Assembly: GCF_030064675.1 (NCBI RefSeq) | Contig: NZ_CP116413.1 | Coordinates: 7,655,501-7,719,500 of the forward strand | Direction: 5' to 3' | Source: Crossiella sp. CA-258035 | GTDB taxonomy: Bacteria > Actinomycetota > Actinomycetes > Mycobacteriales > Pseudonocardiaceae | Length of the DNA: 64,000 bases | In this document: positions 1 through 64,000 of the stretch, piece after piece | How positions within the stretch are numbered: the stretch's first letter is position 1 | Layout: every line of letters starts with the position of its first letter | Translations under genes and position numbers: made by a program | Notes under the pieces: model-generated | Database searches by the model: none | The model's input: the letters and a program-made list of their open reading frames with translations, nothing else | Told to the model about the DNA's origin: nothing

Positions 1-22
1 TCTTGCTTCTCCTATACGTGTT

Positions 23-529
23 CTAGCGAACCGCGGTCGCGGTGATGGAACGAGCGCCCCTGCCGATGGCCACCATGCCGGACTGGACCATCTCCCTGAT
101 GCCGTAGGGCTCCAGCATGCGCAGCAGGGCGTCGAGCTTGTCGGTGGTGCCGGTGGCCTCGATGGTCAGCGCCTCCGGGGAGACGTCGACCACCTTGGCG
201 CGGAAGAGCTGCACGGTCTCCAGCACCTGGCTGCGCACGGTGGCGTCCGCGCGGACCTTCACCATCAGCAGCTCGCGGCGCACGGACACCGCGGCGTCCA
301 GCTCAACGATCTTGATCACGTGCACGAGCTTGTTGAGCTGCTTGGTGACCTGCTCCAGCGGCAGCAGCTCCACGGCGACCACGATGGTCATCCGGGACAC
401 CTCGGGGTGCTCGGTCGGCCCCACCGCGAGGCTCTCGATGTTGAAGCCCCGCCGGGAGAACAGGCCCGCGACCCGAGCGAGCACACCGGGCTTGTTCTCC
501 ACCAGCACGCTCAGCGTGTGCCGAGTCAT
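23..529 (-). CDS. ilvN: acetolactate synthase small (regulatory) subunit
   Basis: Regulatory subunit of acetohydroxyacid synthase, the first common enzyme of valine, leucine and isoleucine synthesis; it binds valine and stimulates the large subunit. The 168-residue protein opens with an ACT domain (TLSVLVENKPGVLARVAGLF, residues 4-23) followed by the usual C-terminal half. The ATG at 529 was chosen because the ACT domain begins right after it; the frame is open further upstream but that part overlaps ilvB and is not conserved-looking. The gene lies 4 nt downstream of ilvB, so the two are one transcript. A GGAG-like ribosome site on the minus strand at positions 8-14 suggests that another gene, by analogy ilvC, continues the operon beyond the window. 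Confidence 0.96.
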   Translation of the reverse strand: MTRHTLSVLVENKPGVLARVAGLFSRRGFNIESLAVGPTEHPEVSRMTIVVAVELLPLEQVTKQLNKLVHVIKIVELDAAVSVRRELLMVKVRADATVRSQVLETVQLFRAKVVDVSPEALTIEATGTTDKLDALLRMLEPYGIREMVQSGMVAIGRGARSITATAVR

Positions 530-533
530 CGCC

Positions 534-2360
534 TCACACCTCGTCTTCGTCGAACAGCGGGCGGATGCCGCGCGCGGCCATGATCTCGTCGTTGCCGGTG
601 CCCGCGGCCACCATGGGCCACACCTGGGCGTCCTTGCCGACCACGAAGTCGATGACCACCGGGCGGTCGTTGATCTCCATCGCCTGCTGGATGACCTTGT
701 CGACCTCCTCCTTGGTCTCCGCGCGCAGGCCTGCGCAGCCCAGCGCCTCACCGAGCAGCACGAAGTCCGGGATGCGGTGCTTGTGCGTGCCCAGGTCGGT
801 GTTGGAGTAGCGCTCGGCGTAGAAGAGGTTCTGCCACTGCCGGACCATGCCCAGGTTGCCGTTGTTCATCACCGCGACCTTGATCGGGATGCCCTCGATC
901 GCGCAGGTGGCCAGCTCCTGGTTGGTCATCTGGAAGCAGCCGTCGCCGTCGATCGCCCAGACCTGCTTGTCCGGCATGCCCGCCTTGGCACCCATGGCCG
1001 CCGGCACGGCGAAGCCCATGGTGCCCAGGCCGCCGGAGTTGATCCAGGTGGCCGGCTTCTCGTACTTGACGAACTGCGCGGCCCACATCTGGTGCTGGCC
1101 GACGCCCGCGGTGTAGATCGCCTCCGGGCCGACCAGGTTGCCGATCCGCTCGATCACGTACTGCGGGGACAGCGTGCCGTCGGCTGGCCAGTCGTAGCCC
1201 AGCGGGAAGGAGCCGCGGATGCCCTCGAGCATGGTCCACCACGCGGAGATGTCCGCGCGGGCGCCGCCCTCGTACTCCGCGCGCACCGCGGGCACCAGGT
1301 CGGCGATGATGTCCTTGACGTCGCCCACGATCGGCACGTCGGCCTTGCGGTTCTTGGAGATCTCGGCCGGGTCGATGTCGGCGTGGATGACCTGCGCGTC
1401 CGGCGCGAAGGTGCCGAGCTGGCCGGTGACCCGGTCGTCGAAGCGCGCGCCGAGGGTGATCAGCAGGTCCGAGCGTTGCAGCGCGGCCACCGCGGCGACC
1501 GTGCCGTGCATGCCCGGCATGCCCAGGTGGCTGCGGTGGGAGTCGGGGAAGGCGCCGCGGGCCATCAGCGTGGTGACCACCGGGATGCCGGTCAGCTCGG
1601 CCAGCTCCAGCAGCTCGGCGGATGCCTTGCCGCGCACCACGCCGCCGCCGACGTAGAGCACCGGGCGCTTGGCCGCGGCGATCAGCTTGGCCGCCTCGCG
1701 CACCTGCTTGCCGTGCGGCTTGGTGGTCGGCCGGTAGCCGGGCAGCCGCATCTCCGGCGGCCAGCTGAAGGAGGTGGTGGCCTGCAGGATGTCCTTGGGC
1801 AGGTCCACCAGCACGGGGCCGGGTCGGCCGGTGCTGGCGATGTGGAAGGCCTCGGCGATCGCGCGCGGGATCTCCGCGGCGTCGGTCACCAGGATGTTGT
1901 GCTTGGTGATGGGCATGGTGATGCCGCAGATGTCGGCTTCCTGGAAGGCATCCGTGCCGATCGAGGACCGCGCCACCTGGCCGGTGATCGCGACCATCGG
2001 GATGGAGTCCATGTAGGCGTCGGCGATCGGGGTGACCAGGTTCGTCGCGCCGGGGCCCGAGGTGGCCATGCAGACCCCGACCCGGCCGGTGGCGTGCGCG
2101 TAGCCGGAGGCGGCGTGGCCGGCGCCCTGCTCGTGCCGGACCAGGATGTGCCGCAGCTTGGTGGAGTCCAGCAGTGGGTCGTAGGCGGGCAGGATGGCAC
2201 CGCCGGGGATACCGAAGACGATCTCGCAGCCCACCGACTCGAGCGAGCGCACGAGCGACTGCGCGCCGGTCACCCTGACCGGAGCGCCGGCGGGCGGGGT
2301 CGGGCGGGGTCTTGCCCCCTGGGGCGGCTGGGGCGGCGGCGTGGGCCTCACCTGGGTCAT
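534..2360 (-). CDS. ilvB: acetolactate synthase large (catalytic) subunit
   Basis: ThDP-dependent catalytic subunit of acetohydroxyacid synthase: two pyruvate give 2-acetolactate, or pyruvate plus 2-oxobutyrate give acetohydroxybutyrate. The 608-residue protein has the activating glutamate E77 (in [18 protein letters not shown]), a central FAD/dome domain, and the ThDP-Mg motif starting GDGC at 472 and running to NNGNLG. The Pro-rich N-terminus (residues 6-27) is an extension common in actinobacterial IlvB. Transcription starts about 150 nt upstream at a predicted promoter, and the leader carries a peptide and a terminator hairpin, so expression is probably controlled by attenuation. Co-transcribed with ilvN. 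Order and direction match M. tuberculosis ilvB1-ilvN. Confidence 0.97.
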
Positions 2361-2401
2361 CGGGTCTGCCTCGTGTTCGGTGTGAGCAAGCTACGGGCAA
2401 C

Positions 2402-2440
2402 AAAAAACCCTCGTCGGCCTGGGTTGGCCGTACGAGGGTT
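2402..2440 (-). terminator. ilvB leader attenuator hairpin
   Basis: On the minus strand the arms AACCCTCGTACGGCC and GGCCGACGAGGGTT (about 14 pairs with one bulge, six-base loop AACCCA) are followed directly by a run of six T (plus-strand 2402-2407). This is a classical intrinsic terminator with a U-tract, unusual in this GC-rich window, where the other hairpins lack one. It lies between the leader peptide and ilvB, about 40 nt before the ilvB start, so it is placed to act as a transcription attenuator. Confidence 0.88.
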
Positions 2441-2459
2441 GCGCGTCGACGAGTGCTTC

Positions 2460-2510
2460 CTAGGCGTCGACGCGCCTGGGAAGTACGAGGAGGAAAGTCT
2501 TGCGCTGCAC
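2460..2510 (-). CDS. ilvB leader peptide (attenuation)
   Basis: A 16-codon frame starting with GTG encodes MQRKTFLLVLPRRVDA and stops 20 nt before the first arm of the terminator hairpin. It contains four consecutive branched-chain codons, Leu-Leu-Val-Leu (CTC CTC GTA CTT), the hallmark of leader peptides of branched-chain amino acid operons. Codons GTA and CTT are rare in this genome type, which would sharpen stalling when charged Leu/Val tRNAs are scarce. No Shine-Dalgarno sequence precedes the GTG; the predicted transcription start is at or next to it, so translation is probably leaderless. The family logic is established for ilv leaders in Corynebacterium and Streptomyces; the function here is inferred. 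Confidence 0.85.
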   Translation of the reverse strand: MQRKTFLLVLPRRVDA

Positions 2511-2517
2511 CCTGCCG

Positions 2518-2547
2518 ACGCTAGCCCTTGGCCGGGACAGGCGTCAA
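2518..2547 (-). promoter_or_regulatory. predicted ilvB leader promoter
   Basis: Minus-strand TTGACG (2547-2542) and TAGCGT (2523-2518) are separated by 18 nt and fit the -35 and TAnnnT -10 boxes of the main actinobacterial sigma factor. The -10 ends 7 nt before the leader GTG at 2510, so the transcript would begin at the start codon itself. No mapping data are available. Confidence 0.65.
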
Positions 2548-2639
2548 CTCTGCGGGACGGTACTCCCGGATGTTGGACACGACCGAGGGACACCGCACCG
2601 TCGCGAACACCCGTTCGCGCACGTGGAAGGATCGAGGAC

Positions 2640-3056
2640 GTGAGCGGACTGATTTTCCGGATCCCCACTGCGGCTATGATTCCGGCGGCGCTGCTGTTCG
2701 TGTGCGCGACCCCACTCGCCTTCGGCGCGCCCGGTCTCCAGGTGGTCTACCTGGTGCCGCTCGCACTGGTCCTGTGGGTGATCCGCACCAGGACCGTGGT
2801 CGACGCCGAACAGGTGCGCATCCGCACGCTGTTCGGCGCTCGCAGCATCGTCTGGTCGGACATCGCCGCGCTGCGCCTGACCAAGGCCTCCGGGGTGAAG
2901 GCGGTGCTCACCGACGACTCCGAGGTCACGCTGCCCGCGGTGCGGGTGCGCGACCTCGACGCGCTGGCGCGGGCCAGCGGCGGCCGCTTCGGCGAACCCG
3001 AACCGGCCGCCGAGACCGAGCCCGCCGAGCCGGACCCCACTGACGAACCCCGTTAA
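2640..3056 (+). CDS. PH-domain membrane protein, CFP6-like
   Basis: A 138-residue protein with two hydrophobic segments at about residues 8-45 (RIPTAAMIPAALLFV and VVYLVPLALVLWV), then a small bacterial PH-like domain (VVDAEQVRIRTLFGARSIVW, then SDIAALRLTK) and an acidic Glu/Pro-rich tail. It resembles the actinobacterial PH-domain family that includes M. tuberculosis Cfp6 (Rv3004), which also sits divergently upstream of ilvB. The GTG at 2640 is the only sensible start before the first hydrophobic segment; the frame is open far upstream only because it runs antisense through ilvB. Its stop overlaps the ribosome site AAGGAGG of ilvD, so the two genes are probably co-transcribed. Molecular function is unknown. 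Confidence 0.85.
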   Translation: MSGLIFRIPTAAMIPAALLFVCATPLAFGAPGLQVVYLVPLALVLWVIRTRTVVDAEQVRIRTLFGARSIVWSDIAALRLTKASGVKAVLTDDSEVTLPAVRVRDLDALARASGGRFGEPEPAAETEPAEPDPTDEPR

Positions 3057-3065
3057 GGAGGAGCT

Positions 3066-4910
3066 GTGCCCCCGCTCCGCTCCCGCGTGACCACCCACGG
3101 CCGCAACGCCGCAGGCGCCCGTTCGCTCTGGCGCGCCACCGGTATGACCGACTCCGACTTCGGCAAGCCGATCGTGGCCATCGCCAACTCCTACACCCAG
3201 TTCGTGCCGGGGCACGTGCACCTGCGTGACCTCGGTGACATCGTGGCCGAGTCGGTGCGCGAGGCCGGTGGCGTGGCGCGGGAGTTCCACACCATCGCGG
3301 TGGACGACGGCATCGCCATGGGGCACGGCGGCATGCTCTACTCGCTGCCCTCCCGCGAGCTGATCGCGGACGCGGTGGAGTACATGGTCAACGGCCACGC
3401 CGCGGACGCGCTGGTCTGCATCTCCAACTGCGACAAGATCACCCCCGGCATGCTGATGGCCGCGCTGCGGCTGAACATCCCGGTGGTCTTCGTCTCCGGC
3501 GGGCCGATGGAGGCGGGCAAAGCCGTGGTGGTGGACGGGGTCGCGCAGGCGCCGACCGACCTGATCACCGCGATCGCCGCCTCGGCCAGCCCGGACGTCG
3601 ACGACGAGGGCCTGTCCATCGTGGAGCGCTCGGCCTGTCCGACCTGTGGCTCCTGTTCCGGCATGTTCACCGCGAACTCGATGAACTGCCTGACCGAGGC
3701 GCTCGGGCTTTCCTTGCCGGGCAACGGGTCCACCCTGGCCACGCACGCCGCCCGCCGGGCGCTGTTCGAGCGGGCCGGCACCACCGTGGTGGAGCTGGCC
3801 AAGCGCTACTACCAGCAGGACGACGAGTCCGCGCTGCCGCGCAACATCGCCAACCGGGCCGCGTTCGAGAACGCGATGGCGCTGGACGTGGCCATGGGCG
3901 GCTCGACCAACACCGTGCTGCACGTGCTGGCCGCCGCGCACGAGGCGGAGCTCGACTTCACCATGGCCGACATCGACGCGGTCAGCCGCCGGGTGCCCTG
4001 CCTGGCCAAGGTGAGCCCGAACTCCGACTACCACATGGAGGACGTGCACCGGGCCGGTGGCATCCCGGCCATCCTGGGCGAGCTGGACCGGGCCGGACTG
4101 CTCAACCGGGACGTGCGCACCGTGCACAGCGCGAGCATGGACGAGTGGCTGGGCGCCTGGGACATCCGCGCGGAGTCGCCCTCGGCGGAGGCGGTCGAGC
4201 TGTTCCACGCCGCGCCCGGCGGGGTGCGCACCACGCAGGCGTTCTCCACCAGCAACCGGTGGTCCTCGCTGGACACCGACGCGGCTGGCGGCTGCATCAG
4301 GGACCGCGCGCACGCCTACACCGCTGACGGCGGCCTGGCGGTGCTGCACGGCAACCTGGCCGAGGACGGCGCGGTGATCAAGACCGCCGGCATCGACGAG
4401 GAGCTGTGGGTCTTCCGCGGCCCGGCCAGGGTGGTGGAGAGCCAGGAGCAGGCGGTCTCGGCGATCCTGGGCAAGCAGGTGCAGCCCGGCGAGGTCGTGG
4501 TGGTCCGGTACGAGGGCCCGGCTGGCGGCCCCGGCATGCAGGAGATGTTGCACCCCACCGCGTTCCTCAAGGGCGCGGGCCTGGGCAAGGTGTGCGCGCT
4601 GATCACCGACGGCCGGTTCTCCGGCGGGTCCTCGGGCATCTCGGTCGGGCACATCTCGCCGGAGGCGGCCGAGGGCGGGCTGATCGGGCTGGTCCAGGAC
4701 GGCGACGAGATCGTCATCGACGTGCACCGGCGCAAGCTGGAGCTGCTGGTGGACGAGGCGGTGCTGGCCGAGCGGCGGGCCAAGATGGAGGCCAGCGAGA
4801 ACCCGTGGCAGCCGGTGGACCGCCAGCGCCCGGTGTCCAAGGCCCTGCGCGCCTACGCCCGCCTGGCCACCTCAGCGGCCACCGGCGCGGTCCGCGACCC
4901 CGCCAAATAA
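3066..4910 (+). CDS. ilvD: dihydroxy-acid dehydratase
   Basis: Iron-sulfur enzyme that dehydrates 2,3-dihydroxy-isovalerate and -methylvalerate to the 2-keto acids of valine and isoleucine synthesis. Length (614 residues) and start ([14 protein letters not shown]) fit the family exactly; GTG start with a strong AAGGAGG site 5-11 nt upstream. Cluster ligands are visible as C122 in [10 protein letters not shown] and the CPTCGSC motif at 191-197. The gene follows the PH-domain protein by 9 nt. Placement beside ilvBN, transcribed divergently, gathers the branched-chain pathway at one locus. The TAA stop is itself the first bases of the 22-nt repeat array that follows. Confidence 0.97.
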
Positions 4911-4999
4911 CGGCCAACACACCGTACGAGAACGGCCAACACGCGAGGGTGGAAAACCCCCGGCGGCGTGTTGGCCGTTCTTGCGCTGGGTGTTGGCCG
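4911..4999. repeat. 22-nt repeat array, locus A
   Basis: Two copies of CGGCCAACAC start at 4911 and 4933 on the plus strand and two reverse copies (GTGTTGGCCG) start at 4968 and 4990; both pairs are exactly 22 nt apart. The 12 nt between copies are ACCGTACGAGAA on the left and, read on the minus strand, CCAGCGCAAGAA on the right. The central 25 nt hold AGGGTGGAAAACCCCC. The opposed arrays can fold into one long stem. The TAA of ilvD and the TAA of the convergent DoxX gene each abut an outer copy as TAACGGCCAACAC. Same family as loci B and C; a bidirectional terminator role is inferred. Confidence 0.9.
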
Positions 5000-5638
5000 T
5001 TAGCGCAGGACCACCAGGGTGATCACCGCGGAGCCCGCCGCGACCAGGAGGAAGAGCACGCCCCACGGGAGTGGGACGCGCGCCCAGGCGCGACCGTTGT
5101 CGACGGCGGCGCGGCCGGGGCCGAGGAACAGCAGCGCGGCGGCCAGGGCACCGAGCACGAGGTCGAACTCGAACCCGGAGCCGGTCTGGCCGAGGAAGAA
5201 ACCGTTGTTCCACTTGAGCGTGACCACGTTGATCATCACGCCGAGCAGGCCTGCCGCGCCGAGCGGGGTCAGGAAACCCAGCAGGACCAGCAGGCCGCCG
5301 CCCAGCTCGGTGATCCCGGTGACGTAGGCCAGGATCCGGGTCTGCTGGAATCCGAAGGACTCCAGGAACTTGGCGAACCCGTTGATGCCGGGACCGTTGA
5401 ACACACCGAAGAGCTTCTGCGCCCCGTGCGCGATGAACGTGCCACCGAGCACCAGCCGCAGGACGAGCAGGCCGAGGTCGGTGCCGCCGTTCCAGGCGAA
5501 GGGCTTGCGCCGCACGGTGTCCGCACCGTCGGCCTGGTCAACGGGCAGTGCCGCCGTGGTGCCGGTGGCGGAATGCCCCGCGTCGTCGAAGTGGTGCGCG
5601 CCCCCGCTGGTGCCGGGGCCGCTGTCGTGAGTGCTCAC
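5000..5638 (-). CDS. DoxX family membrane protein
   Basis: A 212-residue protein with a hydrophilic N-terminus of about 48 residues and four hydrophobic segments typical of DoxX: TDLGLLVLRLVLGGTFIAHG, then AYVTGITELGGGLLVLLGFL, GLLGVMINVVTL and LVLGALAAALLFLG. The conserved HGAQKLFG and GxxEL motifs of the family are present. In mycobacteria the homologue at this locus (Rv3005c) forms a membrane complex with SodA and a thiosulfurtransferase in oxidative defence; no such partners are adjacent here. GTG at 5638 was chosen as start; the open frame upstream runs antisense into the next gene. It converges on ilvD, with locus A between them. Confidence 0.88.
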   Translation of the reverse strand: MSTHDSGPGTSGGAHHFDDAGHSATGTTAALPVDQADGADTVRRKPFAWNGGTDLGLLVLRLVLGGTFIAHGAQKLFGVFNGPGINGFAKFLESFGFQQTRILAYVTGITELGGGLLVLLGFLTPLGAAGLLGVMINVVTLKWNNGFFLGQTGSGFEFDLVLGALAAALLFLGPGRAAVDNGRAWARVPLPWGVLFLLVAAGSAVITLVVLR

Positions 5639-5709
5639 GCCCACGCAGGCTAGGTGATCCGAGCCACTTCGGCGACCCGGGCGGCGTGGCGGCGCACCTT
5701 TCCCGGCGG

Positions 5710-6633
5710 TCAGTAGCTGCCGCGGATCAGGTTCTCCGGGTCCTTGCCCGCCGCGAACTGGGCGATCTGCCTGGCCACGATGCGGAAGGCGCGCTGGTGC
5801 TGACCAGCCACGCTGCCGGCCACGTGCGGGGTGAGCAGCAGGTTGGGCGCGCGCCACAGCGGGTGGCCCTCGGGCAGCGGTTCCGGGTCGGTGACATCCA
5901 GCGCGGCGCGCAGCCTGCCGCTGGTCAGCTCGGCCAGCAGCGCGTCGGTGTCCACCACCGGGCCGCGGGCGCCGTTGACGAAGATCGCGCCGTCGGCCAT
6001 CCGGGCCAGGAACTTGGCGTCCACCAGGTGCCGGGTGTCCTCGGTCATCGGCACCACCACGACCACCACGTCGTACTCACCGAGCAGCTCGGGCAGCTCG
6101 TCCTCACCGCGCACGCCCTCCCGCGCGCTGCGCCCGACCAGGGTGACCTCGGTGTCGAACGGAAGGAGCCTGCGCTCCAGCTGCCTGCCCAGGTCACCGG
6201 CGCCGACCACCAGGACCCGCTTGCCCTGGAGGGTGTCGGTCTGGTGGTAGGCCCACTCCCCGGCGCGCTGGGCGGCGTCGAACTCGCGGAAGTCGCGGTA
6301 GATCGACAACAGCGCGCCGACCACCCACTCCGCGGTGCTCCCGCCGTGCGCGCCCCGGCAGTTGGACAGCTTGACCCGCTCGGGCAGCGCGCCGATCCAG
6401 GCCTCCGCACCCGCGCTGAGCAGCTGCACCAGCTGGAGCCTTGGCAGCGACTCGGCCAACGGCACCAGCTCCCTGGAGGCCAGGAACGGAGGCACGAACA
6501 CCTCGGCGTCCACCGCCTCGGCGGGCATGTTGAGCTGGTCGTGCGGGTCGTAGGTGACCACCCGGACACCCTCGATCGCGGACACCAGGTCGGCGGCCCC
6601 TGGGTAGTCGGGCAGCAGCACAGTCAGGCTCAC
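5710..6633 (-). CDS. D-isomer-specific 2-hydroxyacid dehydrogenase
   Basis: A 307-residue NAD(P)-dependent dehydrogenase. The Rossmann motif GAGDLG lies at 144-149, and the catalytic triad expected for the family is visible: R223 in GARGPVVDTD, E251 in DPEPLP and H270 in LTPHVAGS. The substrate cannot be deduced; it lacks the ACT/regulatory domain of SerA, so it is not phosphoglycerate dehydrogenase proper, and it best fits the glyoxylate/hydroxypyruvate reductase-like group. It sits 71 nt upstream of the DoxX gene on the same strand and is divergent from the lipoprotein gene (49 nt apart), so the short gap must hold both promoters. Confidence 0.88.
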   Translation of the reverse strand: MSLTVLLPDYPGAADLVSAIEGVRVVTYDPHDQLNMPAEAVDAEVFVPPFLASRELVPLAESLPRLQLVQLLSAGAEAWIGALPERVKLSNCRGAHGGSTAEWVVGALLSIYRDFREFDAAQRAGEWAYHQTDTLQGKRVLVVGAGDLGRQLERRLLPFDTEVTLVGRSAREGVRGEDELPELLGEYDVVVVVVPMTEDTRHLVDAKFLARMADGAIFVNGARGPVVDTDALLAELTSGRLRAALDVTDPEPLPEGHPLWRAPNLLLTPHVAGSVAGQHQRAFRIVARQIAQFAAGKDPENLIRGSY

Positions 6634-6682
6634 ATCGGCACTCTAACCTCGGGTTCACCTGCGGCCACCTACCCTGGAGCCC

Positions 6683-7843
6683 ATGCCAGCCCCGGGTTCG
6701 AAGCGACGGACGTCCCTCATCGGGATGGTGGCGCTCGCCCTGCTGGTCTCCGGGTGCGCCAGCTTCCCCGAGGTGCGGCAGGCCGACTGGACCGAGCAGC
6801 CCCGGCTGCAACCCCAGGGCGCCCCACCACCCGGTGGCGGCGGCGGGGGCGGCGGCCCGCAGCCGCCGACCCGGCCGAACACCCCGGTGCCGCCGCCGGA
6901 CGGCTGCAAGGACTTCGACCCCTCGGTGGTCGCGACCTGCCTGGACCAGGTGGCCGCGGTCGCGGTGCTGCCGGACGGGCAGTCCGCGCTGGCCGCCGAG
7001 CGGGTCAGCGGAAAGATCCTGAAGGTGCAGCCGGGCAAGTCGCCGGAGGAGTTCGCCCGGATCCCGGTGGACGGGGCCGGCGGCGGCGGGCTGACCGGGC
7101 TCGCGCTCTCGCCCAGCTACGCCGAGGACGGGCTGGTCTTCGCCTACGTCACCACCGGCTCGGACAACCGGGTGGTGCGCATCGCCAAGGGCGACGGCCC
7201 CAAGCCGGTGCTCACCGGCATCCCGCGCGGCGGCCGCAACAACGGCGGCGCGCTGGCCAGGGACCGCACCGGGGCGCTGCTGGTGGCCACCGGCAACGCG
7301 GGCAACGGCGGCGCGGCGGGCGATCCGAACTCCCTGGCCGGGAAGCTCCTGCGGATCAGCACCTCCGGCAAGCCCGCCGACGGCAACCCCAACGCCGGCA
7401 GCACGGTGGTGGCCACCGGCCTGACCAGCCCCGGCGGCATCTGCAGCACCACCGACCACCGCACCACCTGGGTCACCGACCGCGCCGACAAGCAGGACGT
7501 GGTCTACAAGTTCGCCCTGGGCAAGCCCCTCGGCACCCCGGCCTGGACCTGGCCGGACCGCCCCGGCGTAGCGGGCTGCGCCGCCTACAGCGACCGCCTG
7601 TCAGTCGCGCTGACCACCGGCGCGGGCATGTTCAACCTGGCCGTGAGCAACACCGGCGCCTTCACCGGCCGCCCGGAAACCACCCTGAAGGGCACCTACG
7701 GCCAACTCGGCGGCGTGGACCTGGGCCCGGACGGCAACGCCTGGGTGGGCACGCTGAACAAGGCCGGCGGCAAGCCGGTGAGCAGCGACGACCGGGTGTT
7801 CGTGCTGCCGCCGCAGGGCGGCGGGACGGGCGGGAACGACTAG
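6683..7843 (+). CDS. LppZ-like lipoprotein, glucose/sorbosone dehydrogenase-like propeller
   Basis: A 386-residue secreted lipoprotein: positively charged N-terminus, hydrophobic stretch and lipobox LVSGC with the acylated cysteine at residue 25. A Gly/Pro-rich linker (about 47-77) leads into a six-bladed-propeller-type domain of the glucose/sorbosone dehydrogenase family, with repeated segments such as VAVLPDGQSALAAERVSGKI and GLTGLALSPSYAEDGLVFAY. It is the positional counterpart of M. tuberculosis LppZ (Rv3006). PQQ binding and enzymatic activity are not assured: mycobacterial LppZ has no proven substrate. Ends at a strong hairpin (7859-7895). Confidence 0.85.
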   Translation: MPAPGSKRRTSLIGMVALALLVSGCASFPEVRQADWTEQPRLQPQGAPPPGGGGGGGGPQPPTRPNTPVPPPDGCKDFDPSVVATCLDQVAAVAVLPDGQSALAAERVSGKILKVQPGKSPEEFARIPVDGAGGGGLTGLALSPSYAEDGLVFAYVTTGSDNRVVRIAKGDGPKPVLTGIPRGGRNNGGALARDRTGALLVATGNAGNGGAAGDPNSLAGKLLRISTSGKPADGNPNAGSTVVATGLTSPGGICSTTDHRTTWVTDRADKQDVVYKFALGKPLGTPAWTWPDRPGVAGCAAYSDRLSVALTTGAGMFNLAVSNTGAFTGRPETTLKGTYGQLGGVDLGPDGNAWVGTLNKAGGKPVSSDDRVFVLPPQGGGTGGND

Positions 7844-7858
7844 CCGGACCTGAACGAG

Positions 7859-7895
7859 CCGCGGCCCCCGGGAGAGGTTTTCCCGGGGGCCGCGG
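7859..7895. terminator. 15-bp perfect hairpin after the lipoprotein gene
   Basis: CCGCGGCCCCCGGGA (7859-7873) pairs perfectly with TCCCGGGGGCCGCGG (7881-7895) around a 7-nt loop, 15 nt after the TAG of the lipoprotein gene. No T-run follows, as is usual for actinobacterial terminators. Confidence 0.8.
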
Positions 7896-8090
7896 TGTTG
7901 CCGGGGTTGCCGCTCGCGGCGGCCGCGCGCGGTGAGGTGCTGCCGGGCGGCGGGCAGGGCCGAGTGCCGGGCCAGGAGACCTGGGTCGGGTGCCGGGCGC
8001 TGCGGCAGCGGGCAGCGGGCAGCGGGCAGCGGGCAGCGGGCAGCGGGCAGCGGGCAGCGGGCAGCGGGCAGCGGGCAGCGGTGAGTATGA
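7896..8090. other. non-coding gap between convergent genes with VNTR
   Basis: The 317 nt between the lipoprotein gene and gatB hold no convincing gene. They contain two long hairpins and a heptanucleotide tandem array, listed separately. Frames that cross the array are translations of the repeat and show no family resemblance. Confidence 0.7.
8004..8080. repeat. tandem array of 7-bp unit GGCAGCG, 11 copies
   Basis: Eleven perfect head-to-tail copies of GGCAGCG (77 nt) lie between the two terminator hairpins of convergent genes. The unit length is not a multiple of three, consistent with a non-coding microsatellite-type array. Copy number is likely to vary between strains through slippage. 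Confidence 0.95.
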
Positions 8091-8136
8091 CGCGGCCCGT
8101 GCCGCCCGGGAAGTTGTCCGGGCGGCACGGGCCGCG
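8091..8136. terminator. 19-bp perfect hairpin after gatB
   Basis: CGCGGCCCGTGCCGCCCGG (8091-8109) pairs perfectly with 8118-8136 around an 8-nt loop, 24 nt beyond the gatB stop on the minus strand. No U-tract. Together with the hairpin at 7859 it gives each convergent gene its own stop signal, with the heptamer array between. Confidence 0.85.
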
Positions 8137-8160
8137 GTGCCGGCGTTGTCGCTGGTGGCG

Positions 8161-9672
8161 TTACTGGCCGCAGCGTTCCAGGACCAGTTCGCGGACGCGT
8201 TTGGCGTCGGCTTGGCCCTTGGTGGCCTTCATGACCGCGCCGACCACGGCGCCGGCCGCGGCGACCTTGCCGGAGCGGATCTTCTCGGCGATGTCGGGCT
8301 GGGCGGCCAGGGCCTCGTCGACCGCGGCGAGCAGGGCCGAGTCGTCGGAGACCACGACCAGGCCGCGGGCCTCGACCACGGTGTCCGGCTCGCCCTCGCC
8401 TGCCAGCACGCCGTCGACGACCTGGCGGGCCAGCTTGTTGGTCAGCTTGCCCTCGGCGACCAGGGCGATCACCCTGGCCAGCTGGGCTGGGGTGATGGCC
8501 AGGTCAGCGAGGTCGACGCCCTGGGTGTTGGCCTGCTGGGACAGGTAGGCCACCCACCAGGAGCGGGCCTCGTCCGGGGCGGCTCCCGCTTCGACGGTGG
8601 CCGCGACCAGTTCGAGTGCGCCCGCGTTGACCAGGTCGCGCAGTTCCGGGTCGGAGAGCTTCCACTCGGCCTGGATCCGCTTGCGGCGCTGCCAGGGCAG
8701 CTCGGGCAGGGTCTGCGCGAGCTCGGCCACCCACTCGCGGGACGGGGCGATCGGCACCAGGTCGGGCTCCGGGAAGTACCGGTAGTCCTCGCTGGTCTCC
8801 TTGCGCCGTCCCGGCCGGGTGCTGCCGGTGGACTCGTCGAAGTGCCTGGTCTCCTGGACGACCTCGCCGCCGCTGGTCAGCACCGCGGCGTGCCTGCGCA
8901 TCTCGAAGTGCACGGCCCGCTCGACGCTGCGCAGCGAGTTGACGTTCTTGGTCTCCGAGCGGGTGCCGAGCACGCTGCTGCCCTTGGGCATCAGCGAGAC
9001 GTTCGCGTCGCAGCGCAGCGAGCCCTGGTCCATCCGCACGTCCGAGACGTCCAGCGCCTTGAGCAGGTCGCGCAGCGCGCTGACGTAGGCGCGGGCCACC
9101 TCGGGCGCGCGTTCGCCGGTGCCGTGGATCGTCTTGGTGACGATCTCGATCAGCGGCACGCCCGCCCGGTTGTAGTCCAGCAGGGAAAACTCGGCGCCGT
9201 GGATGCGCCCGGTCGCGCCGCCCACGTGCAGCGACTTGCCGGTGTCCTCCTCCATGTGCGCGCGCTCGATCTCCACCCGGAAGATCTCACCGTCGTCGAG
9301 CACCACGTCCAGGTAGCCGTTGAAGGCGATTGGCTCGTCGTACTGCGAGGTCTGGAAGTTCTTCGGCATGTCAGGGTAGAAGTAGTTCTTCCGCGCGAAC
9401 CGGCACCACTCCGCGATCTCGCAGTTGAGCGCGAGACCGATCCGGATGGCCGACTCGACCGCCTTGCCGTTGACCACCGGCAGCGCGCCGGGCAGGCCGA
9501 GGCAGGTCGGGCAGACCTGGGTGTTCGGGTCGGCCCCGAACTGTGTCGGGCAGCCGCAGAACATCTTGGTGTTGGTGTGCAGCTCGACGTGCACCTCCAG
9601 CCCCAGCACCGGGTCGAAGCGCTCGACCACGTCGGAGTAGGGCAGCAGTTCTGCCGTGACGTCAGTCGTCAT
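8161..9672 (-). CDS. gatB: Asp-tRNA(Asn)/Glu-tRNA(Gln) amidotransferase subunit B
   Basis: Subunit of GatCAB that selects the mischarged tRNA and phosphorylates it before transamidation, needed for Gln-tRNA (and possibly Asn-tRNA) in bacteria lacking the direct synthetases. The 503-residue protein shows the N-terminal signature [19 protein letters not shown] at about 21-39 and the [17 protein letters not shown] kinase-domain motif, and ends in a YqeY-like tail domain. ATG at 9672 was chosen because the protein aligns from [15 protein letters not shown]; it overlaps the 3' end of the preceding small gene by 11 nt, indicating translational coupling. Last gene of the gatC-gatA-small gene-gatB operon. 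Confidence 0.97.
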
Positions 9673-9931
9673 CGCCGTCGTCCTCCCAGTCGGACAGGAT
9701 GTCCCGCTTGAGCAGCTCGGACTGGAGCACCATCGTGCCGAGCAGTTCCTCGTCGTTGATCCCGGCGGTGCGCCGGGTGCACCAGGTGGGCGTGCCACTG
9801 GCGTCCAGGCACTTCACCACCGCGAGTGCCTCGATCGGGGTCCAGCCGTCGGGCAGCGGGAACAGTTCGAGTCCCCGCAGCACCTGGCCGACCGATTGGC
9901 GGGTGTCCTCCCGCTCGCTGCGTTCGCTCAC
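9662..9931 (-). CDS. small acidic protein of unknown function between gatA and gatB
   Basis: An 89-residue protein that I do not recognise. It starts at a GTG whose GTGA overlaps the TGA stop of gatA and ends 11 nt inside gatB, so it is locked into the operon by coupling on both sides. Visible features: a charged N-terminus ([11 protein letters not shown]), a central hydrophobic [17 protein letters not shown], two cysteines, and a strongly acidic end ([10 protein letters not shown]). Dense third-position GC and the tight overlaps argue that it is real. In M. tuberculosis pfkA occupies this place, so the insertion differs by lineage. A role with GatCAB is a guess from position only. Confidence 0.78.
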
Positions 9932-11451
9932 CGCACGCCCGCCGCGAGGTCCGGCACCCGGTGGATCTGCGCACCGCCCTCGGCGTCGTTGCGCGCGACC
10001 TCGTAGGCCGCGGCCACCCGGTACATCCGCTCGTCGGCCAGCGCGGGCGCCATGATCTGCAGCCCGACCGGCAGCCCGTCCTCGTCGGAGAGGCCGCTGG
10101 GCACGCTCATCGCCGCGTTGCCCGCCAGGTTGGCCGGGATGGTGCACAGGTCGGCCAGGTACATCGCCATCGGGTCGGCGGTGCGCTCGCCGAGCCGGAA
10201 CGCCGTGGTCGGCGTGGTCGGCGAGATCAGCACGTCGACCTGCTCGAACGCGCTGGTGAAGTCGCGCGAGATGAGCGTGCGGACCTTCTGCGCCGAGCCG
10301 TAGTAGGCGTCGTAGTACCCGGCGGAGAGCGCGTAGGTGCCCAGGATCACCCGGCGCTTGACCTCGGGGCCGAAGCCGGCCTCGCGGGTGAGCGACATGA
10401 CCTGCTCGGCGTCCAGCGCCGGGTCCTCGCCGCCGACCCGCAGGCCGTAGCGCATGGCGTCGAAGCGGGCCAGGTTGGAGGAGCACTCGCTCGGCGCGAT
10501 CAGGTAGTAGGCCGGCAGCGCGTAGGTGAAGTTCGGGCAGGAGACCTCCACGACCTCCGCGCCCAGCTTCTCCAGGGCGGCCACCGCGGCCTCGAAGGAG
10601 CGCAGCACGCCGGGCTGGTAGCCGTCGCCGCTGAACTCGCTGACCACGCCGATGCGCAGGCCGCTGAGGTCGCCCGTCGCGCCCTGGCGGGCGGCCGCGA
10701 CCACCGGCGGGACCGGCACGTTCAGCGAGGTGGAGTCGAGCGGGTCGTGCCCGGCGATGACCTCGTGCAGCAGCGCCGCGTCCAGCACGGTGCGGGCGCA
10801 GGGCCCGGCCTGGTCCAGCGAGGAGGAGAAGGCGACCAGGCCGTAGCGGGACACGCCGCCGTAGGTGGGCTTGACGCCGACGGTGCCGGTGACCGCGCCG
10901 GGCTGGCGGATCGAGCCGCCGGTGTCGGTGCCGATGGCCAGCGGAGCCTCGAAGGCGGCCAGCGCGGCCGAGGAGCCGCCGCCGGAGCCGCCGGGGATGC
11001 GGTCGAGGTCCCATGGGTTGTGCGTGGGGCCGTAGGCGGAGTTCTCGGTGGAGGAGCCCATCGCGAACTCGTCCATGTTGGTCTTGCCGAGGATGACCAC
11101 GCCCGCCTCGCGCAGCCGCCGGGTGACGGTGGCGTCGTAGGGCGGGATCCAGCCCTCCAGCATCTTGGAGCCGCAGGTGGTGGGCACGCCCTTGATGGTG
11201 AGCACGTCCTTGAGCGCCAGCGGCACCCCGGCCAGCGGCGAGGCGGGGGTCTCACCGGCGGCGATGGACTTGTCCACGGCCTCGGCGGCGGCCAGCGCGC
11301 CCTCGGTGTCCACGTGCAGGAAGGCGTGCACGGCACCGTCGACCGCGGCCACGCGGTCCAGGTGCGCCTGGGCGACCTCCACCGCGGAGACCTCACGCGA
11401 GTGGATCTTGCCGGCCAGTTCGGCCGCGGTGAGCCTGGTCAGGTCGGTCAT
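9928..11451 (-). CDS. gatA: Asp-tRNA(Asn)/Glu-tRNA(Gln) amidotransferase subunit A
   Basis: Glutaminase subunit of GatCAB; releases ammonia from glutamine and channels it to GatB. The 507-residue protein carries the amidase-signature catalytic triad: K81 ([11 protein letters not shown]), cis-S156 (PGGSGGGSS) and nucleophile S180 ([11 protein letters not shown]). It follows gatC with a 1-nt gap and overlaps the next small gene by 4 nt, so gatC, gatA, the small gene and gatB form one translationally coupled operon. Confidence 0.97.
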
Positions 11452-11452
11452 G

Positions 11453-11749
11453 TCAGGCCTCCCCGAGGATGCGCGGCACGCGGAACCGGCCGTCCTCGGC
11501 CGCGGGCGCCGCGGCGAGCGCGTCCTCCCTGGGCAGCGAGGGGGTGATCTCGTCGGCGCGGAAGACGTTGGTCAGCGGCACGGAGTGCGAGGTCGGCGGG
11601 ACGTCCTCGGCGGCTACCTCGCCGACCTTGGCCACCGCCTGGATGATGCCGTCCAACTGGCCGGCGAACAGGTCCAGTTCGGCATCGGTGACGGCGAGCC
11701 TGGCCAGCCTGGCCAGGTGCGCTACCTCGTCGCGCGAGATGGTGGGCAC
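11453..11749 (-). CDS. gatC: Asp-tRNA(Asn)/Glu-tRNA(Gln) amidotransferase subunit C
   Basis: The 98-residue small subunit that wraps around GatA and GatB and stabilises the complex. Family hallmarks are the start ([20 protein letters not shown]) and the C-terminal LREDxxxPS-type segment, here [20 protein letters not shown]. Start is a GTG preceded by GGGAG about 8 nt upstream on the minus strand. First gene of the gat operon; its promoter must lie in the 188-nt gap shared with the divergent ACT gene. Confidence 0.95.
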
Positions 11750-11937
11750 TGGTGGACTCCCTGAAAGTTGCTGCCCGGATGCGGGGCTTCGTTGCGGGCT
11801 GAGTCTATGGCGCGGGCCGTCACGGCCCCGAACGGGTTGTTGGTCTGGTCGTCACGCTGTGGATAACTGGACGGGTTCTCTCGACATGTGGACGGCGGAG
11901 TCGGTGTTGTCGGCCGGGTCTGCGACAATCGGCGGCC

Positions 11938-12591
11938 GTGTCCTTCCTGATCCGCGTGCAGCTTCCCGACCGTCCCGGCACCCTGGGGGCGGTCGCGTCG
12001 GCGCTCGGTGAGATCGGGGCCGACATCCTGAGCGTGGACGTGGTCGAACGCGGGGTCGGCGTGGCCATCGACGACCTGGTGGTGGAGCTGCCCTCGGGCC
12101 GGCTGCCGGACGTGCTGATCACCGCGGCCGAGTCGGTCGAGGGCGTCGAGGTGGACGCGGTCCGGCCCTACGCCGGCATCCTCAACACCCACCGCGAGCT
12201 GGAGCTGGTGGAGGAGATCGCCGCCGAGCCGCGCAAGGGTCTTGAGGTCTTCACCGAGGGCGTGCCGCGGATCATCCGGGCCGGCTGGGCCGTGGTGGTC
12301 GGCAACAACGGCGACGGCCCGTACCGGCTGGCCGCCAGCAGCGCGGCCCCGGAGACCAAGGCGATCGACCTGCCCTGGCTGCCGCTGGCCAAGGCGACCA
12401 TCCTGGACGGCGAGGAGCCGTGGGTGCCCGAGACCTGGCAGGAGCTGGGCACCGAGCTGGCGGCCACCCCGCTGGGCAACCCGGACCGGGTGCTGCTGGT
12501 GGGGCGGCCGGGCGGGCCGATGTTCCGGGCGGCCGAGGTGGCGCGGCTGGCGCACCTGGCCGGGATCGTCGCGGTGGTCCTGCCCGACTAG
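11938..12591 (+). CDS. ACT-domain protein (Rv3013-like)
   Basis: A 217-residue protein with an N-terminal ACT domain (FLIRVQLPDRPGTLGAVASA, then LGEIGADILSVDVVER) and a C-terminal region of about 130 residues without a recognisable fold. ACT domains bind amino acids and regulate enzymes or transcription; the ligand here is unknown. It is divergent from the gat operon exactly as Rv3013 is in M. tuberculosis. GTG start without a clear ribosome site; GACAAT, 8 nt upstream of the GTG, could be the -10 of a leaderless transcript. Confidence 0.85.
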   Translation: MSFLIRVQLPDRPGTLGAVASALGEIGADILSVDVVERGVGVAIDDLVVELPSGRLPDVLITAAESVEGVEVDAVRPYAGILNTHRELELVEEIAAEPRKGLEVFTEGVPRIIRAGWAVVVGNNGDGPYRLAASSAAPETKAIDLPWLPLAKATILDGEEPWVPETWQELGTELAATPLGNPDRVLLVGRPGGPMFRAAEVARLAHLAGIVAVVLPD

Positions 12592-12607
12592 CGCGGCGAG
12601 CGAGGTT

Positions 12608-12633
12608 CCGCGTCTGCCGGATTGCAGACGCGG
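12608..12633 (+). terminator. 10-bp hairpin after the ACT gene
   Basis: CCGCGTCTGC (12608-12617) pairs perfectly with GCAGACGCGG (12624-12633), loop CGGATT, 17 nt after the ACT-protein stop and before the secreted hydrolase gene. No T-run. Confidence 0.7.
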
Positions 12634-12663
12634 CGGACCGGTCCTCAGCGCGAGCCTGGGCCG

Positions 12664-14082
12664 GTGACCAAGACCCTTCGCCTGCTCGCGGTCGCGGCCG
12701 GCGCGGCCGTGGCCGTCCTGCACGCCCCGCCCGCGACCGCCGCACCCGCGCTGACCTGGCGGGACTGCGGCTCCGGCCTCCAGTGCGCCGAGCTGTCCGT
12801 GCCCACCGACCACGCCAACCCGCGCGGGTCCCGCTTCGACCTCGCGCTGGCCCGCTACCCCGCCAGGGACCCGGCCACCCGCCTCGGCTCCATCGTGGTC
12901 AACCCCGGCGGGCCGGGGGCCTACCTGCACCTGTTGCCGCAGCTGGGCGGGCAGTTCGCGGACCTGACGCAGTGGTTCGACGTGGTGCTGTTCGACCCGC
13001 GCGGGATGGGGCGCAGCGCCGGGATCACCTGCCCGACCGGCGCGCCGATCCCGCTGGAGTGGACCTTCCCGGACGAGGCCGCCTACCGCGCGCACGTGGC
13101 GCGCAGCCGGGAGTTCGGCGCGGGCTGCGCCACGGCCGCAGGGCCGCTGGCCGGGAAGCTGGACAGCTGGCAGGTGGCGCACGACCTGGACGCGATCAGG
13201 GCCGCGCTCGGCGAGTCCAAGCTGCGATACCTGGGCAACTCCTACGGCACCGTGTTCGGCCAGGCCTACCTGTCCCTGTTCCCGCACCGGTCCGGGCGGT
13301 TCTTCCTGGACAGCGTGTACGACCACACCAACCGCTCGCAGCGGGACTGGGCGGCCTCCCGGGCCGAGGTGGCCGAGCGGAACCTGCACCGCTTCGGCGA
13401 CTGGTGCGCGCGCACGCCGGACTGCGCGCTGCACGGGCGCGACCTGGTCAAGGTGTGGACGGACCTGGTGGCGCGGGCCGAGAGGCAGCCGATCCCGGCG
13501 CCGGATGCGAAGTTCGGCGGGCCGGGCACGGCCTCGCGGATCGTCTCCAGCACGCACTCGGACTTCGAGCGGGACTGGCCGCGACTGGCCCAGGCGATCG
13601 CCGAGGCGGACGCCGGTGATGCCAGCAAGCTGGTCGGCGTACCCGCGATCCCGGTGGAGACCGACGTGAACCGGCAGATCAACTGCGCCGACTTCCCCTA
13701 CGCCACCGACTACCGCGAGGTGAGCCGGATCGTGGCCGGGATCAGGGCCACCGTGGCTCCGCTGCTGGGCTGGCGGCACACCTGGGTCAACGTGCTCAAG
13801 TGCGCCGGGCTGCCCGAGGTCACACCCTTTGCCCCGCAACCGATCCCGCCCGCGCACCGGCCGCCGTCGCTGCTCGCCGACGGCATCCACGACTCGGTGA
13901 CCACGGTGGACTACGGGCGGCGGGTGACCGCGCAACTGCCCGGTTCCCGGCACATCGCGGTGGTGGGCGGGCACGCCAACTACCTCTACGCGGGCAACCG
14001 CTGCCTGCGCGGGCACGTGCACCGCTACCTCACCACCGGCGCGCTGCCGCCGGCTGGCCTGACCTGTCCGGCGAACACCTGA
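12664..14082 (+). CDS. secreted alpha/beta hydrolase, tripeptidyl-aminopeptidase type
   Basis: A 472-residue exported enzyme of the TAP/SlpD-like family (S33 peptidase fold). Residues 1-27 (TKTLRLLAVAAGAAVAVLHA to PATAAPAL) form a Sec signal peptide. The oxyanion segment VNPGGPGA is at 79-86, the nucleophile elbow GNSYGT places Ser at 193, and a C-terminal TAP-type segment has LADGIHDSVT and the GGHANYLYAG histidine. These enzymes usually cleave N-terminal peptides or esters outside the cell; the exact substrate is unknown. GTG at 12664 was chosen because the signal peptide starts there. Downstream, the sensor kinase gene starts 11 nt later, so the three genes up to 15745 may be one unit. Confidence 0.87.
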   Translation: MTKTLRLLAVAAGAAVAVLHAPPATAAPALTWRDCGSGLQCAELSVPTDHANPRGSRFDLALARYPARDPATRLGSIVVNPGGPGAYLHLLPQLGGQFADLTQWFDVVLFDPRGMGRSAGITCPTGAPIPLEWTFPDEAAYRAHVARSREFGAGCATAAGPLAGKLDSWQVAHDLDAIRAALGESKLRYLGNSYGTVFGQAYLSLFPHRSGRFFLDSVYDHTNRSQRDWAASRAEVAERNLHRFGDWCARTPDCALHGRDLVKVWTDLVARAERQPIPAPDAKFGGPGTASRIVSSTHSDFERDWPRLAQAIAEADAGDASKLVGVPAIPVETDVNRQINCADFPYATDYREVSRIVAGIRATVAPLLGWRHTWVNVLKCAGLPEVTPFAPQPIPPAHRPPSLLADGIHDSVTTVDYGRRVTAQLPGSRHIAVVGGHANYLYAGNRCLRGHVHRYLTTGALPPAGLTCPANT

Positions 14083-14093
14083 AGACTGGCCGC

Positions 14094-15116
14094 ATGAACG
14101 ACGCCACGCTGGCCGGCATCGCCTTCCTCGCCCTGCTGGGCGGGGTGCTGCTGGAACGCGGCGAGCTGTCCTGGCCGCCGGTGCTGCTCAGCCTGGCGCT
14201 GAGCCTGCCGCTGACGCTGCGCCGCCGGTACCCCGTCGCGGTGGCGGTGGCCTGCGCGGCGGTGGCCTTCGTCGGCACCGGGTTGCCCGGCTGGTCGGGG
14301 CGCACGGTGGCCGCGGCCGCGTTCTGCTCGGCGGTCTACCACCGCGGCGAGAAGTTCGGGCCGGTGGTGGCGCTGTCGGTGGGCTGGACGGTGCTCTACG
14401 GGCTCAGCGCGCCGGCGCCGCCCAGCACACCGGTGCTCACCGAGGCGGTGCTGCTGGGCCTGGCGCCGGTCGCGGCCGGGGTGGCGCTGCGGCTGCACCG
14501 GGAGCGGGTGCGCTCGGCGGTCGCGCTGCGGCAGGCGGAGCTGGCCAGGGTGGTGGCGGACGAGCGGCTGCGCATCGCCAGGGACGTGCACGACGCGGTC
14601 GGCCACCACCTGACCGCGATCCGGTTGCAGGCCATGGCGGCCCGGCGGGTGCCCGAGGCGGCGCCCGCCGCGCTGGCGCTGATCACCGACCTGTCCGCCA
14701 CCGCGCTGACCGAGACCAGGGGCCTGCTGGCCGAGCTGCGCGAGGATCCAGGGCTGGACCAGGTGACCGAGCTGGCCGCCCGGCTGGCCAGGAGCGGACC
14801 GCGGATCACCGTGCGGGGCTTGGAGATCGGGGTGCCGGAGCTGGTGGGGCGGCACGCCTACCGGATCGTGCAGGAGGCGCTGACCAACGTGCTGCGGCAC
14901 TCCGCGGCCACGGAGGTCGAGGTGGAGCTGCGCCGGACGGGGACGGAGCTGGTGATCACGGTGTGCGACAACGGCCGGAGCGTTGGTGAGCCCCGGCCCG
15001 GCCACGGTCTGCGCGGGCTGGCCGAGCGGGCCGCGCTGCTCGGCGGCACCTGCACCGCCGGGCCGGCCGGTGACGGCTGGCTGGTGCGGGCCGTGCTGCC
15101 CTGGGAGCCGCGATGA
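14094..15116 (+). CDS. two-component sensor histidine kinase (HisKA_3 type)
   Basis: A 340-residue membrane sensor kinase of the NarL/DesK class. Four or five hydrophobic segments occupy residues 5-130, with almost no extracellular loops, so the signal is probably sensed in the membrane. The phosphoacceptor motif ERLRIARDVHDAVGHHL puts His at 166; the HATPase domain has YRIVQEALTNVLRHS (N box) and HGLRGLAERAALLGG (G2 box). It begins 11 nt after the hydrolase stop and its TGA overlaps the ATG of the response regulator (ATGA), which identifies its partner. Confidence 0.93.
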   Translation: MNDATLAGIAFLALLGGVLLERGELSWPPVLLSLALSLPLTLRRRYPVAVAVACAAVAFVGTGLPGWSGRTVAAAAFCSAVYHRGEKFGPVVALSVGWTVLYGLSAPAPPSTPVLTEAVLLGLAPVAAGVALRLHRERVRSAVALRQAELARVVADERLRIARDVHDAVGHHLTAIRLQAMAARRVPEAAPAALALITDLSATALTETRGLLAELREDPGLDQVTELAARLARSGPRITVRGLEIGVPELVGRHAYRIVQEALTNVLRHSAATEVEVELRRTGTELVITVCDNGRSVGEPRPGHGLRGLAERAALLGGTCTAGPAGDGWLVRAVLPWEPR

Positions 15117-15745
15117 TCCGGGTGCTGCTGGCCGACGACCAGCAGCCGGTGCGCGCGGCACTGCGCCTGTTGCTGGACGCCGAGCCCGACATCGAGGTGG
15201 TCGGCGAGGCGGCCAACGGCGCGGAGGCGGTGCACCTGACCCGCTGGCGGCGGCCGGACGTGGTGCTGATGGACATCCGGATGCCGCACCAGGACGGCCT
15301 GGCCGCGATCGAGGAACTGGCCGGGACCCCGGCGCGCATCCTGGTGCTGACCACCTTCGACCTGGACGACTACCTCTACCGCGCGCTGCGTGCCGGTGCG
15401 GCCGGGTTTCTGTTGAAGGACAACGATCCCGAGCTGCTGACCACGGCGATCCGGGCGGTGCACGGCGGGCACGGGCTGATCGATCCCAAGGTCACCAGCG
15501 GGCTGATCCGGCGCTTCGCCGAGCTGGCCCCCGCGCCGCCGGGCCCGGAGCTGGCCGCGCTGACCGACCGGGAGCGGGAGGTGCTGCGGGCGCTGGCCCG
15601 CGGGCTCAGCAACGCCGAGATCGCGGCCGAGCTGGCGGTGGGCGAGGGCACGGTGAAGACCCACGTGGCCAGGGTGCTGGCCAAGCTCGGGCTGCGCACC
15701 AGGGTGCACGCGGTGATCTACGCGCACGAGCACGACCTGGGCTAG
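15113..15745 (+). CDS. LuxR/NarL-family response regulator
   Basis: A 210-residue regulator. The receiver domain shows the acid pocket D8-D9, phosphoacceptor D54 (VVLMDIRMP), T residue in LVLTTFD and K in FLLKDND. The C-terminal GerE helix-turn-helix (LTDREREVLRALARGLSNAE, then IAAELAVGEGTVKTHV) binds DNA. It overlaps the kinase gene by 4 nt. Its TAG stop shares bases with the stop of the convergent NmrA-like gene, leaving no room for a separate terminator. Target genes are not evident; the adjacent exported hydrolase is a candidate. Confidence 0.94.
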   Translation: MIRVLLADDQQPVRAALRLLLDAEPDIEVVGEAANGAEAVHLTRWRRPDVVLMDIRMPHQDGLAAIEELAGTPARILVLTTFDLDDYLYRALRAGAAGFLLKDNDPELLTTAIRAVHGGHGLIDPKVTSGLIRRFAELAPAPPGPELAALTDREREVLRALARGLSNAEIAAELAVGEGTVKTHVARVLAKLGLRTRVHAVIYAHEHDLG

Positions 15746-16518
15746 AACTCTGCCGCGTGGTCAGCCACCCACTGCCGGAAGCTGCGCGCGGGCGAACCGG
15801 TCACGGTCGCCACGGTGTCGGTGATCTCGGGGCTGGGCTGGCTCGACATCGCGGCGTAGGCGTCCAGCAAAACGTCCACAAAGGACAGTGGCAGGCCGTC
15901 GGCGAGCAGCTGCCGCCGGGCGGTCACCCGGTCCAGCTCGACCCAGCGCAGCGGGCGGCCGAGCACCTCGCCGATGATCCGCACCTGCTCGGCCTGGCTG
16001 AGCACCTCGGGACCGGTCAGCCGGTACACCTGGCCGTGGTGGCCCTCGCCGGTGAGCGCGCGCACCGCCACCGCCGCGATGTCCGCCTCGTGCAGCATGG
16101 CCAGGCCCAGCCCGCCGTACGCGCCACGCACCTGCTCCCCCGCCCTGATCTGCCCGGTCCACCACCGGGCGTTGACCGCGAACGTGCTGGCCCGGATGAC
16201 CGTCCACTCCAGACCCGACCGCCGGATCAGCTCCTCCTGCGCGTCCATGCTGAGGTCGCCGACCGCGCCGGAGCAGAGGAAGACCACCCGGCGCGCGTGC
16301 CGGGCGATCTCCGCGAGCACCCCGGGCAGCGCTTCGCCGCTGTGCAGCGGCCAGATCAGGAACACCGCGTCCACCTCGCGCAGACTGCCGGTCAGGCTCT
16401 CCGGGCGGGCCAGATCCGCGCGATCTCGGGGCAGGGCAACGGCTTCCGCGCGAAGCTGGGTCATGACCTGGCGGCCGACGTTGCCGGTCGCCCCGGTCAC
16501 CAGAACTCGTGTCGTCAT
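15742..16518 (-). CDS. NmrA-like NAD(P)-binding protein
   Basis: A 258-residue atypical short-chain dehydrogenase/NmrA-type protein. The dinucleotide-binding motif TGATGNVG is at the N-terminus (8-15), and WTVIRASTFAVNARWW and GQVYRLTGPEVLSQAEQ match the SDR5a/NAD(P)H-azoreductase-like group. Such proteins act as redox sensors or as reductases on quinones; the role here is unknown. ATG at 16518; the open frame upstream is antisense to the Lrp gene. It is divergently paired with that regulator (54 nt gap), which probably controls it. Confidence 0.85.
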   Translation of the reverse strand: MTTRVLVTGATGNVGRQVMTQLRAEAVALPRDRADLARPESLTGSLREVDAVFLIWPLHSGEALPGVLAEIARHARRVVFLCSGAVGDLSMDAQEELIRRSGLEWTVIRASTFAVNARWWTGQIRAGEQVRGAYGGLGLAMLHEADIAAVAVRALTGEGHHGQVYRLTGPEVLSQAEQVRIIGEVLGRPLRWVELDRVTARRQLLADGLPLSFVDVLLDAYAAMSSQPSPEITDTVATVTGSPARSFRQWVADHAAEF

Positions 16519-16572
16519 GGCTGCACGGTCCGGCCCGGATGCGGATTCCCGCCCGTGAACTACGGTGATCCG

Positions 16573-17457
16573 GTGGAATCCGTCATTCTGGACGAGTTGG
16601 AGCGGGAAATCGTCACGACCCTCCAGCAGGACGGCCGCGCCCCGTTCAGCCGGATCGCCGGGGCGCTGGGCGTCTCGGAGAACACGGTGGCCCGCCGGTA
16701 CCAGCGGCTGCGCTCGGCCGGGCTGCTGCGGGTGGTGGGCTCGGTGTACGGCCCGCTGGCCGGCTACACCTCGTGGACCCTGCGCATCCGCTGCACCCCG
16801 GACGCGGCGACCCCGATCGCCACCGCGCTGGCCCGTCGCCCGGACACCTTCTGGGTGCACCTGCTCTCCGGCGGCACCGAGATCTCCTGCCACGTCCAGG
16901 CGCGAACCGAGGCCGACCGGGACACCCTGCTGATGGACAAGCTGCCGCGCACCGCCAGGGTGCTGGACCTCAGCGCGCACGCCCTGCTCGGCGAGGCGGG
17001 ACCCGTTGTGCCACTGGACGACGGCGACCACGCGCTGCTGGCGGCACTGGCCAGGGACGGCCGGACGAGGCACACCGAACTGGCGGCGGCCACGGGCTGG
17101 TCGGAGTCCACGGTGAAGCGGCGGATCGACGCGCTGCGGGAGAGCGGGGTGCTGGTGTTCGAGGTGGATGTGCCGCCCGCGGCGCTCGGGCTGCGTGCCG
17201 AGGCGCGGTTGTGGCTGACCGTGCGGCCCTCGGCGCTGCGCCGGGTCGCGGCGACGGTCGGCGGGCACCCGGAGGTGAGCTTCGCCGGGGTGACCACCGG
17301 GCGGACCAACCTGACCGCGATGGTGGCCTGCCGCGACGCCGGGGAGTTGTACCGGTACCTGACCGAGCGGGTGGGCGGGCTGGCCGGGGTGCACTCGATG
17401 GAGACCGCGCCGGTGGTGCGGACGGTGAAGCGGTCCGGGGCGCTGCTGCCGCGCTGA
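16573..17457 (+). CDS. Lrp/AsnC-family regulator with two HTH modules
   Basis: A 294-residue transcription regulator made of two Lrp-like halves: a first AsnC helix-turn-helix at about 8-52 (DGRAPFSRIAGALGVSENTV) with a sensing region, and a second at about 150-192 (LARDGRTRHTELAAATGWSE) with its own RAM-like region. Tandem Lrp proteins of this size are common in actinomycetes. GTG at 16573 (MESVILDELEREI) was chosen because the HTH starts right after it; GTG at 16555 is possible. Divergent from the NmrA-like gene, whose promoter it probably binds. Confidence 0.87.
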   Translation: MESVILDELEREIVTTLQQDGRAPFSRIAGALGVSENTVARRYQRLRSAGLLRVVGSVYGPLAGYTSWTLRIRCTPDAATPIATALARRPDTFWVHLLSGGTEISCHVQARTEADRDTLLMDKLPRTARVLDLSAHALLGEAGPVVPLDDGDHALLAALARDGRTRHTELAAATGWSESTVKRRIDALRESGVLVFEVDVPPAALGLRAEARLWLTVRPSALRRVAATVGGHPEVSFAGVTTGRTNLTAMVACRDAGELYRYLTERVGGLAGVHSMETAPVVRTVKRSGALLPR

Positions 17458-17481
17458 GGGGTCAGGTGGCCTGGGCGGAGT

Positions 17482-17745
17482 TCACAGCGCGTGCACGAGG
17501 ACGGCACCGGTTCGGAGCGCGACCGCCGCGATGAGGCAGTCCATCATCGAACGAACGGTGTGGCCGGTTTTCCGCACCGCGCGGTACAACTCGGAGCCGG
17601 TGTGGAAGTCCACCGCCGGGTCAACGCCGAGCAGCGTGAGACTACTGAGCGCCTGGTCCAGCCGAATCAGCCGGAACCCGTCCAAACCCGACCGCACCTC
17701 CAAGATGACAGGTTCCGTGGTGGCCAAGGAACCAGGGTCACGCAT
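17482..17745 (-). pseudogene. truncated PIN-domain toxin, VapC remnant
   Basis: An 87-residue frame that matches only the middle of VapC: LATTEPVILEVRSG (with the second acidic residue) and RSMMDCLIAAVALRTGAVLV (with the third acidic residue). A complete VapC has about 130 residues; the first 30-35, with the VDTSxW motif and the first catalytic Asp, are missing, and so is the C-terminal HxDxDFD block with the fourth acid. The ATG at 17745 lies only 10 nt after the antitoxin stop, where an intact vapC would begin, so an internal deletion removed the 5' part. Without two metal ligands it should be inactive as a ribonuclease. Confidence 0.7.
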
Positions 17746-17755
17746 CAGCTGCCGA

Positions 17756-17977
17756 TCAGGCGCTGTTCCACGCGCACTCCGGGTTGTCGGCCCTCATCTG
17801 TTCCAGGTCACCCTCCCAGCCGATGCCTTCAAGAGACAGCAACTCTTCCGTGGTGATCTTGGGACCGACTAGCCTGCGCAAGGCGAAATCTACGGCGTCT
17901 TTCTTGGTCCTCAGGCCATATCGCCGCATGGCCTCGTCGACCAGCTCCTCATCGATGTCGATGGTTGTGCGCGCCAT
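17756..17977 (-). CDS. vapB: VapB-family antitoxin
   Basis: A 73-residue antitoxin of the actinobacterial VapB group: [20 protein letters not shown] forms the DNA-binding part and [14 protein letters not shown] is the conserved toxin-binding C-terminal motif, retained intact. ATG at 17977 was chosen because the family begins MxRTTIDID; a frame extension to 17992 would overlap the BKACE gene. It lies 7 nt downstream of the BKACE gene and 10 nt upstream of the decayed toxin. An intact antitoxin with a broken toxin suggests relaxed selection on the toxin or a role protecting against related VapC elsewhere in the genome. Confidence 0.85.
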
Positions 17978-17984
17978 ACACCAA

Positions 17985-18722
17985 CTATGCACCTTGGAGG
18001 GTCTGGGCGGCGCGGACCAGGGCGGCGTTGTCCGGGGCCGGGGTGCCGTCGGGCAGCACCAGGGTGTCCTCCAGGCCGATCCGGCGGTGCAGGCCGAGGC
18101 GGACGGCTTCGGCGAGCACCGGCCAGGCGCCGCCCTCCTCGCCGTGCAGCAGGATCGGCAGGTCGGGTGGCAGGAAGTCCAGCGCGGCGAGCAGGTCGGT
18201 GGCGGCGGCCTGGGCGCGGTCGGGGTTGGTCTCCTGGACCTCGGCCAGCACCCGGACGGTGCCCGCCGGCACGCCCTCGACGCGCAGCAGGGCCGCGGCC
18301 TTGGTGGTGAACACGCCGAGCTCGATGCCGACGCCCGCGCGGTGCAGGGCGGCGCAGACCGGCAGCCAGCCGGGCTCGTGCACGTTCACCGAGGCCACGT
18401 CCGGGCGGCCGGCGGCCAGGCCGGACCAGCCTTCGACCAGCTCGGTGCGGCGCACCGGGTCCGGGGTGATCCAGGCGCCGGTGCTGACGCCGATCTCCAC
18501 GCCAGGGGCGGCCGCGCGCACGGTGGCGACCACGGTGGCCAGCTCGGGACCGGCCAGGGTCTCCAGGCCGACCGCGTCCCTGGGGTGCAGGTGCACCGAG
18601 GTGACGCCCAGCTCGGCGACCTCGGCGACCGCGGTGGCCAGCTGCCAGGGGGTGATCGGCACGGCGGGGTGGGCCTCAGCGGGGCGGCTGCCGTTGGGGC
18701 AGCACTGAAGCAGGGGAAGCAT
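17985..18722 (-). CDS. BKACE family beta-keto acid cleavage enzyme (DUF849)
   Basis: A 245-residue zinc enzyme of the BKACE family, which condenses a beta-keto acid with acetyl-CoA to give acetoacetate and a new CoA ester, as in lysine fermentation. Zn-binding HLHPRD follows VTSVHL near residue 46, and the catalytic/structural motifs HGEEGGAW and RIGLEDTL are present. It is shorter than the typical 270-300 residues, mostly at the C-terminal end. The N-terminal [20 protein letters not shown] matches the usual beginning, so the start is sound. The specific beta-keto acid cannot be inferred. Part of a minus-strand run from ligA to vapB. Confidence 0.8.
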
Positions 18723-18731
18723 GCGGCGCTC

Positions 18732-22054
<3,323 letters not shown>

Positions 22055-22105
22055 GGCCGCCAATCCTCATCCAGTGCGGTAGCTATACCCACCGTAGCGT
22101 CGAAG

Positions 22106-23017
22106 TCACCGGGCTGGGCGAGAAGCTCTGGTCGCCACTGCCAGCAAGGCTGCCGCCGGTGGCGCGAGCGCCCGTCCGGCGGGCCACACGGCGCGAAGTT
22201 GCCGCCGCAGGTCGATCCCGCTGACCGGCACCTCGACCAGCCGCCGGTCGGCCAGGTCGGCCTCGACCGCGAGCACGCTGAGCACCGCCGGGCCGGACCC
22301 GGCCGCGACCGCGCCGCGCACGGCCGTGGTGGAGCCCAGCTCGACCAGCGCCCGGACCTCACCCATTCCGGTGCGTTCCATCGCCCGTTCGAGGGTTTCC
22401 CTGGTGCCGGAACCCCGTTCCCGGACAACCAGCGGAGTACCCACGAGCTCGGCCGGGCCAACCGGTCTGCGCCGTTTCGCCCACGGATGGCCGGGCGCGA
22501 CCACCACGGCCAGCCGGTCCTCGGCCACCCGGCGGGTGCGCAGCCCGCGCGGCACCGAGGGCGACTCGACGAAGCCGAGGTCGACCTCGCCGCGCCGGGC
22601 CAACTCGGCCACCGCGGCCGAGTTGGTCACCTGGAGACCCACGTAGAGCCCGGGGTTGCCGCGGCGCAGCTCGGTGATCCAGCCGGGCACCAGGTGCTCG
22701 GCCACGGTCATGCTGGCCGCCACACTCAGCTCGGCCACCCGGCGATCGCGCAGCGCCTCCGCGCCGTGCAGCAGCACGTCCAGTTCGGCGAGCACCCGTT
22801 TGGCCCATTCGGTGACCATCTGGCCGGACTCGGTGAGCGTGGATCCCCTGGTGCTGCGGTCGACCAGGGCCAGCCCGAGCCGCTTCTCCAAGGTGGCCAG
22901 GCGTTTGCTGGCCGCGGGCTGGCTGATGCCCAGCCGCGCGGCGGCCTGGCCGAGACTGCCCAGCTCGGCGAGCCGGACGAGCAGGTCGAGTGACTCGGGG
23001 TCCGGCGGCTTGGTCAT
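22106..23017 (-). CDS. LysR-family regulator (YeiE-like)
   Basis: A 303-residue LysR regulator: N-terminal winged HTH (RLAELGSLGQAAARLGISQP, then AASKRLATLEKRLGLALVDR) and a C-terminal periplasmic-binding-like effector domain. ATG at 23017 is the start; 66 nt separate it from the divergent YeiH-type transporter, the same arrangement as yeiE-yeiH in enterobacteria, so it most probably regulates that gene. The effector may be a sulfur compound such as sulfite, by analogy with YeiE; this is inference. The intergenic segment has TACCCTTTGGTTATGA near its own start. Confidence 0.86.
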   Translation of the reverse strand: MTKPPDPESLDLLVRLAELGSLGQAAARLGISQPAASKRLATLEKRLGLALVDRSTRGSTLTESGQMVTEWAKRVLAELDVLLHGAEALRDRRVAELSVAASMTVAEHLVPGWITELRRGNPGLYVGLQVTNSAAVAELARRGEVDLGFVESPSVPRGLRTRRVAEDRLAVVVAPGHPWAKRRRPVGPAELVGTPLVVRERGSGTRETLERAMERTGMGEVRALVELGSTTAVRGAVAAGSGPAVLSVLAVEADLADRRLVEVPVSGIDLRRQLRAVWPAGRALAPPAAALLAVATRASRPAR

Positions 23018-23083
23018 AACCAAAGGGTATGACGGCCTACCCAACTCGGCCTACCGGAGTGTCACACGCGGGCCGATGCTCAT

Positions 23084-24064
23084 GTGGTGAGGACATTTAC
23101 GCGTGGCTCGGCAACGGCGCCGGGCTTGCTGGTGGTCGCCGCCGCGGTGGCGGTCGCGCTCGGGGTCGCGGCGGTGGCGCCCTCGGTGAGCGCGCTGACC
23201 GTGGCGGTGCTGCTCGGGATCGCGGTCGGCAACCTGCGCGGGCGGGCCGAGGGCGTGCTGCCCGCTGCCTGCGCCCCCGGGCTGACCTGGGCGGCGCGGC
23301 GGCTGGTGCGGGCGGGGGTGGTGCTGCTCGGGCTCCAGCTGGCGGTCAGCGACGTGCTCGACCTGGGCGGCGGCATGCTGCTGGTGGTGCTGGCCACGGT
23401 GGCCGGAACCTTCCTCGGCACCCGGCTGCTCGGCCGCTGGCTCGGCCTGCCCGAGGGCCTGAGCACGCTGGTGGCCACCGGCTTCTCGATCTGCGGCGCG
23501 GCCGCGGTGGCCGCGATGGAGGGCGTGGTGCCCAGACGGGACCGGGACGTGGCCACCGCGGTGGCGCTGGTGACGCTGTTCGGCAGCCTCTGGATGCTGC
23601 TGCTGCCGGTGCTCGCCGAGTTGCTCGGCCTGTCCGCGCGGGCCACCGGTGGCTGGGCGGGGGCGAGCGTGCACGAGGTGGCGCAGGTGCTGGTCGGCGC
23701 GGCGCCCGCGGGTGCGGCGGCGGTGTCGGCGGCAGTGGTGGTGAAGCTGAGCCGGGTGGTGCTGCTCGCGCCGCTGGTGACGATCGTGGGCCGCAGGCAG
23801 GGGCAGTGGCTGCCGCCGGTGTTCGTGCTCGGCTTCGTGGCGATGATCCTGGTGCGCAGCACCGGTTTGCTGCCGGATCAGGTGCTGGCGGTGGCGAAGG
23901 TGGCCGCGACCGTGCTGATGGCCGGGGCGCTGTTCGCACTGGGCACCGCGGTGCGGCTGCGGGAGTTGCTGGCCACCGGACCGAGAGCGCTGGTGCTGGG
24001 CACCGCCTCCACCGCGCTGGCGGCCGGGATCTCGTTGGCGGGCTTGGCCTTGGTGGGCTGGTGA
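23084..24064 (+). CDS. YeiH-family putative sulfur-anion exporter
   Basis: A 326-residue polytopic membrane protein of family UPF0324/Cons_hypoth698 with about 10 hydrophobic segments. Family motifs are VLLGLQLAVSDVLDLGG-like helix 3 and the FSICGAAAVAAM signature around residue 140. Members are annotated as putative sulfate/sulfite or taurine-related exporters; direct evidence is limited. Two GTG codons in a row (23084, 23087) leave a one-residue doubt on the start. Divergent from a LysR gene that probably controls it. Ends 43 nt before the convergent cellulase gene, with no obvious hairpin between. Confidence 0.86.
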   Translation: MVRTFTRGSATAPGLLVVAAAVAVALGVAAVAPSVSALTVAVLLGIAVGNLRGRAEGVLPAACAPGLTWAARRLVRAGVVLLGLQLAVSDVLDLGGGMLLVVLATVAGTFLGTRLLGRWLGLPEGLSTLVATGFSICGAAAVAAMEGVVPRRDRDVATAVALVTLFGSLWMLLLPVLAELLGLSARATGGWAGASVHEVAQVLVGAAPAGAAAVSAAVVVKLSRVVLLAPLVTIVGRRQGQWLPPVFVLGFVAMILVRSTGLLPDQVLAVAKVAATVLMAGALFALGTAVRLRELLATGPRALVLGTASTALAAGISLAGLALVGW

Positions 24065-24107
24065 CGGCCCCCGGTCGGGGTCAGGAGGCCGCCACCAGCA
24101 CGTGTGG

Positions 24108-26000
24108 TCAGCGCAGGGCGGTCAGGCCCAGCGCCAGTGTTCCCGTTGCGGTGTAGTCGATCGCGGGTTCGCTGCTCGGCCAAGCCCGCACGTCGTCGAC
24201 GAACCGGGAGCCCTGGCCGTCGAAGGCCGCCAGCGGGTGCGAGCACGCCACGCCGCCGCCGGGCAGGTCGCCGAGGCTGGCGAACTTCTCCGCCGCGTTC
24301 GGCCCGTTGACCACGCCGCCGACCAGGATCTTCTCCCCGCCGGTGGTGCTGCCGGAGAGGTTGGCCGCCTGGTGGTGCGGGCAGTACGGGAACCGCGGCC
24401 CGACGCCGATCACCAGGGACAGCCCCCAGGAGTTGGCGCCCAGGGCGAAGTTGCGCTGCTGCGAGCCGAAGGCATCGTAGCCGCGGTCCCTGGTCACCGA
24501 GCGGTACAGCTCGACGGTGGCCGCGTAGCCGAAGCTGCGGGTGGCCACGTCGAAGGCGGTGATGTCCACCGCGGTGCGGAACGGGCTGGTCGCCGCGCGG
24601 GCCACGCCCTTGTCCAGCTGCCGCTTGAGGTCGCCGATCAGCTGCGCCTCGGTCACCTGCGCGTCCCGGACCCACCTGCCGCGCAACACCTTCACCAGGT
24701 CGGCGTGGCCGAGGGCGCTGGTGTTGTACAGGTTCAGCGTGTCCTGGTCGCCGGAAGCCAGGTAGGCCTTGGCCCACCGGGTGGCCTGGGTGGCCCAGTC
24801 GCCGGCCCTGCGGTCACCGAGGGCGTGACCGGCCAGCGCGAGCTGGGTGGCCCCGTACTCCAGGTCGTCGGTCCAGGAGCTCTCCGGGTAGTAGGAGTGC
24901 GGGAACGCGGTGGTCAGCTGACCCACATCGGTGGTCTTGGCCTGGGCGAAGACCGAGGCGGCCTGCTCCAGGTAGTACCGGGCCTTGCGCCAGTCGCGGC
25001 CGGACTCGACCTGGGCGGCCAGCGCGAAGGCGGCCGCGGCGCGACCGGCCAGGTTCGGGCTGATCTTCTCCCCGGGCGCGGCGGCCCGGAACACCGGGCG
25101 GTGCTTGATGAAGTACTTCTCATCGCCCGGCTTCACCTGGAGCGCGTCGTCGGTCTCCGGCAGCCGCCACACGTCGTGGTCGCCGAGGATGCCCAGGTCG
25201 GGGCTGCCCACGCCGATGCCGACCTGCACGTAGAAGGTCTTGGACTTCTCGTCCCACGCCTTGTCCAGCCACTTCAGGCCGAAGTCGATCTCGCTGGACA
25301 GGGTGCGGTCGCGGTTGCCCTCCCGCTGCACCAGCAGCAGCTCGCCGAGGGTGTAGGCGGTGTTGGAGGTGAACTTGACGAAGTCGCCCGCGTCGACCCA
25401 GCCGCCTTCCAGGTCCACCGTCTGCCCGGTGGGCTTGAGCGGCTCGGCCAGCTGGTTGTCCGGCCGGAAGTTCGGCGTGTCGTAGACGGTGGCCTTGGCA
25501 TCGCTGAGGTGCGAGGGCTTGCGGCCGAGCCGGCCGGGCACCACGTCGGCGCCGTCGCGCTGGGCGGCGTAGAAGTCGAAGGTCTTGTCCGCGACCGGTC
25601 CGAACAGCTGCTTGGCGGTGCCGATCTGGAAGGTCGCGGAGGCCGCCTGCACCGGACCGGAGACGGTGACCCGGTAGCTGCCGGGCCGCTTCAGCGCGGA
25701 GAAGTCCAGTGGGTGCACCGCGGTGTACCCGGCGTTCCAGCCGCCGAGGCTGGCCCCGGCCTTGCCGGCGAGCACGGTGCGGCCCGCGGCGTCGAGCACC
25801 GTGAACCGGGCGCCCTCGCTGCTCGCGGGGGCCATCAGGTAGCCGATCTTGGTCTCGTCGTGGGCGTACCCCACGCCGTCGAGCCGGATCTGACCACTGG
25901 CGGCCGCGTTCGCGGTCGCCGCGCTCACCATCGCCGCGCCGAGGACCACGGCGGTGCTGAGCGCCACGGTTCGGAGCAGGGCCGGGCGAGGAACTCGCAT
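24108..26000 (-). CDS. secreted glycoside hydrolase family 9 endoglucanase
   Basis: A 630-residue exported cellulase. Residues 1-34 form a signal peptide (ALLRTVALSTAVVLGAAMVS). Next comes a CelD-type Ig-like domain (about 38-115), then the GH9 (alpha/alpha)6 barrel. The nucleophile/base aspartates are D203 and D206 in GGWVDAGDFVKF, and the proton donor is E611 in SEPAIDYTA, the counterpart of NExAIDYNA. The histidine motif reads CPHHQA. No cellulose-binding module is present, so soluble beta-glucans or hemicellulose are plausible substrates. ATG at 26000 was chosen for the signal peptide. A palindrome 29 nt upstream may be its operator. Confidence 0.92.
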   Translation of the reverse strand: MRVPRPALLRTVALSTAVVLGAAMVSAATANAAASGQIRLDGVGYAHDETKIGYLMAPASSEGARFTVLDAAGRTVLAGKAGASLGGWNAGYTAVHPLDFSALKRPGSYRVTVSGPVQAASATFQIGTAKQLFGPVADKTFDFYAAQRDGADVVPGRLGRKPSHLSDAKATVYDTPNFRPDNQLAEPLKPTGQTVDLEGGWVDAGDFVKFTSNTAYTLGELLLVQREGNRDRTLSSEIDFGLKWLDKAWDEKSKTFYVQVGIGVGSPDLGILGDHDVWRLPETDDALQVKPGDEKYFIKHRPVFRAAAPGEKISPNLAGRAAAAFALAAQVESGRDWRKARYYLEQAASVFAQAKTTDVGQLTTAFPHSYYPESSWTDDLEYGATQLALAGHALGDRRAGDWATQATRWAKAYLASGDQDTLNLYNTSALGHADLVKVLRGRWVRDAQVTEAQLIGDLKRQLDKGVARAATSPFRTAVDITAFDVATRSFGYAATVELYRSVTRDRGYDAFGSQQRNFALGANSWGLSLVIGVGPRFPYCPHHQAANLSGSTTGGEKILVGGVVNGPNAAEKFASLGDLPGGGVACSHPLAAFDGQGSRFVDDVRAWPSSEPAIDYTATGTLALGLTALR

Positions 26001-26028
26001 GAATCCTCGGCATTCCTGGGTCGGCGGA

Positions 26029-26059
26029 CCCAAATAGTTAATAAAGTTGTCTATTTGGG
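26029..26059. promoter_or_regulatory. AT-rich inverted repeat upstream of the cellulase gene
   Basis: CCCAAATAG (26029-26037) and CTATTTGGG (26051-26059) are perfect inverted repeats around a 13-nt AT-rich spacer, 29 nt upstream of the GH9 start and 89 nt before the divergent esterase. The AT content stands out in this genome and suggests a promoter with a symmetric operator. It is not the CebR-type TGGGAGCGCTCCCA box known from cellulase genes in Streptomyces. Confidence 0.6.
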
Positions 26060-26147
26060 CCGAAAGTATTCCCGGACATATCGCCCAAGGTCAATGCGTA
26101 GCCGTACTAGGCATCAGCTGGCCTAGACCTGGGTGTAGGAAGGAGGT

Positions 26148-27332
26148 ATGCCGGAGGAACCCCGCAAGCCCGCCAGGCGCGGCTGGCTGCTGCCCGCATT
26201 GGCCACCCCGCTCCTGCTGCTCGCGCTCGCGGCGGCCTGGCTGTTGTTCTTCGACCGCCAGCCGTCCTTCCTGCCCGCGCTGGTGCTGCGCGCCTTCCCG
26301 CTGCACGTGCTGGCGCTGAGCCTGCTCGCGGTGGTGGTGCTGCTGCTCGCGCTGCGCAAGCGCCGGTGGCGGACCTCGATCGCGGCCGCGGTGGCCGTCG
26401 CGCTGTCCGCGGCCACCGGCCTGGTGCCGACGATCATCGCCAGGGAGCAGGCCAGCCGGGCCGGTGCGGAGGTCGGCCTCGGCACGTACCTGGCCAACGC
26501 CGCGCACCTCAACATGGGCTCGCCGGAGCAGGGCCGCACCGTGCGCTACGCCGCGCCCGGCGGGCACGGGCTGGACCTGGACGTGTGGCCCTCGGCGGAT
26601 CCGGGCTCCGGCAAGGCGGTGCTGCTCATCCACGGCGGCGGCTGGGCCTCGGGCAACCGGAGCATGACCCCGGAGTGGAACCGGCTGCTGACCGGGCTGG
26701 GCTACACCGTCTTCGACATCGAGTACCGGATGGTGCGGGACATGCCGCCCGGAACCGCTTGGCGGGCAACGGTGTCGGACAGCCGGTGCGCGCTGGCCTG
26801 GATCACCGCGCACGCGGCGGAGTACCGCGTCGACCCGAACCGGATCTCGGTGATGGGCCAGTCCGCGGGCGGCCACCTGTCGCTGATGACCGCCTACACC
26901 ACGGGCACCGACGCCTTCCGCCCCAGCTGCGACCTGCCCGACGGCAAGATCAGGTCAGTGGTGGACTTCTACGGCCCGTTCGACCTGCCCGCCTTCGCCA
27001 CCGGACCGGACGGCACCGACACCGGCCGGGCCATCCTCAACGACGTGCTGGGCGGCAGCGCGCAGCAGCAGCCGGACCGCTACCGCGAGTTCTCCCCCAG
27101 CAGCTACCTGCGCGGCGGCCTGCCACCCACGCTGATCGTGCAGGGCGAGCGGGACTTCCTGATGCCCCAGTCGCAAGCCCGCCAGCTGGACGAGGGCCTG
27201 ACCAAGGCCGGCGTGCCGCACCAGGCGCTGTTCCTGCCCTACGCCGACCACGGCTTCGACGTGAACTGGGGCTCCTACCAGACCCAGCTGGCCCGCTCGG
27301 CCGTCACCAGGTTCCTGGCCGAGCACGGCTGA
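26148..27332 (+). CDS. membrane-anchored alpha/beta hydrolase (esterase)
   Basis: A 394-residue protein with three N-terminal transmembrane segments (about 13-35, 44-70, 77-97) and an extracytoplasmic hydrolase domain of the HSL/BD-FAE carboxylesterase type. The oxyanion motif HGGGW is at 162-166, the nucleophile Ser239 lies in GQSAGGH, and the catalytic His is in YADHGFD near the C-terminus. AGGAAGGAGG precedes the ATG with only 1-2 nt spacing. Substrate unknown; it could be a feruloyl- or acetyl-esterase partnering the divergent cellulase, which shares its upstream region. Convergent with the MetE-like gene, 1 nt apart. Confidence 0.85.
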   Translation: MPEEPRKPARRGWLLPALATPLLLLALAAAWLLFFDRQPSFLPALVLRAFPLHVLALSLLAVVVLLLALRKRRWRTSIAAAVAVALSAATGLVPTIIAREQASRAGAEVGLGTYLANAAHLNMGSPEQGRTVRYAAPGGHGLDLDVWPSADPGSGKAVLLIHGGGWASGNRSMTPEWNRLLTGLGYTVFDIEYRMVRDMPPGTAWRATVSDSRCALAWITAHAAEYRVDPNRISVMGQSAGGHLSLMTAYTTGTDAFRPSCDLPDGKIRSVVDFYGPFDLPAFATGPDGTDTGRAILNDVLGGSAQQQPDRYREFSPSSYLRGGLPPTLIVQGERDFLMPQSQARQLDEGLTKAGVPHQALFLPYADHGFDVNWGSYQTQLARSAVTRFLAEHG

Positions 27333-27333
27333 C

Positions 27334-28359
27334 TCACCAGCCCTCCGGCGGCTCCACGAACGCCTTGCCCAGGTCCCTGGTCAGCGCCAGCGCGCGCCGG
27401 ACCCAGCTCATCGAGGCCCCGGCCAGGCCACAGCACGGGGTGGCCACCGCGCGCTCGGCGAGCAGCTCGCGGTTGAAGCCGAGCCGGTCGACCAGGCGCA
27501 GCGCCGGGTCGGCCAGTGCGCGCAGGGTGGGCGGGGTCTTCGGTTCCAGGGTGGGCACCAGGCCGAGGAACAGCGTGGTGCCCGCGTCCCAGGTCTCGCC
27601 CAGCTCGTCCCAGAGCGCGGTCGGCGCCTTGCCGATCAGGGTGGCGTCCAGCGCGATCGCGTCCGCCCCCGCGTTGCGGAACAGCGTCACCGGCGGCCGC
27701 GGCGCGCAGCAGTGCACCAGCACCGCGCACCCGGTCGCCGCCTTGACCCGCTCGATCACCTGCCCGAGCAGTCCCTGGGCGTCCGGCGCGGGCACCGCGG
27801 CCACGTTGCCGTAACCCGAAGGCGTGGGCAGCCGCCCGTCCAGCACCGCGGGCAGCGCGGGCTCGTCGAGCTGGAGCACCACAGCAGCGCCGGTGCGCTC
27901 GGCCACCTCGCCGATGTGCCGGATCAGCCCCTCGGTCAGCGACTCGGTGAACTCGCGCAACGCGCCCCGGTCGGTGAGCACCCGGTGCCCGCGCACCAGC
28001 TCCACCTGCGAGACCAGCGTCCACGGCCCGGCCGACTGGAGCTTGACCGTCTCCCGCGGCCCGGTGGCCTCCAGCGCCTCGTCGAAGGCGTCCAGGTCGG
28101 TGCGCAGCAGGTCCACCGCCCGCCGGTGGTCCCGCCCGGCCCGCGCGGTCACCCGGTAGGCCGAGGGCACCACCTCCACCGCGAGCTCCACCAGCAGCCC
28201 CGCGGTCCGGCCGATGATGTCCGCGCCGACCCCGCGCGCGGGCAGCTCGGGCAGGTGCGGCAGCTCGGGCAGCTCGCCCAGCACGATCCGCGCGGCCTCC
28301 AGGGGGTCGCTGCCGGGCAGAGAGCCGATACCGGTAACCGTGCCGGGATTCACCTTCAC
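27334..28359 (-). CDS. MetE/uroporphyrinogen-decarboxylase-fold protein (Rv3015c-like)
   Basis: A 341-residue protein with the barrel fold of the C-terminal half of cobalamin-independent methionine synthase. It starts GIGSLPGSDPLEAARIV, typical of this actinobacterial family, and retains putative zinc ligands in VLVHCCAPRP and TPCCGLAGAS. The N-terminal half of MetE is absent, so it is not a complete methionine synthase; methyl transfer to a different thiol is possible. GTG start at 28359. The homologue in M. tuberculosis follows ligA. Confidence 0.82.
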   Translation of the reverse strand: MKVNPGTVTGIGSLPGSDPLEAARIVLGELPELPHLPELPARGVGADIIGRTAGLLVELAVEVVPSAYRVTARAGRDHRRAVDLLRTDLDAFDEALEATGPRETVKLQSAGPWTLVSQVELVRGHRVLTDRGALREFTESLTEGLIRHIGEVAERTGAAVVLQLDEPALPAVLDGRLPTPSGYGNVAAVPAPDAQGLLGQVIERVKAATGCAVLVHCCAPRPPVTLFRNAGADAIALDATLIGKAPTALWDELGETWDAGTTLFLGLVPTLEPKTPPTLRALADPALRLVDRLGFNRELLAERAVATPCCGLAGASMSWVRRALALTRDLGKAFVEPPEGW

Positions 28360-28401
28360 CCGCCCAAGCCTGCCACGCCCGCCCCCTGGCCCGGCCGGGG
28401 G

Positions 28402-28815
28402 TCAGCCCGTGAGCGCCACCGCGACGGACAGGCTGTCCTCGTAGACGTGGTAGCGCGTGATCAACCCGTCCACCACGGTGAACCGCAGCGCGCACAGGGC
28501 GGTGTAGGACCGGCCGGTGGCGCGCACGGTCTGGGCCAGCTCGACGAGCAACACGGCGTGCTGGCCGTCGACGAGGAGTTCCGGGGCGCGGCTGGGTGTG
28601 CCGGGGAGGTGGGCTTCGGCGAGCTCGCGGAAGTGGTCGGCGACCTCGGACCTGGTGCGGCGGGGGCGGATCCAGGGGACGGCGGGGTGGCCTTCGGCCG
28701 GCCAGTTGAGCTGCCAGTCGACCTCTTCGGCGAAGAGGGCGGCGATGTCCTCGGGGGTGCCGGTGGTGGCGCGGGTGAGGAAGTCCTCGATGACGGCGCG
28801 GGTGGTGGTGGGCAT
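28402..28815 (-). CDS. SnoaL-like/NTF2-fold protein
   Basis: A 137-residue protein with the cone-shaped NTF2/SnoaL fold: RAVIEDFLTRATTGTPEDIA at the start, a central EVDWQLNWPAE, and a terminal LRFTVVDGLITRYHVYEDS. Such proteins are small isomerases, hydrolases or ligand-binding proteins; the function here is unknown. ATG at 28815 has AAAGGA 8 nt upstream on the minus strand. It lies 42 nt upstream of the MetE-like gene on the same strand. Confidence 0.82.
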   Translation of the reverse strand: MPTTTRAVIEDFLTRATTGTPEDIAALFAEEVDWQLNWPAEGHPAVPWIRPRRTRSEVADHFRELAEAHLPGTPSRAPELLVDGQHAVLLVELAQTVRATGRSYTALCALRFTVVDGLITRYHVYEDSLSVAVALTG

Positions 28816-28870
28816 GGGGGTCCTTTCAGCGATCTTGCCGCCGACGGTAGAGCCGGTTCGCTGACAGGGG

Positions 28871-29053
28871 GTGTCAATGTTTCCGGCGCACCCAGTCACG
28901 ACCGCGCACTCTTTGTGGTCACGGCCCAGCCACAACACGCTGGCGGTGCTGGCATTCGCCGCGCAGCTCATCGTCTCACTCGACGTCGCGAGGTTCATGA
29001 ACATGACCGACTCCTCGACGGGCTGGCCCGCCGAGGAGTCGGGTCCCGGCTGA
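28871..29053 (+). pseudogene. possible MFS-transporter N-terminal relic
   Basis: A 60-codon plus-strand frame in the 244-nt gap contains NTLAVLAFAAQLIVSLDVAR, which resembles the first helix and the LDVxIVNVALP motif of DHA2-type MFS exporters, but the motif breaks off and the frame ends in a terminator hairpin. It is probably a remnant of a lost transporter, or a chance similarity; nothing else of a transporter remains nearby. Confidence 0.3.
29009..29040. terminator. hairpin between VOC and SnoaL genes
   Basis: GACTCCTCG (29009-29017) pairs with CGAGGAGTC (29032-29040); an inner CGGG/CCCG pair extends the stem. It lies 20 nt beyond the stop of the VOC gene on the minus strand and can terminate it. 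Confidence 0.7.
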
Positions 29054-29059
29054 GTCAGT

Positions 29060-29437
29060 TCAGATCTGCAGCACCGACAGGATGTTGCCCGCCGGATCCG
29101 TGAACCACGCGATGTCCGGCCCCTGCCCCACCTCCGAACCCCGCGCGATCCCCCGCTCATCCGTCATCCCGGCGTACCGCTCGAACCGCACCCCCAGCGC
29201 GCTCAGCTCGGTCACCGCCGCGTCGATGTCCGCGACCGGGAAGTTCAGCACCGTGTACTCCGCGGGCACGTGGTTCGGCTTGGGATAGACGAAGACCTCC
29301 GCCCCCGAGCCCAGGTGCAGCGTCAACATGCCGTGGGACTCGGTGACGCGCAGGCCCAGGGTGTCGGCGTAGAAGGTCTGGGCGGCGGGGATGTCGTTGA
29401 CGGAGAAGCCGCTGAAGGCCTTGGTGTCAGTGAACAC
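29060..29437 (-). CDS. VOC (glyoxalase/bleomycin-resistance) family protein, second copy
   Basis: A 125-residue vicinal-oxygen-chelate protein: starts [20 protein letters not shown], with [20 protein letters not shown] and a C-terminal [17 protein letters not shown] whose E/D position normally supplies a metal ligand. GTG at 29437 overlaps the end of the upstream VOC gene by 11 nt, so the pair is coupled. Function may be glyoxalase-like, dioxygenase-like or antibiotic-binding; it cannot be told from sequence. Confidence 0.84.
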
Positions 29438-29816
29438 CGGCGCGCTCCTCGCGGATGCGGGCCTGGTATGCCTCGCCGAGCTCGATGATCTGGATGTAGT
29501 TGCCGTCGGGGTCTTCCAGGGTGCCGAAGAGCATGCCCTCGTTGCGTTCTTCCAGCTCGACGAGCCAGGTGACGCCCAGCTTGGTGAGGTGGGCTGCGGC
29601 GAACCTGGCGTCCTCGACGTGGAAGTTGAAGATGACGCGGCCGGGTTCGGCGGGGGCGGGGGCGATGTCGTCGCGGTGTTCGATGAGGACGGCGACCTCA
29701 CCGAACATGAGGAAGCCGTCCTTGCTGACGTGCGCGCCGAGGGCCTGCTGGTACCAGGCACGCAGGCGGTCGGGGTCGGTGCTGGCGAGCAGGATGCTGC
29801 CGAGGGTGGCGCTCAT
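29427..29816 (-). CDS. VOC family protein, first copy
   Basis: A 129-residue vicinal-oxygen-chelate protein: [40 protein letters not shown], and a terminal [16 protein letters not shown] with the usual metal-ligand glutamate. ATG at 29816 is preceded by GGAGGA on the minus strand. It heads the two-gene VOC unit; the next gene overlaps by 11 nt. The two proteins are diverged paralogues, not recent copies. Confidence 0.85.
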
Positions 29817-29878
29817 GGTTTTCCTCCGGTTCGGGTCCTTTGGGACACCGACGAACGGGCGAGACCGGAATCGACACC

Positions 29879-30694
29879 TCAGCGGCGCTGGGTGGTCAGG
29901 CCGCTGAGGAAGTAGCGCTGGGCCAGCAGGAAGACCACGATCATGGGCACGGTGGCGATGGTGCTGGCGGCCAGCACCAGCTCCCACTGGGCCTCGCCGC
30001 CCTGGCCGAAGCGGTCCAGCACCGCCTTGAGGCCGCGGGGCACCGTGAACAGGTCCGGGTCACGCAGGTAGATCAGCGGTTTCATCAGCTCGGTCCAGCT
30101 GTTCTTCAGCTCGAAGACGAACACCACGATCAGGCCCGGCCGGACCAGCGGCAGCGCGATGCTGGTGAACAGCCTGGGGAAGGAGGCGCCGTCGACCCTG
30201 GCCGCCTCGAAGACCTCGCGGGACTGGCTGAGGAAGAACTGGCGGAGCAGGAAGACGAAGAAGGCCGAGCCGAACAGGTTCTGCGCCCACAGCGGGACCT
30301 GGGTGTTGCCCAGACCGAGCCAGTCCCACTCCAGGTACACCGGCACCATGGTGACCGCGGCAGGCAGCATCATGGTGCCCAGCACCAGGCCGAAGAGCAG
30401 GTTGCGGCTGCGGAAGCGGAAGTAGGCGAAGCCGAAGGCTACCAGTGCGCTGGACAGGGTGACCGCCAGCGCCGCGGCCAGGCCCACCAGCAGGCTGTTG
30501 AGCAGCCACAGCGGCAGCGGCACCGCCTGCCAGACCTCGCTGAAGTTCGCCGGGGTGAACGGGTCCGGCCAGAGGCTGTTGTCGAAGACCCGCTCGCGCG
30601 GTTTGAGGCTGGCGCTGACCAGCCACAGGAACGGGAACAGGAACAGCGCGGCCAGTACCAGCAGCGCGAGCACGGTGAACGGGCGCCGCCTCAC
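29879..30694 (-). CDS. carbohydrate ABC transporter permease (MalG type)
   Basis: A 271-residue inner-membrane subunit of a CUT1 sugar importer, with six hydrophobic segments and the cytoplasmic EAA loop EVFEAARVDGASFPRLFTSI that contacts the ATPase. GTG start at 30694 overlaps the stop of the preceding permease gene (GTGA). Last gene of the transporter operon. Confidence 0.93.
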   Translation of the reverse strand: MRRRPFTVLALLVLAALFLFPFLWLVSASLKPRERVFDNSLWPDPFTPANFSEVWQAVPLPLWLLNSLLVGLAAALAVTLSSALVAFGFAYFRFRSRNLLFGLVLGTMMLPAAVTMVPVYLEWDWLGLGNTQVPLWAQNLFGSAFFVFLLRQFFLSQSREVFEAARVDGASFPRLFTSIALPLVRPGLIVVFVFELKNSWTELMKPLIYLRDPDLFTVPRGLKAVLDRFGQGGEAQWELVLAASTIATVPMIVVFLLAQRYFLSGLTTQRR

Positions 30695-31593
30695 CTCGGG
30701 CTCCCCTCGTAGTGCACCAGGCGGCGGCTGGCCCGCACCTGGAACGCGGTCACCACCAGGATGATCAGGAACAGCAGCCAGGCCAGCGCGGAGGCATAAC
30801 CCATCCGCAGCGCGCCGAATGCCTGCTGGAACAGGTAGATCACGTAGAACAGCGCGGCGTCGCCGTCGGTGCCGGACTGGGCGCCCGCGCCGAAGAACAT
30901 CGAGTACGCCTCGGTGAAGGTCTGCAACGAGGCGATCGTGTTGACCAGCACGGTGAAGTACACCGTCGGGCTGATCTGGGGCAGGGTCACGTGCCAGAAC
31001 TGCCCCCACCTCCCGGCCCCGTCCAGCCGGGCCGCCTCGTACAGCTCCGGCGCCACCCCGGACAGCGCGGCCAGGTAGATCACCACGGTGCTGCCCACCG
31101 TCCACAGGCTCATCAGCACCAGCCCCGGCTTGATCCAGCCCGGATCGGTCGTCCACTGTGGACCGTCCACGCCGAACCAGGACAGCAGCTCGTTGATCGC
31201 GCCGGTCTGGCCGTTGAGCAGCAGCAGGAACATCGCCGCCATGGCCACCGGCGGGGTCATCACCGGCAGGTACAGCACGGTGCGGAAGAAGCCGCGGGCC
31301 ACCGCCATCCGGTGCAGCAGCACCGCGATGGCCAGCGCCAGCACGATCTGCAGCGGCACGTGCAGCACGGTGAACACCGCGGTGTTCCACAGCGCGGTGC
31401 CCACCTTCGGATCGGCCAGCAGGTCGGCGTAGTTGGCCACGCCGACCGCGCGCGGCGGGTTGACCAGGTCGTAGTCGGTGAAGGAGAGCACCAGCCCGGC
31501 GATGGTCGGCCCGATGGTGAACAGGGCCAGCCCGATCAGCCAGGGCGCCAGGAAGAACCAGGCCCAGCGACTCTCCCGCCGCACCACGCTCAT
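30691..31593 (-). CDS. carbohydrate ABC transporter permease (MalF type)
   Basis: A 300-residue membrane subunit with six hydrophobic segments and the EAA loop ELYEAARLDGAGRWGQFWHV. AGGAGGT lies 4-5 nt before the ATG on the minus strand. It starts 2 nt after the binding-protein gene and overlaps the second permease by 4 nt. No ATPase gene is in the operon; in actinomycetes such CUT1 importers share a common MsiK-type ATPase encoded elsewhere. Contains one GTCCACTGTGGAC palindrome (31151). Confidence 0.93.
   Translation of the reverse strand: MSVVRRESRWAWFFLAPWLIGLALFTIGPTIAGLVLSFTDYDLVNPPRAVGVANYADLLADPKVGTALWNTAVFTVLHVPLQIVLALAIAVLLHRMAVARGFFRTVLYLPVMTPPVAMAAMFLLLLNGQTGAINELLSWFGVDGPQWTTDPGWIKPGLVLMSLWTVGSTVVIYLAALSGVAPELYEAARLDGAGRWGQFWHVTLPQISPTVYFTVLVNTIASLQTFTEAYSMFFGAGAQSGTDGDAALFYVIYLFQQAFGALRMGYASALAWLLFLIILVVTAFQVRASRRLVHYEGSPR
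31151..31163. repeat. palindrome GTCCACWGTGGAC, copy 2 (in permease gene)
   Basis: Perfect copy in the MalF-type permease gene. Here the reading frame differs from the other four copies (it encodes Pro-Gln-Trp-Thr), showing that the DNA word and not one peptide is conserved. Confidence 0.9.
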
Positions 31594-31595
31594 GG

Positions 31596-32933
31596 CTACC
31601 TCCTGGCTCGCTCGATGGCCAGCTCGGCCTCCCGCTGCGCCTGCCGCATCGCGCCGGCCGGGTCCTGCGCGCCGGTCAGCACCCGGTGCGCGGCGCCCTC
31701 GTAGGCCTGGGTGAACTCCAGCCCGGCGGGCACCACCGGCAGCGCGAACGCCTTGTCCTGCAGGTCGAGCACCACCCGCACGCCCGCGTCGATGAGCGGC
31801 ACCGAGGCGGCCGAGTACAGCTCGGCGAAGATCCGCCCATCCGCGACCCGGTTCGCGGTGTAGGTGCCCGAGTACGGCCTTCCCTTGCGCGCCAACGCTT
31901 CCTTGCGGGCCTTGGCGGCGGCGAACCAGGTGTCCGCGGCGGTCATGGTCACCGCGAACTCGCACGCCTTGGCCGGATCGCGCACACCGACCGGGATGCC
32001 CCAGGCCGAGCCGGAGGCATACGAGATCGGGTTGCCCTGGCGGTCGGTGAACGGGCGCACCGACACCGCGGCCTTCGGGGAGTTGTTGGCCAGGGTGTTG
32101 ATGTACCAGTTCTCCATCGGCCGCGCGGCCTCCTGCCCGGTGGCGAACTCGTTGCGCGCGCCGTGGGTGTCGAAGGAGTCGCGCAGCGCCTTGAACACCG
32201 GCCAGCCGCCCTGCCGCCGCACCAGGTCCGTGGTGAAGGCCACCGCCTCGACCACCCTGGGGTCGTCCAGCCGCGGCGTGCGCCCGTCCGGGCTGACCAG
32301 GTCGGCCCCGTTCGCCTTGGCCCACAACGGGAGGAACTCCGGCACCTTGGGGTCGAAGCCGATCCGCCGCAGCCGGTTCCCGTCCACTTCGGACAGTCGA
32401 TCGGTCAGCTCGGCCAGCGCGCCCCAGTCGGTGGTGCTGACCCGCTCCGGCGCCACCCCGGCCGCGCGCACGGTGTCCTCGCCCACCAGCAGCACCCGGA
32501 CCAGGTTGAACTCCGGCAGCCCGTAGAGCCGCCCCTGGTAGGTCAGCTGGCCGAGCGCGGCGGAGCGGAACTGGCCGAGGTCGACCCGGTGCCGCCGAAC
32601 GCAGTCATCCAGCGGCTGGAGGGCGCCGCGGGCGATGAAGCCGCCCAGGGTGGTGCGGTCGGCGTAGACCAGGTCCGGCGGCCGGCCCGCGGCCACCGAG
32701 GAGAGGAACTGCTGGGCGTCGAAGGCGCCCTCCACGATCCGCACCGGGGTCTCCGGGTGCGCGGCGCGGTAGGCGGCGACCCTGGCGGTGGCGTGCTCGT
32801 CGGGCAGGCCGAAGCCCATGGTGGTCAGCCCGGCGGTCTCCGGGGTCAGCGCCGCGCCGACGCCGCCGCAACCGGCGCAGGCCAGCAGAGCAGTGCAGGT
32901 GAGGGCGGCGATGGCCGTCCGCAGGGAGGACAT
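31596..32933 (-). CDS. sugar ABC transporter substrate-binding lipoprotein
   Basis: A 445-residue solute-binding protein (family 1). The N-terminus RTAIAALTCTALLACAGCGG is a lipoprotein signal with cysteines at 19 and 22 as possible acylation sites (ALLAC or LACAGC). It has typical features of sugar binders: PDLVYADRTTLGGFIARGAL, GRLYGLPEFNLVRVLLV, and PISYASGSAWGIPVGV. The ligand is unknown. First gene of the binding protein-permease-permease operon; upstream lie a small membrane protein and a LysR regulator on the same strand. Confidence 0.92.
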   Translation of the reverse strand: MSSLRTAIAALTCTALLACAGCGGVGAALTPETAGLTTMGFGLPDEHATARVAAYRAAHPETPVRIVEGAFDAQQFLSSVAAGRPPDLVYADRTTLGGFIARGALQPLDDCVRRHRVDLGQFRSAALGQLTYQGRLYGLPEFNLVRVLLVGEDTVRAAGVAPERVSTTDWGALAELTDRLSEVDGNRLRRIGFDPKVPEFLPLWAKANGADLVSPDGRTPRLDDPRVVEAVAFTTDLVRRQGGWPVFKALRDSFDTHGARNEFATGQEAARPMENWYINTLANNSPKAAVSVRPFTDRQGNPISYASGSAWGIPVGVRDPAKACEFAVTMTAADTWFAAAKARKEALARKGRPYSGTYTANRVADGRIFAELYSAASVPLIDAGVRVVLDLQDKAFALPVVPAGLEFTQAYEGAAHRVLTGAQDPAGAMRQAQREAELAIERARR

Positions 32934-32979
32934 GAGCCAAACTTCCCGGCGAGCAGCGCTTCTACACGCGGCAGTCGGG

Positions 32980-33465
32980 TTACACCCTGCGGTGCCAGGC
33001 GGCGACCATGGTGGGCAGGACGACCGCGAGCTGGAACGGGATCAACAGCGCGGCGATCACCACGCCGCGGCCGGGACTGGGCAGGTCGAAGGCGAGCCAG
33101 CCGCCGACCGCGACCAGCTCGGCCAGCAGCAGGGCCTGGCCGATCCGGTAGGCGCGGGCGTAGACCTCGCCGCGCAGCTGCCACTGGTACTCGTCCAGGT
33201 TGCGCTCCGGCAGCTCCTCCACGCCTCTGGTGGAGGCCTTGAGCAGCCCGATGCACAGCACGCAGGCCGCGGTCAGCACCACCGCGATCACCAGCAGCAC
33301 CACCGGATTTCCCGGCAGCAGGATGAACAGCGCGGCCTCGGCCGCCAGCAGCGCGGTCAACGCGCCGACCAGGCGGCGGCGGGCGGGCAGCGGGCGGAAC
33401 CGCTCGAACCTGGGGTCGTCGAGCAGCTGGGCGCGCCGGTAGGAGCGCTCCTCACGATCGGTCAT
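32980..33465 (-). CDS. four-helix membrane protein of unknown function
   Basis: A 161-residue protein with a basic N-terminus (REERSYRRAQLLDDPRFERF), two close hydrophobic helices (about 33-75), a soluble middle (LPERNLDEYQWQLRGEVYAR) and two further helices (about 108-155). The layout resembles DUF2178/two-helix-pair membrane proteins but I cannot assign a family. ATG at 33465 overlaps the end of the LysR gene by 14 nt, so the two are coupled; the sugar-binding protein gene starts 46 nt later. Confidence 0.75.
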   Translation of the reverse strand: MTDREERSYRRAQLLDDPRFERFRPLPARRRLVGALTALLAAEAALFILLPGNPVVLLVIAVVLTAACVLCIGLLKASTRGVEELPERNLDEYQWQLRGEVYARAYRIGQALLLAELVAVGGWLAFDLPSPGRGVVIAALLIPFQLAVVLPTMVAAWHRRV

Positions 33466-34390
33466 GGTCGCCGCTCCTCCCGGTGGTCTGCCGGTACATC
33501 TTCGCGCCCGCCGCGGTGAGCAGCCGCACCACCTCCGCGGTCAGCGGCAGCGGGCGGGCCCGGTGCACCACGTGCACCTCGCGCACCGGCGACAGGCCGG
33601 TCAAAGAGCGCACCGCCAGCCGCCGGGTGTCGGCCGCGCCGAGCACGCTGGCCGGGACCAGGGAGACGCCGACCCCGGCGCTGAGCAAGCCGAGCGTCAC
33701 GCCGTAGTCGCGGGTCTCGAAGGCCACGTGCAGGTCCAGCCGGGTCCGGGCGGCCAGCGCTTGCAGGCAGGTCCGGTTGGGCACGCCGGGGCTGCCGCTG
33801 ATCCACTCCTCCCCGGCCAGCTCGGCCAGGGTGATCCGCTCGGCGGCCGCCAGCCGGTGGCCGGCGGGCAGCACCAGCCGGAGCGGGTCGGTGAGCAGGC
33901 GGTGCCGCCGCGCGCCGCCCAACGGGGGCAGGGTCACCCCGGTGTAGCGGTGGGTGATCAGCAGGTCCAGCTCGCGGGAGGCGATCAGGCCGTAGCCCTC
34001 CGGCGGCTCGATGTCGAGCAGGGCCAGCCGGACCGTCGGGTGCCGCTGCCGGAACTCGGCCAGCACCGCGGGCACCAGCAGCGCGCCCGCGGTGGCGAAG
34101 GTGCCCAGCGCGATCCGTTCCGGGCGCTGGCCCAGCAGCGCGCGCACCGCGTCCTCGGCGTCGCGCAGTTCGCCGAGCACCCGTTCGCCGTGCCGCACCA
34201 GCACCGCGCCCGCCTCGGTCGGCCGCACCCCGCCGGGACCGCGGTCCAGCAGCCGGACCCCGACCGCGCGCTCCAGCTTGGCCAGCTGCTGGGACAGCGC
34301 GGAGGGGGTGACCGACAGCCGGGCCGCGGCGGCGCTGATCGAACCGGCGTGCGCGACCTCGACCAGCACCCGCAGTCGGTCGGCGTCCAT
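33452..34390 (-). CDS. LysR-family transcriptional regulator
   Basis: A 312-residue LysR protein with N-terminal HTH (EVAHAGSISAAAARLSVTPS, then ALSQQLAKLERAVGVRLLDR) and a C-terminal effector domain. ATG at 34390. It is divergent from a PLP-dependent threonine-dehydratase-like gene with 73 nt between, the usual layout for a LysR regulator and its target, so an amino acid such as serine or threonine could be the effector. Its 3' end is coupled to a membrane protein gene. Confidence 0.9.
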   Translation of the reverse strand: MDADRLRVLVEVAHAGSISAAAARLSVTPSALSQQLAKLERAVGVRLLDRGPGGVRPTEAGAVLVRHGERVLGELRDAEDAVRALLGQRPERIALGTFATAGALLVPAVLAEFRQRHPTVRLALLDIEPPEGYGLIASRELDLLITHRYTGVTLPPLGGARRHRLLTDPLRLVLPAGHRLAAAERITLAELAGEEWISGSPGVPNRTCLQALAARTRLDLHVAFETRDYGVTLGLLSAGVGVSLVPASVLGAADTRRLAVRSLTGLSPVREVHVVHRARPLPLTAEVVRLLTAAGAKMYRQTTGRSGDHDRS

Positions 34391-34463
34391 GCCTTGAGTA
34401 TCGCTACAAACCCCCGAGCAGACATCGCTTCTGCTGAAGGCTCGCCGGGGGCAGGCTGGGGTC

Positions 34464-35369
34464 ATGACTCGACTCCCGACCCCGGCGGATGTGGCCAGCG
34501 CGGCCGAGCGGATCGCCCCGTACGTCCGGCGCACGCCGATGACGCGGGTAGTGCTGGACGGCAGGCCGCTGTGGCTGAAGCTGGAGCAGCTCCAGCTGAC
34601 CGGCTCGTTCAAGCTGCGCGGCGCGACCAACGCGCTGCTCACCGGTGACCGGCCGGCGCGGGTGGCCACGGTCAGCGGCGGCAACCACGGGTTCGCCGTC
34701 GGCACCGCGGCCCGGCTGCTGGACCTGCCGACCAGGGTGCACGTGCCCAGCTACGCCGCGGAGAGCAAGATCCGGCGGATCAAGGAGACCGGGGCCGAGG
34801 TGGTGCACCACCAGACCTACCCCGAGGCCAACGAGGCGGCCCGGCTGGAGGGCGAGCAGCCGGGCACCCGGTTCGTCTCCGCCTACGACGACCCGGCGGT
34901 GATCGCCGGCCAGGGCACGGTCGGCCTGGAGATCGTGGCGGACGCGCCGGAGGTGGACGCGGTGTTCGTCGCGGTCGGCGGCGGCGGGCTGGCCGCCGGC
35001 CTGGCGCTGGGCACGGCGCGGCGGATCGTCGCGGTCGAGCCGACCGGCTGCGACTGCCTGCACGCGGCACTGCGAGCGGGCGAGCCGGTGCACACCGAGG
35101 TGGACTCGGTGGCGATGTCCGCACTGGGCGCGGCCAAGGCGGGCGAGCTGACCTTCGCCGTCCTGCGCGCGGCCGGTGTGGAGTCGCACCTGGTCACCGA
35201 CGCGGAGCTGCTGGCGGCCAGGGACCGGTTGTGGGAGGAGTTCCGGCTGGCCGTGGAGCCGGCCGCCGCGGTGCCGTTCGCGTTGTGGCTCAAGGACGAG
35301 GTCCCCACCGAAGCACCCTGCGTGGTCCTCTGCGGAGCCAACACCGACTGGCTCCCCACCGACGCCTGA
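34464..35369 (+). CDS. PLP-dependent threonine/serine dehydratase-like enzyme
   Basis: A 301-residue fold-type II PLP enzyme. The Schiff-base lysine is K50 in TGSFKLRGATNAL; the phosphate-binding SGGNHG follows at about 72-77, and the Gly loop reads VGGGGLAAG near 175. The length fits catabolic threonine dehydratases or serine racemases without the C-terminal regulatory domain of IlvA, so it probably degrades Thr/Ser to 2-oxobutyrate/pyruvate and ammonia. Regulated most likely by the divergent LysR gene. Its stop is followed after 11 nt by repeat locus B. Confidence 0.88.
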   Translation: MTRLPTPADVASAAERIAPYVRRTPMTRVVLDGRPLWLKLEQLQLTGSFKLRGATNALLTGDRPARVATVSGGNHGFAVGTAARLLDLPTRVHVPSYAAESKIRRIKETGAEVVHHQTYPEANEAARLEGEQPGTRFVSAYDDPAVIAGQGTVGLEIVADAPEVDAVFVAVGGGGLAAGLALGTARRIVAVEPTGCDCLHAALRAGEPVHTEVDSVAMSALGAAKAGELTFAVLRAAGVESHLVTDAELLAARDRLWEEFRLAVEPAAAVPFALWLKDEVPTEAPCVVLCGANTDWLPTDA

Positions 35370-35380
35370 CCCCACCCCGA

Positions 35381-35469
35381 GTGTTGGCCGGTGGCGTACG
35401 CCAGTTTGGCCGTTGTGGACGGCAGCCCAGTCCACAACGGCCAACGAGGCGTACGACAACGGCCAACAC
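35381..35469. repeat. 22-nt repeat array, locus B
   Basis: Reverse copies of the 10-nt core start at 35381 (GTGTTGGCCG) and 35403 (AGTTTGGCCG, slightly diverged); direct copies start at 35438 (CGGCCAACGA) and 35460 (CGGCCAACAC). Spacing is 22 nt in both halves, and the 12-nt linkers carry GGCGTACG. The centre adds TTGTGGAC/GTCCACAA, so the whole 89 nt is an imperfect palindrome with arms of about 40 nt and only a handful of mismatches. It separates two convergent genes and probably terminates both. Copies point outward here and in locus C but inward in locus A. Confidence 0.9.
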
Positions 35470-35478
35470 TCGGCGGGG

Positions 35479-36651
35479 TTAGCCGGTGGCGGTGGTGGCG
35501 GTTCTGGGGGCGGCCAGGAGTGGGGCCAGGGCCAGTTCGGCCGCGCCGATGAGCACCGGGTCGGGCAGGGCGGCGGTGGTCACCGGGACCGGGTGGATGC
35601 GGGCCACGTGTGAGGTCTCCATGCCGGCCAGGATGCGCTCGCGGGCGCCGGGCGCGCCGTGCATGGCGGCCAGCTGGCCGGTGAGGATGACCAGGTCCGG
35701 GTTGAGCAGGGTGACCAGCACGGCCAGGCCGGCGCCGATCCGGTCCGCGGTGGCCAGCACCGCGGCGGTGTGCCGGGGGTCGGCCAGCACCTCGGCGACC
35801 GCGGCGCGCGGGTCGGTGGTGTCGGTGAACGGGATGCCGGCGTGCCGGAGCAGCGCGCGGGCGTCGGCCTGGGTCTCGAAGCAGGAGGTCGCGCCGCAGG
35901 GGCAGCGGCTGGGCTCGGCGGTGCTCAGCTGGAGGTGACCGGCTTCCAGGGCGTGGCCGGCGCTGCCGTCGAAGGTGACGCCGTGCTGGACCAGGCCGCC
36001 GCCGATGCCCACGTCGTCGCCGCCCAGCACCACCGCCACCCTGGCCTGCTGGGCCGCCCCGTGCCTGCTCTCGGCCAGCGCGGCCAGGTGGCCGTCGTTG
36101 CACGGGTACAGGTCCAGGCCGGGCAGGCGCTCGGCGAGCAGCCGCTTGAACGGCACGTCGGTCCAGCCCAGGTGGAAGGCGGCGTGGATCTGGCCGTTCG
36201 GCGCGTCCAGCACCGCGGGCAGCGCGATGGCCAGCCCGGTCAGCCCCTGGTGGCGGCGCAGCAGCGGGCGGGCCAGCGCGGCCAGCCGGTCGGCCACCGC
36301 CTCGGGGGTGCGCTCGTCAGGGGCCAGCGGGACCTCGGTGCGGTCGGTGACCGCCCGGCCGAGGCCGACCGCGGCGATGCTCAGCGAGCGTGAGCGGACC
36401 TGGGCGGCCAGCACCCTGGGCCGCGGCACCACCGACACCTGCGGCGAAGGACGGCCCAGGCGGCGCGGGCCGTCGGCGGGCGGGCCGCACTGGATCAGGC
36501 CCAGCTGCTCCAACTCGGTGATCGCACTCCCGGTCGCGCTGCGCGCCAGGTCCAGGCGGCGGCTGAGATCCGCTCTGGTCAGCGGCCCGTGCCGGTGCGC
36601 CAGCGAGAGCAGGCGCTGGGCCGCGGGTTCGGCAAACGGGGTTGTGCTCAC
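35479..36651 (-). CDS. ROK-family transcriptional regulator
   Basis: A 390-residue NagC/XylR-type repressor: winged HTH at about 9-62 (HGPLTRADLSRRLDLARSAT, GSAITELEQLGLI) and a sugar-kinase-like ROK domain with the zinc-site cluster CPCGATSCFE and the EAGHLQL loop. Ligands of such regulators are usually sugars or sugar phosphates. GTG at 36651. The partner sugar genes are not adjacent; the CUT1 transporter 2.5 kb away is a possible target. Confidence 0.9.
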   Translation of the reverse strand: MSTTPFAEPAAQRLLSLAHRHGPLTRADLSRRLDLARSATGSAITELEQLGLIQCGPPADGPRRLGRPSPQVSVVPRPRVLAAQVRSRSLSIAAVGLGRAVTDRTEVPLAPDERTPEAVADRLAALARPLLRRHQGLTGLAIALPAVLDAPNGQIHAAFHLGWTDVPFKRLLAERLPGLDLYPCNDGHLAALAESRHGAAQQARVAVVLGGDDVGIGGGLVQHGVTFDGSAGHALEAGHLQLSTAEPSRCPCGATSCFETQADARALLRHAGIPFTDTTDPRAAVAEVLADPRHTAAVLATADRIGAGLAVLVTLLNPDLVILTGQLAAMHGAPGARERILAGMETSHVARIHPVPVTTAALPDPVLIGAAELALAPLLAAPRTATTATG

Positions 36652-36723
36652 GCCCCCTAGCCTGCCACGCTCCTTTTGTTCTCATTCAGAATAAAGTCCG
36701 TACAGGTGACAGGGGGTGTCCAG

Positions 36724-37008
36724 GTGATCACGCTGATTGGTGCGCTGGCAGGGGTGTTGACCACGGCCTGCTGGCTGCCGCAGGTGGTGCGCTGCCTGAA
36801 GCGGCGCAGCGCGCGCGACTTCTCCTGGGTCTACCTGGTCGCGCTGGGCTCGGGCGTGTTCTGCTGGGTGCTCTACGGCATCGGGCGCGCGGACACGGTG
36901 ATCATCGCGACCAACTCGCTCACCCTGCTGCTGCTCTCGGTGCTGGTGGCGGTGAAGCTGCGCACCGAGCTGGGCCGGGACCGGGTGCTGGTCAGCGCGT
37001 CCGAGTGA
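36724..37008 (+). CDS. SemiSWEET-type sugar transporter / PQ-loop protein
   Basis: A 94-residue protein with three transmembrane helices and the PQ motif ([20 protein letters not shown]) in the first; SemiSWEETs of 85-100 residues form dimers that move sugars across the membrane. GTG at 36724 is favoured by the ribosome-site-like AGGGGG 8 nt upstream; GTG at 36706 would add six residues. Its last 17 nt overlap the 3' end of the convergent mnmA, so the two transcripts are complementary at their ends. Divergent from the ROK regulator (72 nt), which may control it. Confidence 0.85.
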
Positions 37009-38089
37009 TGGTGGCCGCGCCCAGCACCAGGTCGCCCTGGGCCGCGTCCTCGCGGTAGAGCACCAGGCCCTGGCCGGGGGCCACGCCGCCGAGCGGCTCG
37101 CGCAGGCTGACCACCACCTGCTCGCCGCGCAGCTGGGCCACCGCGGCCGCGGTGCCGCCGTGCGCGCGCACCTGCACCACGCACTCCACCGGCCCGTCCA
37201 GCGGCACCCCGGAGGGCCAGATCGCCCGCTCGCCGACCAGCTCGGTGACCTGGAGACGATCCCGGCTGCCCACCCGGACCGTGCCGGAGACCGGTTCCAG
37301 GGACAGCACGTAGCGCGGGCGGCCGTCCGGGGCCGGGCGGTCCAGGCCGAGGCCGTGCCGCTGGCCGATGGTGAAGCCGTGCACGCCCTCGTGGGCGCCG
37401 AGCACCTCGCCGGTGGCGTCGTCGACCAGCTCGCCGGGCCGGGCGCCGAGCTTGCGCTGCAAGAACTTCCGGGTGTCGCCGTCGGGGATGAAGCAGATGT
37501 CGTGGCTGTCCGGCTTGTTCGCCACGGACAGGCCGCGCTGCTCGGCCTCGGCGCGCACCGCGGTCTTGGTGGAGCCGCCGAGCGGGAACATCGCGTGGCT
37601 GAGCTGTTCCGGGGTCAGCGAGGCGAGCACGTAGGACTGGTCCTTGCCACCGTCCGCGCTGCGGCGCAGCTCGGGGCGGCCGTCCACCTGGGCCAGCCGG
37701 GCGTAGTGGCCGGTGGCCACCGCGTCGAAGCCGAGCGCGATCGCCTTGTCCAGCAGCGCGGCGAACTTGATCTTCTCGTTGCAGCGCAGGCAGGGATTCG
37801 GGGTGCGACCGGCGGCGTACTCGGCGACGAAGTCCTCGATCACGTCCTCGGTGAACCGCTCGGCGAAGTCCCAGACGTAGAACGGGATGCCGAGCACGTC
37901 CGCGGCGCGGCGGGCGTCGTGCGAGTCCTCGATGGTGCAGCAGCCGCGGGACCCGGTGCGCAGCGTGCCCGGCTTGGCCGAGAGCGCCAGGTGCACCCCG
38001 GTCACCTCGTGCCCGGCCTCGACCGCCCGCGCGGCGGCCACGGCCGAGTCGACCCCGCCGCTCATCGCGGCCAGTACTCGTTTGCCCAT
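36992..38089 (-). CDS. mnmA: tRNA-specific 2-thiouridylase
   Basis: Adds sulfur at U34 of Glu, Gln and Lys tRNAs using ATP and a persulfide relay. The 365-residue protein has the PP-loop SGGVDS at 10-15, the catalytic cysteine in [13 protein letters not shown], the second in [10 protein letters not shown], and the C-terminal beta-barrel. Start is 1 nt after the iscS stop, so the sulfur donor and acceptor enzymes are co-transcribed, the order seen in M. tuberculosis (Rv3025c-Rv3024c). Confidence 0.97.
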
Positions 38090-38090
38090 C

Positions 38091-39317
38091 TCAGACTCCT
38101 GCCGGGGGTCGGACCGATCGCCGCAGGCCCGCCAGTCCGGCGCTGCGGGCCCGCGCCACCACCGGGCCGATGGCCGCGCCCAGTGCGGCCACGTCGGCGG
38201 CGGTGGAGGTGTGGCCGAGGGAGAAGCGCAGCGAGCCGCGGGCCGAGGACGGGTCAGCGCCCATGGCCAGCAGCACGTGGCTGGGCTGGGCGACGCCCGC
38301 GGTGCAGGCCGAGCCGGTGGAGCACTCGATGCCCTTGGCGTCCAGCAGCATCAGCAGGCTGTCGCCCTCGCAGCCGGGGAAGGTGAAGTGCGCGTTGCCG
38401 GGCAGCCGCCCCGGCATACCGTCCACAGTGGACTCGAAGTCGTCGCCGTTGAGCACCGCGTCGGGCACCGCGGCCAGCACCGCGGCGGCCAGCTCGGCGC
38501 GCAGCGCGGTCAGCTCGGCCGCGCGGCGCTCCCGCTCGGCCGCGGCCTGCCGGGCGGCGGCGGCCAGGCCGAGCGCCGAGGGCACGTCCAGGGTGCCGGA
38601 GCGGACCTCGCGCTCCTGCCCGCCGCCGTGCAGCAGCGGCACGCAGGCGGTGTCCCGGCTCAGCAGCAGCAGGCCGATGCCGTAGGGGCCGCCGAACTTG
38701 TGCCCGGTGAGGGTGAGCGCGTCCGCGCCGAGCGCGGCGAAGTCCACCGGCAGCACGCCCGCGGCCTGCACCGCGTCGGTGTGCAGCGGGATGCCGTGCC
38801 GGTGCGCCACCTCGGCCAGCGCGCGGACCGGGTTGACCGTGCCGACCTCGTTGTTGGCCAGCATCACGCTGACCAGGGCCACGCTGTCCGGGTCGGTCTC
38901 GATCGCGGCGGCCAGGGTCTCCGGCTGGATCCGCCCGCTGTGGTCGGCCTCCAACCAGGTCAGCTCGGCGTCCTCGTGCGCGGCCAGCCACTCCGCCGCG
39001 TCCAGCACCGCGTGGTGCTCCACCGAGGAGACCAGCACCCGGCGGCGGCGCGGATCGGCCTGCCGGCGGGCCCAGTAGATGCCCTTGACCGCGAGGTTGT
39101 CGCTCTCCGTGCCGCCGCCGGTGAACAGCAGCTCGGTCGGCCGGGCGCCGAAGGCCGCGGCGATGTCCTCGCGGGCCTCCTCGATGAGCCTGCGCGCCTG
39201 ACGACCGGCGGAGTGCAGCGAGGAGGCGTTGCCCAGTCCGGACAACGCCTCACTCATCGCGGCGACCGCCCCCGGAAGCATCGGGGTGGTCGCCGCGTGG
39301 TCGAGATAAACGCTCAT
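38091..39317 (-). CDS. iscS: cysteine desulfurase
   Basis: PLP enzyme (408 residues) that releases sulfur from cysteine as an enzyme persulfide for MnmA and Fe-S assembly. [12 protein letters not shown] at the start, H in [11 protein letters not shown], the Schiff-base Lys in [13 protein letters not shown], and the active Cys in [15 protein letters not shown] are all present. It overlaps the MFS gene stop by 4 nt (ATGA) and is followed after 1 nt by mnmA. Contains one GTCCACAGTGGAC palindrome (38421). Confidence 0.96.
38421..38433. repeat. palindrome GTCCACWGTGGAC, copy 3 (in iscS)
   Basis: Perfect copy in iscS; the coding strand reads TCC ACT GTG GAC (Ser-Thr-Val-Asp) with the rare Thr codon ACT. 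Confidence 0.9.
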
Positions 39318-40705
39318 CGCCCGTCAAGGGTAGACCGGCCCGCGAGGAAAGCCCCCATCGTGGCGACCGCCGCCATCAGCAGGTTGAGCACGATCACAGC
39401 GGTGGTCGGGTCGGTGGTGGAGCCCAGCAGGTTGAGCAGCACGCCGCCGATGCCCACGCAGACCGCCTGGAGCAGCAGGTCGGAGATCTGCAGCGCGCCC
39501 GAGTTGAACCCCCGGTCGCCCGGCTCGGACATGCTGAGCACCTTCACCGAGGTGCTGGCCATGGCCAGGCCCATGCCGGACCCGGCCAGGATCCACAGCG
39601 GGATGGACAGCCAGGACGGCCCCCAGGCCGGCGCGATGAACACCAGCCCGGCCAGCGCGATCGCGACCAGGGTGAAGCCGCGCCGGATGAGCACGTGCCG
39701 GGGCAGGTCCGGGTAGCGGCCCTGCCACATCGAGGCCACCGACCAGCCCAGCGCGCCCACGGTCAGCGGGATGCCCGCGGTGGCGGGCGAGTAGTGGTGC
39801 ACCGAGGTCAGGGTCAGCGGCAGGTATGCCTCCACCGCGAAGAAGGAGCCGGAGAGCATGCCGCGCAGCAGCACCGTCACCGGCAGGCCGCGGCGGGCCA
39901 GCAGCGTGCCCTTGGGCAACAGCTGGCGCAGCGCGGGAGCCAGCAGCACCAGCCCGACCGCGCCGATGACCAGCGAGGACCACTGCGGGTGCTGGCTGGC
40001 CCAGGTCAGCGCGGGCAGCCCGACCCCGGCGGCGAAGGCGGCCAGCGGCAGCCACTTGCGCGGGGTGCTGGCGACCTCCTCGCGTTCCCGAGCCCGCAGC
40101 GAGCGGATGGTCGGGCCCAGCAGCAGCGCGCCGATCAGCACCAGCGGGGCCAGGCCGAGGAAGACCCAGCGCCAGCTCGCGTACTGCACCAGCACCCCGG
40201 CCACGGTCGGCCCGACCAGCGCGGGCACCACCCAGGCCGCGGACAGCGCGCCGAAGACCGCGGGCCGGTCCCGCTCCGGGTAGACGATGGCGACCATGAC
40301 GTAGAGCGCGACGATCTGCGAACCCGCGCCCAGGCCCTGGAAGGCCCGGCCGATGAGCAGCTGGGTCATCGTGTCCGCGGTGCCGGCCACGATCAGGCCG
40401 ATGAAGAACAGCGTCGGCCCGGCGATGATCCCCGGCACCGGGCCGACCCGGTCGGAGACCCGCCCGGCGAAGACGTTGCCGATGATGCTGGCCGCCAGGA
40501 ACGCGGTGAACGGCCAGGAGTACAGCGAGGCGCCGTCCAGCTCGGCGATGATCGTGGGCAGCGCGGTGCCCAGGCCCATCGCCTCGAAGGCGGCCAGCGT
40601 GATGAGCAGCAGCAGTCCGGTGGTGGTGGCCCGGCGGTCGGGCGCCCAGAGCGCGGAGGGGGGCCGGGTACCGGTCGTCGACGAGGTCACCCCCGCACTC
40701 TGCAT
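39314..40705 (-). CDS. MFS transporter (DHA2-like, 12-14 TM)
   Basis: A 463-residue polytopic transporter. [20 protein letters not shown] begins helix 1 after a short hydrophilic lead, and [17 protein letters not shown] is the conserved loop 2-3 motif A. Such proteins export drugs or metabolites with protons. ATG at 40705 (MQSAGVTSS) was chosen as the last start before helix 1 that gives a usual N-terminus. It overlaps iscS by 4 nt and lies 44 nt downstream of the acyltransferase gene, making a long minus-strand operon from 42556 to 36992. Confidence 0.88.
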
Positions 40706-40749
40706 GCTCCAGTGCGGTGGAGGTCCAGCCCTTTTCCGCGAGGGCCTGC

Positions 40750-41646
40750 TCACGCCGCCGCGGCCACCTCCGGCACGGCGTGCTCGGCCTCGGGCTGCCC
40801 GAGCGCCTCCGTCACCGCGGCCTCGGCCGCCGCGGCCATCGAGCGCCGGTCATGGCCCTCCGGCGAGACCAGCGGCAGCACCGAGGCCTCGATCACCAGC
40901 CCGCGCAACGCCGCGGTGCGCAGCAGCGCGGTCAGCAGGGTCTCCTCGCCGAGGAAGCCCGCCGCCGTGGTGCACTGCTCGTCGACCACGAACCGGAGCG
41001 CGACCGGCCGGGCGGGCACGCCCGCGTCGATCGCGGCCTGGAACGCCGCGCGTTTCCAGCGCCCGGTGGCCTGGCCGCACCAGGTGGTGCCCTCGGGGAA
41101 CACGCCAACCGCCGCGCCGCCGCGCAGCGCGCCTGCCACCTCGGCCACGGTGGCCGGCAGGGTGGACAGCCTGGGCCGGTCCACGAAGAAGGTGCCGGCG
41201 CGGGCGGCCAGCGCGCCGATCAGCGGCCAGTGCCGCACCTGGGCCTTGGCCAGCATGCGCACCGGCTGCAACGCGTTCAGCGCCACGATGTCCAGCCAGG
41301 AGCTGTGGTTGCCGACCACGAGCACGCCGCGGTCGCGGGGCCGCTCACGCTCCTCCGGCGCGAGGCTGAGCGCGCCGGGCCGGTACACCCGCAGCCGGAC
41401 GCCGAGCGCGCCCAGCACCATGCGGAACCAGCCACGGATCACCGCCGCCCGGCCGCGGGGGCCGAGCACGGACAGGGTCAGGGCGCACAGCGGTCCGGTC
41501 AGGACCACCGCGACCAGGGTCGCCAGGCGCAGCGCGCGCCGGGCCGGGGAAACCTTCGGCAGTGCGTCTCCGGTGGGCAGACACCATGCCCCGCACGGGG
41601 AGTGCGGCATCCAGGAGTGCAGTGCCTCTGCTGGACCAGCGGTCAT
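40750..41646 (-). CDS. PlsC-family lysophospholipid/ornithine-lipid acyltransferase
   Basis: A 298-residue membrane-associated acyltransferase with the catalytic HX4D motif in NHSSWLD, the substrate motif FPEGTTW, and one N-terminal transmembrane segment (RLATLVAVVLTGPLCALTLS). The neighbour upstream is a GNAT-like acyltransferase of OlsB type; together they match an OlsB-OlsA pair making ornithine lipids (N-acylation then O-acylation). Equally it could acylate lysophosphatidate. Homologues Rv3026c-Rv3027c have the same order. ATG at 41646; a frame extension upstream lacks similarity. Confidence 0.82.
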   Translation of the reverse strand: MTAGPAEALHSWMPHSPCGAWCLPTGDALPKVSPARRALRLATLVAVVLTGPLCALTLSVLGPRGRAAVIRGWFRMVLGALGVRLRVYRPGALSLAPEERERPRDRGVLVVGNHSSWLDIVALNALQPVRMLAKAQVRHWPLIGALAARAGTFFVDRPRLSTLPATVAEVAGALRGGAAVGVFPEGTTWCGQATGRWKRAAFQAAIDAGVPARPVALRFVVDEQCTTAAGFLGEETLLTALLRTAALRGLVIEASVLPLVSPEGHDRRSMAAAAEAAVTEALGQPEAEHAVPEVAAAA

Positions 41647-41674
41647 GGTTCCAGGGTGCCCAGTCCGGCTGAAC

Positions 41675-42556
41675 CTACGGGGAACCTCGCCTGACTGGCG
41701 GCTGAGCACTACCCGAAGGCGTGGTCCCGCCGGCGCGCGGCTGCGGCGGCAGCCCACCCTTGTCCCGCAACTGGGCGAACTCCGGGCCGAGCAGGAAGCT
41801 CAGGTACCGCTGGTCCACCCGCTGCATGGACAGCAGCACGTACATGTCGGCCACGCCGAACTCCGGGTCGTGCGCCGGCCGCCCGCACACCCAGGCCCCG
41901 ATCCGCAGGTAGCCCTTGAGCAGCGCGGGCAGGGTGGCCTGCGGGATGCGCGCCACGCCGTCGGGGTCCCACGGCTCGCGCGGGGTGACCCGGTACTCCT
42001 CCGGCGCGTAGTGCCGGGTGCGCACGATGTCCCAGACGCTGGCCGCGTAGGAGCCGCCGTCGGTCAGCGGCACCGAGGCGCAGCCGCCCAGCCAGGAGTG
42101 CCCGGAGAGCAGCATGTACCGGGCGATGCCGGCCCACACCAGCCCGACCACGGAGCCGGTGCGGTGGTCCGGGTGCACGCAGGAGCGTCCGGCCTCCACC
42201 AGCCCCGGCCGCAGCGGGTCGAGCGCGCTGAGGTCGAACTCGCTGTCGGAGTAGAGCCGGCCTGCCTCGGCGGCCCGCTCCGGCGGCAGCATCCGGTAGG
42301 TGCCGACGATCTCCTGGGAGCGGTCGTCCCTGACCACCAGGTGGTCGCAGAACTCGTCGAAGTAGTCCTCGTCCACGCCGGGGGTGCGGGCGGCGATGTT
42401 CGCGCCCATCTCACCGGCGAAGACGCGGTAGCGCAGGCGCTGCGCGGCGCGCACTTCCTCGCTGTCCCTGGCGACCAGGAGCGAGTAGCGCGGAGTGTCG
42501 TCGGACAGGTCCGCGCCCTCGGTAGCGGTGCTGACCAGCAGTCTGGACTGCGTCAT
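41675..42556 (-). CDS. GNAT-like acyltransferase, OlsB/hemolysin-type
   Basis: A 293-residue protein of the long-chain-acyl GNAT group (Acetyltransf_5), which includes the ornithine N-acyltransferase OlsB and N-acyl-amino-acid synthases. Seen: YSLLVARDSEEVRAAQRLRY, RVFAGEMGANIA, DEYFDEFCDHLVV-type segment, and EAGRSCVHPDHRTGSVVGLV for CoA/ACP-acyl binding. It lies 28 nt before the PlsC-like gene. Proposed role: transfer of a 3-hydroxyacyl chain from ACP to the alpha-amino group of ornithine; inferred from family and pairing only. Confidence 0.8.
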   Translation of the reverse strand: MTQSRLLVSTATEGADLSDDTPRYSLLVARDSEEVRAAQRLRYRVFAGEMGANIAARTPGVDEDYFDEFCDHLVVRDDRSQEIVGTYRMLPPERAAEAGRLYSDSEFDLSALDPLRPGLVEAGRSCVHPDHRTGSVVGLVWAGIARYMLLSGHSWLGGCASVPLTDGGSYAASVWDIVRTRHYAPEEYRVTPREPWDPDGVARIPQATLPALLKGYLRIGAWVCGRPAHDPEFGVADMYVLLSMQRVDQRYLSFLLGPEFAQLRDKGGLPPQPRAGGTTPSGSAQPPVRRGSP

Positions 42557-42690
42557 GCACTCGGTCTACCGGGCCATTCGGCCGGAGGAAAGTCCATTCG
42601 ATGACGCGTCGGTGGAAAATCGGTGAAGACCCTGTGCCGCCTCCGGGGACACCCTGAGTGTGAAACCCGTGTGAGCTGGCGAGACACGAC

Positions 42691-42733
42691 CGAGGGGGTT
42701 CCGGCGGCCGTTTCCGGCGCCGGAACCCCCTCG
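42691..42733. terminator. 16-bp perfect hairpin after the etf operon
   Basis: The 16-nt arms 42691-42706 (starting CGAGGGGGTTCC) and 42718-42733 pair perfectly around an 11-nt loop. It lies 53 nt beyond the etfA stop on the minus strand and about 135 nt upstream of the next operon, and is the clear terminator of etfBA. Confidence 0.85.
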
Positions 42734-42785
42734 GAGGTCAACTTCATCCTGTCGGGCTAAGCACCCGGACAGGTGGTGGAACGGT

Positions 42786-43742
42786 TCAGCCCTTGCGCTT
42801 GCCGATCTCGTCGGTGAGCTGCGGGGCGACCTTGAACAGGTCCCCGACGATGCCGAAGTCGGCGATCTCGAAGATCGGCGCCTCGGCGTCCTTGTTCACC
42901 GCCACGATCGTCTTCGAGGTCTGCATGCCCGCGCGGTGCTGGATCGCGCCGGAGATGCCCAGCGCGATGTAGAGCTGCGGGGCGACCGTCTTGCCGGTCT
43001 GGCCGACCTGGAACTGGTGCGGGTAGTAGCCGGAGTCCACCGCGGCGCGGGAGGCGCCGACCGCGGCGCCCAGGCTGTCCGCGAGCTGCTCGACCACGCT
43101 GAAGTTCTCCGCGCTGCCCACGCCACGGCCGCCGGAGACGACCACGGTGGCCTCGGACAGTTCGGGGCGGTCGCCGCCGACCACCGGCTCCCGGCCGGTC
43201 ACGCGGGCGACCCGGTCACCGGCGGCGGGGACCTCGACGGTCTCCTCCGCGGCGGCGCCGTCGGCCGGGCTGGCCTCGATCGCGCCCGGACGCACCGAGA
43301 TGATCGGCACCCCCGAGGTGACCTGGGACTTCACCGTGTAGGAGCCACCGAAGACGGACTGGGTGGCGGTGCCGTCGGCGGCCACGTCCACCGCGTCGGT
43401 GAGCACGCCGGAGCCGACCCTGATGGCCAGCCGACCGGCGATCTCCTTGCCGTCGATGGTGGCCGAGACCAGCACCGCGGCCGGGCTGACCCGGCCGAGG
43501 AGCTCGGCCAGCACCGCGACCTTCGGGGAGACCAGCACGCTGGCGGCCTCCTCGGACTCGGCCACGTACACCTTGGCCGCGCCGTAGCCGGCCAGCGACT
43601 CCTTCAGCTTGGCCGCCGTGCCGGGCGCGCCGACCACGACCGCGCTGGGCTCACCGATGGAGCGCGCCGCCGAGAGCAGCTCGAAGGTCGACTTCTTGAT
43701 CTCGCCGTCCACGTGGTCGACGAGGACCAGTACCTCGGACAT
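42786..43742 (-). CDS. etfA: electron transfer flavoprotein alpha subunit
   Basis: The 318-residue FAD-binding subunit of ETF, which carries electrons from acyl-CoA and other dehydrogenases to the quinone pool. The C-terminal FAD signature [20 protein letters not shown] plus [20 protein letters not shown] is complete, as is SGGRGVGS in the middle. AGGAGGAGG precedes the ATG on the minus strand. It follows etfB by 21 nt. Confidence 0.96.
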
Positions 43743-43763
43743 GGGTCTTCCTCCTCCTGCTTC

Positions 43764-44546
43764 TCAGACGAGCTTCTGCGCGGACAGGTACTCGACGATC
43801 TTGGTGCCGCCGGTGCCGTCGTCCTCGACCTTCTGGCCGCCGGAGCGCGGGGGCTTCGGCGCGGCCTCGACGACCTTGGTGCTGGCGTTGGCCAGGCCGA
43901 CCTCGCCCGCGTCGATACCGGCGTCGGCGATGGACTTGGTCTCCACCGGCTTCTTCTTGGCGGCCATGATGCCCTTGAAGGACGGGTACCGCGGCTCGTT
44001 GATCTTCTCGGTCACGCTGACCAGCGCGGGCAGGTTCGCCTCGACGAAGGCCAGGCCCTCGTCGGTGACCCGCTCGACCTTGACCGTGGTGTCGGTCAGC
44101 TCGACCTTGCTGGCCTGGGTGATCACCGGCAGGCCGAGCACCTCGCCCACCATGGCGGGCACCGCGCCACCGCGGCCGTCGCTGGACTCGTTGCCCGCGA
44201 TGACCAGATCAACGCCCTCGATGGAGCCGACCAGCTTGGCCAGCGCCTTGGCGGTGGCCACCTGGCAGGAGCCGTGCAGCGCGGGGTCGCTGAGGTGAAC
44301 GGCCTTGTCCGCGCCCATGGACAGGGCCTTGCGGATGGCCTCGGTGGTGCGCTCGGGGCCCATGGCGACCACGGTCACCTCGCCGCCGTGCGCCTCCTGG
44401 ATGCGGAGGGCTTCTTCGACCGCGCGCTCGTTGATCTCATCGAGCACGGCGTCGGCCGAGTCACGGTCCAACGTGTGGTCGGCATCGGTGAGCTTGCGCT
44501 CGGAATAGGTGTCAGGCACCTGCTTGACCAGGACGACGATGTTCAT
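43764..44546 (-). CDS. etfB: electron transfer flavoprotein beta subunit
   Basis: The 260-residue AMP-binding partner of EtfA. It starts MNIVVLVKQVPDTYSERKL and carries DLVIAGNESSDGRGGAVPAM and VTEKINEPRYPSFKGIMAAK, diagnostic of the family. ATG at 44546 has AGAGGA upstream on the minus strand. First gene of etfBA, divergent from degV. Confidence 0.96.
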   Translation of the reverse strand: MNIVVLVKQVPDTYSERKLTDADHTLDRDSADAVLDEINERAVEEALRIQEAHGGEVTVVAMGPERTTEAIRKALSMGADKAVHLSDPALHGSCQVATAKALAKLVGSIEGVDLVIAGNESSDGRGGAVPAMVGEVLGLPVITQASKVELTDTTVKVERVTDEGLAFVEANLPALVSVTEKINEPRYPSFKGIMAAKKKPVETKSIADAGIDAGEVGLANASTKVVEAAPKPPRSGGQKVEDDGTGGTKIVEYLSAQKLV

Positions 44547-44808
44547 GGGTCCTCTTCGACCTCCGAGACCAAGGACGGCATCCACCTGTGCGGGAGGATC
44601 TTGGCGAACCTTCCCACGTCGAAAGCACCTTGTGCACGGTGGCCTCGACCACCTGCATGTTACCCGTGAGTAATCTGCCTGCAAGGCGGCCCCAGCAGGC
44701 CCGATTGGTGACAGTGCTCACCTCCCGGGTGCCCACAGGGGCGAGATAGGGCACTGAAACCGCTTCCCTGGATGCAAACCTTTAATACGGCGTCTAGCGT
44801 GCTCTGCC
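44547..44808. promoter_or_regulatory. divergent etfB/degV intergenic region
   Basis: 262 nt without a gene between divergent operons; it must hold both promoters. TAGCGT, 8 nt before the degV ATG, is a possible -10. GGTGA-N6-TCACC (44706-44721) is a short inverted repeat that could be an operator. No RNA gene was recognised. Confidence 0.4.
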
Positions 44809-45654
44809 ATGTACCGGCGAGTAGCAGTGGTGACCGACTCGACGGCCTGCCTGCCGAGCGGGCTCGCCGAGCGCATGGGCATCTCCGTGGTCCAGTTGCA
44901 GCTCCAGGTGGGTGACAAGGCCAGCGACGAGGCCTACCTGCCGCCGGACGAGGTGGCCCAGGCGATGCGCGACCAGATCCCGGTGACCACCTCGCCGCCA
45001 CCCTCGGCGGCCTTCTTCTGGACCTACCAGGAGGCCGCGGCCAAGGGCGCGCAGGCGGTGGTGTCGGTGCACCTCTCCGGTGAGCTGTCCCAGACCCTGA
45101 ACGCGGCCAGGGAAGCCGCCGCGCAGGCCCGCATCCCGGTGTACATCATCGACTCGCAGTCCTGCGGGATGAGCCTGGGCTACGGCGCGCTGGCCGCGGC
45201 CGAGGCGGCGGGCAACGGCGCGAACGTGGCCCAGGTGCAGGGCATCGCCCAGTTCCGCTGCCACCACGCCAGCGAGTTCATCTACGTGGACACCCTGGAC
45301 TGGCTGCGCAAGGGCGGCCGGATCGGCGCGGCCTCGGCGCTGATCGGCACCGCGCTGGGCATCAAGCCGGTGCTGACCCTGCACCGCGGCCAGATCGTGC
45401 CCTTCACCAAGGTCCGCGGCACCGACCGGGCGCTGGAGAAGCTGGTGGAGGCCGCGGTGGAGCGGGCTGGCGACCGGCCGGTGGACGTGGCGGTGGAGCA
45501 CTTCGGCTCGCCGGAGCGGGCGCGCAAGCTGCTCGAAGAGCTCCAGTCCCGGATCAGCTACGGCCGGGAGTTCCTGTTGACGCAGGTCAGCTCGATAATA
45601 GGAGCACACGTGGGGCCGGGGGCCCTGGGCGTGACCATCTCCCCGCTGCGCTGA
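44809..45654 (+). CDS. DegV-family fatty-acid-binding protein
   Basis: A 281-residue DegV/FakB-type protein. It starts VAVVTDSTACLPSGLAERMG, has SVHLSGELSQTLNAAREAA around the bound fatty-acid carboxylate, and TLDWLRKGGRIGAASALIGT in the second domain. In other bacteria FakB presents fatty acids to the kinase FakA; no fakA is near. Divergent from etfB. Confidence 0.92.
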   Translation: MYRRVAVVTDSTACLPSGLAERMGISVVQLQLQVGDKASDEAYLPPDEVAQAMRDQIPVTTSPPPSAAFFWTYQEAAAKGAQAVVSVHLSGELSQTLNAAREAAAQARIPVYIIDSQSCGMSLGYGALAAAEAAGNGANVAQVQGIAQFRCHHASEFIYVDTLDWLRKGGRIGAASALIGTALGIKPVLTLHRGQIVPFTKVRGTDRALEKLVEAAVERAGDRPVDVAVEHFGSPERARKLLEELQSRISYGREFLLTQVSSIIGAHVGPGALGVTISPLR

Positions 45655-45711
45655 CGGCAGGAAACTGCCAGCGGCGACCGGGCCCGGCCGGGTGATCCGA
45701 GACTTTCCGGC

Positions 45712-47361
45712 ATGCCGATCGCCGAGCCGTCCAGCCCGCTGTGGGCGCTGGTCCGCCTGCGGGTGCCGTGGCCGGACACCGACGAGGACCAGGTGGACGA
45801 GCTGGCCAGGCGCTGGACGAGCAGCGCGGGCAGCCTCGGCCAGACCATCGAGAAGGTCGAGCGCACCGGCGCCGAGGTGACCGGGGTGTGGCCGGACGCC
45901 GCCGGTCTGGCGATGGCCGGCAAGCTGCGCGACTCCGCCGAGTTCCGCCGGATCGAGGCCGAGATGACCAAGGTCGCCGACGACGCGGGCCGGTTCGCCG
46001 CCGAGGTGCGCGGCACGAAGCAGGCGATCGCGCAGTACATCGAGGAGAGCACGCCCGGCTTCCTCAAGACCTTCCTGCTGACCGCTCCCGCGCTGGGCGT
46101 CTCGGCCCCGCTGATCTACGCCGGGCAGGTCGCCGACCAGGTGGAACAGCTGGTTGCCGACGCGGCCGAGCGGATCAACGGCGGGTTCAGCGCGGGCACG
46201 GTGCCCGAGCCGCTCGGCGGGCTCAAACCGCCCCCGCCAGGCGGCTCGCCGGAGGACAACGCGGCCTGGTGGAACGCGCTGAGCAAGCCGGACCAGCAGG
46301 CGATCATCCGGGAGCACCCGGAGTGGATCGGCAACCTGGACGGCATCCCGTTCGCGGCCAGGGACGAGGCCAACCGGCTGCGGCTGGACATCGAGCGGGA
46401 CCGGCTGCTGGCCGAGCGGGCCGAGCTCATCCGGCAGTACGAGAACGGCGACCGGCCGTTCCTGTACTGGGACCGGGAGCAGGCCTTCACCGAGCACCAG
46501 AAGCGCCTGGCCGCCATCGACGCCAAGCTGGCCTCGGTCGAGGCGGTGCGGGACGTGGCCACGAGGGAGGGGCGCAGCGTGCTGCTGTTGAACACCCAGG
46601 GCGAGCGGGTGGAGGCGGCCATCGGCAACGGCGATGTGGACAACGCCAAGCACGTCGCGGTGTTCACCCCCGGCCTGACCAGCACGGTGGACGGCTCGCT
46701 GCGCGGCTACGACGAGGACCTGAACGCGCTGCGGGACCGGAGCCTGGCGGTGCTGGCGCGCAACGGCCGCGAGGGCGAGACGGTGGCCACGGTGACCTGG
46801 ATCGGCTACCAGGCGCCGCAGCTGACCGGAGACAGCCTGCTGAACCCCAGTCAGACCGTCGGGCTGGACCAGGCGGCCAGGGCGGGCGCGGACAAGCTGG
46901 CCCCGTTCCTGCGCGGCATCGACGCGGCCCGCCCGGTGGACCCGGAGCTGACCGCGCTCGGCCACTCCTACGGCTCGACCACCACCGGCCTGGCCCTGTT
47001 GCAGGGCACCGGCGTGGACCGGGCCGCGGTCTGGGGCTCTCCCGGCGTCGGCACGCTGGACCCCGGGCAGCTGGGTCTGTCCCCGGACCGGGTGCTGGTG
47101 CAGGAGACCCGGAACGACCCGGTCGCGGACGCCGGCGCCTTCGGCGGCGACCCGTCCCGGCTGCCCGCCATCCACGGCGAGCCCGGCACCGCCCCCTCGC
47201 CCTACCCGGGTGAGGCCCCGCGCCTGCCCGGCTCCGGCCACTCCGGCTACAGCGTGCGCGGCGGCACCTCCGAGCACAACATCGCCGCGCTGATCGTGGG
47301 CGAGCAGGACGACATCATCCGCGAGCGCGACCACGAGCCCGACTACCCGATCTGGAACTGA
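45712..47361 (+). CDS. DUF1023 alpha/beta hydrolase with helical N-terminal WXG-like domain
   Basis: A 549-residue protein. Residues about 1-160 are helical and resemble the WXG100/ESX-partner domain (AGSLGQTIEKVERTGAEVTG, then VWPDAAGLAMAGKL). Residues about 290-500 form the DUF1023 hydrolase, with the nucleophile in TALGHSYGSTTTGLAL and VTWIGYQAPQL. A charged coiled-coil (DEANRLRLDIERDRLLAERA) joins them. This architecture is found near type VII secretion genes in actinomycetes and some members are suspected secreted effectors. A small EspC/ESX-like gene starts 22 nt downstream, a likely partner. Confidence 0.84.
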   Translation: MPIAEPSSPLWALVRLRVPWPDTDEDQVDELARRWTSSAGSLGQTIEKVERTGAEVTGVWPDAAGLAMAGKLRDSAEFRRIEAEMTKVADDAGRFAAEVRGTKQAIAQYIEESTPGFLKTFLLTAPALGVSAPLIYAGQVADQVEQLVADAAERINGGFSAGTVPEPLGGLKPPPPGGSPEDNAAWWNALSKPDQQAIIREHPEWIGNLDGIPFAARDEANRLRLDIERDRLLAERAELIRQYENGDRPFLYWDREQAFTEHQKRLAAIDAKLASVEAVRDVATREGRSVLLLNTQGERVEAAIGNGDVDNAKHVAVFTPGLTSTVDGSLRGYDEDLNALRDRSLAVLARNGREGETVATVTWIGYQAPQLTGDSLLNPSQTVGLDQAARAGADKLAPFLRGIDAARPVDPELTALGHSYGSTTTGLALLQGTGVDRAAVWGSPGVGTLDPGQLGLSPDRVLVQETRNDPVADAGAFGGDPSRLPAIHGEPGTAPSPYPGEAPRLPGSGHSGYSVRGGTSEHNIAALIVGEQDDIIRERDHEPDYPIWN

Positions 47362-47382
47362 CGATGCTCATCTGGAGCTGAT

Positions 47383-47691
47383 GTGCACTTCGCCGACCTG
47401 GACCTGGCGGCCGCCGAGGCCGCGATGCGCTCGGTGGCCGACACCGCCGACGCCTACGAGCGAGCCTGGCACGCCGACCGGGAGGCGCTGGCCGCGGCGA
47501 CCGGCGCGCTCGGCTCCGGCGTGCTCGGCCAGGCGTTCCGGCCGCGCTACACCGAGACCGAGGCCGCGCTGCGGGCCGCCGCGGACCTGGTGCCGGGGGT
47601 GTACGGGCGCTTCGCCAAGGCCGGGACCGACTCGGTGGCCGACTACCGGTGGGCCGACGCGGCCAGTGCGCGCGGGTTCGGCGGAGGCTGA
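47383..47691 (+). CDS. small ESX/EspC-like helical protein
   Basis: A 102-residue, Ala-rich helical protein (DLDLAAAEAAMRSVADTADA, YTETEAALRAAADLVPGVYG) without cysteine or signal peptide. Its size, composition and position behind a WXG-domain hydrolase fit the EspC-like/DUF family of type VII-associated small proteins; no WXG motif is present. GTG at 47383 is close behind the hydrolase stop, suggesting coupling. It may be a secretion partner or immunity protein. Confidence in the exact family is modest. Confidence 0.7.
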   Translation: MHFADLDLAAAEAAMRSVADTADAYERAWHADREALAAATGALGSGVLGQAFRPRYTETEAALRAAADLVPGVYGRFAKAGTDSVADYRWADAASARGFGGG

Positions 47692-47730
47692 CCCTCGTAC
47701 CTGGAGTTACTGACCGGTAGGGTACCGGGG

Positions 47731-48477
47731 GTGACCGCCGAATCGCTGCCGCTCACCGGTGAGCGCACTGTCCCAGGCATCGCCGAGGAGAACTACTGGT
47801 TCCGTCGGCACGAGGCGGCCTACGCGGCGCTGCTGCCGCACTGCGCGGGCGCGACCGTGCTGGAGGCCGGTTGCGGGGAGGGCTACGGCGCGGACCTGAT
47901 CGCCTCGGTGGCCGCGCGGGTGGTCGGGCTGGACTACGACGAGCTGACCGTGGCGCACGTGGCCAGGGCCTACCCGAGGGTGGCGGTGCTGCGCGGGAAC
48001 CTGGCCGCGCTGCCGCTGGCCGACGGCGCGGTGGACGTGGTGGCCAACCTCCAGGTGATCGAGCACCTGTGGGACCAGCCGGGGTTCCTGGCCGAGTGCC
48101 TGCGGGTGCTGCGGCCGGGCGGGCGGCTGCTGCTGACCACGCCGAACCGGATCACCTTCTCCCCCGGCCGGGACACCCCGCTGAACCCGTTCCACACCCG
48201 TGAGCTCGCCGGATCGGAGCTGGACGAGCTGCTGCGCGCGGCCGGGTTCCGGGTGGAGCTGCTGGCCGGGCTGCACCACGGGCCGCGGCTGCGCGAGCTG
48301 GACGCCGCGCACGGCGGGTCGATCATCGACGCGCAGGTGGCGGTGGTGCTCTCCGGGCAGCCCTGGCCGGAACCGCTGCTCACCGACGTGGCCGGGGTGT
48401 CCGTCGCGGACTTCGCCATCCACACCGGGGACATCGACGCCAGCCTGGACCTGGTGGCCGTGGCGGTGCGGCCGTGA
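47731..48477 (+). CDS. SAM-dependent methyltransferase (Rv3030-like, MGLP cluster)
   Basis: A 248-residue class I methyltransferase: motif I VLEAGCGEGYGADL at about 44-57, VGLDYDELTVAHV for the ribose-binding acidic residue, and LRVLRPGGRLLLTTPN (motif post-III). In M. tuberculosis the homologue Rv3030 starts the methylglucose lipopolysaccharide (MGLP) gene set and precedes the GH57 and GT genes exactly as here. It likely O-methylates a glucosyl unit; the position is not known from sequence. GTG start; its stop overlaps the GH57 gene by 4 nt (GTGA). Confidence 0.87.
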   Translation: MTAESLPLTGERTVPGIAEENYWFRRHEAAYAALLPHCAGATVLEAGCGEGYGADLIASVAARVVGLDYDELTVAHVARAYPRVAVLRGNLAALPLADGAVDVVANLQVIEHLWDQPGFLAECLRVLRPGGRLLLTTPNRITFSPGRDTPLNPFHTRELAGSELDELLRAAGFRVELLAGLHHGPRLRELDAAHGGSIIDAQVAVVLSGQPWPEPLLTDVAGVSVADFAIHTGDIDASLDLVAVAVRP

Positions 48478-50003
48478 GCCGGGCGCCGATCGGCACCTTC
48501 AGCCTGGTGCTGCACAGCCACCTGCCCTGGCTGAGCCACCACGGCGTGTGGCCGGTCGGCGAGGAATGGCTCTACCAGGCCTGGGCGCACTCCTACCAGC
48601 CGCTGCTGCGCATGCTGGAGAACTTCGCCGCCGAGGGCCGCCGGGACGTGCTGACCCTGGGCGTGACCCCGGTGCTGGCCGCGCAGCTGGACGACCCGTA
48701 CGCGCTGCGCGCCTACCACCACTGGCTCGGCTCCTGGCTCAACCGCGCGCACTACGCCGGAACCCGTTGGCAGCACGGCGATCCGCTGCTGCGCGAGCTG
48801 GCCGCGGCCGAGCACCGGCAGGCCAGCGCCACCCTGGCGGAGTTCGAGTCGCGCTGGCGGCACGGCTTCTCCCCGGTGCTGCGACCGTTGGCGGACAACG
48901 GAACCATCGAGCTGCTGGGCGGCCCGGCCACGCACCCGTTCCAGCCGCTGCTGGACCCCCGGCTGCGCGAGTTCGCGCTGCGACTGGGTCTGGCGGACAC
49001 CGCGTCGCGGATCGGCCGTGCGCCGGAAGGGATCTGGGCCCCGGAATGCGGTTACGCGCCGGGCATGGAGACCGGGTACGCGGCGGCCGGGGTGCGCCGG
49101 TTCCTGGTCGACGGTCCGGCCCTGCACGGCGACACCGCGACCGCGCGGCCGGTCGGCTCCTCGGACGTGATCTGCTTCGGCCGCGATCTTGAGGTGACCT
49201 ACCGGGTCTGGTCGCCCAAGGCCGGCTACCCGGGCGATCCGGCCTACCGGGACTTCCACACCTACGACCACCCGTCCGGGCTGAAACCCTCGCGGGTCAC
49301 CGGGAAACAGGTGCCGCCGGAGCAGAAACGGCCGTACGAGCCGGAGTTGGCCGCCGCCGCGGTGGCCAGGCACGCCGCGGACTTCGTGGACACCGTGGTG
49401 CGCCGGCTGACCGAGCTGGCCGCGCGGGACGGGAAGCCGGGCCTGGTGGTGGCCGCCTACGACACCGAGCTGTTCGGGCACTGGTGGCACGAGGGCCCGG
49501 CCTGGCTGGAGGCGGTGCTGCGCGCGCTGCCCGAGGCCGGGGTGCGGGTGAGCACGCTGCGCGGCGCGCTGGCCGCCGGTCACCTGGGCGCGCCGGTGGA
49601 GCTGCCCGCCTCCTCCTGGGGCTCCGGCAAGGACTGGCGGGTGTGGGACGGCGAGCAGGTCGCCGACCTGGTCACCGACGGCGCGGACCTGCAACGCCGA
49701 GTACTGTCCACAGTGGACGGACATCTGATCGGGACCACCCGTGACCCCGCCTTCGACCAGCTGCTGCGGGAGACCCTGCTGAGCCTGTCCAGCGACTGGG
49801 CGTTCATGGTGACCAAGGACTCCGCGGCCGACTACGCGCGGCGGCGGGCCAAGATCCACGGCGGGCACGCGCACGAGCTGGCCCGGCTGCTCGCCGAGGG
49901 CGACCGGGGCCGGGCGCTGCGGCTGGCCGCCGAGCTGCGCGGACCGGACGGCCTGTTCGGCCACCTGGACGCGCGTGCGCTGCGAGTCCGCGCCGATGGG
50001 TAG
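48474..50003 (+). CDS. GH57 alpha-1,4-glucan branching enzyme-like (Rv3031-like)
   Basis: A 509-residue glycoside hydrolase family 57 protein. HSHLPWLSHHGVW opens the barrel; the nucleophile is the Glu in GIWAPECGYAPGME, and the acid Asp lies in AAYDTELFGHWWHEG. The family includes glycogen branching enzymes and 4-alpha-glucanotransferases; Rv3031 is taken to branch the MGLP backbone. Translationally coupled to the methyltransferase before it; the glycosyltransferase starts 34 nt later. Contains one GTCCACAGTGGAC palindrome (49706). Confidence 0.9.
   Translation: MSRAPIGTFSLVLHSHLPWLSHHGVWPVGEEWLYQAWAHSYQPLLRMLENFAAEGRRDVLTLGVTPVLAAQLDDPYALRAYHHWLGSWLNRAHYAGTRWQHGDPLLRELAAAEHRQASATLAEFESRWRHGFSPVLRPLADNGTIELLGGPATHPFQPLLDPRLREFALRLGLADTASRIGRAPEGIWAPECGYAPGMETGYAAAGVRRFLVDGPALHGDTATARPVGSSDVICFGRDLEVTYRVWSPKAGYPGDPAYRDFHTYDHPSGLKPSRVTGKQVPPEQKRPYEPELAAAAVARHAADFVDTVVRRLTELAARDGKPGLVVAAYDTELFGHWWHEGPAWLEAVLRALPEAGVRVSTLRGALAAGHLGAPVELPASSWGSGKDWRVWDGEQVADLVTDGADLQRRVLSTVDGHLIGTTRDPAFDQLLRETLLSLSSDWAFMVTKDSAADYARRRAKIHGGHAHELARLLAEGDRGRALRLAAELRGPDGLFGHLDARALRVRADG
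49706..49718. repeat. palindrome GTCCACWGTGGAC, copy 4 (in GH57 gene)
   Basis: Perfect copy; reads TCC ACA GTG GAC (Ser-Thr-Val-Asp) with the rare Thr codon ACA. Confidence 0.9.
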
Positions 50004-50036
50004 GTTGTCGGCACACACGGGGAGGAACGGGTCCGC

Positions 50037-51293
50037 ATGCGCGTGCTGATGTTGTCCTGGGAGTACCCGCCGGTCGTGATCGGCGGCCTGGGCCGTCATG
50101 TGCACGCGCTGGCGAAAAACCTTGCCGCCCAAGGGCATGAGGTGGTCGTGCTGTGCCGCCACCCGGCGGGCACGGACGCGGTGACCCACCCCGGCGAGGA
50201 CGTGCTCGGCGAGGGGGTCCGGGTGCTGCGGGTGGCCGAGGACCCGGCGCACCTGACCTTCGAGCAGGACCTGGTGGCCTGGACGCTGGCCATGGGGCAC
50301 GCCATGATCCGCACCGGGCTGGCGCTGCTGCGGGACTGGCGGCCTCAGGTGGTGCACGCGCACGACTGGCTGGTCGCGCACGCCGCGATCGCGCTGGCCG
50401 AGGCCGCGGACGCGCCGCTGGTCGCCACCATCCACGCCACCGAGGCCGGGCGGCACAGCGGCTGGCTGTCGCACACGCTGAACCAGCAGGTGCACTCGGT
50501 GGAGTGGTGGCTGGCCAACTCCGCCGACGGCCTGATCACCTGCTCGGCCGCGATGCGGGACGAAGCCGCCCACCTGTTCGAGGTGGAGTCCGAGATGGTC
50601 ACCGTGCTGCACAACGGGATCGAGCCGCGCCGCTGGCGGGTGGACCAGGCCGAGGTGGCCGCCGCCCGGGCCAGGCACGCCCCCGACGGCGCGCCGCTGC
50701 TGCTGTTCTTCGGCAGGCTGGAGTGGGAGAAGGGCGTGCAGGACCTGCTGGCCGCGCTGCCCCGGATCCGCCGCGCGCACCCCGGCGCCCGCCTGGTGGT
50801 GGCCGGCAAGGGCATCCACGAGCCGCACCTGGTCGAGGCCGCCCGCAAGCTGCGCATCCGCCGCGCGGTGGACTTCGTCGGCCACCTCGCCGACCGCGAC
50901 CTCTCCGCCCTGCTGCCCGCCGCCGACGCGGTCATCCTGCCCAGCCGCTACGAACCCTTCGGCATCGTCGCCCTGGAAGCCGCCGCCGCGGGCGCGCCCC
51001 TGGTCGCCTCCACCGCGGGCGGCCTCGGCGAGGTGGTCCAGCACGGCCGCACCGGCCTGTCCTTCACCCCCGGCGACCTGGACGGCCTGACCAGCGCGGT
51101 GCGCGCGGTGCTGGCCGACCCGGCCGCGGCCAAGCGCAGGGCCAGGGCGGCCAAGGCCAGGCTGTCCACCGACTTCAACTGGGACCTGATCGCCGCCGAC
51201 ACCACCGCGGTCTACGCCGCCACCACCCGAGGGCCCCGGCCGGTGCTGGGCCGCCCGAAGATCCCGTCCGGGAACGTCTTCGGCCGGGAGTAG
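50037..51293 (+). CDS. alpha-1,4-glucosyltransferase, GT4 (Rv3032-like)
   Basis: A 418-residue GT-B glycosyltransferase. N-terminal MLSWEYPPVVIGGLGRHVHA is the glycogen-synthase-like glucan-binding motif, FFGRLEWEKGVQDLLAALPR opens the C-terminal domain, and RYEPFGIVALEAAAAGAPLV is the EX7E motif for the nucleotide sugar. Rv3032 elongates the alpha-1,4-glucan of MGLP (and contributes to glycogen); the same donor, a nucleotide-glucose, is expected. Third gene in the Rv3030-3032-type operon. Confidence 0.92.
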   Translation: MRVLMLSWEYPPVVIGGLGRHVHALAKNLAAQGHEVVVLCRHPAGTDAVTHPGEDVLGEGVRVLRVAEDPAHLTFEQDLVAWTLAMGHAMIRTGLALLRDWRPQVVHAHDWLVAHAAIALAEAADAPLVATIHATEAGRHSGWLSHTLNQQVHSVEWWLANSADGLITCSAAMRDEAAHLFEVESEMVTVLHNGIEPRRWRVDQAEVAAARARHAPDGAPLLLFFGRLEWEKGVQDLLAALPRIRRAHPGARLVVAGKGIHEPHLVEAARKLRIRRAVDFVGHLADRDLSALLPAADAVILPSRYEPFGIVALEAAAAGAPLVASTAGGLGEVVQHGRTGLSFTPGDLDGLTSAVRAVLADPAAAKRRARAAKARLSTDFNWDLIAADTTAVYAATTRGPRPVLGRPKIPSGNVFGRE

Positions 51294-51296
51294 CGA

Positions 51297-51743
51297 CTAC
51301 TCGCAGACCTTCCCGTCGTGGTCGGCGTCGCGGTACCAGTGGTACTCCGGGTCGACGCCCAGGTAGTACGGGCCGAGGCCGTGCGACTTGGCCTCCTTGC
51401 AGGTCCGGTAGCGGGGGTCGGTCTTGGCCGCGGGCGGCGGCGGTGGCGGTTTGGGCGTGGTCTTCGGCGGGGCCGGCGGCTTGGCCGAGGTGCGCGGAGC
51501 CGGTGGCGGCGGGGGCGGTTGGCTCGGCTGCGGCGGGGCCGGTGGCGGCGTTGGGGTCGCGGTTGTTGTCGTTGCCGCGGTGGTGGTCGTGGTGCTCGTG
51601 GCCGTGGTGACGGAGGTCTGCGGCAACGGCGGTGGTTGCACCGAGGGGGACGCGCCACAACCGGCCAGCAACGCGCCACCGGCGCACAGTCCGGCCAGCA
51701 GCCTGAATCGGGGAACGGACACGGTCCACCTCACACCGCTCAT
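51297..51743 (-). CDS. lipoprotein with excalibur calcium-binding domain
   Basis: A 148-residue secreted lipoprotein: LLAGLCAGGALLAGCGAS has the lipobox LLAGC. A long Thr/Pro linker (about 45-107) resembles a wall-spanning, O-glycosylated region. The last 37 residues are an excalibur domain, ending in YRDADHDGKVCE with the DxDxDG calcium loop and two Cys (TCKEA, KVCE). Such domains are found on surface proteins of actinomycetes. ATG at 51743. Convergent with the glycosyltransferase gene, 3 nt apart. Confidence 0.9.
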   Translation of the reverse strand: MSGVRWTVSVPRFRLLAGLCAGGALLAGCGASPSVQPPPLPQTSVTTATSTTTTTAATTTTATPTPPPAPPQPSQPPPPPPAPRTSAKPPAPPKTTPKPPPPPPAAKTDPRYRTCKEAKSHGLGPYYLGVDPEYHWYRDADHDGKVCE

Positions 51744-51843
51744 CCCCGACGACGACAGGAACAGGCACCCTAAGCCGCCCTCTGGCGGGTGATACTGGGC
51801 CGACCGGGTGATGCCGGATCACGGTCCGGGTAGCTTCGACCTC

Positions 51844-52437
51844 ATGCTGTTGTGGATCAACGGAACCTTCGGCGCGGGCAAGACCCAGGTGTCGCACGAG
51901 ATCCAGCGCCGGCTGCCGGGGAGTCACCTCGCCGACCCCGAGCACTTCGGCGCCGGGATGCACCGGATGCTGCCCAAGGAGCAGCGGTCGGACTTCCAGG
52001 ACATCCCGCTGTGGCGCACCGGCACCAGGGAGATGCTGGACCAGATCGCGAAGTCGGTGCCGGGCGTGGTGATCGTGCCGATGACGCTGGTGAACCCCGG
52101 CTACTACCAGGAGATCATTGGCGGGCTGCGCGAACTGGGCCACCAGGTCAGCCACTACACGCTGACCGTGCCGGACCGGGAGCTGCTGCTGCGGCGGCTG
52201 CGCAGCCGGGGCGAGACCCGCAACGGCTGGGCGGCGTTGCAGTACGACCGCTGCGCCACCGCGCTGGCCGATCCGCTCTTCGCCGAGCACGTGGCCACCG
52301 AGAACCTGACCGTGCCCCAGGTCGCCGAGGAGGTGGCCGCGCGGGCCGGACTGCGGCTGCTGCCCAACCGGGACAATCCGGTCACCGCGCAGCTGCGGCG
52401 GTGGCGGGTGCAGCTCCGGCACGTCCGGTTCGACTGA
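51844..52437 (+). CDS. TmrB-like P-loop protein (tunicamycin resistance type)
   Basis: A 197-residue ATP-binding protein. Walker A is WINGTFGAGKT at the N-terminus. From memory, the sequence follows Bacillus subtilis TmrB closely along its length: HFGAGMHRMLPKEQRSDFQD, IPLWRTGTREML, VVIVPMTLVNPGYYQEIIGG, LLRRLRSRGETRNGWAALQY and LRRWRVQLRHVRFD. TmrB confers tunicamycin resistance, apparently by binding the drug. The organism may make or meet tunicamycin-like nucleosides. ATG at 51844; the amine oxidase starts 8 nt after its stop. Confidence 0.85.
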   Translation: MLLWINGTFGAGKTQVSHEIQRRLPGSHLADPEHFGAGMHRMLPKEQRSDFQDIPLWRTGTREMLDQIAKSVPGVVIVPMTLVNPGYYQEIIGGLRELGHQVSHYTLTVPDRELLLRRLRSRGETRNGWAALQYDRCATALADPLFAEHVATENLTVPQVAEEVAARAGLRLLPNRDNPVTAQLRRWRVQLRHVRFD

Positions 52438-52445
52438 GGAGTTCG

Positions 52446-53696
52446 ATGTTCGACGCGGATGTGCTCGTGGTCGGGGCCGGCGCGGCCGGGCTGGGCGCGG
52501 CGCGGGCGCTGGCCGACGCGGGCAGGCGGGTGCTGGTGGTGGAGGCCAGGGACCGGATCGGCGGGCGGCTGTGGACCGACCGCGCGGCGATGCCGGTGCC
52601 GGTGGAGCTGGGCGCGGAGCTGGTGCACGGCAGCCGGGTCTCCACCTGGCCGCTGCTGCGCCGGGTCCGGACCAGGGCGCTGGGCGCCTACATCCGGCGC
52701 ACCGCGGACGCGCGGTGGATCTCGGAGAGCTCGCGGCGGGTCTGGCACATGCCGCACGGACGGCCAGCGCACGACGGCCCGGTGCCCGAGCCGCTGCCGG
52801 GTGAGGACGCGGAGAGCTACCTGACCAGGGCCGGTCTGCCCAGGGGCAACCTGCCGCTGGCCGTGCTGGCCATGGAGGCCGATCTCGGCTCGCTGCGGGA
52901 GCAACCGGCGGAGGAGGGCGTGCTGCTGGCCGAGGCGCTGCTCAACGGACGGCTGCCGGACCTGACCTGGCGGGAGGGCGGCGACTTCCGGGTGCTCGGC
53001 GGCTACGACCAGGTGCTCGCCCCACTGGCCGCCGGGCTGGACGTGCGCACCGGGGTGGTGGTGCGGCGGGTCGAGCACGGACCGGACGGGGTGGCGCTGC
53101 ACACCGCGGACGGCACGGTGCTGCGCGGACGGCGGTGCGTGCTCACCCTGCCGCTCGGCGTGCTGCGGGCGGGCTCGGTCGAGTTCACCCCACCGCTGCC
53201 CGAGGACCGCCGGCGTGCCCTGGAAAGCCTTTACCCCTTGCCGGTGGCCAAGATCCTGCTGGAGTTCCCGCGCTCGGTGCTGCCCAGGCGCGGCCGCGCC
53301 TTCGCCGACTTCTCCGACGGCCCGTGCGCGGTCTGGGACGCCTCCGCCGGGATCCGCGGCTACCGCGGCCAGGTCGTGGTGACCTGGGCGGTCGGCGAGG
53401 CCGCGCGCGAGCTGTGGGCGCTGCCGGCGGCCCGGCGCACACACCGGGCGCTGCTCGCGGTGCGCCGGATCAGCGGCCGGCCGGACATCCGGCACACCAG
53501 GGCGGCGTGGCACGACTGGGCCGCGGACCCGTTCGCCCTCGGCGCCTACGTGCTGCGACCGGAGCCCTCGGCGGCGCGGCTGGTGACCGCGCCGCTGGGC
53601 GAGACGGTGGCCTGGGGCGGTGTGATCGAGTCCACTGTGGACGGTGCGCTGGACTCGGGGCGGGCGGCCGCGGGGTGGGTGCTCGAACGGGGCTAG
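52446..53696 (+). CDS. flavin monoamine oxidase-like protein
   Basis: A 416-residue FAD oxidoreductase. VLVVGAGAAGLGAARALADA and VVEARDRIGGRLWT form the ADP-binding Rossmann region; GAELVHGSRVSTWPLLRR is the second FAD contact, and ETVAWGGVIESTVDGALDSG is the C-terminal FAD motif. Substrate could be an amine or a carotenoid-like compound; not determined. ATG at 52446 with GAGGAG upstream. Convergent with the acyltransferase gene: the stops overlap. Contains one GTCCACTGTGGAC palindrome (53630). Confidence 0.86.
   Translation: MFDADVLVVGAGAAGLGAARALADAGRRVLVVEARDRIGGRLWTDRAAMPVPVELGAELVHGSRVSTWPLLRRVRTRALGAYIRRTADARWISESSRRVWHMPHGRPAHDGPVPEPLPGEDAESYLTRAGLPRGNLPLAVLAMEADLGSLREQPAEEGVLLAEALLNGRLPDLTWREGGDFRVLGGYDQVLAPLAAGLDVRTGVVVRRVEHGPDGVALHTADGTVLRGRRCVLTLPLGVLRAGSVEFTPPLPEDRRRALESLYPLPVAKILLEFPRSVLPRRGRAFADFSDGPCAVWDASAGIRGYRGQVVVTWAVGEAARELWALPAARRTHRALLAVRRISGRPDIRHTRAAWHDWAADPFALGAYVLRPEPSAARLVTAPLGETVAWGGVIESTVDGALDSGRAAAGWVLERG
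53630..53642. repeat. palindrome GTCCACWGTGGAC, copy 5 (in amine oxidase gene)
   Basis: Perfect copy; reads TCC ACT GTG GAC (Ser-Thr-Val-Asp) with the rare Thr codon ACT. Confidence 0.9.
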
Positions 53697-54445
53697 TCGC
53701 CCAGGTTCTGCTGCATGGCCTCCTTGGCCTTGCGGGCCATGTCCGCCACCGCGGCGCGCCGGGCCGCGTCCGCCTCGTAGTCCGCGCGCCGGTCCCGCAC
53801 CACCCGGGCAGGCGCGCCGACCGCGATCGAGTACTCCGGCACATCGCCCTTGACCACCGCGTGCGCGCCCAGCACACAGCCCCGGCCGACCCTGGTGCCG
53901 CGCAGCACGGTCACCTTGGTCGCCAGCCAGCAGTCCGGGCCGAGGCGGACCGGGGTCTTCACGATGCCCTGGTCCTTGATCGGCTGGTGGATGTCCGCGG
54001 TGACGTGGTCGAAGTCGCAGATGTAGACCCAGTCCGCGACCAGCGTGGAGTCGCCGATCTCGATGTCGAGGTAGCAGTTGACCACGTTGTCCTTGCCGAA
54101 GACCGCCTTGTCGCCGATGCGCAGCGAACCCTCGTGGCAGCGGATGGCGTTGCCGTCCCCGATGTGCACCCAGCGCCCGATCTCCAGCCTCCCGTACCCC
54201 GGCCGGCAGTGCAGGTCGACCTTGCGGCCGAGGAAGACCATGCCGCGCAGGACCACGTGCGGGTTGAGCAGCCGGAAGCGGAACAGCCGCCAGTAACGGA
54301 CCAGGTACCAGGGCGTCCAGGCGCGGTTGCGGACCACCCAGCGCAGGGAGTCCATGGTCAGGAACTTGGCCTGCCGGGGGTCCCGCCGTGACTTCCGCCA
54401 CGAACCCAGACGCGACGCGAGCGGCGCGCCCCACATGCTCGTCAT
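53693..54445 (-). CDS. left-handed beta-helix acyltransferase (Rv3034c-like)
   Basis: A 250-residue hexapeptide-repeat transferase of the maltose/galactoside O-acetyltransferase type. Isoleucine-patch repeats run from RLEIGRWVHIGDGNAIRCHE through KAVFGKDNVVNCYLDIEIGD to VGRGCVLGAHAVVKGDVPEY, ending in the usual SIAVGAPARVV. The homologue Rv3034c belongs to the MGLP locus and is a candidate for adding acetyl or other acyl groups to the glucan. ATG at 54445. Its upstream region is the left arm of a large palindrome shared with the divergent ribokinase-like gene. Confidence 0.86.
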   Translation of the reverse strand: MTSMWGAPLASRLGSWRKSRRDPRQAKFLTMDSLRWVVRNRAWTPWYLVRYWRLFRFRLLNPHVVLRGMVFLGRKVDLHCRPGYGRLEIGRWVHIGDGNAIRCHEGSLRIGDKAVFGKDNVVNCYLDIEIGDSTLVADWVYICDFDHVTADIHQPIKDQGIVKTPVRLGPDCWLATKVTVLRGTRVGRGCVLGAHAVVKGDVPEYSIAVGAPARVVRDRRADYEADAARRAAVADMARKAKEAMQQNLGD

Positions 54446-54471
54446 GAATTGGGAACCCTAACGGGCGGGTG

Positions 54472-54635
54472 CTGGGTGTGTCTGCCCGGTCGTGCCCGCG
54501 ATAGCCGCGCCGAGCCGGTCGCTGGCGGCACGGCCGGAACGCCCGAATACTCCCGGTATGAGGCCGTTCCGGCCGCACCGCCAGCGACCGGCTCGATCAC
54601 GACTCTCGCAGACACGACCGGACAGACACACCCAG
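54472..54635. repeat. 164-bp imperfect inverted repeat in a divergent promoter region
   Basis: The left arm begins CTGGGTGTGTCTGCCCGGTC and ends GGCCGGAACG near 54541; the right arm begins CGTTCCGGCCGCACCGCCAG near 54565 and ends with GACAGACACACCCAG at 54635. The arms are about 70 nt each, match at most positions and differ by one indel; the 23-nt centre has a further small palindrome (ATAC/GTAT). The element fills nearly all of the gap between two divergent genes, so both are preceded by almost the same sequence. It could be a MITE-like insertion or a duplicated, inverted promoter. Confidence 0.88.
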
Positions 54636-54649
54636 GGCAGGATAGAGCC

Positions 54650-55489
54650 GTGCCTGTATCCATCACCGTCGTCGGCAGCGTCAATCTCGACCTCATCGCG
54701 CGACTGCCCGCCCTGCCCCAGCCCGGCGAGACCCTCACCGCCACCCACTACGCCCAGGCCCCCGGCGGCAAGGGGGCGAACCAGGCGCTGGCCGCGCGCC
54801 GCCTCGGCGCGGAGGTGCGGCTGGTCGCCGCGGTCGGCACCGACGCGCTGGCCGCCGAGGCGCTGGCGCTGCTGCGCGCGGACGGGGTCGACCTGTCCGA
54901 ACTGACCGAGGTCCCGGGGCCGACCGGGCTGGCGCTGATCGAGGTGGACGAGTCCGCGGAGACCACCATCGTGGTGGTGCCCGGCGCGAACGCCCGCCTG
55001 GCGGTCAAGCCCGCGCAACTGGCGGGCTCGGACGGGGTGCTCACCGTGCTGGAGGTGCCGGAGGCGGCCGTGGTGGCCGCGGCCGAGCACGCCACCGGCT
55101 TCTTCGCGCTCAACGCCGCGCCGGCCCGGCCGGTGCCGGATGCGGTGCTGCGCCGGGCCGACCTGGTCGTGGTCAACCGCGGCGAGTTCGAGGCGATCGA
55201 GAACATCGACCTGGCCCGCACGGTCGCGATCACCCACGGCGCGGCAGGCGCGGAGCTGCGCCGGGACGGCGTCAAGGTCGCCGAGGCCGAGCCGCCCACC
55301 GTCACCGCGGTCGACGGCACCGCGGCCGGGGACGCCTTCACCGCCGCGCTCATGCTCGGCCTGCTGGAGGGCCGGTCGGACACCGAGGCGCTGCGCCGGG
55401 CCTGCGCGGTCGGCGCGCTCACCGCCACCCGGCACGGCGCCCAGCCCGCACTGCCCACCCGCGACGAGGTCGAGGAGGTGCTCGCATGA
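54650..55489 (+). CDS. ribokinase-like PfkB-family sugar kinase
   Basis: A 279-residue carbohydrate kinase. It starts ITVVGSVNLDLIARLPALPQ, has the PfkB signature 1 region PGGKGANQALAARRLGAEVR and signature 2 AVDGTAAGDAFTAALMLG with the catalytic Asp. Likely phosphorylates ribose or 2-deoxyribose; its coupling (ATGA) to a nucleoside hydrolase supports ribose released from nucleosides as the substrate. GTG start at 54650, 15 nt after the large palindrome. Confidence 0.92.
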   Translation: MPVSITVVGSVNLDLIARLPALPQPGETLTATHYAQAPGGKGANQALAARRLGAEVRLVAAVGTDALAAEALALLRADGVDLSELTEVPGPTGLALIEVDESAETTIVVVPGANARLAVKPAQLAGSDGVLTVLEVPEAAVVAAAEHATGFFALNAAPARPVPDAVLRRADLVVVNRGEFEAIENIDLARTVAITHGAAGAELRRDGVKVAEAEPPTVTAVDGTAAGDAFTAALMLGLLEGRSDTEALRRACAVGALTATRHGAQPALPTRDEVEEVLA

Positions 55490-56445
55490 GCCCCACACCA
55501 CTGATCCTGGACACCGACCCCGGCATCGACGACGCGGTGGCCTTCCTGTTCGCGGTGAACAGCCCCGAGCTGGACCTGCGCGCGGTGACCACCGTCTTCG
55601 GCAACGTCGGACCCGAGCTGACCAGCGCGAACGCCCTGCGACTGCTGACCATGCTGGGCCGCACCGACGTGCCGGTGGGCATCGGCGCGGACCGGCCGCT
55701 GGTGTACCCGGCGGCCTTCCGCGCGGAGGGCTGGCACGGCACGGACGGCCTCGGTGGCCAGTCCGCGCTGCTGCCCGAGGCCGCCGCCGCGCCGGACCCG
55801 CGCGGCGCGGTGCAGCTGATGGCCGACACCCTGCGCGCCGCCGAGTCGCCGGTGGCCATCGTGGCCATCGGCCCGCTGACCAACGTGGCGCTGCTGCTGG
55901 CCAGCTACCCGGAGCTGAAGCCGAAGATCGGCCGACTGTCGATCATGGGTGGCGGGCTGGCCAGCGGGAACACCACTCCGGCCGCGGAGTTCAACGTCTG
56001 GAGCGACCCGGAGGCCGCGCGCCGGGTGCTGGTCGAGGAGGACGTGCCGACCAGCCTGGTCCCGCTGGACCTGTCGCTGCGCTGCGCCGTGGACGGTCCC
56101 TGGCTGGCCCAGCTCGCCGCGGCGGGCGGCCCGGCGGCCACGCTGGCCAAGGTGGTGGACCACTACCGCAGGCAGTACCTGGCCTTCTACGGCGTGGACG
56201 AGGTCGCCCTGCACGACGTGCTCGCCGTGCTGGAGGTGGCCAGGCCGGGCATGCTGCGGCGGACCGCGCTGCCGGTGGAGGTGGACTGCGGCACCGGGCC
56301 CGGCCGCGGCGCGACCTTCGGCAACCGGATGCCGGATGCCACCGGCCGCCGGATCGACGTGCTGCTGGAGGCCGACGTGGCCGAGGTCAGCCGGTTCGTG
56401 CTGGAGCGGCTCACTACACCGGCGGCGTCCGAACTGTCCCGATGA
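55486..56445 (+). CDS. inosine-uridine-preferring nucleoside hydrolase
   Basis: A 319-residue N-ribohydrolase splitting nucleosides to base and ribose. The calcium/ribose-binding DTDPGIDDAVAF is at 9-20, GPLTNVALLL is in the middle, and EFNVWSDPEAA and the VALHDVLAVL loop complete the site. It overlaps the ribokinase-like gene by 4 nt, forming a nucleoside salvage pair: hydrolase frees ribose, kinase traps it as ribose 5-phosphate. Confidence 0.95.
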   Translation: MSPTPLILDTDPGIDDAVAFLFAVNSPELDLRAVTTVFGNVGPELTSANALRLLTMLGRTDVPVGIGADRPLVYPAAFRAEGWHGTDGLGGQSALLPEAAAAPDPRGAVQLMADTLRAAESPVAIVAIGPLTNVALLLASYPELKPKIGRLSIMGGGLASGNTTPAAEFNVWSDPEAARRVLVEEDVPTSLVPLDLSLRCAVDGPWLAQLAAAGGPAATLAKVVDHYRRQYLAFYGVDEVALHDVLAVLEVARPGMLRRTALPVEVDCGTGPGRGATFGNRMPDATGRRIDVLLEADVAEVSRFVLERLTTPAASELSR

Positions 56446-56540
56446 GCTCGGTGCCTGTTCGGCCAGTTCGCCTGGGCGCTACAGGCACACTCTCCCCGCG
56501 AACCGGTCGCCGCCGTGGTTTCCCGGCCAGCATCATCGGG

Positions 56541-57506
56541 ATGACGGTGAATCAGCGAAGACTCGCAGCGGTGCTGGCCACACTCTGCACGGTGCTCGGC
56601 ATCGGGTTCGTCGGTGTCCCGCCCGCGGTGGCCGCCGCGCAGCGGCCGATCTACGCCATCGCGCACCGGGTGAACACGCCGGACGGGGTGCGGGCCGCGA
56701 TCAAGCACGGGGCCAACGCCATCGAGATCGACATGTGCGCCTGGTGGAACCCGAACGAATGGCGCGCCTGGCACGACTGCTCCTCGGCGGGCAACAACCG
56801 GTACGGCCCGAGCGTGGACACCATGTTCGACCTGATCGTGGCCGAGGCGCGGGCGGGTCGGCGGCTGTCCCTGGTCTGGCTGGACATCAAGGACCCCAAC
56901 TACTGCGGTGAGGCGCCCAACCGCACGTGCAGCGTCGCCGGGCTGCGGGACAAGGCGCAGAAGCTGACCGCGGCCGGCATCCAGGTGCTGTACGGGTTCT
57001 ACGAGTACCACCCCGGCAGCACCCCGGACGTGGGCGGCCGGGGCTGGCAGAGCCTGCAGGGCAAGCTCGGCAACCTGGAAGGGATCGTCACCACCGGCTC
57101 ACTGGGCACGGTGCAGGGCGTCTACGCCAAGCACGGCGCGGGCCTGCCGAACGGCCGCCGGGCGATGGACTACGGCGACTCCGACATCCGCAAGGGCTTC
57201 GGCAACTGCACCGAGGCCACCTACTACACCTGCACCGAGCTGAAGAAGGCGGCCGGGTACCGCGACTCCGGCGCGCTCGCGGCCACCTTCTCCTGGACCA
57301 CCGACTACGACGACCCCTGGTACGTGGACAAGTTGCTCGGCGAGGCCGGCGTCAACGGCATCATCGCCGGCTGGGCCAAGCACCGGGTGACCGAGTACAA
57401 CGACGGCTGGGAGTGCTCGCAGTCCATCGCGGCGGTCCGCAACTGGGTGGCCCAGCACGGCGGCACGCACCGCATGGCCAACCCCGGTGATCGGCTGTTC
57501 CGGTAG
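56541..57506 (+). CDS. secreted phospholipase D / sphingomyelinase D-like enzyme
   Basis: A 321-residue exported protein; residues 1-33 are a signal peptide (RRLAAVLATLCTVLGIGFVG, cleavage after AVAAA). The catalytic arrangement is that of SMaseD/PLD toxins of spiders and corynebacteria: H42 (AIAHRVN), E62 and D64 (NAIEIDMCAWW) and H78 (AWHDCSS), with spacing close to H12-E32-D34-H47. Such enzymes cleave phospholipids such as sphingomyelin, often by intramolecular transesterification. Six cysteines suggest disulfides. ATG at 56541. Followed by a hairpin at 57572. Confidence 0.85.
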   Translation: MTVNQRRLAAVLATLCTVLGIGFVGVPPAVAAAQRPIYAIAHRVNTPDGVRAAIKHGANAIEIDMCAWWNPNEWRAWHDCSSAGNNRYGPSVDTMFDLIVAEARAGRRLSLVWLDIKDPNYCGEAPNRTCSVAGLRDKAQKLTAAGIQVLYGFYEYHPGSTPDVGGRGWQSLQGKLGNLEGIVTTGSLGTVQGVYAKHGAGLPNGRRAMDYGDSDIRKGFGNCTEATYYTCTELKKAAGYRDSGALAATFSWTTDYDDPWYVDKLLGEAGVNGIIAGWAKHRVTEYNDGWECSQSIAAVRNWVAQHGGTHRMANPGDRLFR

Positions 57507-57571
57507 CGACCGCGTTCCGGCTACGCGCTGACACTTGCCCCGGCAACGGTCAACCGGCCGGGTACATGCGT

Positions 57572-57607
57572 GGAACCCTCGGGTGACCCGGCGTCCCCGA
57601 GGGTTCC
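57572..57607 (+). terminator. 12-bp hairpin after the phospholipase gene
   Basis: GGAACCCTCGGG (57572-57583) pairs perfectly with CCCGAGGGTTCC (57596-57607), loop 12 nt, 66 nt after the phospholipase stop and 31 nt before the next gene. No T-run. Confidence 0.75.
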
Positions 57608-57638
57608 GCCGCCGTGCCGGACGTGCGACAAGGATGGG

Positions 57639-59225
57639 GTGTTCACGACCGCCCGCCGCACCACCCGCGTCCGTACCGCCGAACTTCCCACTCGACTGCT
57701 GAGTCTGTCCCTGCTGCTGACCTGCCTGGCCGGGCTGCTCGCCGCCCCGGCCGTCCCCGCTTCGGCCCGCGTCCGCGCGGTGCGGGAGCTGCCCACGGAT
57801 CTGGAGAAGATCCGCGCGGGCGAGTCGACCTCGCTGTACGGCAGCCCGGAACTGCGGCCGCCGGCACAGCGCAAGTCGTCGGTGGTCAGCCTCGGGGACA
57901 GCCAGGTCTCGGGTGAGGGCGTCGGCAACTACGAACCGGGCACGGACGGTCCGCTGAACTTCTGCCACCGTTCGGTGGGCGCCGCGGTGCACCAGGCTCG
58001 GTTCGACACCGACCTTCGGTTCAACCTGGCGTGCTCCGGTGCGGAGAGCACGCACCTGGTGTACCGCAGCGGCGCCAAGCAGTTCGACGAGCTCAACCAG
58101 GGCGACAGCCTGGCGATCAAGGCCCGCAACACCAGGGTCAGGCTGATCTGGCTGATGTCCGGGGCCAACGACACCGGCGGGCTGGAGTTCGGGCCGCTGG
58201 CCAAGGACTGCGCCGGGCGCAGGCTGTTGCTGGCAGGCAACTGCTGGCCGACCTACACCGACGGCATGCAGCAGCGGGCCAACGGCACCCAGGCCGCGCT
58301 GGAGAAGGGCATCGCCAGCATCCGGCAGACCATGCGGGACGCCGGCTACGGCGATGGCGACTACCAGTTCGTCCTCGGCAGCTACCCGAGCCCGCTCGGT
58401 CCCGACGTGGAGGACAACCCGACGTTCCCCGGCTGGAACCAGGGCGGCTGCCTGCTCTACCTCAAGGACCAGGCCTTCGCCCGGAACAAGGTGGTGCCGA
58501 TGGTGGAGCGCGCCATCCGGCAGGCCGCGAAGAACACCGGCGTCCGCTACCTGGACACCAGCCGCCTGCTGCACGGGCACGAGGTGTGCTCGGACACCCC
58601 GTGGGCGCGCGGGCTGACCTTCCTGGGCAGCCAGCAGTCCTTCCACCCCAACGAGGCCGGCCACACCGCCTACGGCGACTGCCTGACCGCCTTCTACGCC
58701 AACCCGAGCTGGCCGGAGGGCACCTGCGTGGACCCGGCCAGCACCGGCACCGCCACGCTCTACCGCGGCCTGCTGGACTTCCGGCAGCTGCGCAACGCCA
58801 AGACCGGCCTGTGCGCCGACGCCGAGGGCTACTCGACCAGGGTCGGCTACAAGCTGCTGGCCTGGAACTGCACCGGCGGCGGCAACCAGGGCTTCTGGCG
58901 GGACCCGGCCACCGCGGCGCTGCACATCGAGCTGAACCACGACCGCTGCCTCGGCCCGGCCGGTCCGGCCCTGGCCCCCGGCGCGCCCATCCAGCTACAG
59001 GAGTGCACCGGCGCGGCCAACCAGCGCTGGGGGCTGGTGGAGGGCCTGCTGCGCGCCACCGCCAACCCCGCGGTCTGCCTCGCCCCGGCCAACGAGACCG
59101 CGGGCGCGGCCATCCAGCTGGCCAACTGCAACCCGGCCGACCCGACCCAGGGCTGGAGCTTCGAGCCGCAGACCGGCGGCGCCGGCTTCGGCCACGCCGA
59201 CTGGATCCCAACCAGCGCCTACTAA
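57639..59225 (+). CDS. secreted SGNH-family lipase/esterase with ricin-type lectin domain
   Basis: A 528-residue exported protein. After a signal sequence (hydrophobic LLSLSLLLTCLAGLLAAPAV, about 20-41) comes an SGNH esterase domain: nucleophile S88 in SLGDSQVSGEG, oxyanion N177 in SGANDTGG, and catalytic H336 in FHPNEAGH. The C-terminal 150 residues form a ricin-B beta-trefoil: three repeats (GLCADAEGYS, DRCLGPAGP, AVCLAPANE) each with a QxW-like end (NQGFW, NQRWG, TQGWS). The lectin part probably binds glycans. GTG at 57639 has AAGGATG upstream. Paired with a secreted phospholipase gene. Confidence 0.85.
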   Translation: MFTTARRTTRVRTAELPTRLLSLSLLLTCLAGLLAAPAVPASARVRAVRELPTDLEKIRAGESTSLYGSPELRPPAQRKSSVVSLGDSQVSGEGVGNYEPGTDGPLNFCHRSVGAAVHQARFDTDLRFNLACSGAESTHLVYRSGAKQFDELNQGDSLAIKARNTRVRLIWLMSGANDTGGLEFGPLAKDCAGRRLLLAGNCWPTYTDGMQQRANGTQAALEKGIASIRQTMRDAGYGDGDYQFVLGSYPSPLGPDVEDNPTFPGWNQGGCLLYLKDQAFARNKVVPMVERAIRQAAKNTGVRYLDTSRLLHGHEVCSDTPWARGLTFLGSQQSFHPNEAGHTAYGDCLTAFYANPSWPEGTCVDPASTGTATLYRGLLDFRQLRNAKTGLCADAEGYSTRVGYKLLAWNCTGGGNQGFWRDPATAALHIELNHDRCLGPAGPALAPGAPIQLQECTGAANQRWGLVEGLLRATANPAVCLAPANETAGAAIQLANCNPADPTQGWSFEPQTGGAGFGHADWIPTSAY

Positions 59226-59235
59226 CCCACCCGCC

Positions 59236-59390
59236 GTGTTGGCCGTTCTCGTACGGTGTGTTGGCCGATCTTGGACGCGGTGTTGGCCGTTCCCGTACCC
59301 ACCAGCGCCCACTTCGGCCAACGCGGCGTACGACTTCGGCCAACACTCAGTACGAGATCGGCCAACACTCGGTACGAGAACGGCCAACAC
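59236..59390. repeat. 22-nt repeat array, locus C
   Basis: Seven copies of the 10-nt core, all in register at 22 nt. Reverse copies (GTGTTGGCCG) start at 59236, 59258 and 59280; direct copies start at 59315 (CGGCCAACGC), 59337, 59359 and 59381. Linkers on the direct side are GGCGTACGACTT, TCAGTACGAGAT and TCGGTACGAGAA. The two opposed arrays can fold into one stem of more than 60 nt. Located 10 nt after the SGNH gene and just before a possible small minus-strand gene, so again at convergent gene ends. Largest of the three loci. Confidence 0.93.
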
Positions 59391-59400
59391 GTCTGCTGGC

Positions 59401-59589
59401 TTACATCGGCGCGCCGCAGAACTGGCAGACCGGAGCGCCGGTGGCGGACTGGCAGTGCCTGCCGTCCGGGCTGACCGGGCACTCCGGGCGGGCCGCCGGT
59501 GTGGCGCAACCCCGGGTCGCGCCACCGGGCAATGCCCGCCGGAGCCGCGTCAACACCTCGTCGGCCGTCCCGGCCCCCGCCTCCCACAT
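59401..59589 (-). CDS. possible small cysteine-rich protein
   Basis: A 62-residue minus-strand frame starting at the ATG at 59589. It ends with ECPVSPDGRHCQSATGAPVC plus QFCGAPM: five cysteines in pairs that suggest a small zinc ribbon, after a helical EVLTRLRRALPG. No Shine-Dalgarno sequence is evident and longer starts (ATG 59706) exist, so coding status is uncertain. If real, its gene end abuts repeat locus C. Confidence 0.45.
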   Translation of the reverse strand: MWEAGAGTADEVLTRLRRALPGGATRGCATPAARPECPVSPDGRHCQSATGAPVCQFCGAPM

Positions 59590-59730
59590 GCCGTCAGGGT
59601 GCCCAGCCAGGCCGTGCGTTGTCCGTGGATCACCCCGCCCGTGCGCCGAACGGAGGCTGTGCGTCGGGCGGCGGCCGTCACCCCGCGGTGAACGGCAAAT
59701 GGCCACCCACCGCGAGGTCGCGGCTACCAG
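59590..59730. other. gap without recognised gene
   Basis: Between the possible small Cys-rich frame and the methyltransferase stop I see no convincing gene, hairpin or repeat. Confidence 0.5.
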
Positions 59731-60681
59731 CTAGGGCTTGGTGCCGGTGATCAGCACGTTGTAGAAGGCCTCCCGGGGGATGATCCCGGTGAGCAGCTTC
59801 TCGTCCACCCAGGACAGTCGCTGCCAGGTGCGGTAGGCGAACATCGCCCAGTTGAAGCCGAGCTTCTCCCTGGGCACCGCGGCCTCGAAGGTGCGCACCG
59901 GCCAGCCGAACAGGGCCGCGGTCAGCTCCTCGGTGCTCGCCTTCACCCCGGTCGCGCCGGCCGCGCGGGCCATCCGCTCCAGCTCGGTCGGGTCGAAGGT
60001 GTGCAGGTCCACCACGGCCTCCAGGGCCGCGGCCCTGGACGACTCGTCCAGCTCGGCCTGCGGACGGCGCCAGGAGTCCAGCACCGGCAGCTTGGTCAGG
60101 TTGGTGGTCAGCCACCAGGTCAGGCGGCCGAGGCGGCGGGCGTAGAAGTCGCCGACCTTGGTCGGCTCACCGGCGAAGACGAACCGGCCGCCGGGCTTGA
60201 GCACCCGCAGCACCTCGGCGAAGGCGGCCTGCACGTCCGGGATGTGGTGCAGCACCGCGTGCCCGACCACCAGGTCGAAGCTCTCGTCCTCGTACGGGAT
60301 GCGCTCGGCGTCGGCGACCCGGCCGTCCACGTCCAGGTCCAGGCTCTTGGCGTTGCGCAGCGCGACCTCGACCATGCCCGGCGAGAGGTCGGTGACCGAG
60401 CCCTTCTTGGCCACCCCGCCCTGCATCAGGTTGAGCAGGAAGAACCCGGTGCCCGAGCCCAGCTCCATGGCGTGCTCGTACGGGCCCGCGTCACCGGCCG
60501 CGATCTTGAACCGGCCGACCGCGTAGTCGATGCAGCGCTCGTCGTAGGAGATGGACCACTTCTCGTCGTAGGTGCCCGCCTCCCAGTCGTGGTAGAGCAC
60601 GTTGGCGAGCTTGGGATCCCGGAAAGCCGCCTCGACCTCTTCGGCCGTGGCGTGCGGGTTGGGGGTGGGGTCAGCGGCCAA
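59731..60681 (-). CDS. SAM-dependent methyltransferase (Rv3037c-like, MGLP locus)
   Basis: A 316-residue class I methyltransferase: NVLYHDWEAGTYDEKWSISY near the start is characteristic of this actinobacterial family; SAM motif I is AMELGSGTGFFLLN and post-I SVTDLSPGMVEVAL, with VGHAVLHHIPDVQAAFAEVL after it. Rv3037c, in the MGLP locus of M. tuberculosis, is the counterpart; it probably O-methylates glucose units of the polysaccharide. The start is a TTG at 60681, with GGAAAGG about 10 nt upstream; no ATG or GTG lies before the conserved region. It overlaps the echA stop by 11 nt and is coupled to it. Confidence 0.88.
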   Translation of the reverse strand: MAADPTPNPHATAEEVEAAFRDPKLANVLYHDWEAGTYDEKWSISYDERCIDYAVGRFKIAAGDAGPYEHAMELGSGTGFFLLNLMQGGVAKKGSVTDLSPGMVEVALRNAKSLDLDVDGRVADAERIPYEDESFDLVVGHAVLHHIPDVQAAFAEVLRVLKPGGRFVFAGEPTKVGDFYARRLGRLTWWLTTNLTKLPVLDSWRRPQAELDESSRAAALEAVVDLHTFDPTELERMARAAGATGVKASTEELTAALFGWPVRTFEAAVPREKLGFNWAMFAYRTWQRLSWVDEKLLTGIIPREAFYNVLITGTKP

Positions 60682-61450
60682 CGAACTTCGCCTTTCCGGG
60701 ACCGTTCTCCACGAACGAACGCATGCCGATCTTCTGGTCCTCGGTGGCGAACAGCGCGGCGAACAGGTGGCTCTCCAGCTTCAGCCCGCTGCCGAGGTCG
60801 TTGTCCAACCCGCCGTCGATGGCGGCCTTGGCCGCGGCCAGCGCGGCGGCCGGACCGTTGACGAACTGCCCGACGTAGCGCAGCGCGGCGGCGTAGACGT
60901 CCTCCGGCCCGACCACCTCGTCCACCATGCCGATCCGCAGCGCCTCCTCGGCGCCGACGAACCGCCCGGTGAACACGATGTCCTTGGCCTTGCTCGGCCC
61001 GACCAGCCTGGCCAGCCGCTGGGTGCCGCCCGCGCCGGGAATGATGCCGAGCAGGATCTCCGGCTGCCCCAGCTTCGCGTTGTCCCCGGCGATCCGCCGG
61101 TCACAGCACAGCGCCAGCTCGAGCCCGCCACCGAGCGCGTACCCGGTGATCGCGGCCACGGTCGGCTTCGGGATCTGCGCCACCGCGGCGAACGAGGAGC
61201 TCAGCGCCCCGGCTCGCGCGGACATCTCCGCGTAGGACATGTCCGCCATCTCTTTGATGTCCCCACCGGCGGCGAACACCTTCGCGCCGCCGTAGACGAT
61301 CACCGCGCGGACGTCGTCCCTGGTGGCAGCCTCGGTCGCGGCGGCCCGGATCTCCTCCTGGACCTGCTTGTTCAGCGCGTTCATCGGCGGCCGGTCCAAC
61401 CGGATGGTGCCCACCCCGCCGTCGACTTCGAGCCTGACGAACTCACCCAC
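60671..61450 (-). CDS. enoyl-CoA hydratase/isomerase family protein
   Basis: A 259-residue crotonase. Oxyanion-hole segments are KVFAAGGDIKEM and ITGYALGGGLELALCCDRRI, and the catalytic glutamate follows in PEILLGIIPGAGGTQRL. Function: hydration of trans-2-enoyl-CoA in beta-oxidation, or a related reaction. Counterpart of Rv3039c (echA17). GTG at 61450. Co-transcribed with the methyltransferase gene (11-nt overlap); the ABC ATPase gene ends 75 nt upstream. Confidence 0.93.
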   Translation of the reverse strand: MGEFVRLEVDGGVGTIRLDRPPMNALNKQVQEEIRAAATEAATRDDVRAVIVYGGAKVFAAGGDIKEMADMSYAEMSARAGALSSSFAAVAQIPKPTVAAITGYALGGGLELALCCDRRIAGDNAKLGQPEILLGIIPGAGGTQRLARLVGPSKAKDIVFTGRFVGAEEALRIGMVDEVVGPEDVYAAALRYVGQFVNGPAAALAAAKAAIDGGLDNDLGSGLKLESHLFAALFATEDQKIGMRSFVENGPGKAKFVGR

Positions 61451-61525
61451 GCTGGTGCCCTCCTCGCGCTGACCACAGGCTTACGAAAGAAGGCTACCGC
61501 GCAGTAACCCGCCTGGCGCCACCGC

Positions 61526-62368
61526 TCACTTGCGCCAGGCGAAGAATCGGTCGCCGTCGCGCCGCAGGGTCAGGTTCTGGCCGAAGGCGGCCGAGAGGTT
61601 CTGCTCGGTCAGCACGTCGTCCAGCAGGCCCTGGGCCACCACGCCGCCCTCGCGCAGCAGCAGCGCGTGCGTGAAGCCCGGCGGGATCTCCTCCACGTGG
61701 TGGGTCACCAGCACCATGGCCGGCGCGTCCGGATCCATGGCCAGCTCCGACAGCCGGGCCACCAGGTCCTCCCGGCCGCCCAGGTCCAGGCCGGCGGCCG
61801 GCTCGTCGAGCAGCAGCATCTCCGGGTCGGTCATCAGCGCGCGGGCGATCAGCGTGCGCTTGCGCTCGCCCTCGCTGAGGGTGCCGAAGGTCCGGTCGCC
61901 CAGGTGCGCGATGCCCATGGCCTTGAGCAGCTCGTCGGCGCGGCGGGTGTCCTGCTGGTCGTAGTCCTCGCGCCAGCGGCCCAGCACCGCGTACCCGGCG
62001 CTGACCACCAGGTCCCGCACCAGCTCCTCGCCGGGCACCCTGGCGGCCAGCGCGGCGGAGCAGAAGCCGATCCTGGGGCGCAGCTCGAAGACGTCGGTGC
62101 GGCCGATCTTCTCGCCCAGGACGTGCACCGTCCCGTAGGTCGGATGCATCTCCGCCCCGGCCAGGCGCAGCAGGGTGGTCTTGCCGGCCCCGTTCGGGCC
62201 GAGCACCACCCAGCGCTCGTCCAGCTCCACTTGCCAGTCAATCCCACGGACCAGCGTGGTGCGCCCTCTTCGGACACCCACGGTGTCCATGCGCACCACC
62301 AGATCGGTTACATCGACACCGTTGGCCCCGCTGGCCGGCAGCCCGCCGTGCTCGGTCACGGACCCCAT
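61526..62368 (-). CDS. ABC transporter ATP-binding protein (Rv3041c-like)
   Basis: A 280-residue ATPase with Walker A VLGPNGAGKTTLL, signature TLSEGERKRTLIARAL, Walker B MLLLDEPAAGLDLG and the H-loop VLVTHHVEEIPPG. No membrane subunit is adjacent, so partner and cargo are unknown. ATG at 62368 (MGSVTEHGG) is the working start; ATG 62377 and GTG 62359 are alternatives. Divergent from glgX with about 95 nt between. The same gene is near echA17 in M. tuberculosis. Confidence 0.87.
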   Translation of the reverse strand: MGSVTEHGGLPASGANGVDVTDLVVRMDTVGVRRGRTTLVRGIDWQVELDERWVVLGPNGAGKTTLLRLAGAEMHPTYGTVHVLGEKIGRTDVFELRPRIGFCSAALAARVPGEELVRDLVVSAGYAVLGRWREDYDQQDTRRADELLKAMGIAHLGDRTFGTLSEGERKRTLIARALMTDPEMLLLDEPAAGLDLGGREDLVARLSELAMDPDAPAMVLVTHHVEEIPPGFTHALLLREGGVVAQGLLDDVLTEQNLSAAFGQNLTLRRDGDRFFAWRK

Positions 62369-62462
62369 TCTTGTCATCCCGCTCGCGGGCCCGTCCACCG
62401 GGGAGGCAGGCTGTCCCCTCGACGCTCCCGCAACCGGCCCCGGAGGAGGCAAGATCAAGGGC

Positions 62463-64000
62463 ATGACTGCCGACGACGAGACCCAGGTGCTCGCCGGCGC
62501 GCCGTTCCCGCTCGGCGCGCATCCGGAACCCGGCGGGGTCCGCTTCGCGGTGGCGTCGGCCTCCGCCGAGGCAGTCGAGGTGTGCCTGGTGGACGACGGG
62601 CCGGACGGCCGCCTGGTGGAGCGGCGGTTCGAGCTGACCCAGCGGACCTTCGGCGTCTGGCACGGCCTCATCCCCGGCGTGGCGCCCGGCCAGCGCTACG
62701 GCTACCGGGTGCACGGGCCGTACGAGCCCCACCGGGGGGTGCGCTGCAACCCGGCCAAGATCCTGGTCGACCCCTACGCCCGGCGGATCAGCGGCACGGT
62801 CACCGATATGGACGCAACGCTGGGCCATCTGGGTGAGGACCCGATGGGCGGCGTCCCGTCCGCGGTGGACTCCCTGGGCAGCGTGCCGCTGTCGGTGGTC
62901 ACCGCGCCCGGCGGGCCGGCCACCGGGCCACGGCCGAACGTGCCGTGGCAGGAGACCGTCGTCTACGAGCTGCACGTGCGCGGCTTCACCCAGCGCCACC
63001 CCGCGGTGCCCGAGCACCTGCGCGGCACCTACCTCGGCCTGGCCCACCCGGTGGTCGTCGAGCACCTGGTGCGGCTGGGCGTGACCGCGGTGGAGCTGCT
63101 GCCGGTGCACGCCTTCGCCGACGAGCCCGCGCTGGCCCGCGCCGGGCGGCACAACTACTGGGGCTACTCCACGCTGGGCTTCCTGGCCCCGCACGCGGCC
63201 TACGCCAGCGAGCCGGGCCGGGAGGTCGAGGAGTTCCGCGCCATGGTCGCCGCGCTGCACGAGGCCGGCATCGAGGTGTTGCTGGACGTGGTGTTCAACC
63301 ACACCTGCGAGGGCGGCCTGGACGGCCCGACGCTGAGCTTCCGCGGCCTGGACGCCCCCGCCTACTACCTGCACGGCCCGGGCGGCGGCGGCTTCGACCT
63401 GACCGGCTGCGGCAACACCCTTGACGCCGGCTCGCCCACGGTGGTCCGGCTGGTCACCGACTCGCTGCGCTACTGGGCGGGCGAGCTGGGCGTGGACGGG
63501 TTCCGGTTCGACCTGGCCAGCGTGCTGGGACGGCCCGGTGGCGGCGCGTTCGACCGGCACGCGGCGCTGCTCACCGCGATCACCACCGACCCGCTGCTGT
63601 GCCAGACCAAGCTGATCGCCGAGCCCTGGGACGCCACCGGCGAGGGCTACAAGGTGGGCGACTTCGGCGTGCAGTGGGCGGAGTGGAACGGCCGGTTCCG
63701 GGACACCGTGCGGGACTTCTGGCGGGCCAGCACCGACGTGCGCGACCTGGCCTACCGGCTCACCGGCTCCTCCGACCTCTACGCCGACGACGGCAGGCGG
63801 CCGTGGCAGTCGGTGAACTTCGTCACCGCGCACGACGGCTTCACCCTGCGCGACCTGGTCTCCTACAACGACAAGCACAACGAGGCCAACGGCGAGGGCA
63901 ACCGGGACGGGGCCAATGACAACCGGTCCTGGAACCACGGCGTGGAGGGCGAGACCGCCGACGGCGCGGTGCTCGCGCTGCGCGCCCGGCAGGCCCGCAA
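62463..64000 (+). CDS. glgX: glycogen debranching enzyme, isoamylase type (3' end outside the window)
   Basis: GH13 enzyme that hydrolyses alpha-1,6 branches of glycogen. The first 512 codons are present and the frame stays open to the window edge. After an N-terminal CBM48 domain (PFPLGAHPEPGGVRFAVASA, YGYRVHGPYEPHRGVRCNP) come the barrel motifs: VYELHVRGFTQRHPAV, DVVFNHTCEG, nucleophile D in GFRFDLASVLG, acid/base E in LIAEPWDATGEGYKVG and ASVNF-like TAHDGFTLRDLVSYND. ATG at 62463 with AAGGGC just upstream. With the GH57 and GT4 genes nearby it may process glycogen or the MGLP glucan. Confidence 0.92.
   Translation, partial: MTADDETQVLAGAPFPLGAHPEPGGVRFAVASASAEAVEVCLVDDGPDGRLVERRFELTQRTFGVWHGLIPGVAPGQRYGYRVHGPYEPHRGVRCNPAKILVDPYARRISGTVTDMDATLGHLGEDPMGGVPSAVDSLGSVPLSVVTAPGGPATGPRPNVPWQETVVYELHVRGFTQRHPAVPEHLRGTYLGLAHPVVVEHLVRLGVTAVELLPVHAFADEPALARAGRHNYWGYSTLGFLAPHAAYASEPGREVEEFRAMVAALHEAGIEVLLDVVFNHTCEGGLDGPTLSFRGLDAPAYYLHGPGGGGFDLTGCGNTLDAGSPTVVRLVTDSLRYWAGELGVDGFRFDLASVLGRPGGGAFDRHAALLTAITTDPLLCQTKLIAEPWDATGEGYKVGDFGVQWAEWNGRFRDTVRDFWRASTDVRDLAYRLTGSSDLYADDGRRPWQSVNFVTAHDGFTLRDLVSYNDKHNEANGEGNRDGANDNRSWNHGVEGETADGAVLALRARQAR

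Follow-up and report, generated by a model that had tools for sequence, protein, structure and literature searches.

The question raised by this stretch of DNA is what the opposed arrays of a 22-nt unit between its gene ends are, and what they may do there. The stretch, called the window below, covers 64,000 nucleotides (C1:7655501-7719500) of the Crossiella genome G000, which consists of 9.17 Mb in one contig, C1. A preliminary description had placed the same unit at 4911-4999, 35381-35469 and 59236-59390, each time as two opposed arrays, and both the coordinates and the presence of a plus and a minus arm were confirmed at all three places (loci A, B and C). Locus A was composed of a plus-strand arm with two exact cores and one linker (4911..4942), an apex of 25 nt between the arms (4943..4967) and a minus-strand arm with two exact cores (4968..4999), and its ends were adjoined by the stop codons of an ilvD-like and a DoxX-like gene. 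The minus arm of locus B (35381..35412) contained one exact core and one degenerate core at 35403 with 3 mismatches by eye, and the plus arm (35438..35469) contained a 2-mismatch core at 35438 and an exact one; the PALP-domain gene ended in a stop codon followed by a C-rich stem foot (35370..35380), whose partner was the G-rich 35470-35478. In locus C, the minus arm (59236..59289) held three exact cores, with the stop codon of a GDSL lipase/lectin-domain gene 10 nt before it, and the plus arm (59315..59390) held four cores, one of them with 1 mismatch; the stop codon on the minus strand was 340 nt from the element. Fifteen cores had been counted in the window, a number that stands only when degenerate cores are included, since 12 were exact and three carried 1, 2 and, by eye, 3 mismatches. 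All three loci lay between convergent genes, as had been described, according to our own codon-usage gene caller, which was used in place of the NCBI annotation. The neighbors were ordinary: ilvD-like and DoxX genes at A, a PALP enzyme and a ROK regulator at B, and a GDSL lipase/lectin-domain protein and a methyltransferase at C.

The array family and its hairpins

A search of G000 for two exact cores separated by twelve nucleotides (core-N12-core) revealed 203 pairs (101 forward, 102 reverse), and the reversed-pattern control gave 0. Core matches with at most one mismatch numbered 41 in the window, and the largest number in 100 shuffles was 19. The G000 sample consisted of a 464-kb contiguous block ending with the window and forty 20-kb regions picked for pattern content. 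A PWM built from 117 exact units, N[C/G][C/G/T]GT[A]C[G]A[G/C][A/T][A/T]CGGCCAACAC, matched the 464 kb 40 times at a score of 14 or more, and the reversed sequence 0 times. The unit is therefore common genome-wide and not rare, and the arrays at the three window loci are members of a dispersed family. That the excess arose by chance or as a compositional artefact of a GC-rich genome is virtually inconceivable: core-like words do arise randomly (9.7 expected in the window), and a block finder looser than the strict pattern found 35 clusters in the pooled genomes and still 7 after the sequence was reversed, but the strict-pattern and PWM reversed controls had already refuted this explanation.

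Among the 143 neighboring same-strand exact cores of G000 that were less than 120 nt apart, the spacing was 22 nt in 117, 21 nt in 16 and 42-44 nt in 10; an exact distance of 22 nt, as first proposed, was thus the rule and not a constant. Same-strand exact cores of G001 were spaced by 22 nt (101), 21 nt (7) or 44 nt (1). Linker positions 4, 5 and 7 were G, T and C in 117, 116 and 117 of the 117 units. The invariance of the core in the PWM was built in, because the units were selected by their exact cores.

The relatives used for comparison were G001, G002, G003 (Crossiella sp. S99.2) and G004 (Crossiella sp. SN42). The exact pattern was present in five of 390 genomes of the family Pseudonocardiaceae, with 203 pairs in G000, 452 in G001, 92 in G002, 44 in G003 and 2 in G004. 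It had been suggested that related Pseudonocardiaceae be searched; relatives do carry the arrays, but only within one genus, Crossiella. A slightly stricter pattern found 34 stretches in 84,980 species genomes, all from Crossiella sp. S99.2 and SN42, in a collection that may omit records near the genome of the window and in which G001 and G002 were not among the matches. The exact pattern had 0 matches in viral contigs, and a virus-borne origin was rejected.

G004 bears the same species label as G000 and is about 97% identical to it, yet it contained 2 array pairs against 203. Aligned window pieces longer than 400 bp were 95.6-98.7% identical in G004, 80.1-94.7% in G001 and 81.8-94.3% in G003. 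An assembly artefact behind the near-absence in G004 is unlikely, because the empty sites also show different gene ends and different stop codons. In G003 blocks such as L077, the ortholog of locus B, the arrays formed a diverged subfamily whose core was TTGGCCCAACT-like and whose linker, CTCGTACGCC, was well conserved, and the arrays of G002 had a linker of their own, GAGGTACGG; by eye, these core and linker variants look like species-wise homogenisation. Two similar arrays of G001, at C1:143791-143923 and C1:153706-153838, were 10 kb apart and had largely identical linkers, perhaps through a recent segmental duplication.

Most clusters of G000 had opposed arms (49 of 65), with 36 two-armed elements in minus-plus and 13 in plus-minus order, and 62 of the 65 clusters were intergenic. 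In G001, plus-minus elements prevailed (26 vs 8 minus-plus). The folding z was below -2 in all two-armed elements of G000 (49/49) and G001 (34/34), with means of -9.4 and -10.1 from 20 shuffles per element on the given strand only, the elements being near-palindromic; the strong folding is partly built in, because the arms were located via their cores. The minus-plus elements ended in a foot formed by a C-run and a G-run, in which the fourth position outward was C in 34 of 36 and G in 34 of 36. The outer three positions of the foot could pair at frequencies of 0.69, 0.58 and 0.53 within a locus vs 0.54, 0.43 and 0.38 between loci (n=36, given without a p value). Linker positions 10-12 also agreed between paired arms in G000, where the SWW trimers were identical in 40% of paired arms, 26% of unpaired arms, 31% of same-arm neighbors and 20% of comparisons between loci. 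This covariation was absent at positions 10-12 in G001; it was therefore rejected as proof of an RNA stem, and as partial support it is not relied on here. A stem reaching into the coding run-up was likewise rejected, as flank complementarity in the 36 minus-plus elements was not above that of shuffled sequence (p 0.99 at 15-45 nt, 0.93 at 30-60 nt and 0.66 at 60-100 nt); the 13 plus-minus elements gave p 0.075-0.085 at 0-45 nt. A known RNA family was also rejected: Rfam gave 0 matches at the gathering score in the window, and the 8 matches up to E 0.5 in seven other loci included none at the gathering score (best 0.0014, a microRNA model).

The regularity of the unit, which the preliminary description had linked to a protein reading one face of the DNA, could also reflect binding sites. 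A sequence-specific protein of the nucleoid or insulator type would then contact the DNA every 22 bp and either block RNA polymerase or shape the chromosome. The near-invariant G, T and C of the linker go beyond the needs of pairing, the spacing is nearly strict, single-arm arrays exist, and at 7648 kb the cores were unchanged in four genomes while the linkers varied (by eye). However, the constancy of the core in the PWM follows from how the units were picked, spacings of 21 and 22 nt are both present, the opposed arms of 49 clusters are able to form a hairpin, and the protein itself is putative; we consider this explanation quite unlikely. An RNA duplex, too, makes about two turns in 22 bp.

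Gene ends and the C-rich, G-poor run-up

The position of the arrays was analyzed with the looser block finder in blocks of G000, G001, G003 and G002 that were contiguous or picked as orthologs of the region of the window. Arrays filled 20/153 gaps between convergent genes, 12/570 between codirectional genes and 0/155 between divergent genes (Fisher test, convergent vs codirectional 2.4e-7, convergent vs divergent 4.3e-7), and the difference between codirectional and divergent gaps in these blocks was not significant (p 0.08). The 20 convergent gaps corresponded to 22 clusters, since two composite elements of G001 contained two clusters each. By genome (G000, G001, G003, G002), the filled gaps were 8/71, 8/31, 4/26 and 0/25 for convergent, 4/260, 2/107, 3/113 and 3/90 for codirectional, and 0/72, 0/31, 0/27 and 0/25 for divergent pairs; G004 had 0 arrays in 151 kb of block sequence. 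Stop codons facing an element were within 15 nt of it in 74 of 103 cases and within 40 nt in 87 of 103. The 65 clusters of the G000 stretches were located in convergent gaps (42), codirectional gaps (20), divergent gaps (0) and inside genes (3), and the three intragenic clusters, all single weak cores, are probably due to chance. A larger G001 set, mostly picked for the pattern, gave 26 convergent, 13 codirectional and 2 divergent positions. The preference for convergent 3' ends that the preliminary description had seen at three loci was therefore borne out by the filled gaps.

The genes abutting the elements showed a strand-asymmetric base bias, which is new and was absent from the preliminary description. 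In G000, the last ~90 nt of 81 abutting gene ends were C-rich, G-poor and T-poor when compared with a baseline of 260 convergent gene ends without an element. The C-G skew was +0.12 to +0.17 in the three 30-nt bins vs -0.02 to -0.04 in the baseline, and the mean over the last 90 nt was +0.165 vs -0.015 (p 1.8e-18). TAA stops terminated 30 of 81 abutting ends vs 14 of 260 baseline ends, and the run-up was more weakly folded (-32.9 vs -38.5 kcal/mol per 90 nt). The skew was replicated in G001 (52 vs 115 ends, p 3.3e-13) and had the same direction in G003 (7 ends) and G002 (3 ends). Core number was not correlated with skew (r 0.04, n=137), and decayed units as a source of the run-up were rejected, as no lag-22 excess was found (0.284 vs 0.278).

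At locus A, the last 90 nt of the plus-strand gene (4821..4910) had a skew of +0.25, and four relatives without a recognised array gave +0.21, +0.15, +0.22 and 0.00. At locus B, the skew was +0.17 on the plus strand (35280..35369) and +0.32 on the minus strand (35479..35568), with -0.16 and -0.06 for the plus gene and +0.10 and -0.03 for the minus gene in two relatives without the element. The plus-strand run-up of locus C (59136..59225) was weak (+0.14), and G004 without the element had +0.12. In 18 ortholog groups with both states, the occupied end had the higher skew in 14 (0.194 vs 0.098, p 6e-4), and a control stretch further upstream differed slightly (0.025 vs 0.004, p 0.043). The empty orthologs at 0.098 were still above the baseline, and those of locus A were about equal to the occupied end. 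Through the bias that accompanies the array, a dispersed repeat is linked to the coding part of neighboring genes.

The run-up could also be an unselected mutational scar centred on the element, in which breaks, hairpin repair or outward synthesis would expose one strand, and it does look like the change of skew at a tiny replication origin. The bias sits in third codon positions. When 12 ends were compared from G004 to G000 over their last 60 nt, 46 differences were counted, of which 16 were G>C and 13 were G>A, against 0 and 5 in the reverse direction. At codirectional elements of G000, the downstream noncoding side mirrored the coding side, regardless of gene direction, in 16 of 19 long-enough loci (p about 3e-5), with a skew of -0.35 at 12-30 nt, -0.16 at 30-60 nt, -0.20 at 60-90 nt and -0.04 at 90-150 nt against a baseline near +0.02. 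Pooling of the four genomes gave mean noncoding-side skews of +0.19 (14 loci) and +0.18 (17 loci), directed toward the element. In G001, however, the noncoding side was weaker (-0.19 at 12-30 nt) and near zero at 30-90 nt (13 loci), and single-arm arrays showed skew mainly at genes reading GTGTTGGCCG (0.221, n=21, vs 0.041, n=8; p 0.015, post hoc), a polarity rule that made no difference on the noncoding side (0.181 vs 0.19; n=17 and 14). A mutational scar is judged unlikely.

The same sites in relatives

Each locus is a natural experiment, because what a given gap contains, be it an array, a plain hairpin or neither, varies between close relatives. In the gap of locus A, G004, G001 and G002 each had a perfect hairpin between both stop codons, and G003 had a diverged array. 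The array of locus B was common to G000, G001 and G003; in G004 and G002 the stop codons touched or the gene calls overlapped. Nine G000 loci had block orthologs, and they were occupied in G001 at 7, in G003 at 4, in G002 at 1 and in G004 at 0 in a tally that scored the diverged G003 arrays as empty. At five of these nine loci, G004 lacked an array and had a hairpin stronger than -35 kcal/mol, compared with a lowest value of -32.2 in 25 coding windows, each of which offered less sequence to search than the longer gaps. Four of these hairpins replace an array, since the fifth, beside rpmB, was also kept in G000. The other four loci of G004 had neither an array nor a hairpin beyond the coding-window null, and a terminator therefore seems dispensable there. 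At 7648 kb, G004 kept a degenerate outer unit beside a hairpin missing from G000, and at 7615 kb it lacked both the array and the stop codon; by eye, the two sites look like array losses. At 7597 kb, G000 probably gained its array, because G003 and G004 shared the older gap sequence (by eye).

Gain and loss of this kind would also be expected of a non-autonomous mobile repeat, similar to REP or BIME, that inserts where 3' ends tolerate it and terminates transcripts as a by-product, an explanation compatible with a terminator. The copy number ranged from 2 to 452 exact pairs across the five genomes, both shared and private sites occurred, the 7597-kb array was apparently gained in G000, and arrays of G001 bounded copies of a dispersed ~650-bp repeat. 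Against this, Y1_Tnp (PF01797) had no match in G000, G002 and G004 (one in G001 and three in G003), and no target duplication was seen by eye at the single inspected site, beside rpmB. That none of the 155 divergent gaps was filled, and that stop codons were so near, points to something beyond tolerance, and other hairpins occupied the same place at 4 loci. A mobile repeat whose effect on transcription is incidental is conceivable, if somewhat unlikely.

The ~650-bp element is a second noncoding repeat with nested hairpins (L049:770-1425; G000:C1:2288640-2289226, L099). It had 89 matches in G001, 24 in G000, 23 in G004, 19 in G003 and 0 in G002, some copies being matched twice. The 22-nt arrays bounded all three inspected G001 copies and lay beside one of the three inspected G000 copies. 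G004 retained this repeat despite having only 2 array pairs.

The proposed terminator reading and known systems

A bidirectional transcription terminator is the best account of the arrays, because it covers where they lie, why plain hairpins can stand in for them at some loci, and why the foot is close to the stop codon. Judged from sequence comparison, each element seems rather likely to be such a terminator, which would also provide the 3'-end structure of the mRNA and would spread and turn over fast. A transcript entering the opposed arrays from either side would form one long hairpin, in many elements with the C-run/G-run foot, that would sit a few nucleotides past the stop codon and could substitute at some loci for the plain GC-rich hairpin of relatives. 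Loading of Rho from either side would be consistent with the weakly folded, C-rich and G-poor run-up, and the hairpin may be the end point that halts exonuclease trimming. Within the genus, the family would colonize additional gene ends and later disappear from them. Several findings count against this reading: T is depleted in the run-up, YC was not enriched beyond composition (0.226 vs 0.233 expected at 137 ends of G000 and G001), the run-up is also found on the downstream noncoding side, where mutation centred on the element would produce it too, and two G001 elements lie in divergent gaps. Of the candidates named in the preliminary description, the bidirectional terminator and the dispersing intergenic element both stood, and they are not exclusive.

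A more far-reaching version, which we offer tentatively and consider doubtful as a whole, is a spreading terminator cassette, in which the array hairpin between rut-like run-ups would take over gene 3' ends genus-wide, alter synonymous codon choice over the last ~90 nt of abutting genes and depend on a trans factor. If so, loss of the trans factor would explain the near-total absence of arrays in a 97%-identical strain. At stake is the way transcription ends in high-GC actinobacteria, where U-tracts are often missing, and the way terminators originate and are replaced.

Rho-dependent terminators are reported, in the excerpted text of PMC12350095, to be marked by C>G bubbles, with bidirectional tandem Rut peaks, and U>G is also reported there for Rut sites. 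The run-ups of the arrays resemble them in the C>G bias and in having little stable structure. They differ from those excerpted descriptions in that the run-up is fixed beside a repeat hairpin and depleted of T, and a role of Rho is putative.

A likeness in function is offered by the Bi-TEPs of Streptomyces clavuligerus (Ju et al. 2019, as cited in the excerpted part of PMC8269248), at which transcripts ended on both strands. According to the same excerpt, the hairpin 3' ends of S. clavuligerus were enriched in C near -30 and in G near -10, and those hairpin ends of Streptomyces that lack U-tracts could represent either I-shaped terminators or Rho ends shielded from exonucleases (PMC8269248). 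The ending of transcripts on both strands is what Bi-TEPs would have in common with the arrays, at which termination is putative. In the same excerpted text, Bi-TEPs are not described as a dispersed family of array repeats (PMC8269248).

In the literature searches, no published description of a 22-nt array repeat was found among the matches listed. This agrees with the first impression that no described family has such a unit. REP sequences are described, in the excerpted part of PMC3733652, as high-copy short palindromes located downstream of coding regions, mainly between convergent or unidirectional genes; opposed partners may fold into larger structures, and roles in termination and mRNA stability have been hypothesised (PMC3733652). 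The arrays are similar to REP, BIME and REPIN, as far as these are covered by the excerpt, in copy number, place and opposed pairing, but differ in the tandem 22-nt unit of each arm, the conserved linker, the asymmetric run-up and the restriction to one genus. A RAYT-driven REPIN was rejected, with no PF01797 match in G000, and inspection showed no fixed GTAG/CGTC tag in the 117-unit consensus or in the flanks of the 36 minus-plus elements. The arrays are not classed as REP, because the RAYT is missing in G000 and the tag is missing by inspection. Instead, they are a previously undescribed variant among the dispersed palindromic repeats of intergenic regions and probably act as a bidirectional terminator would.
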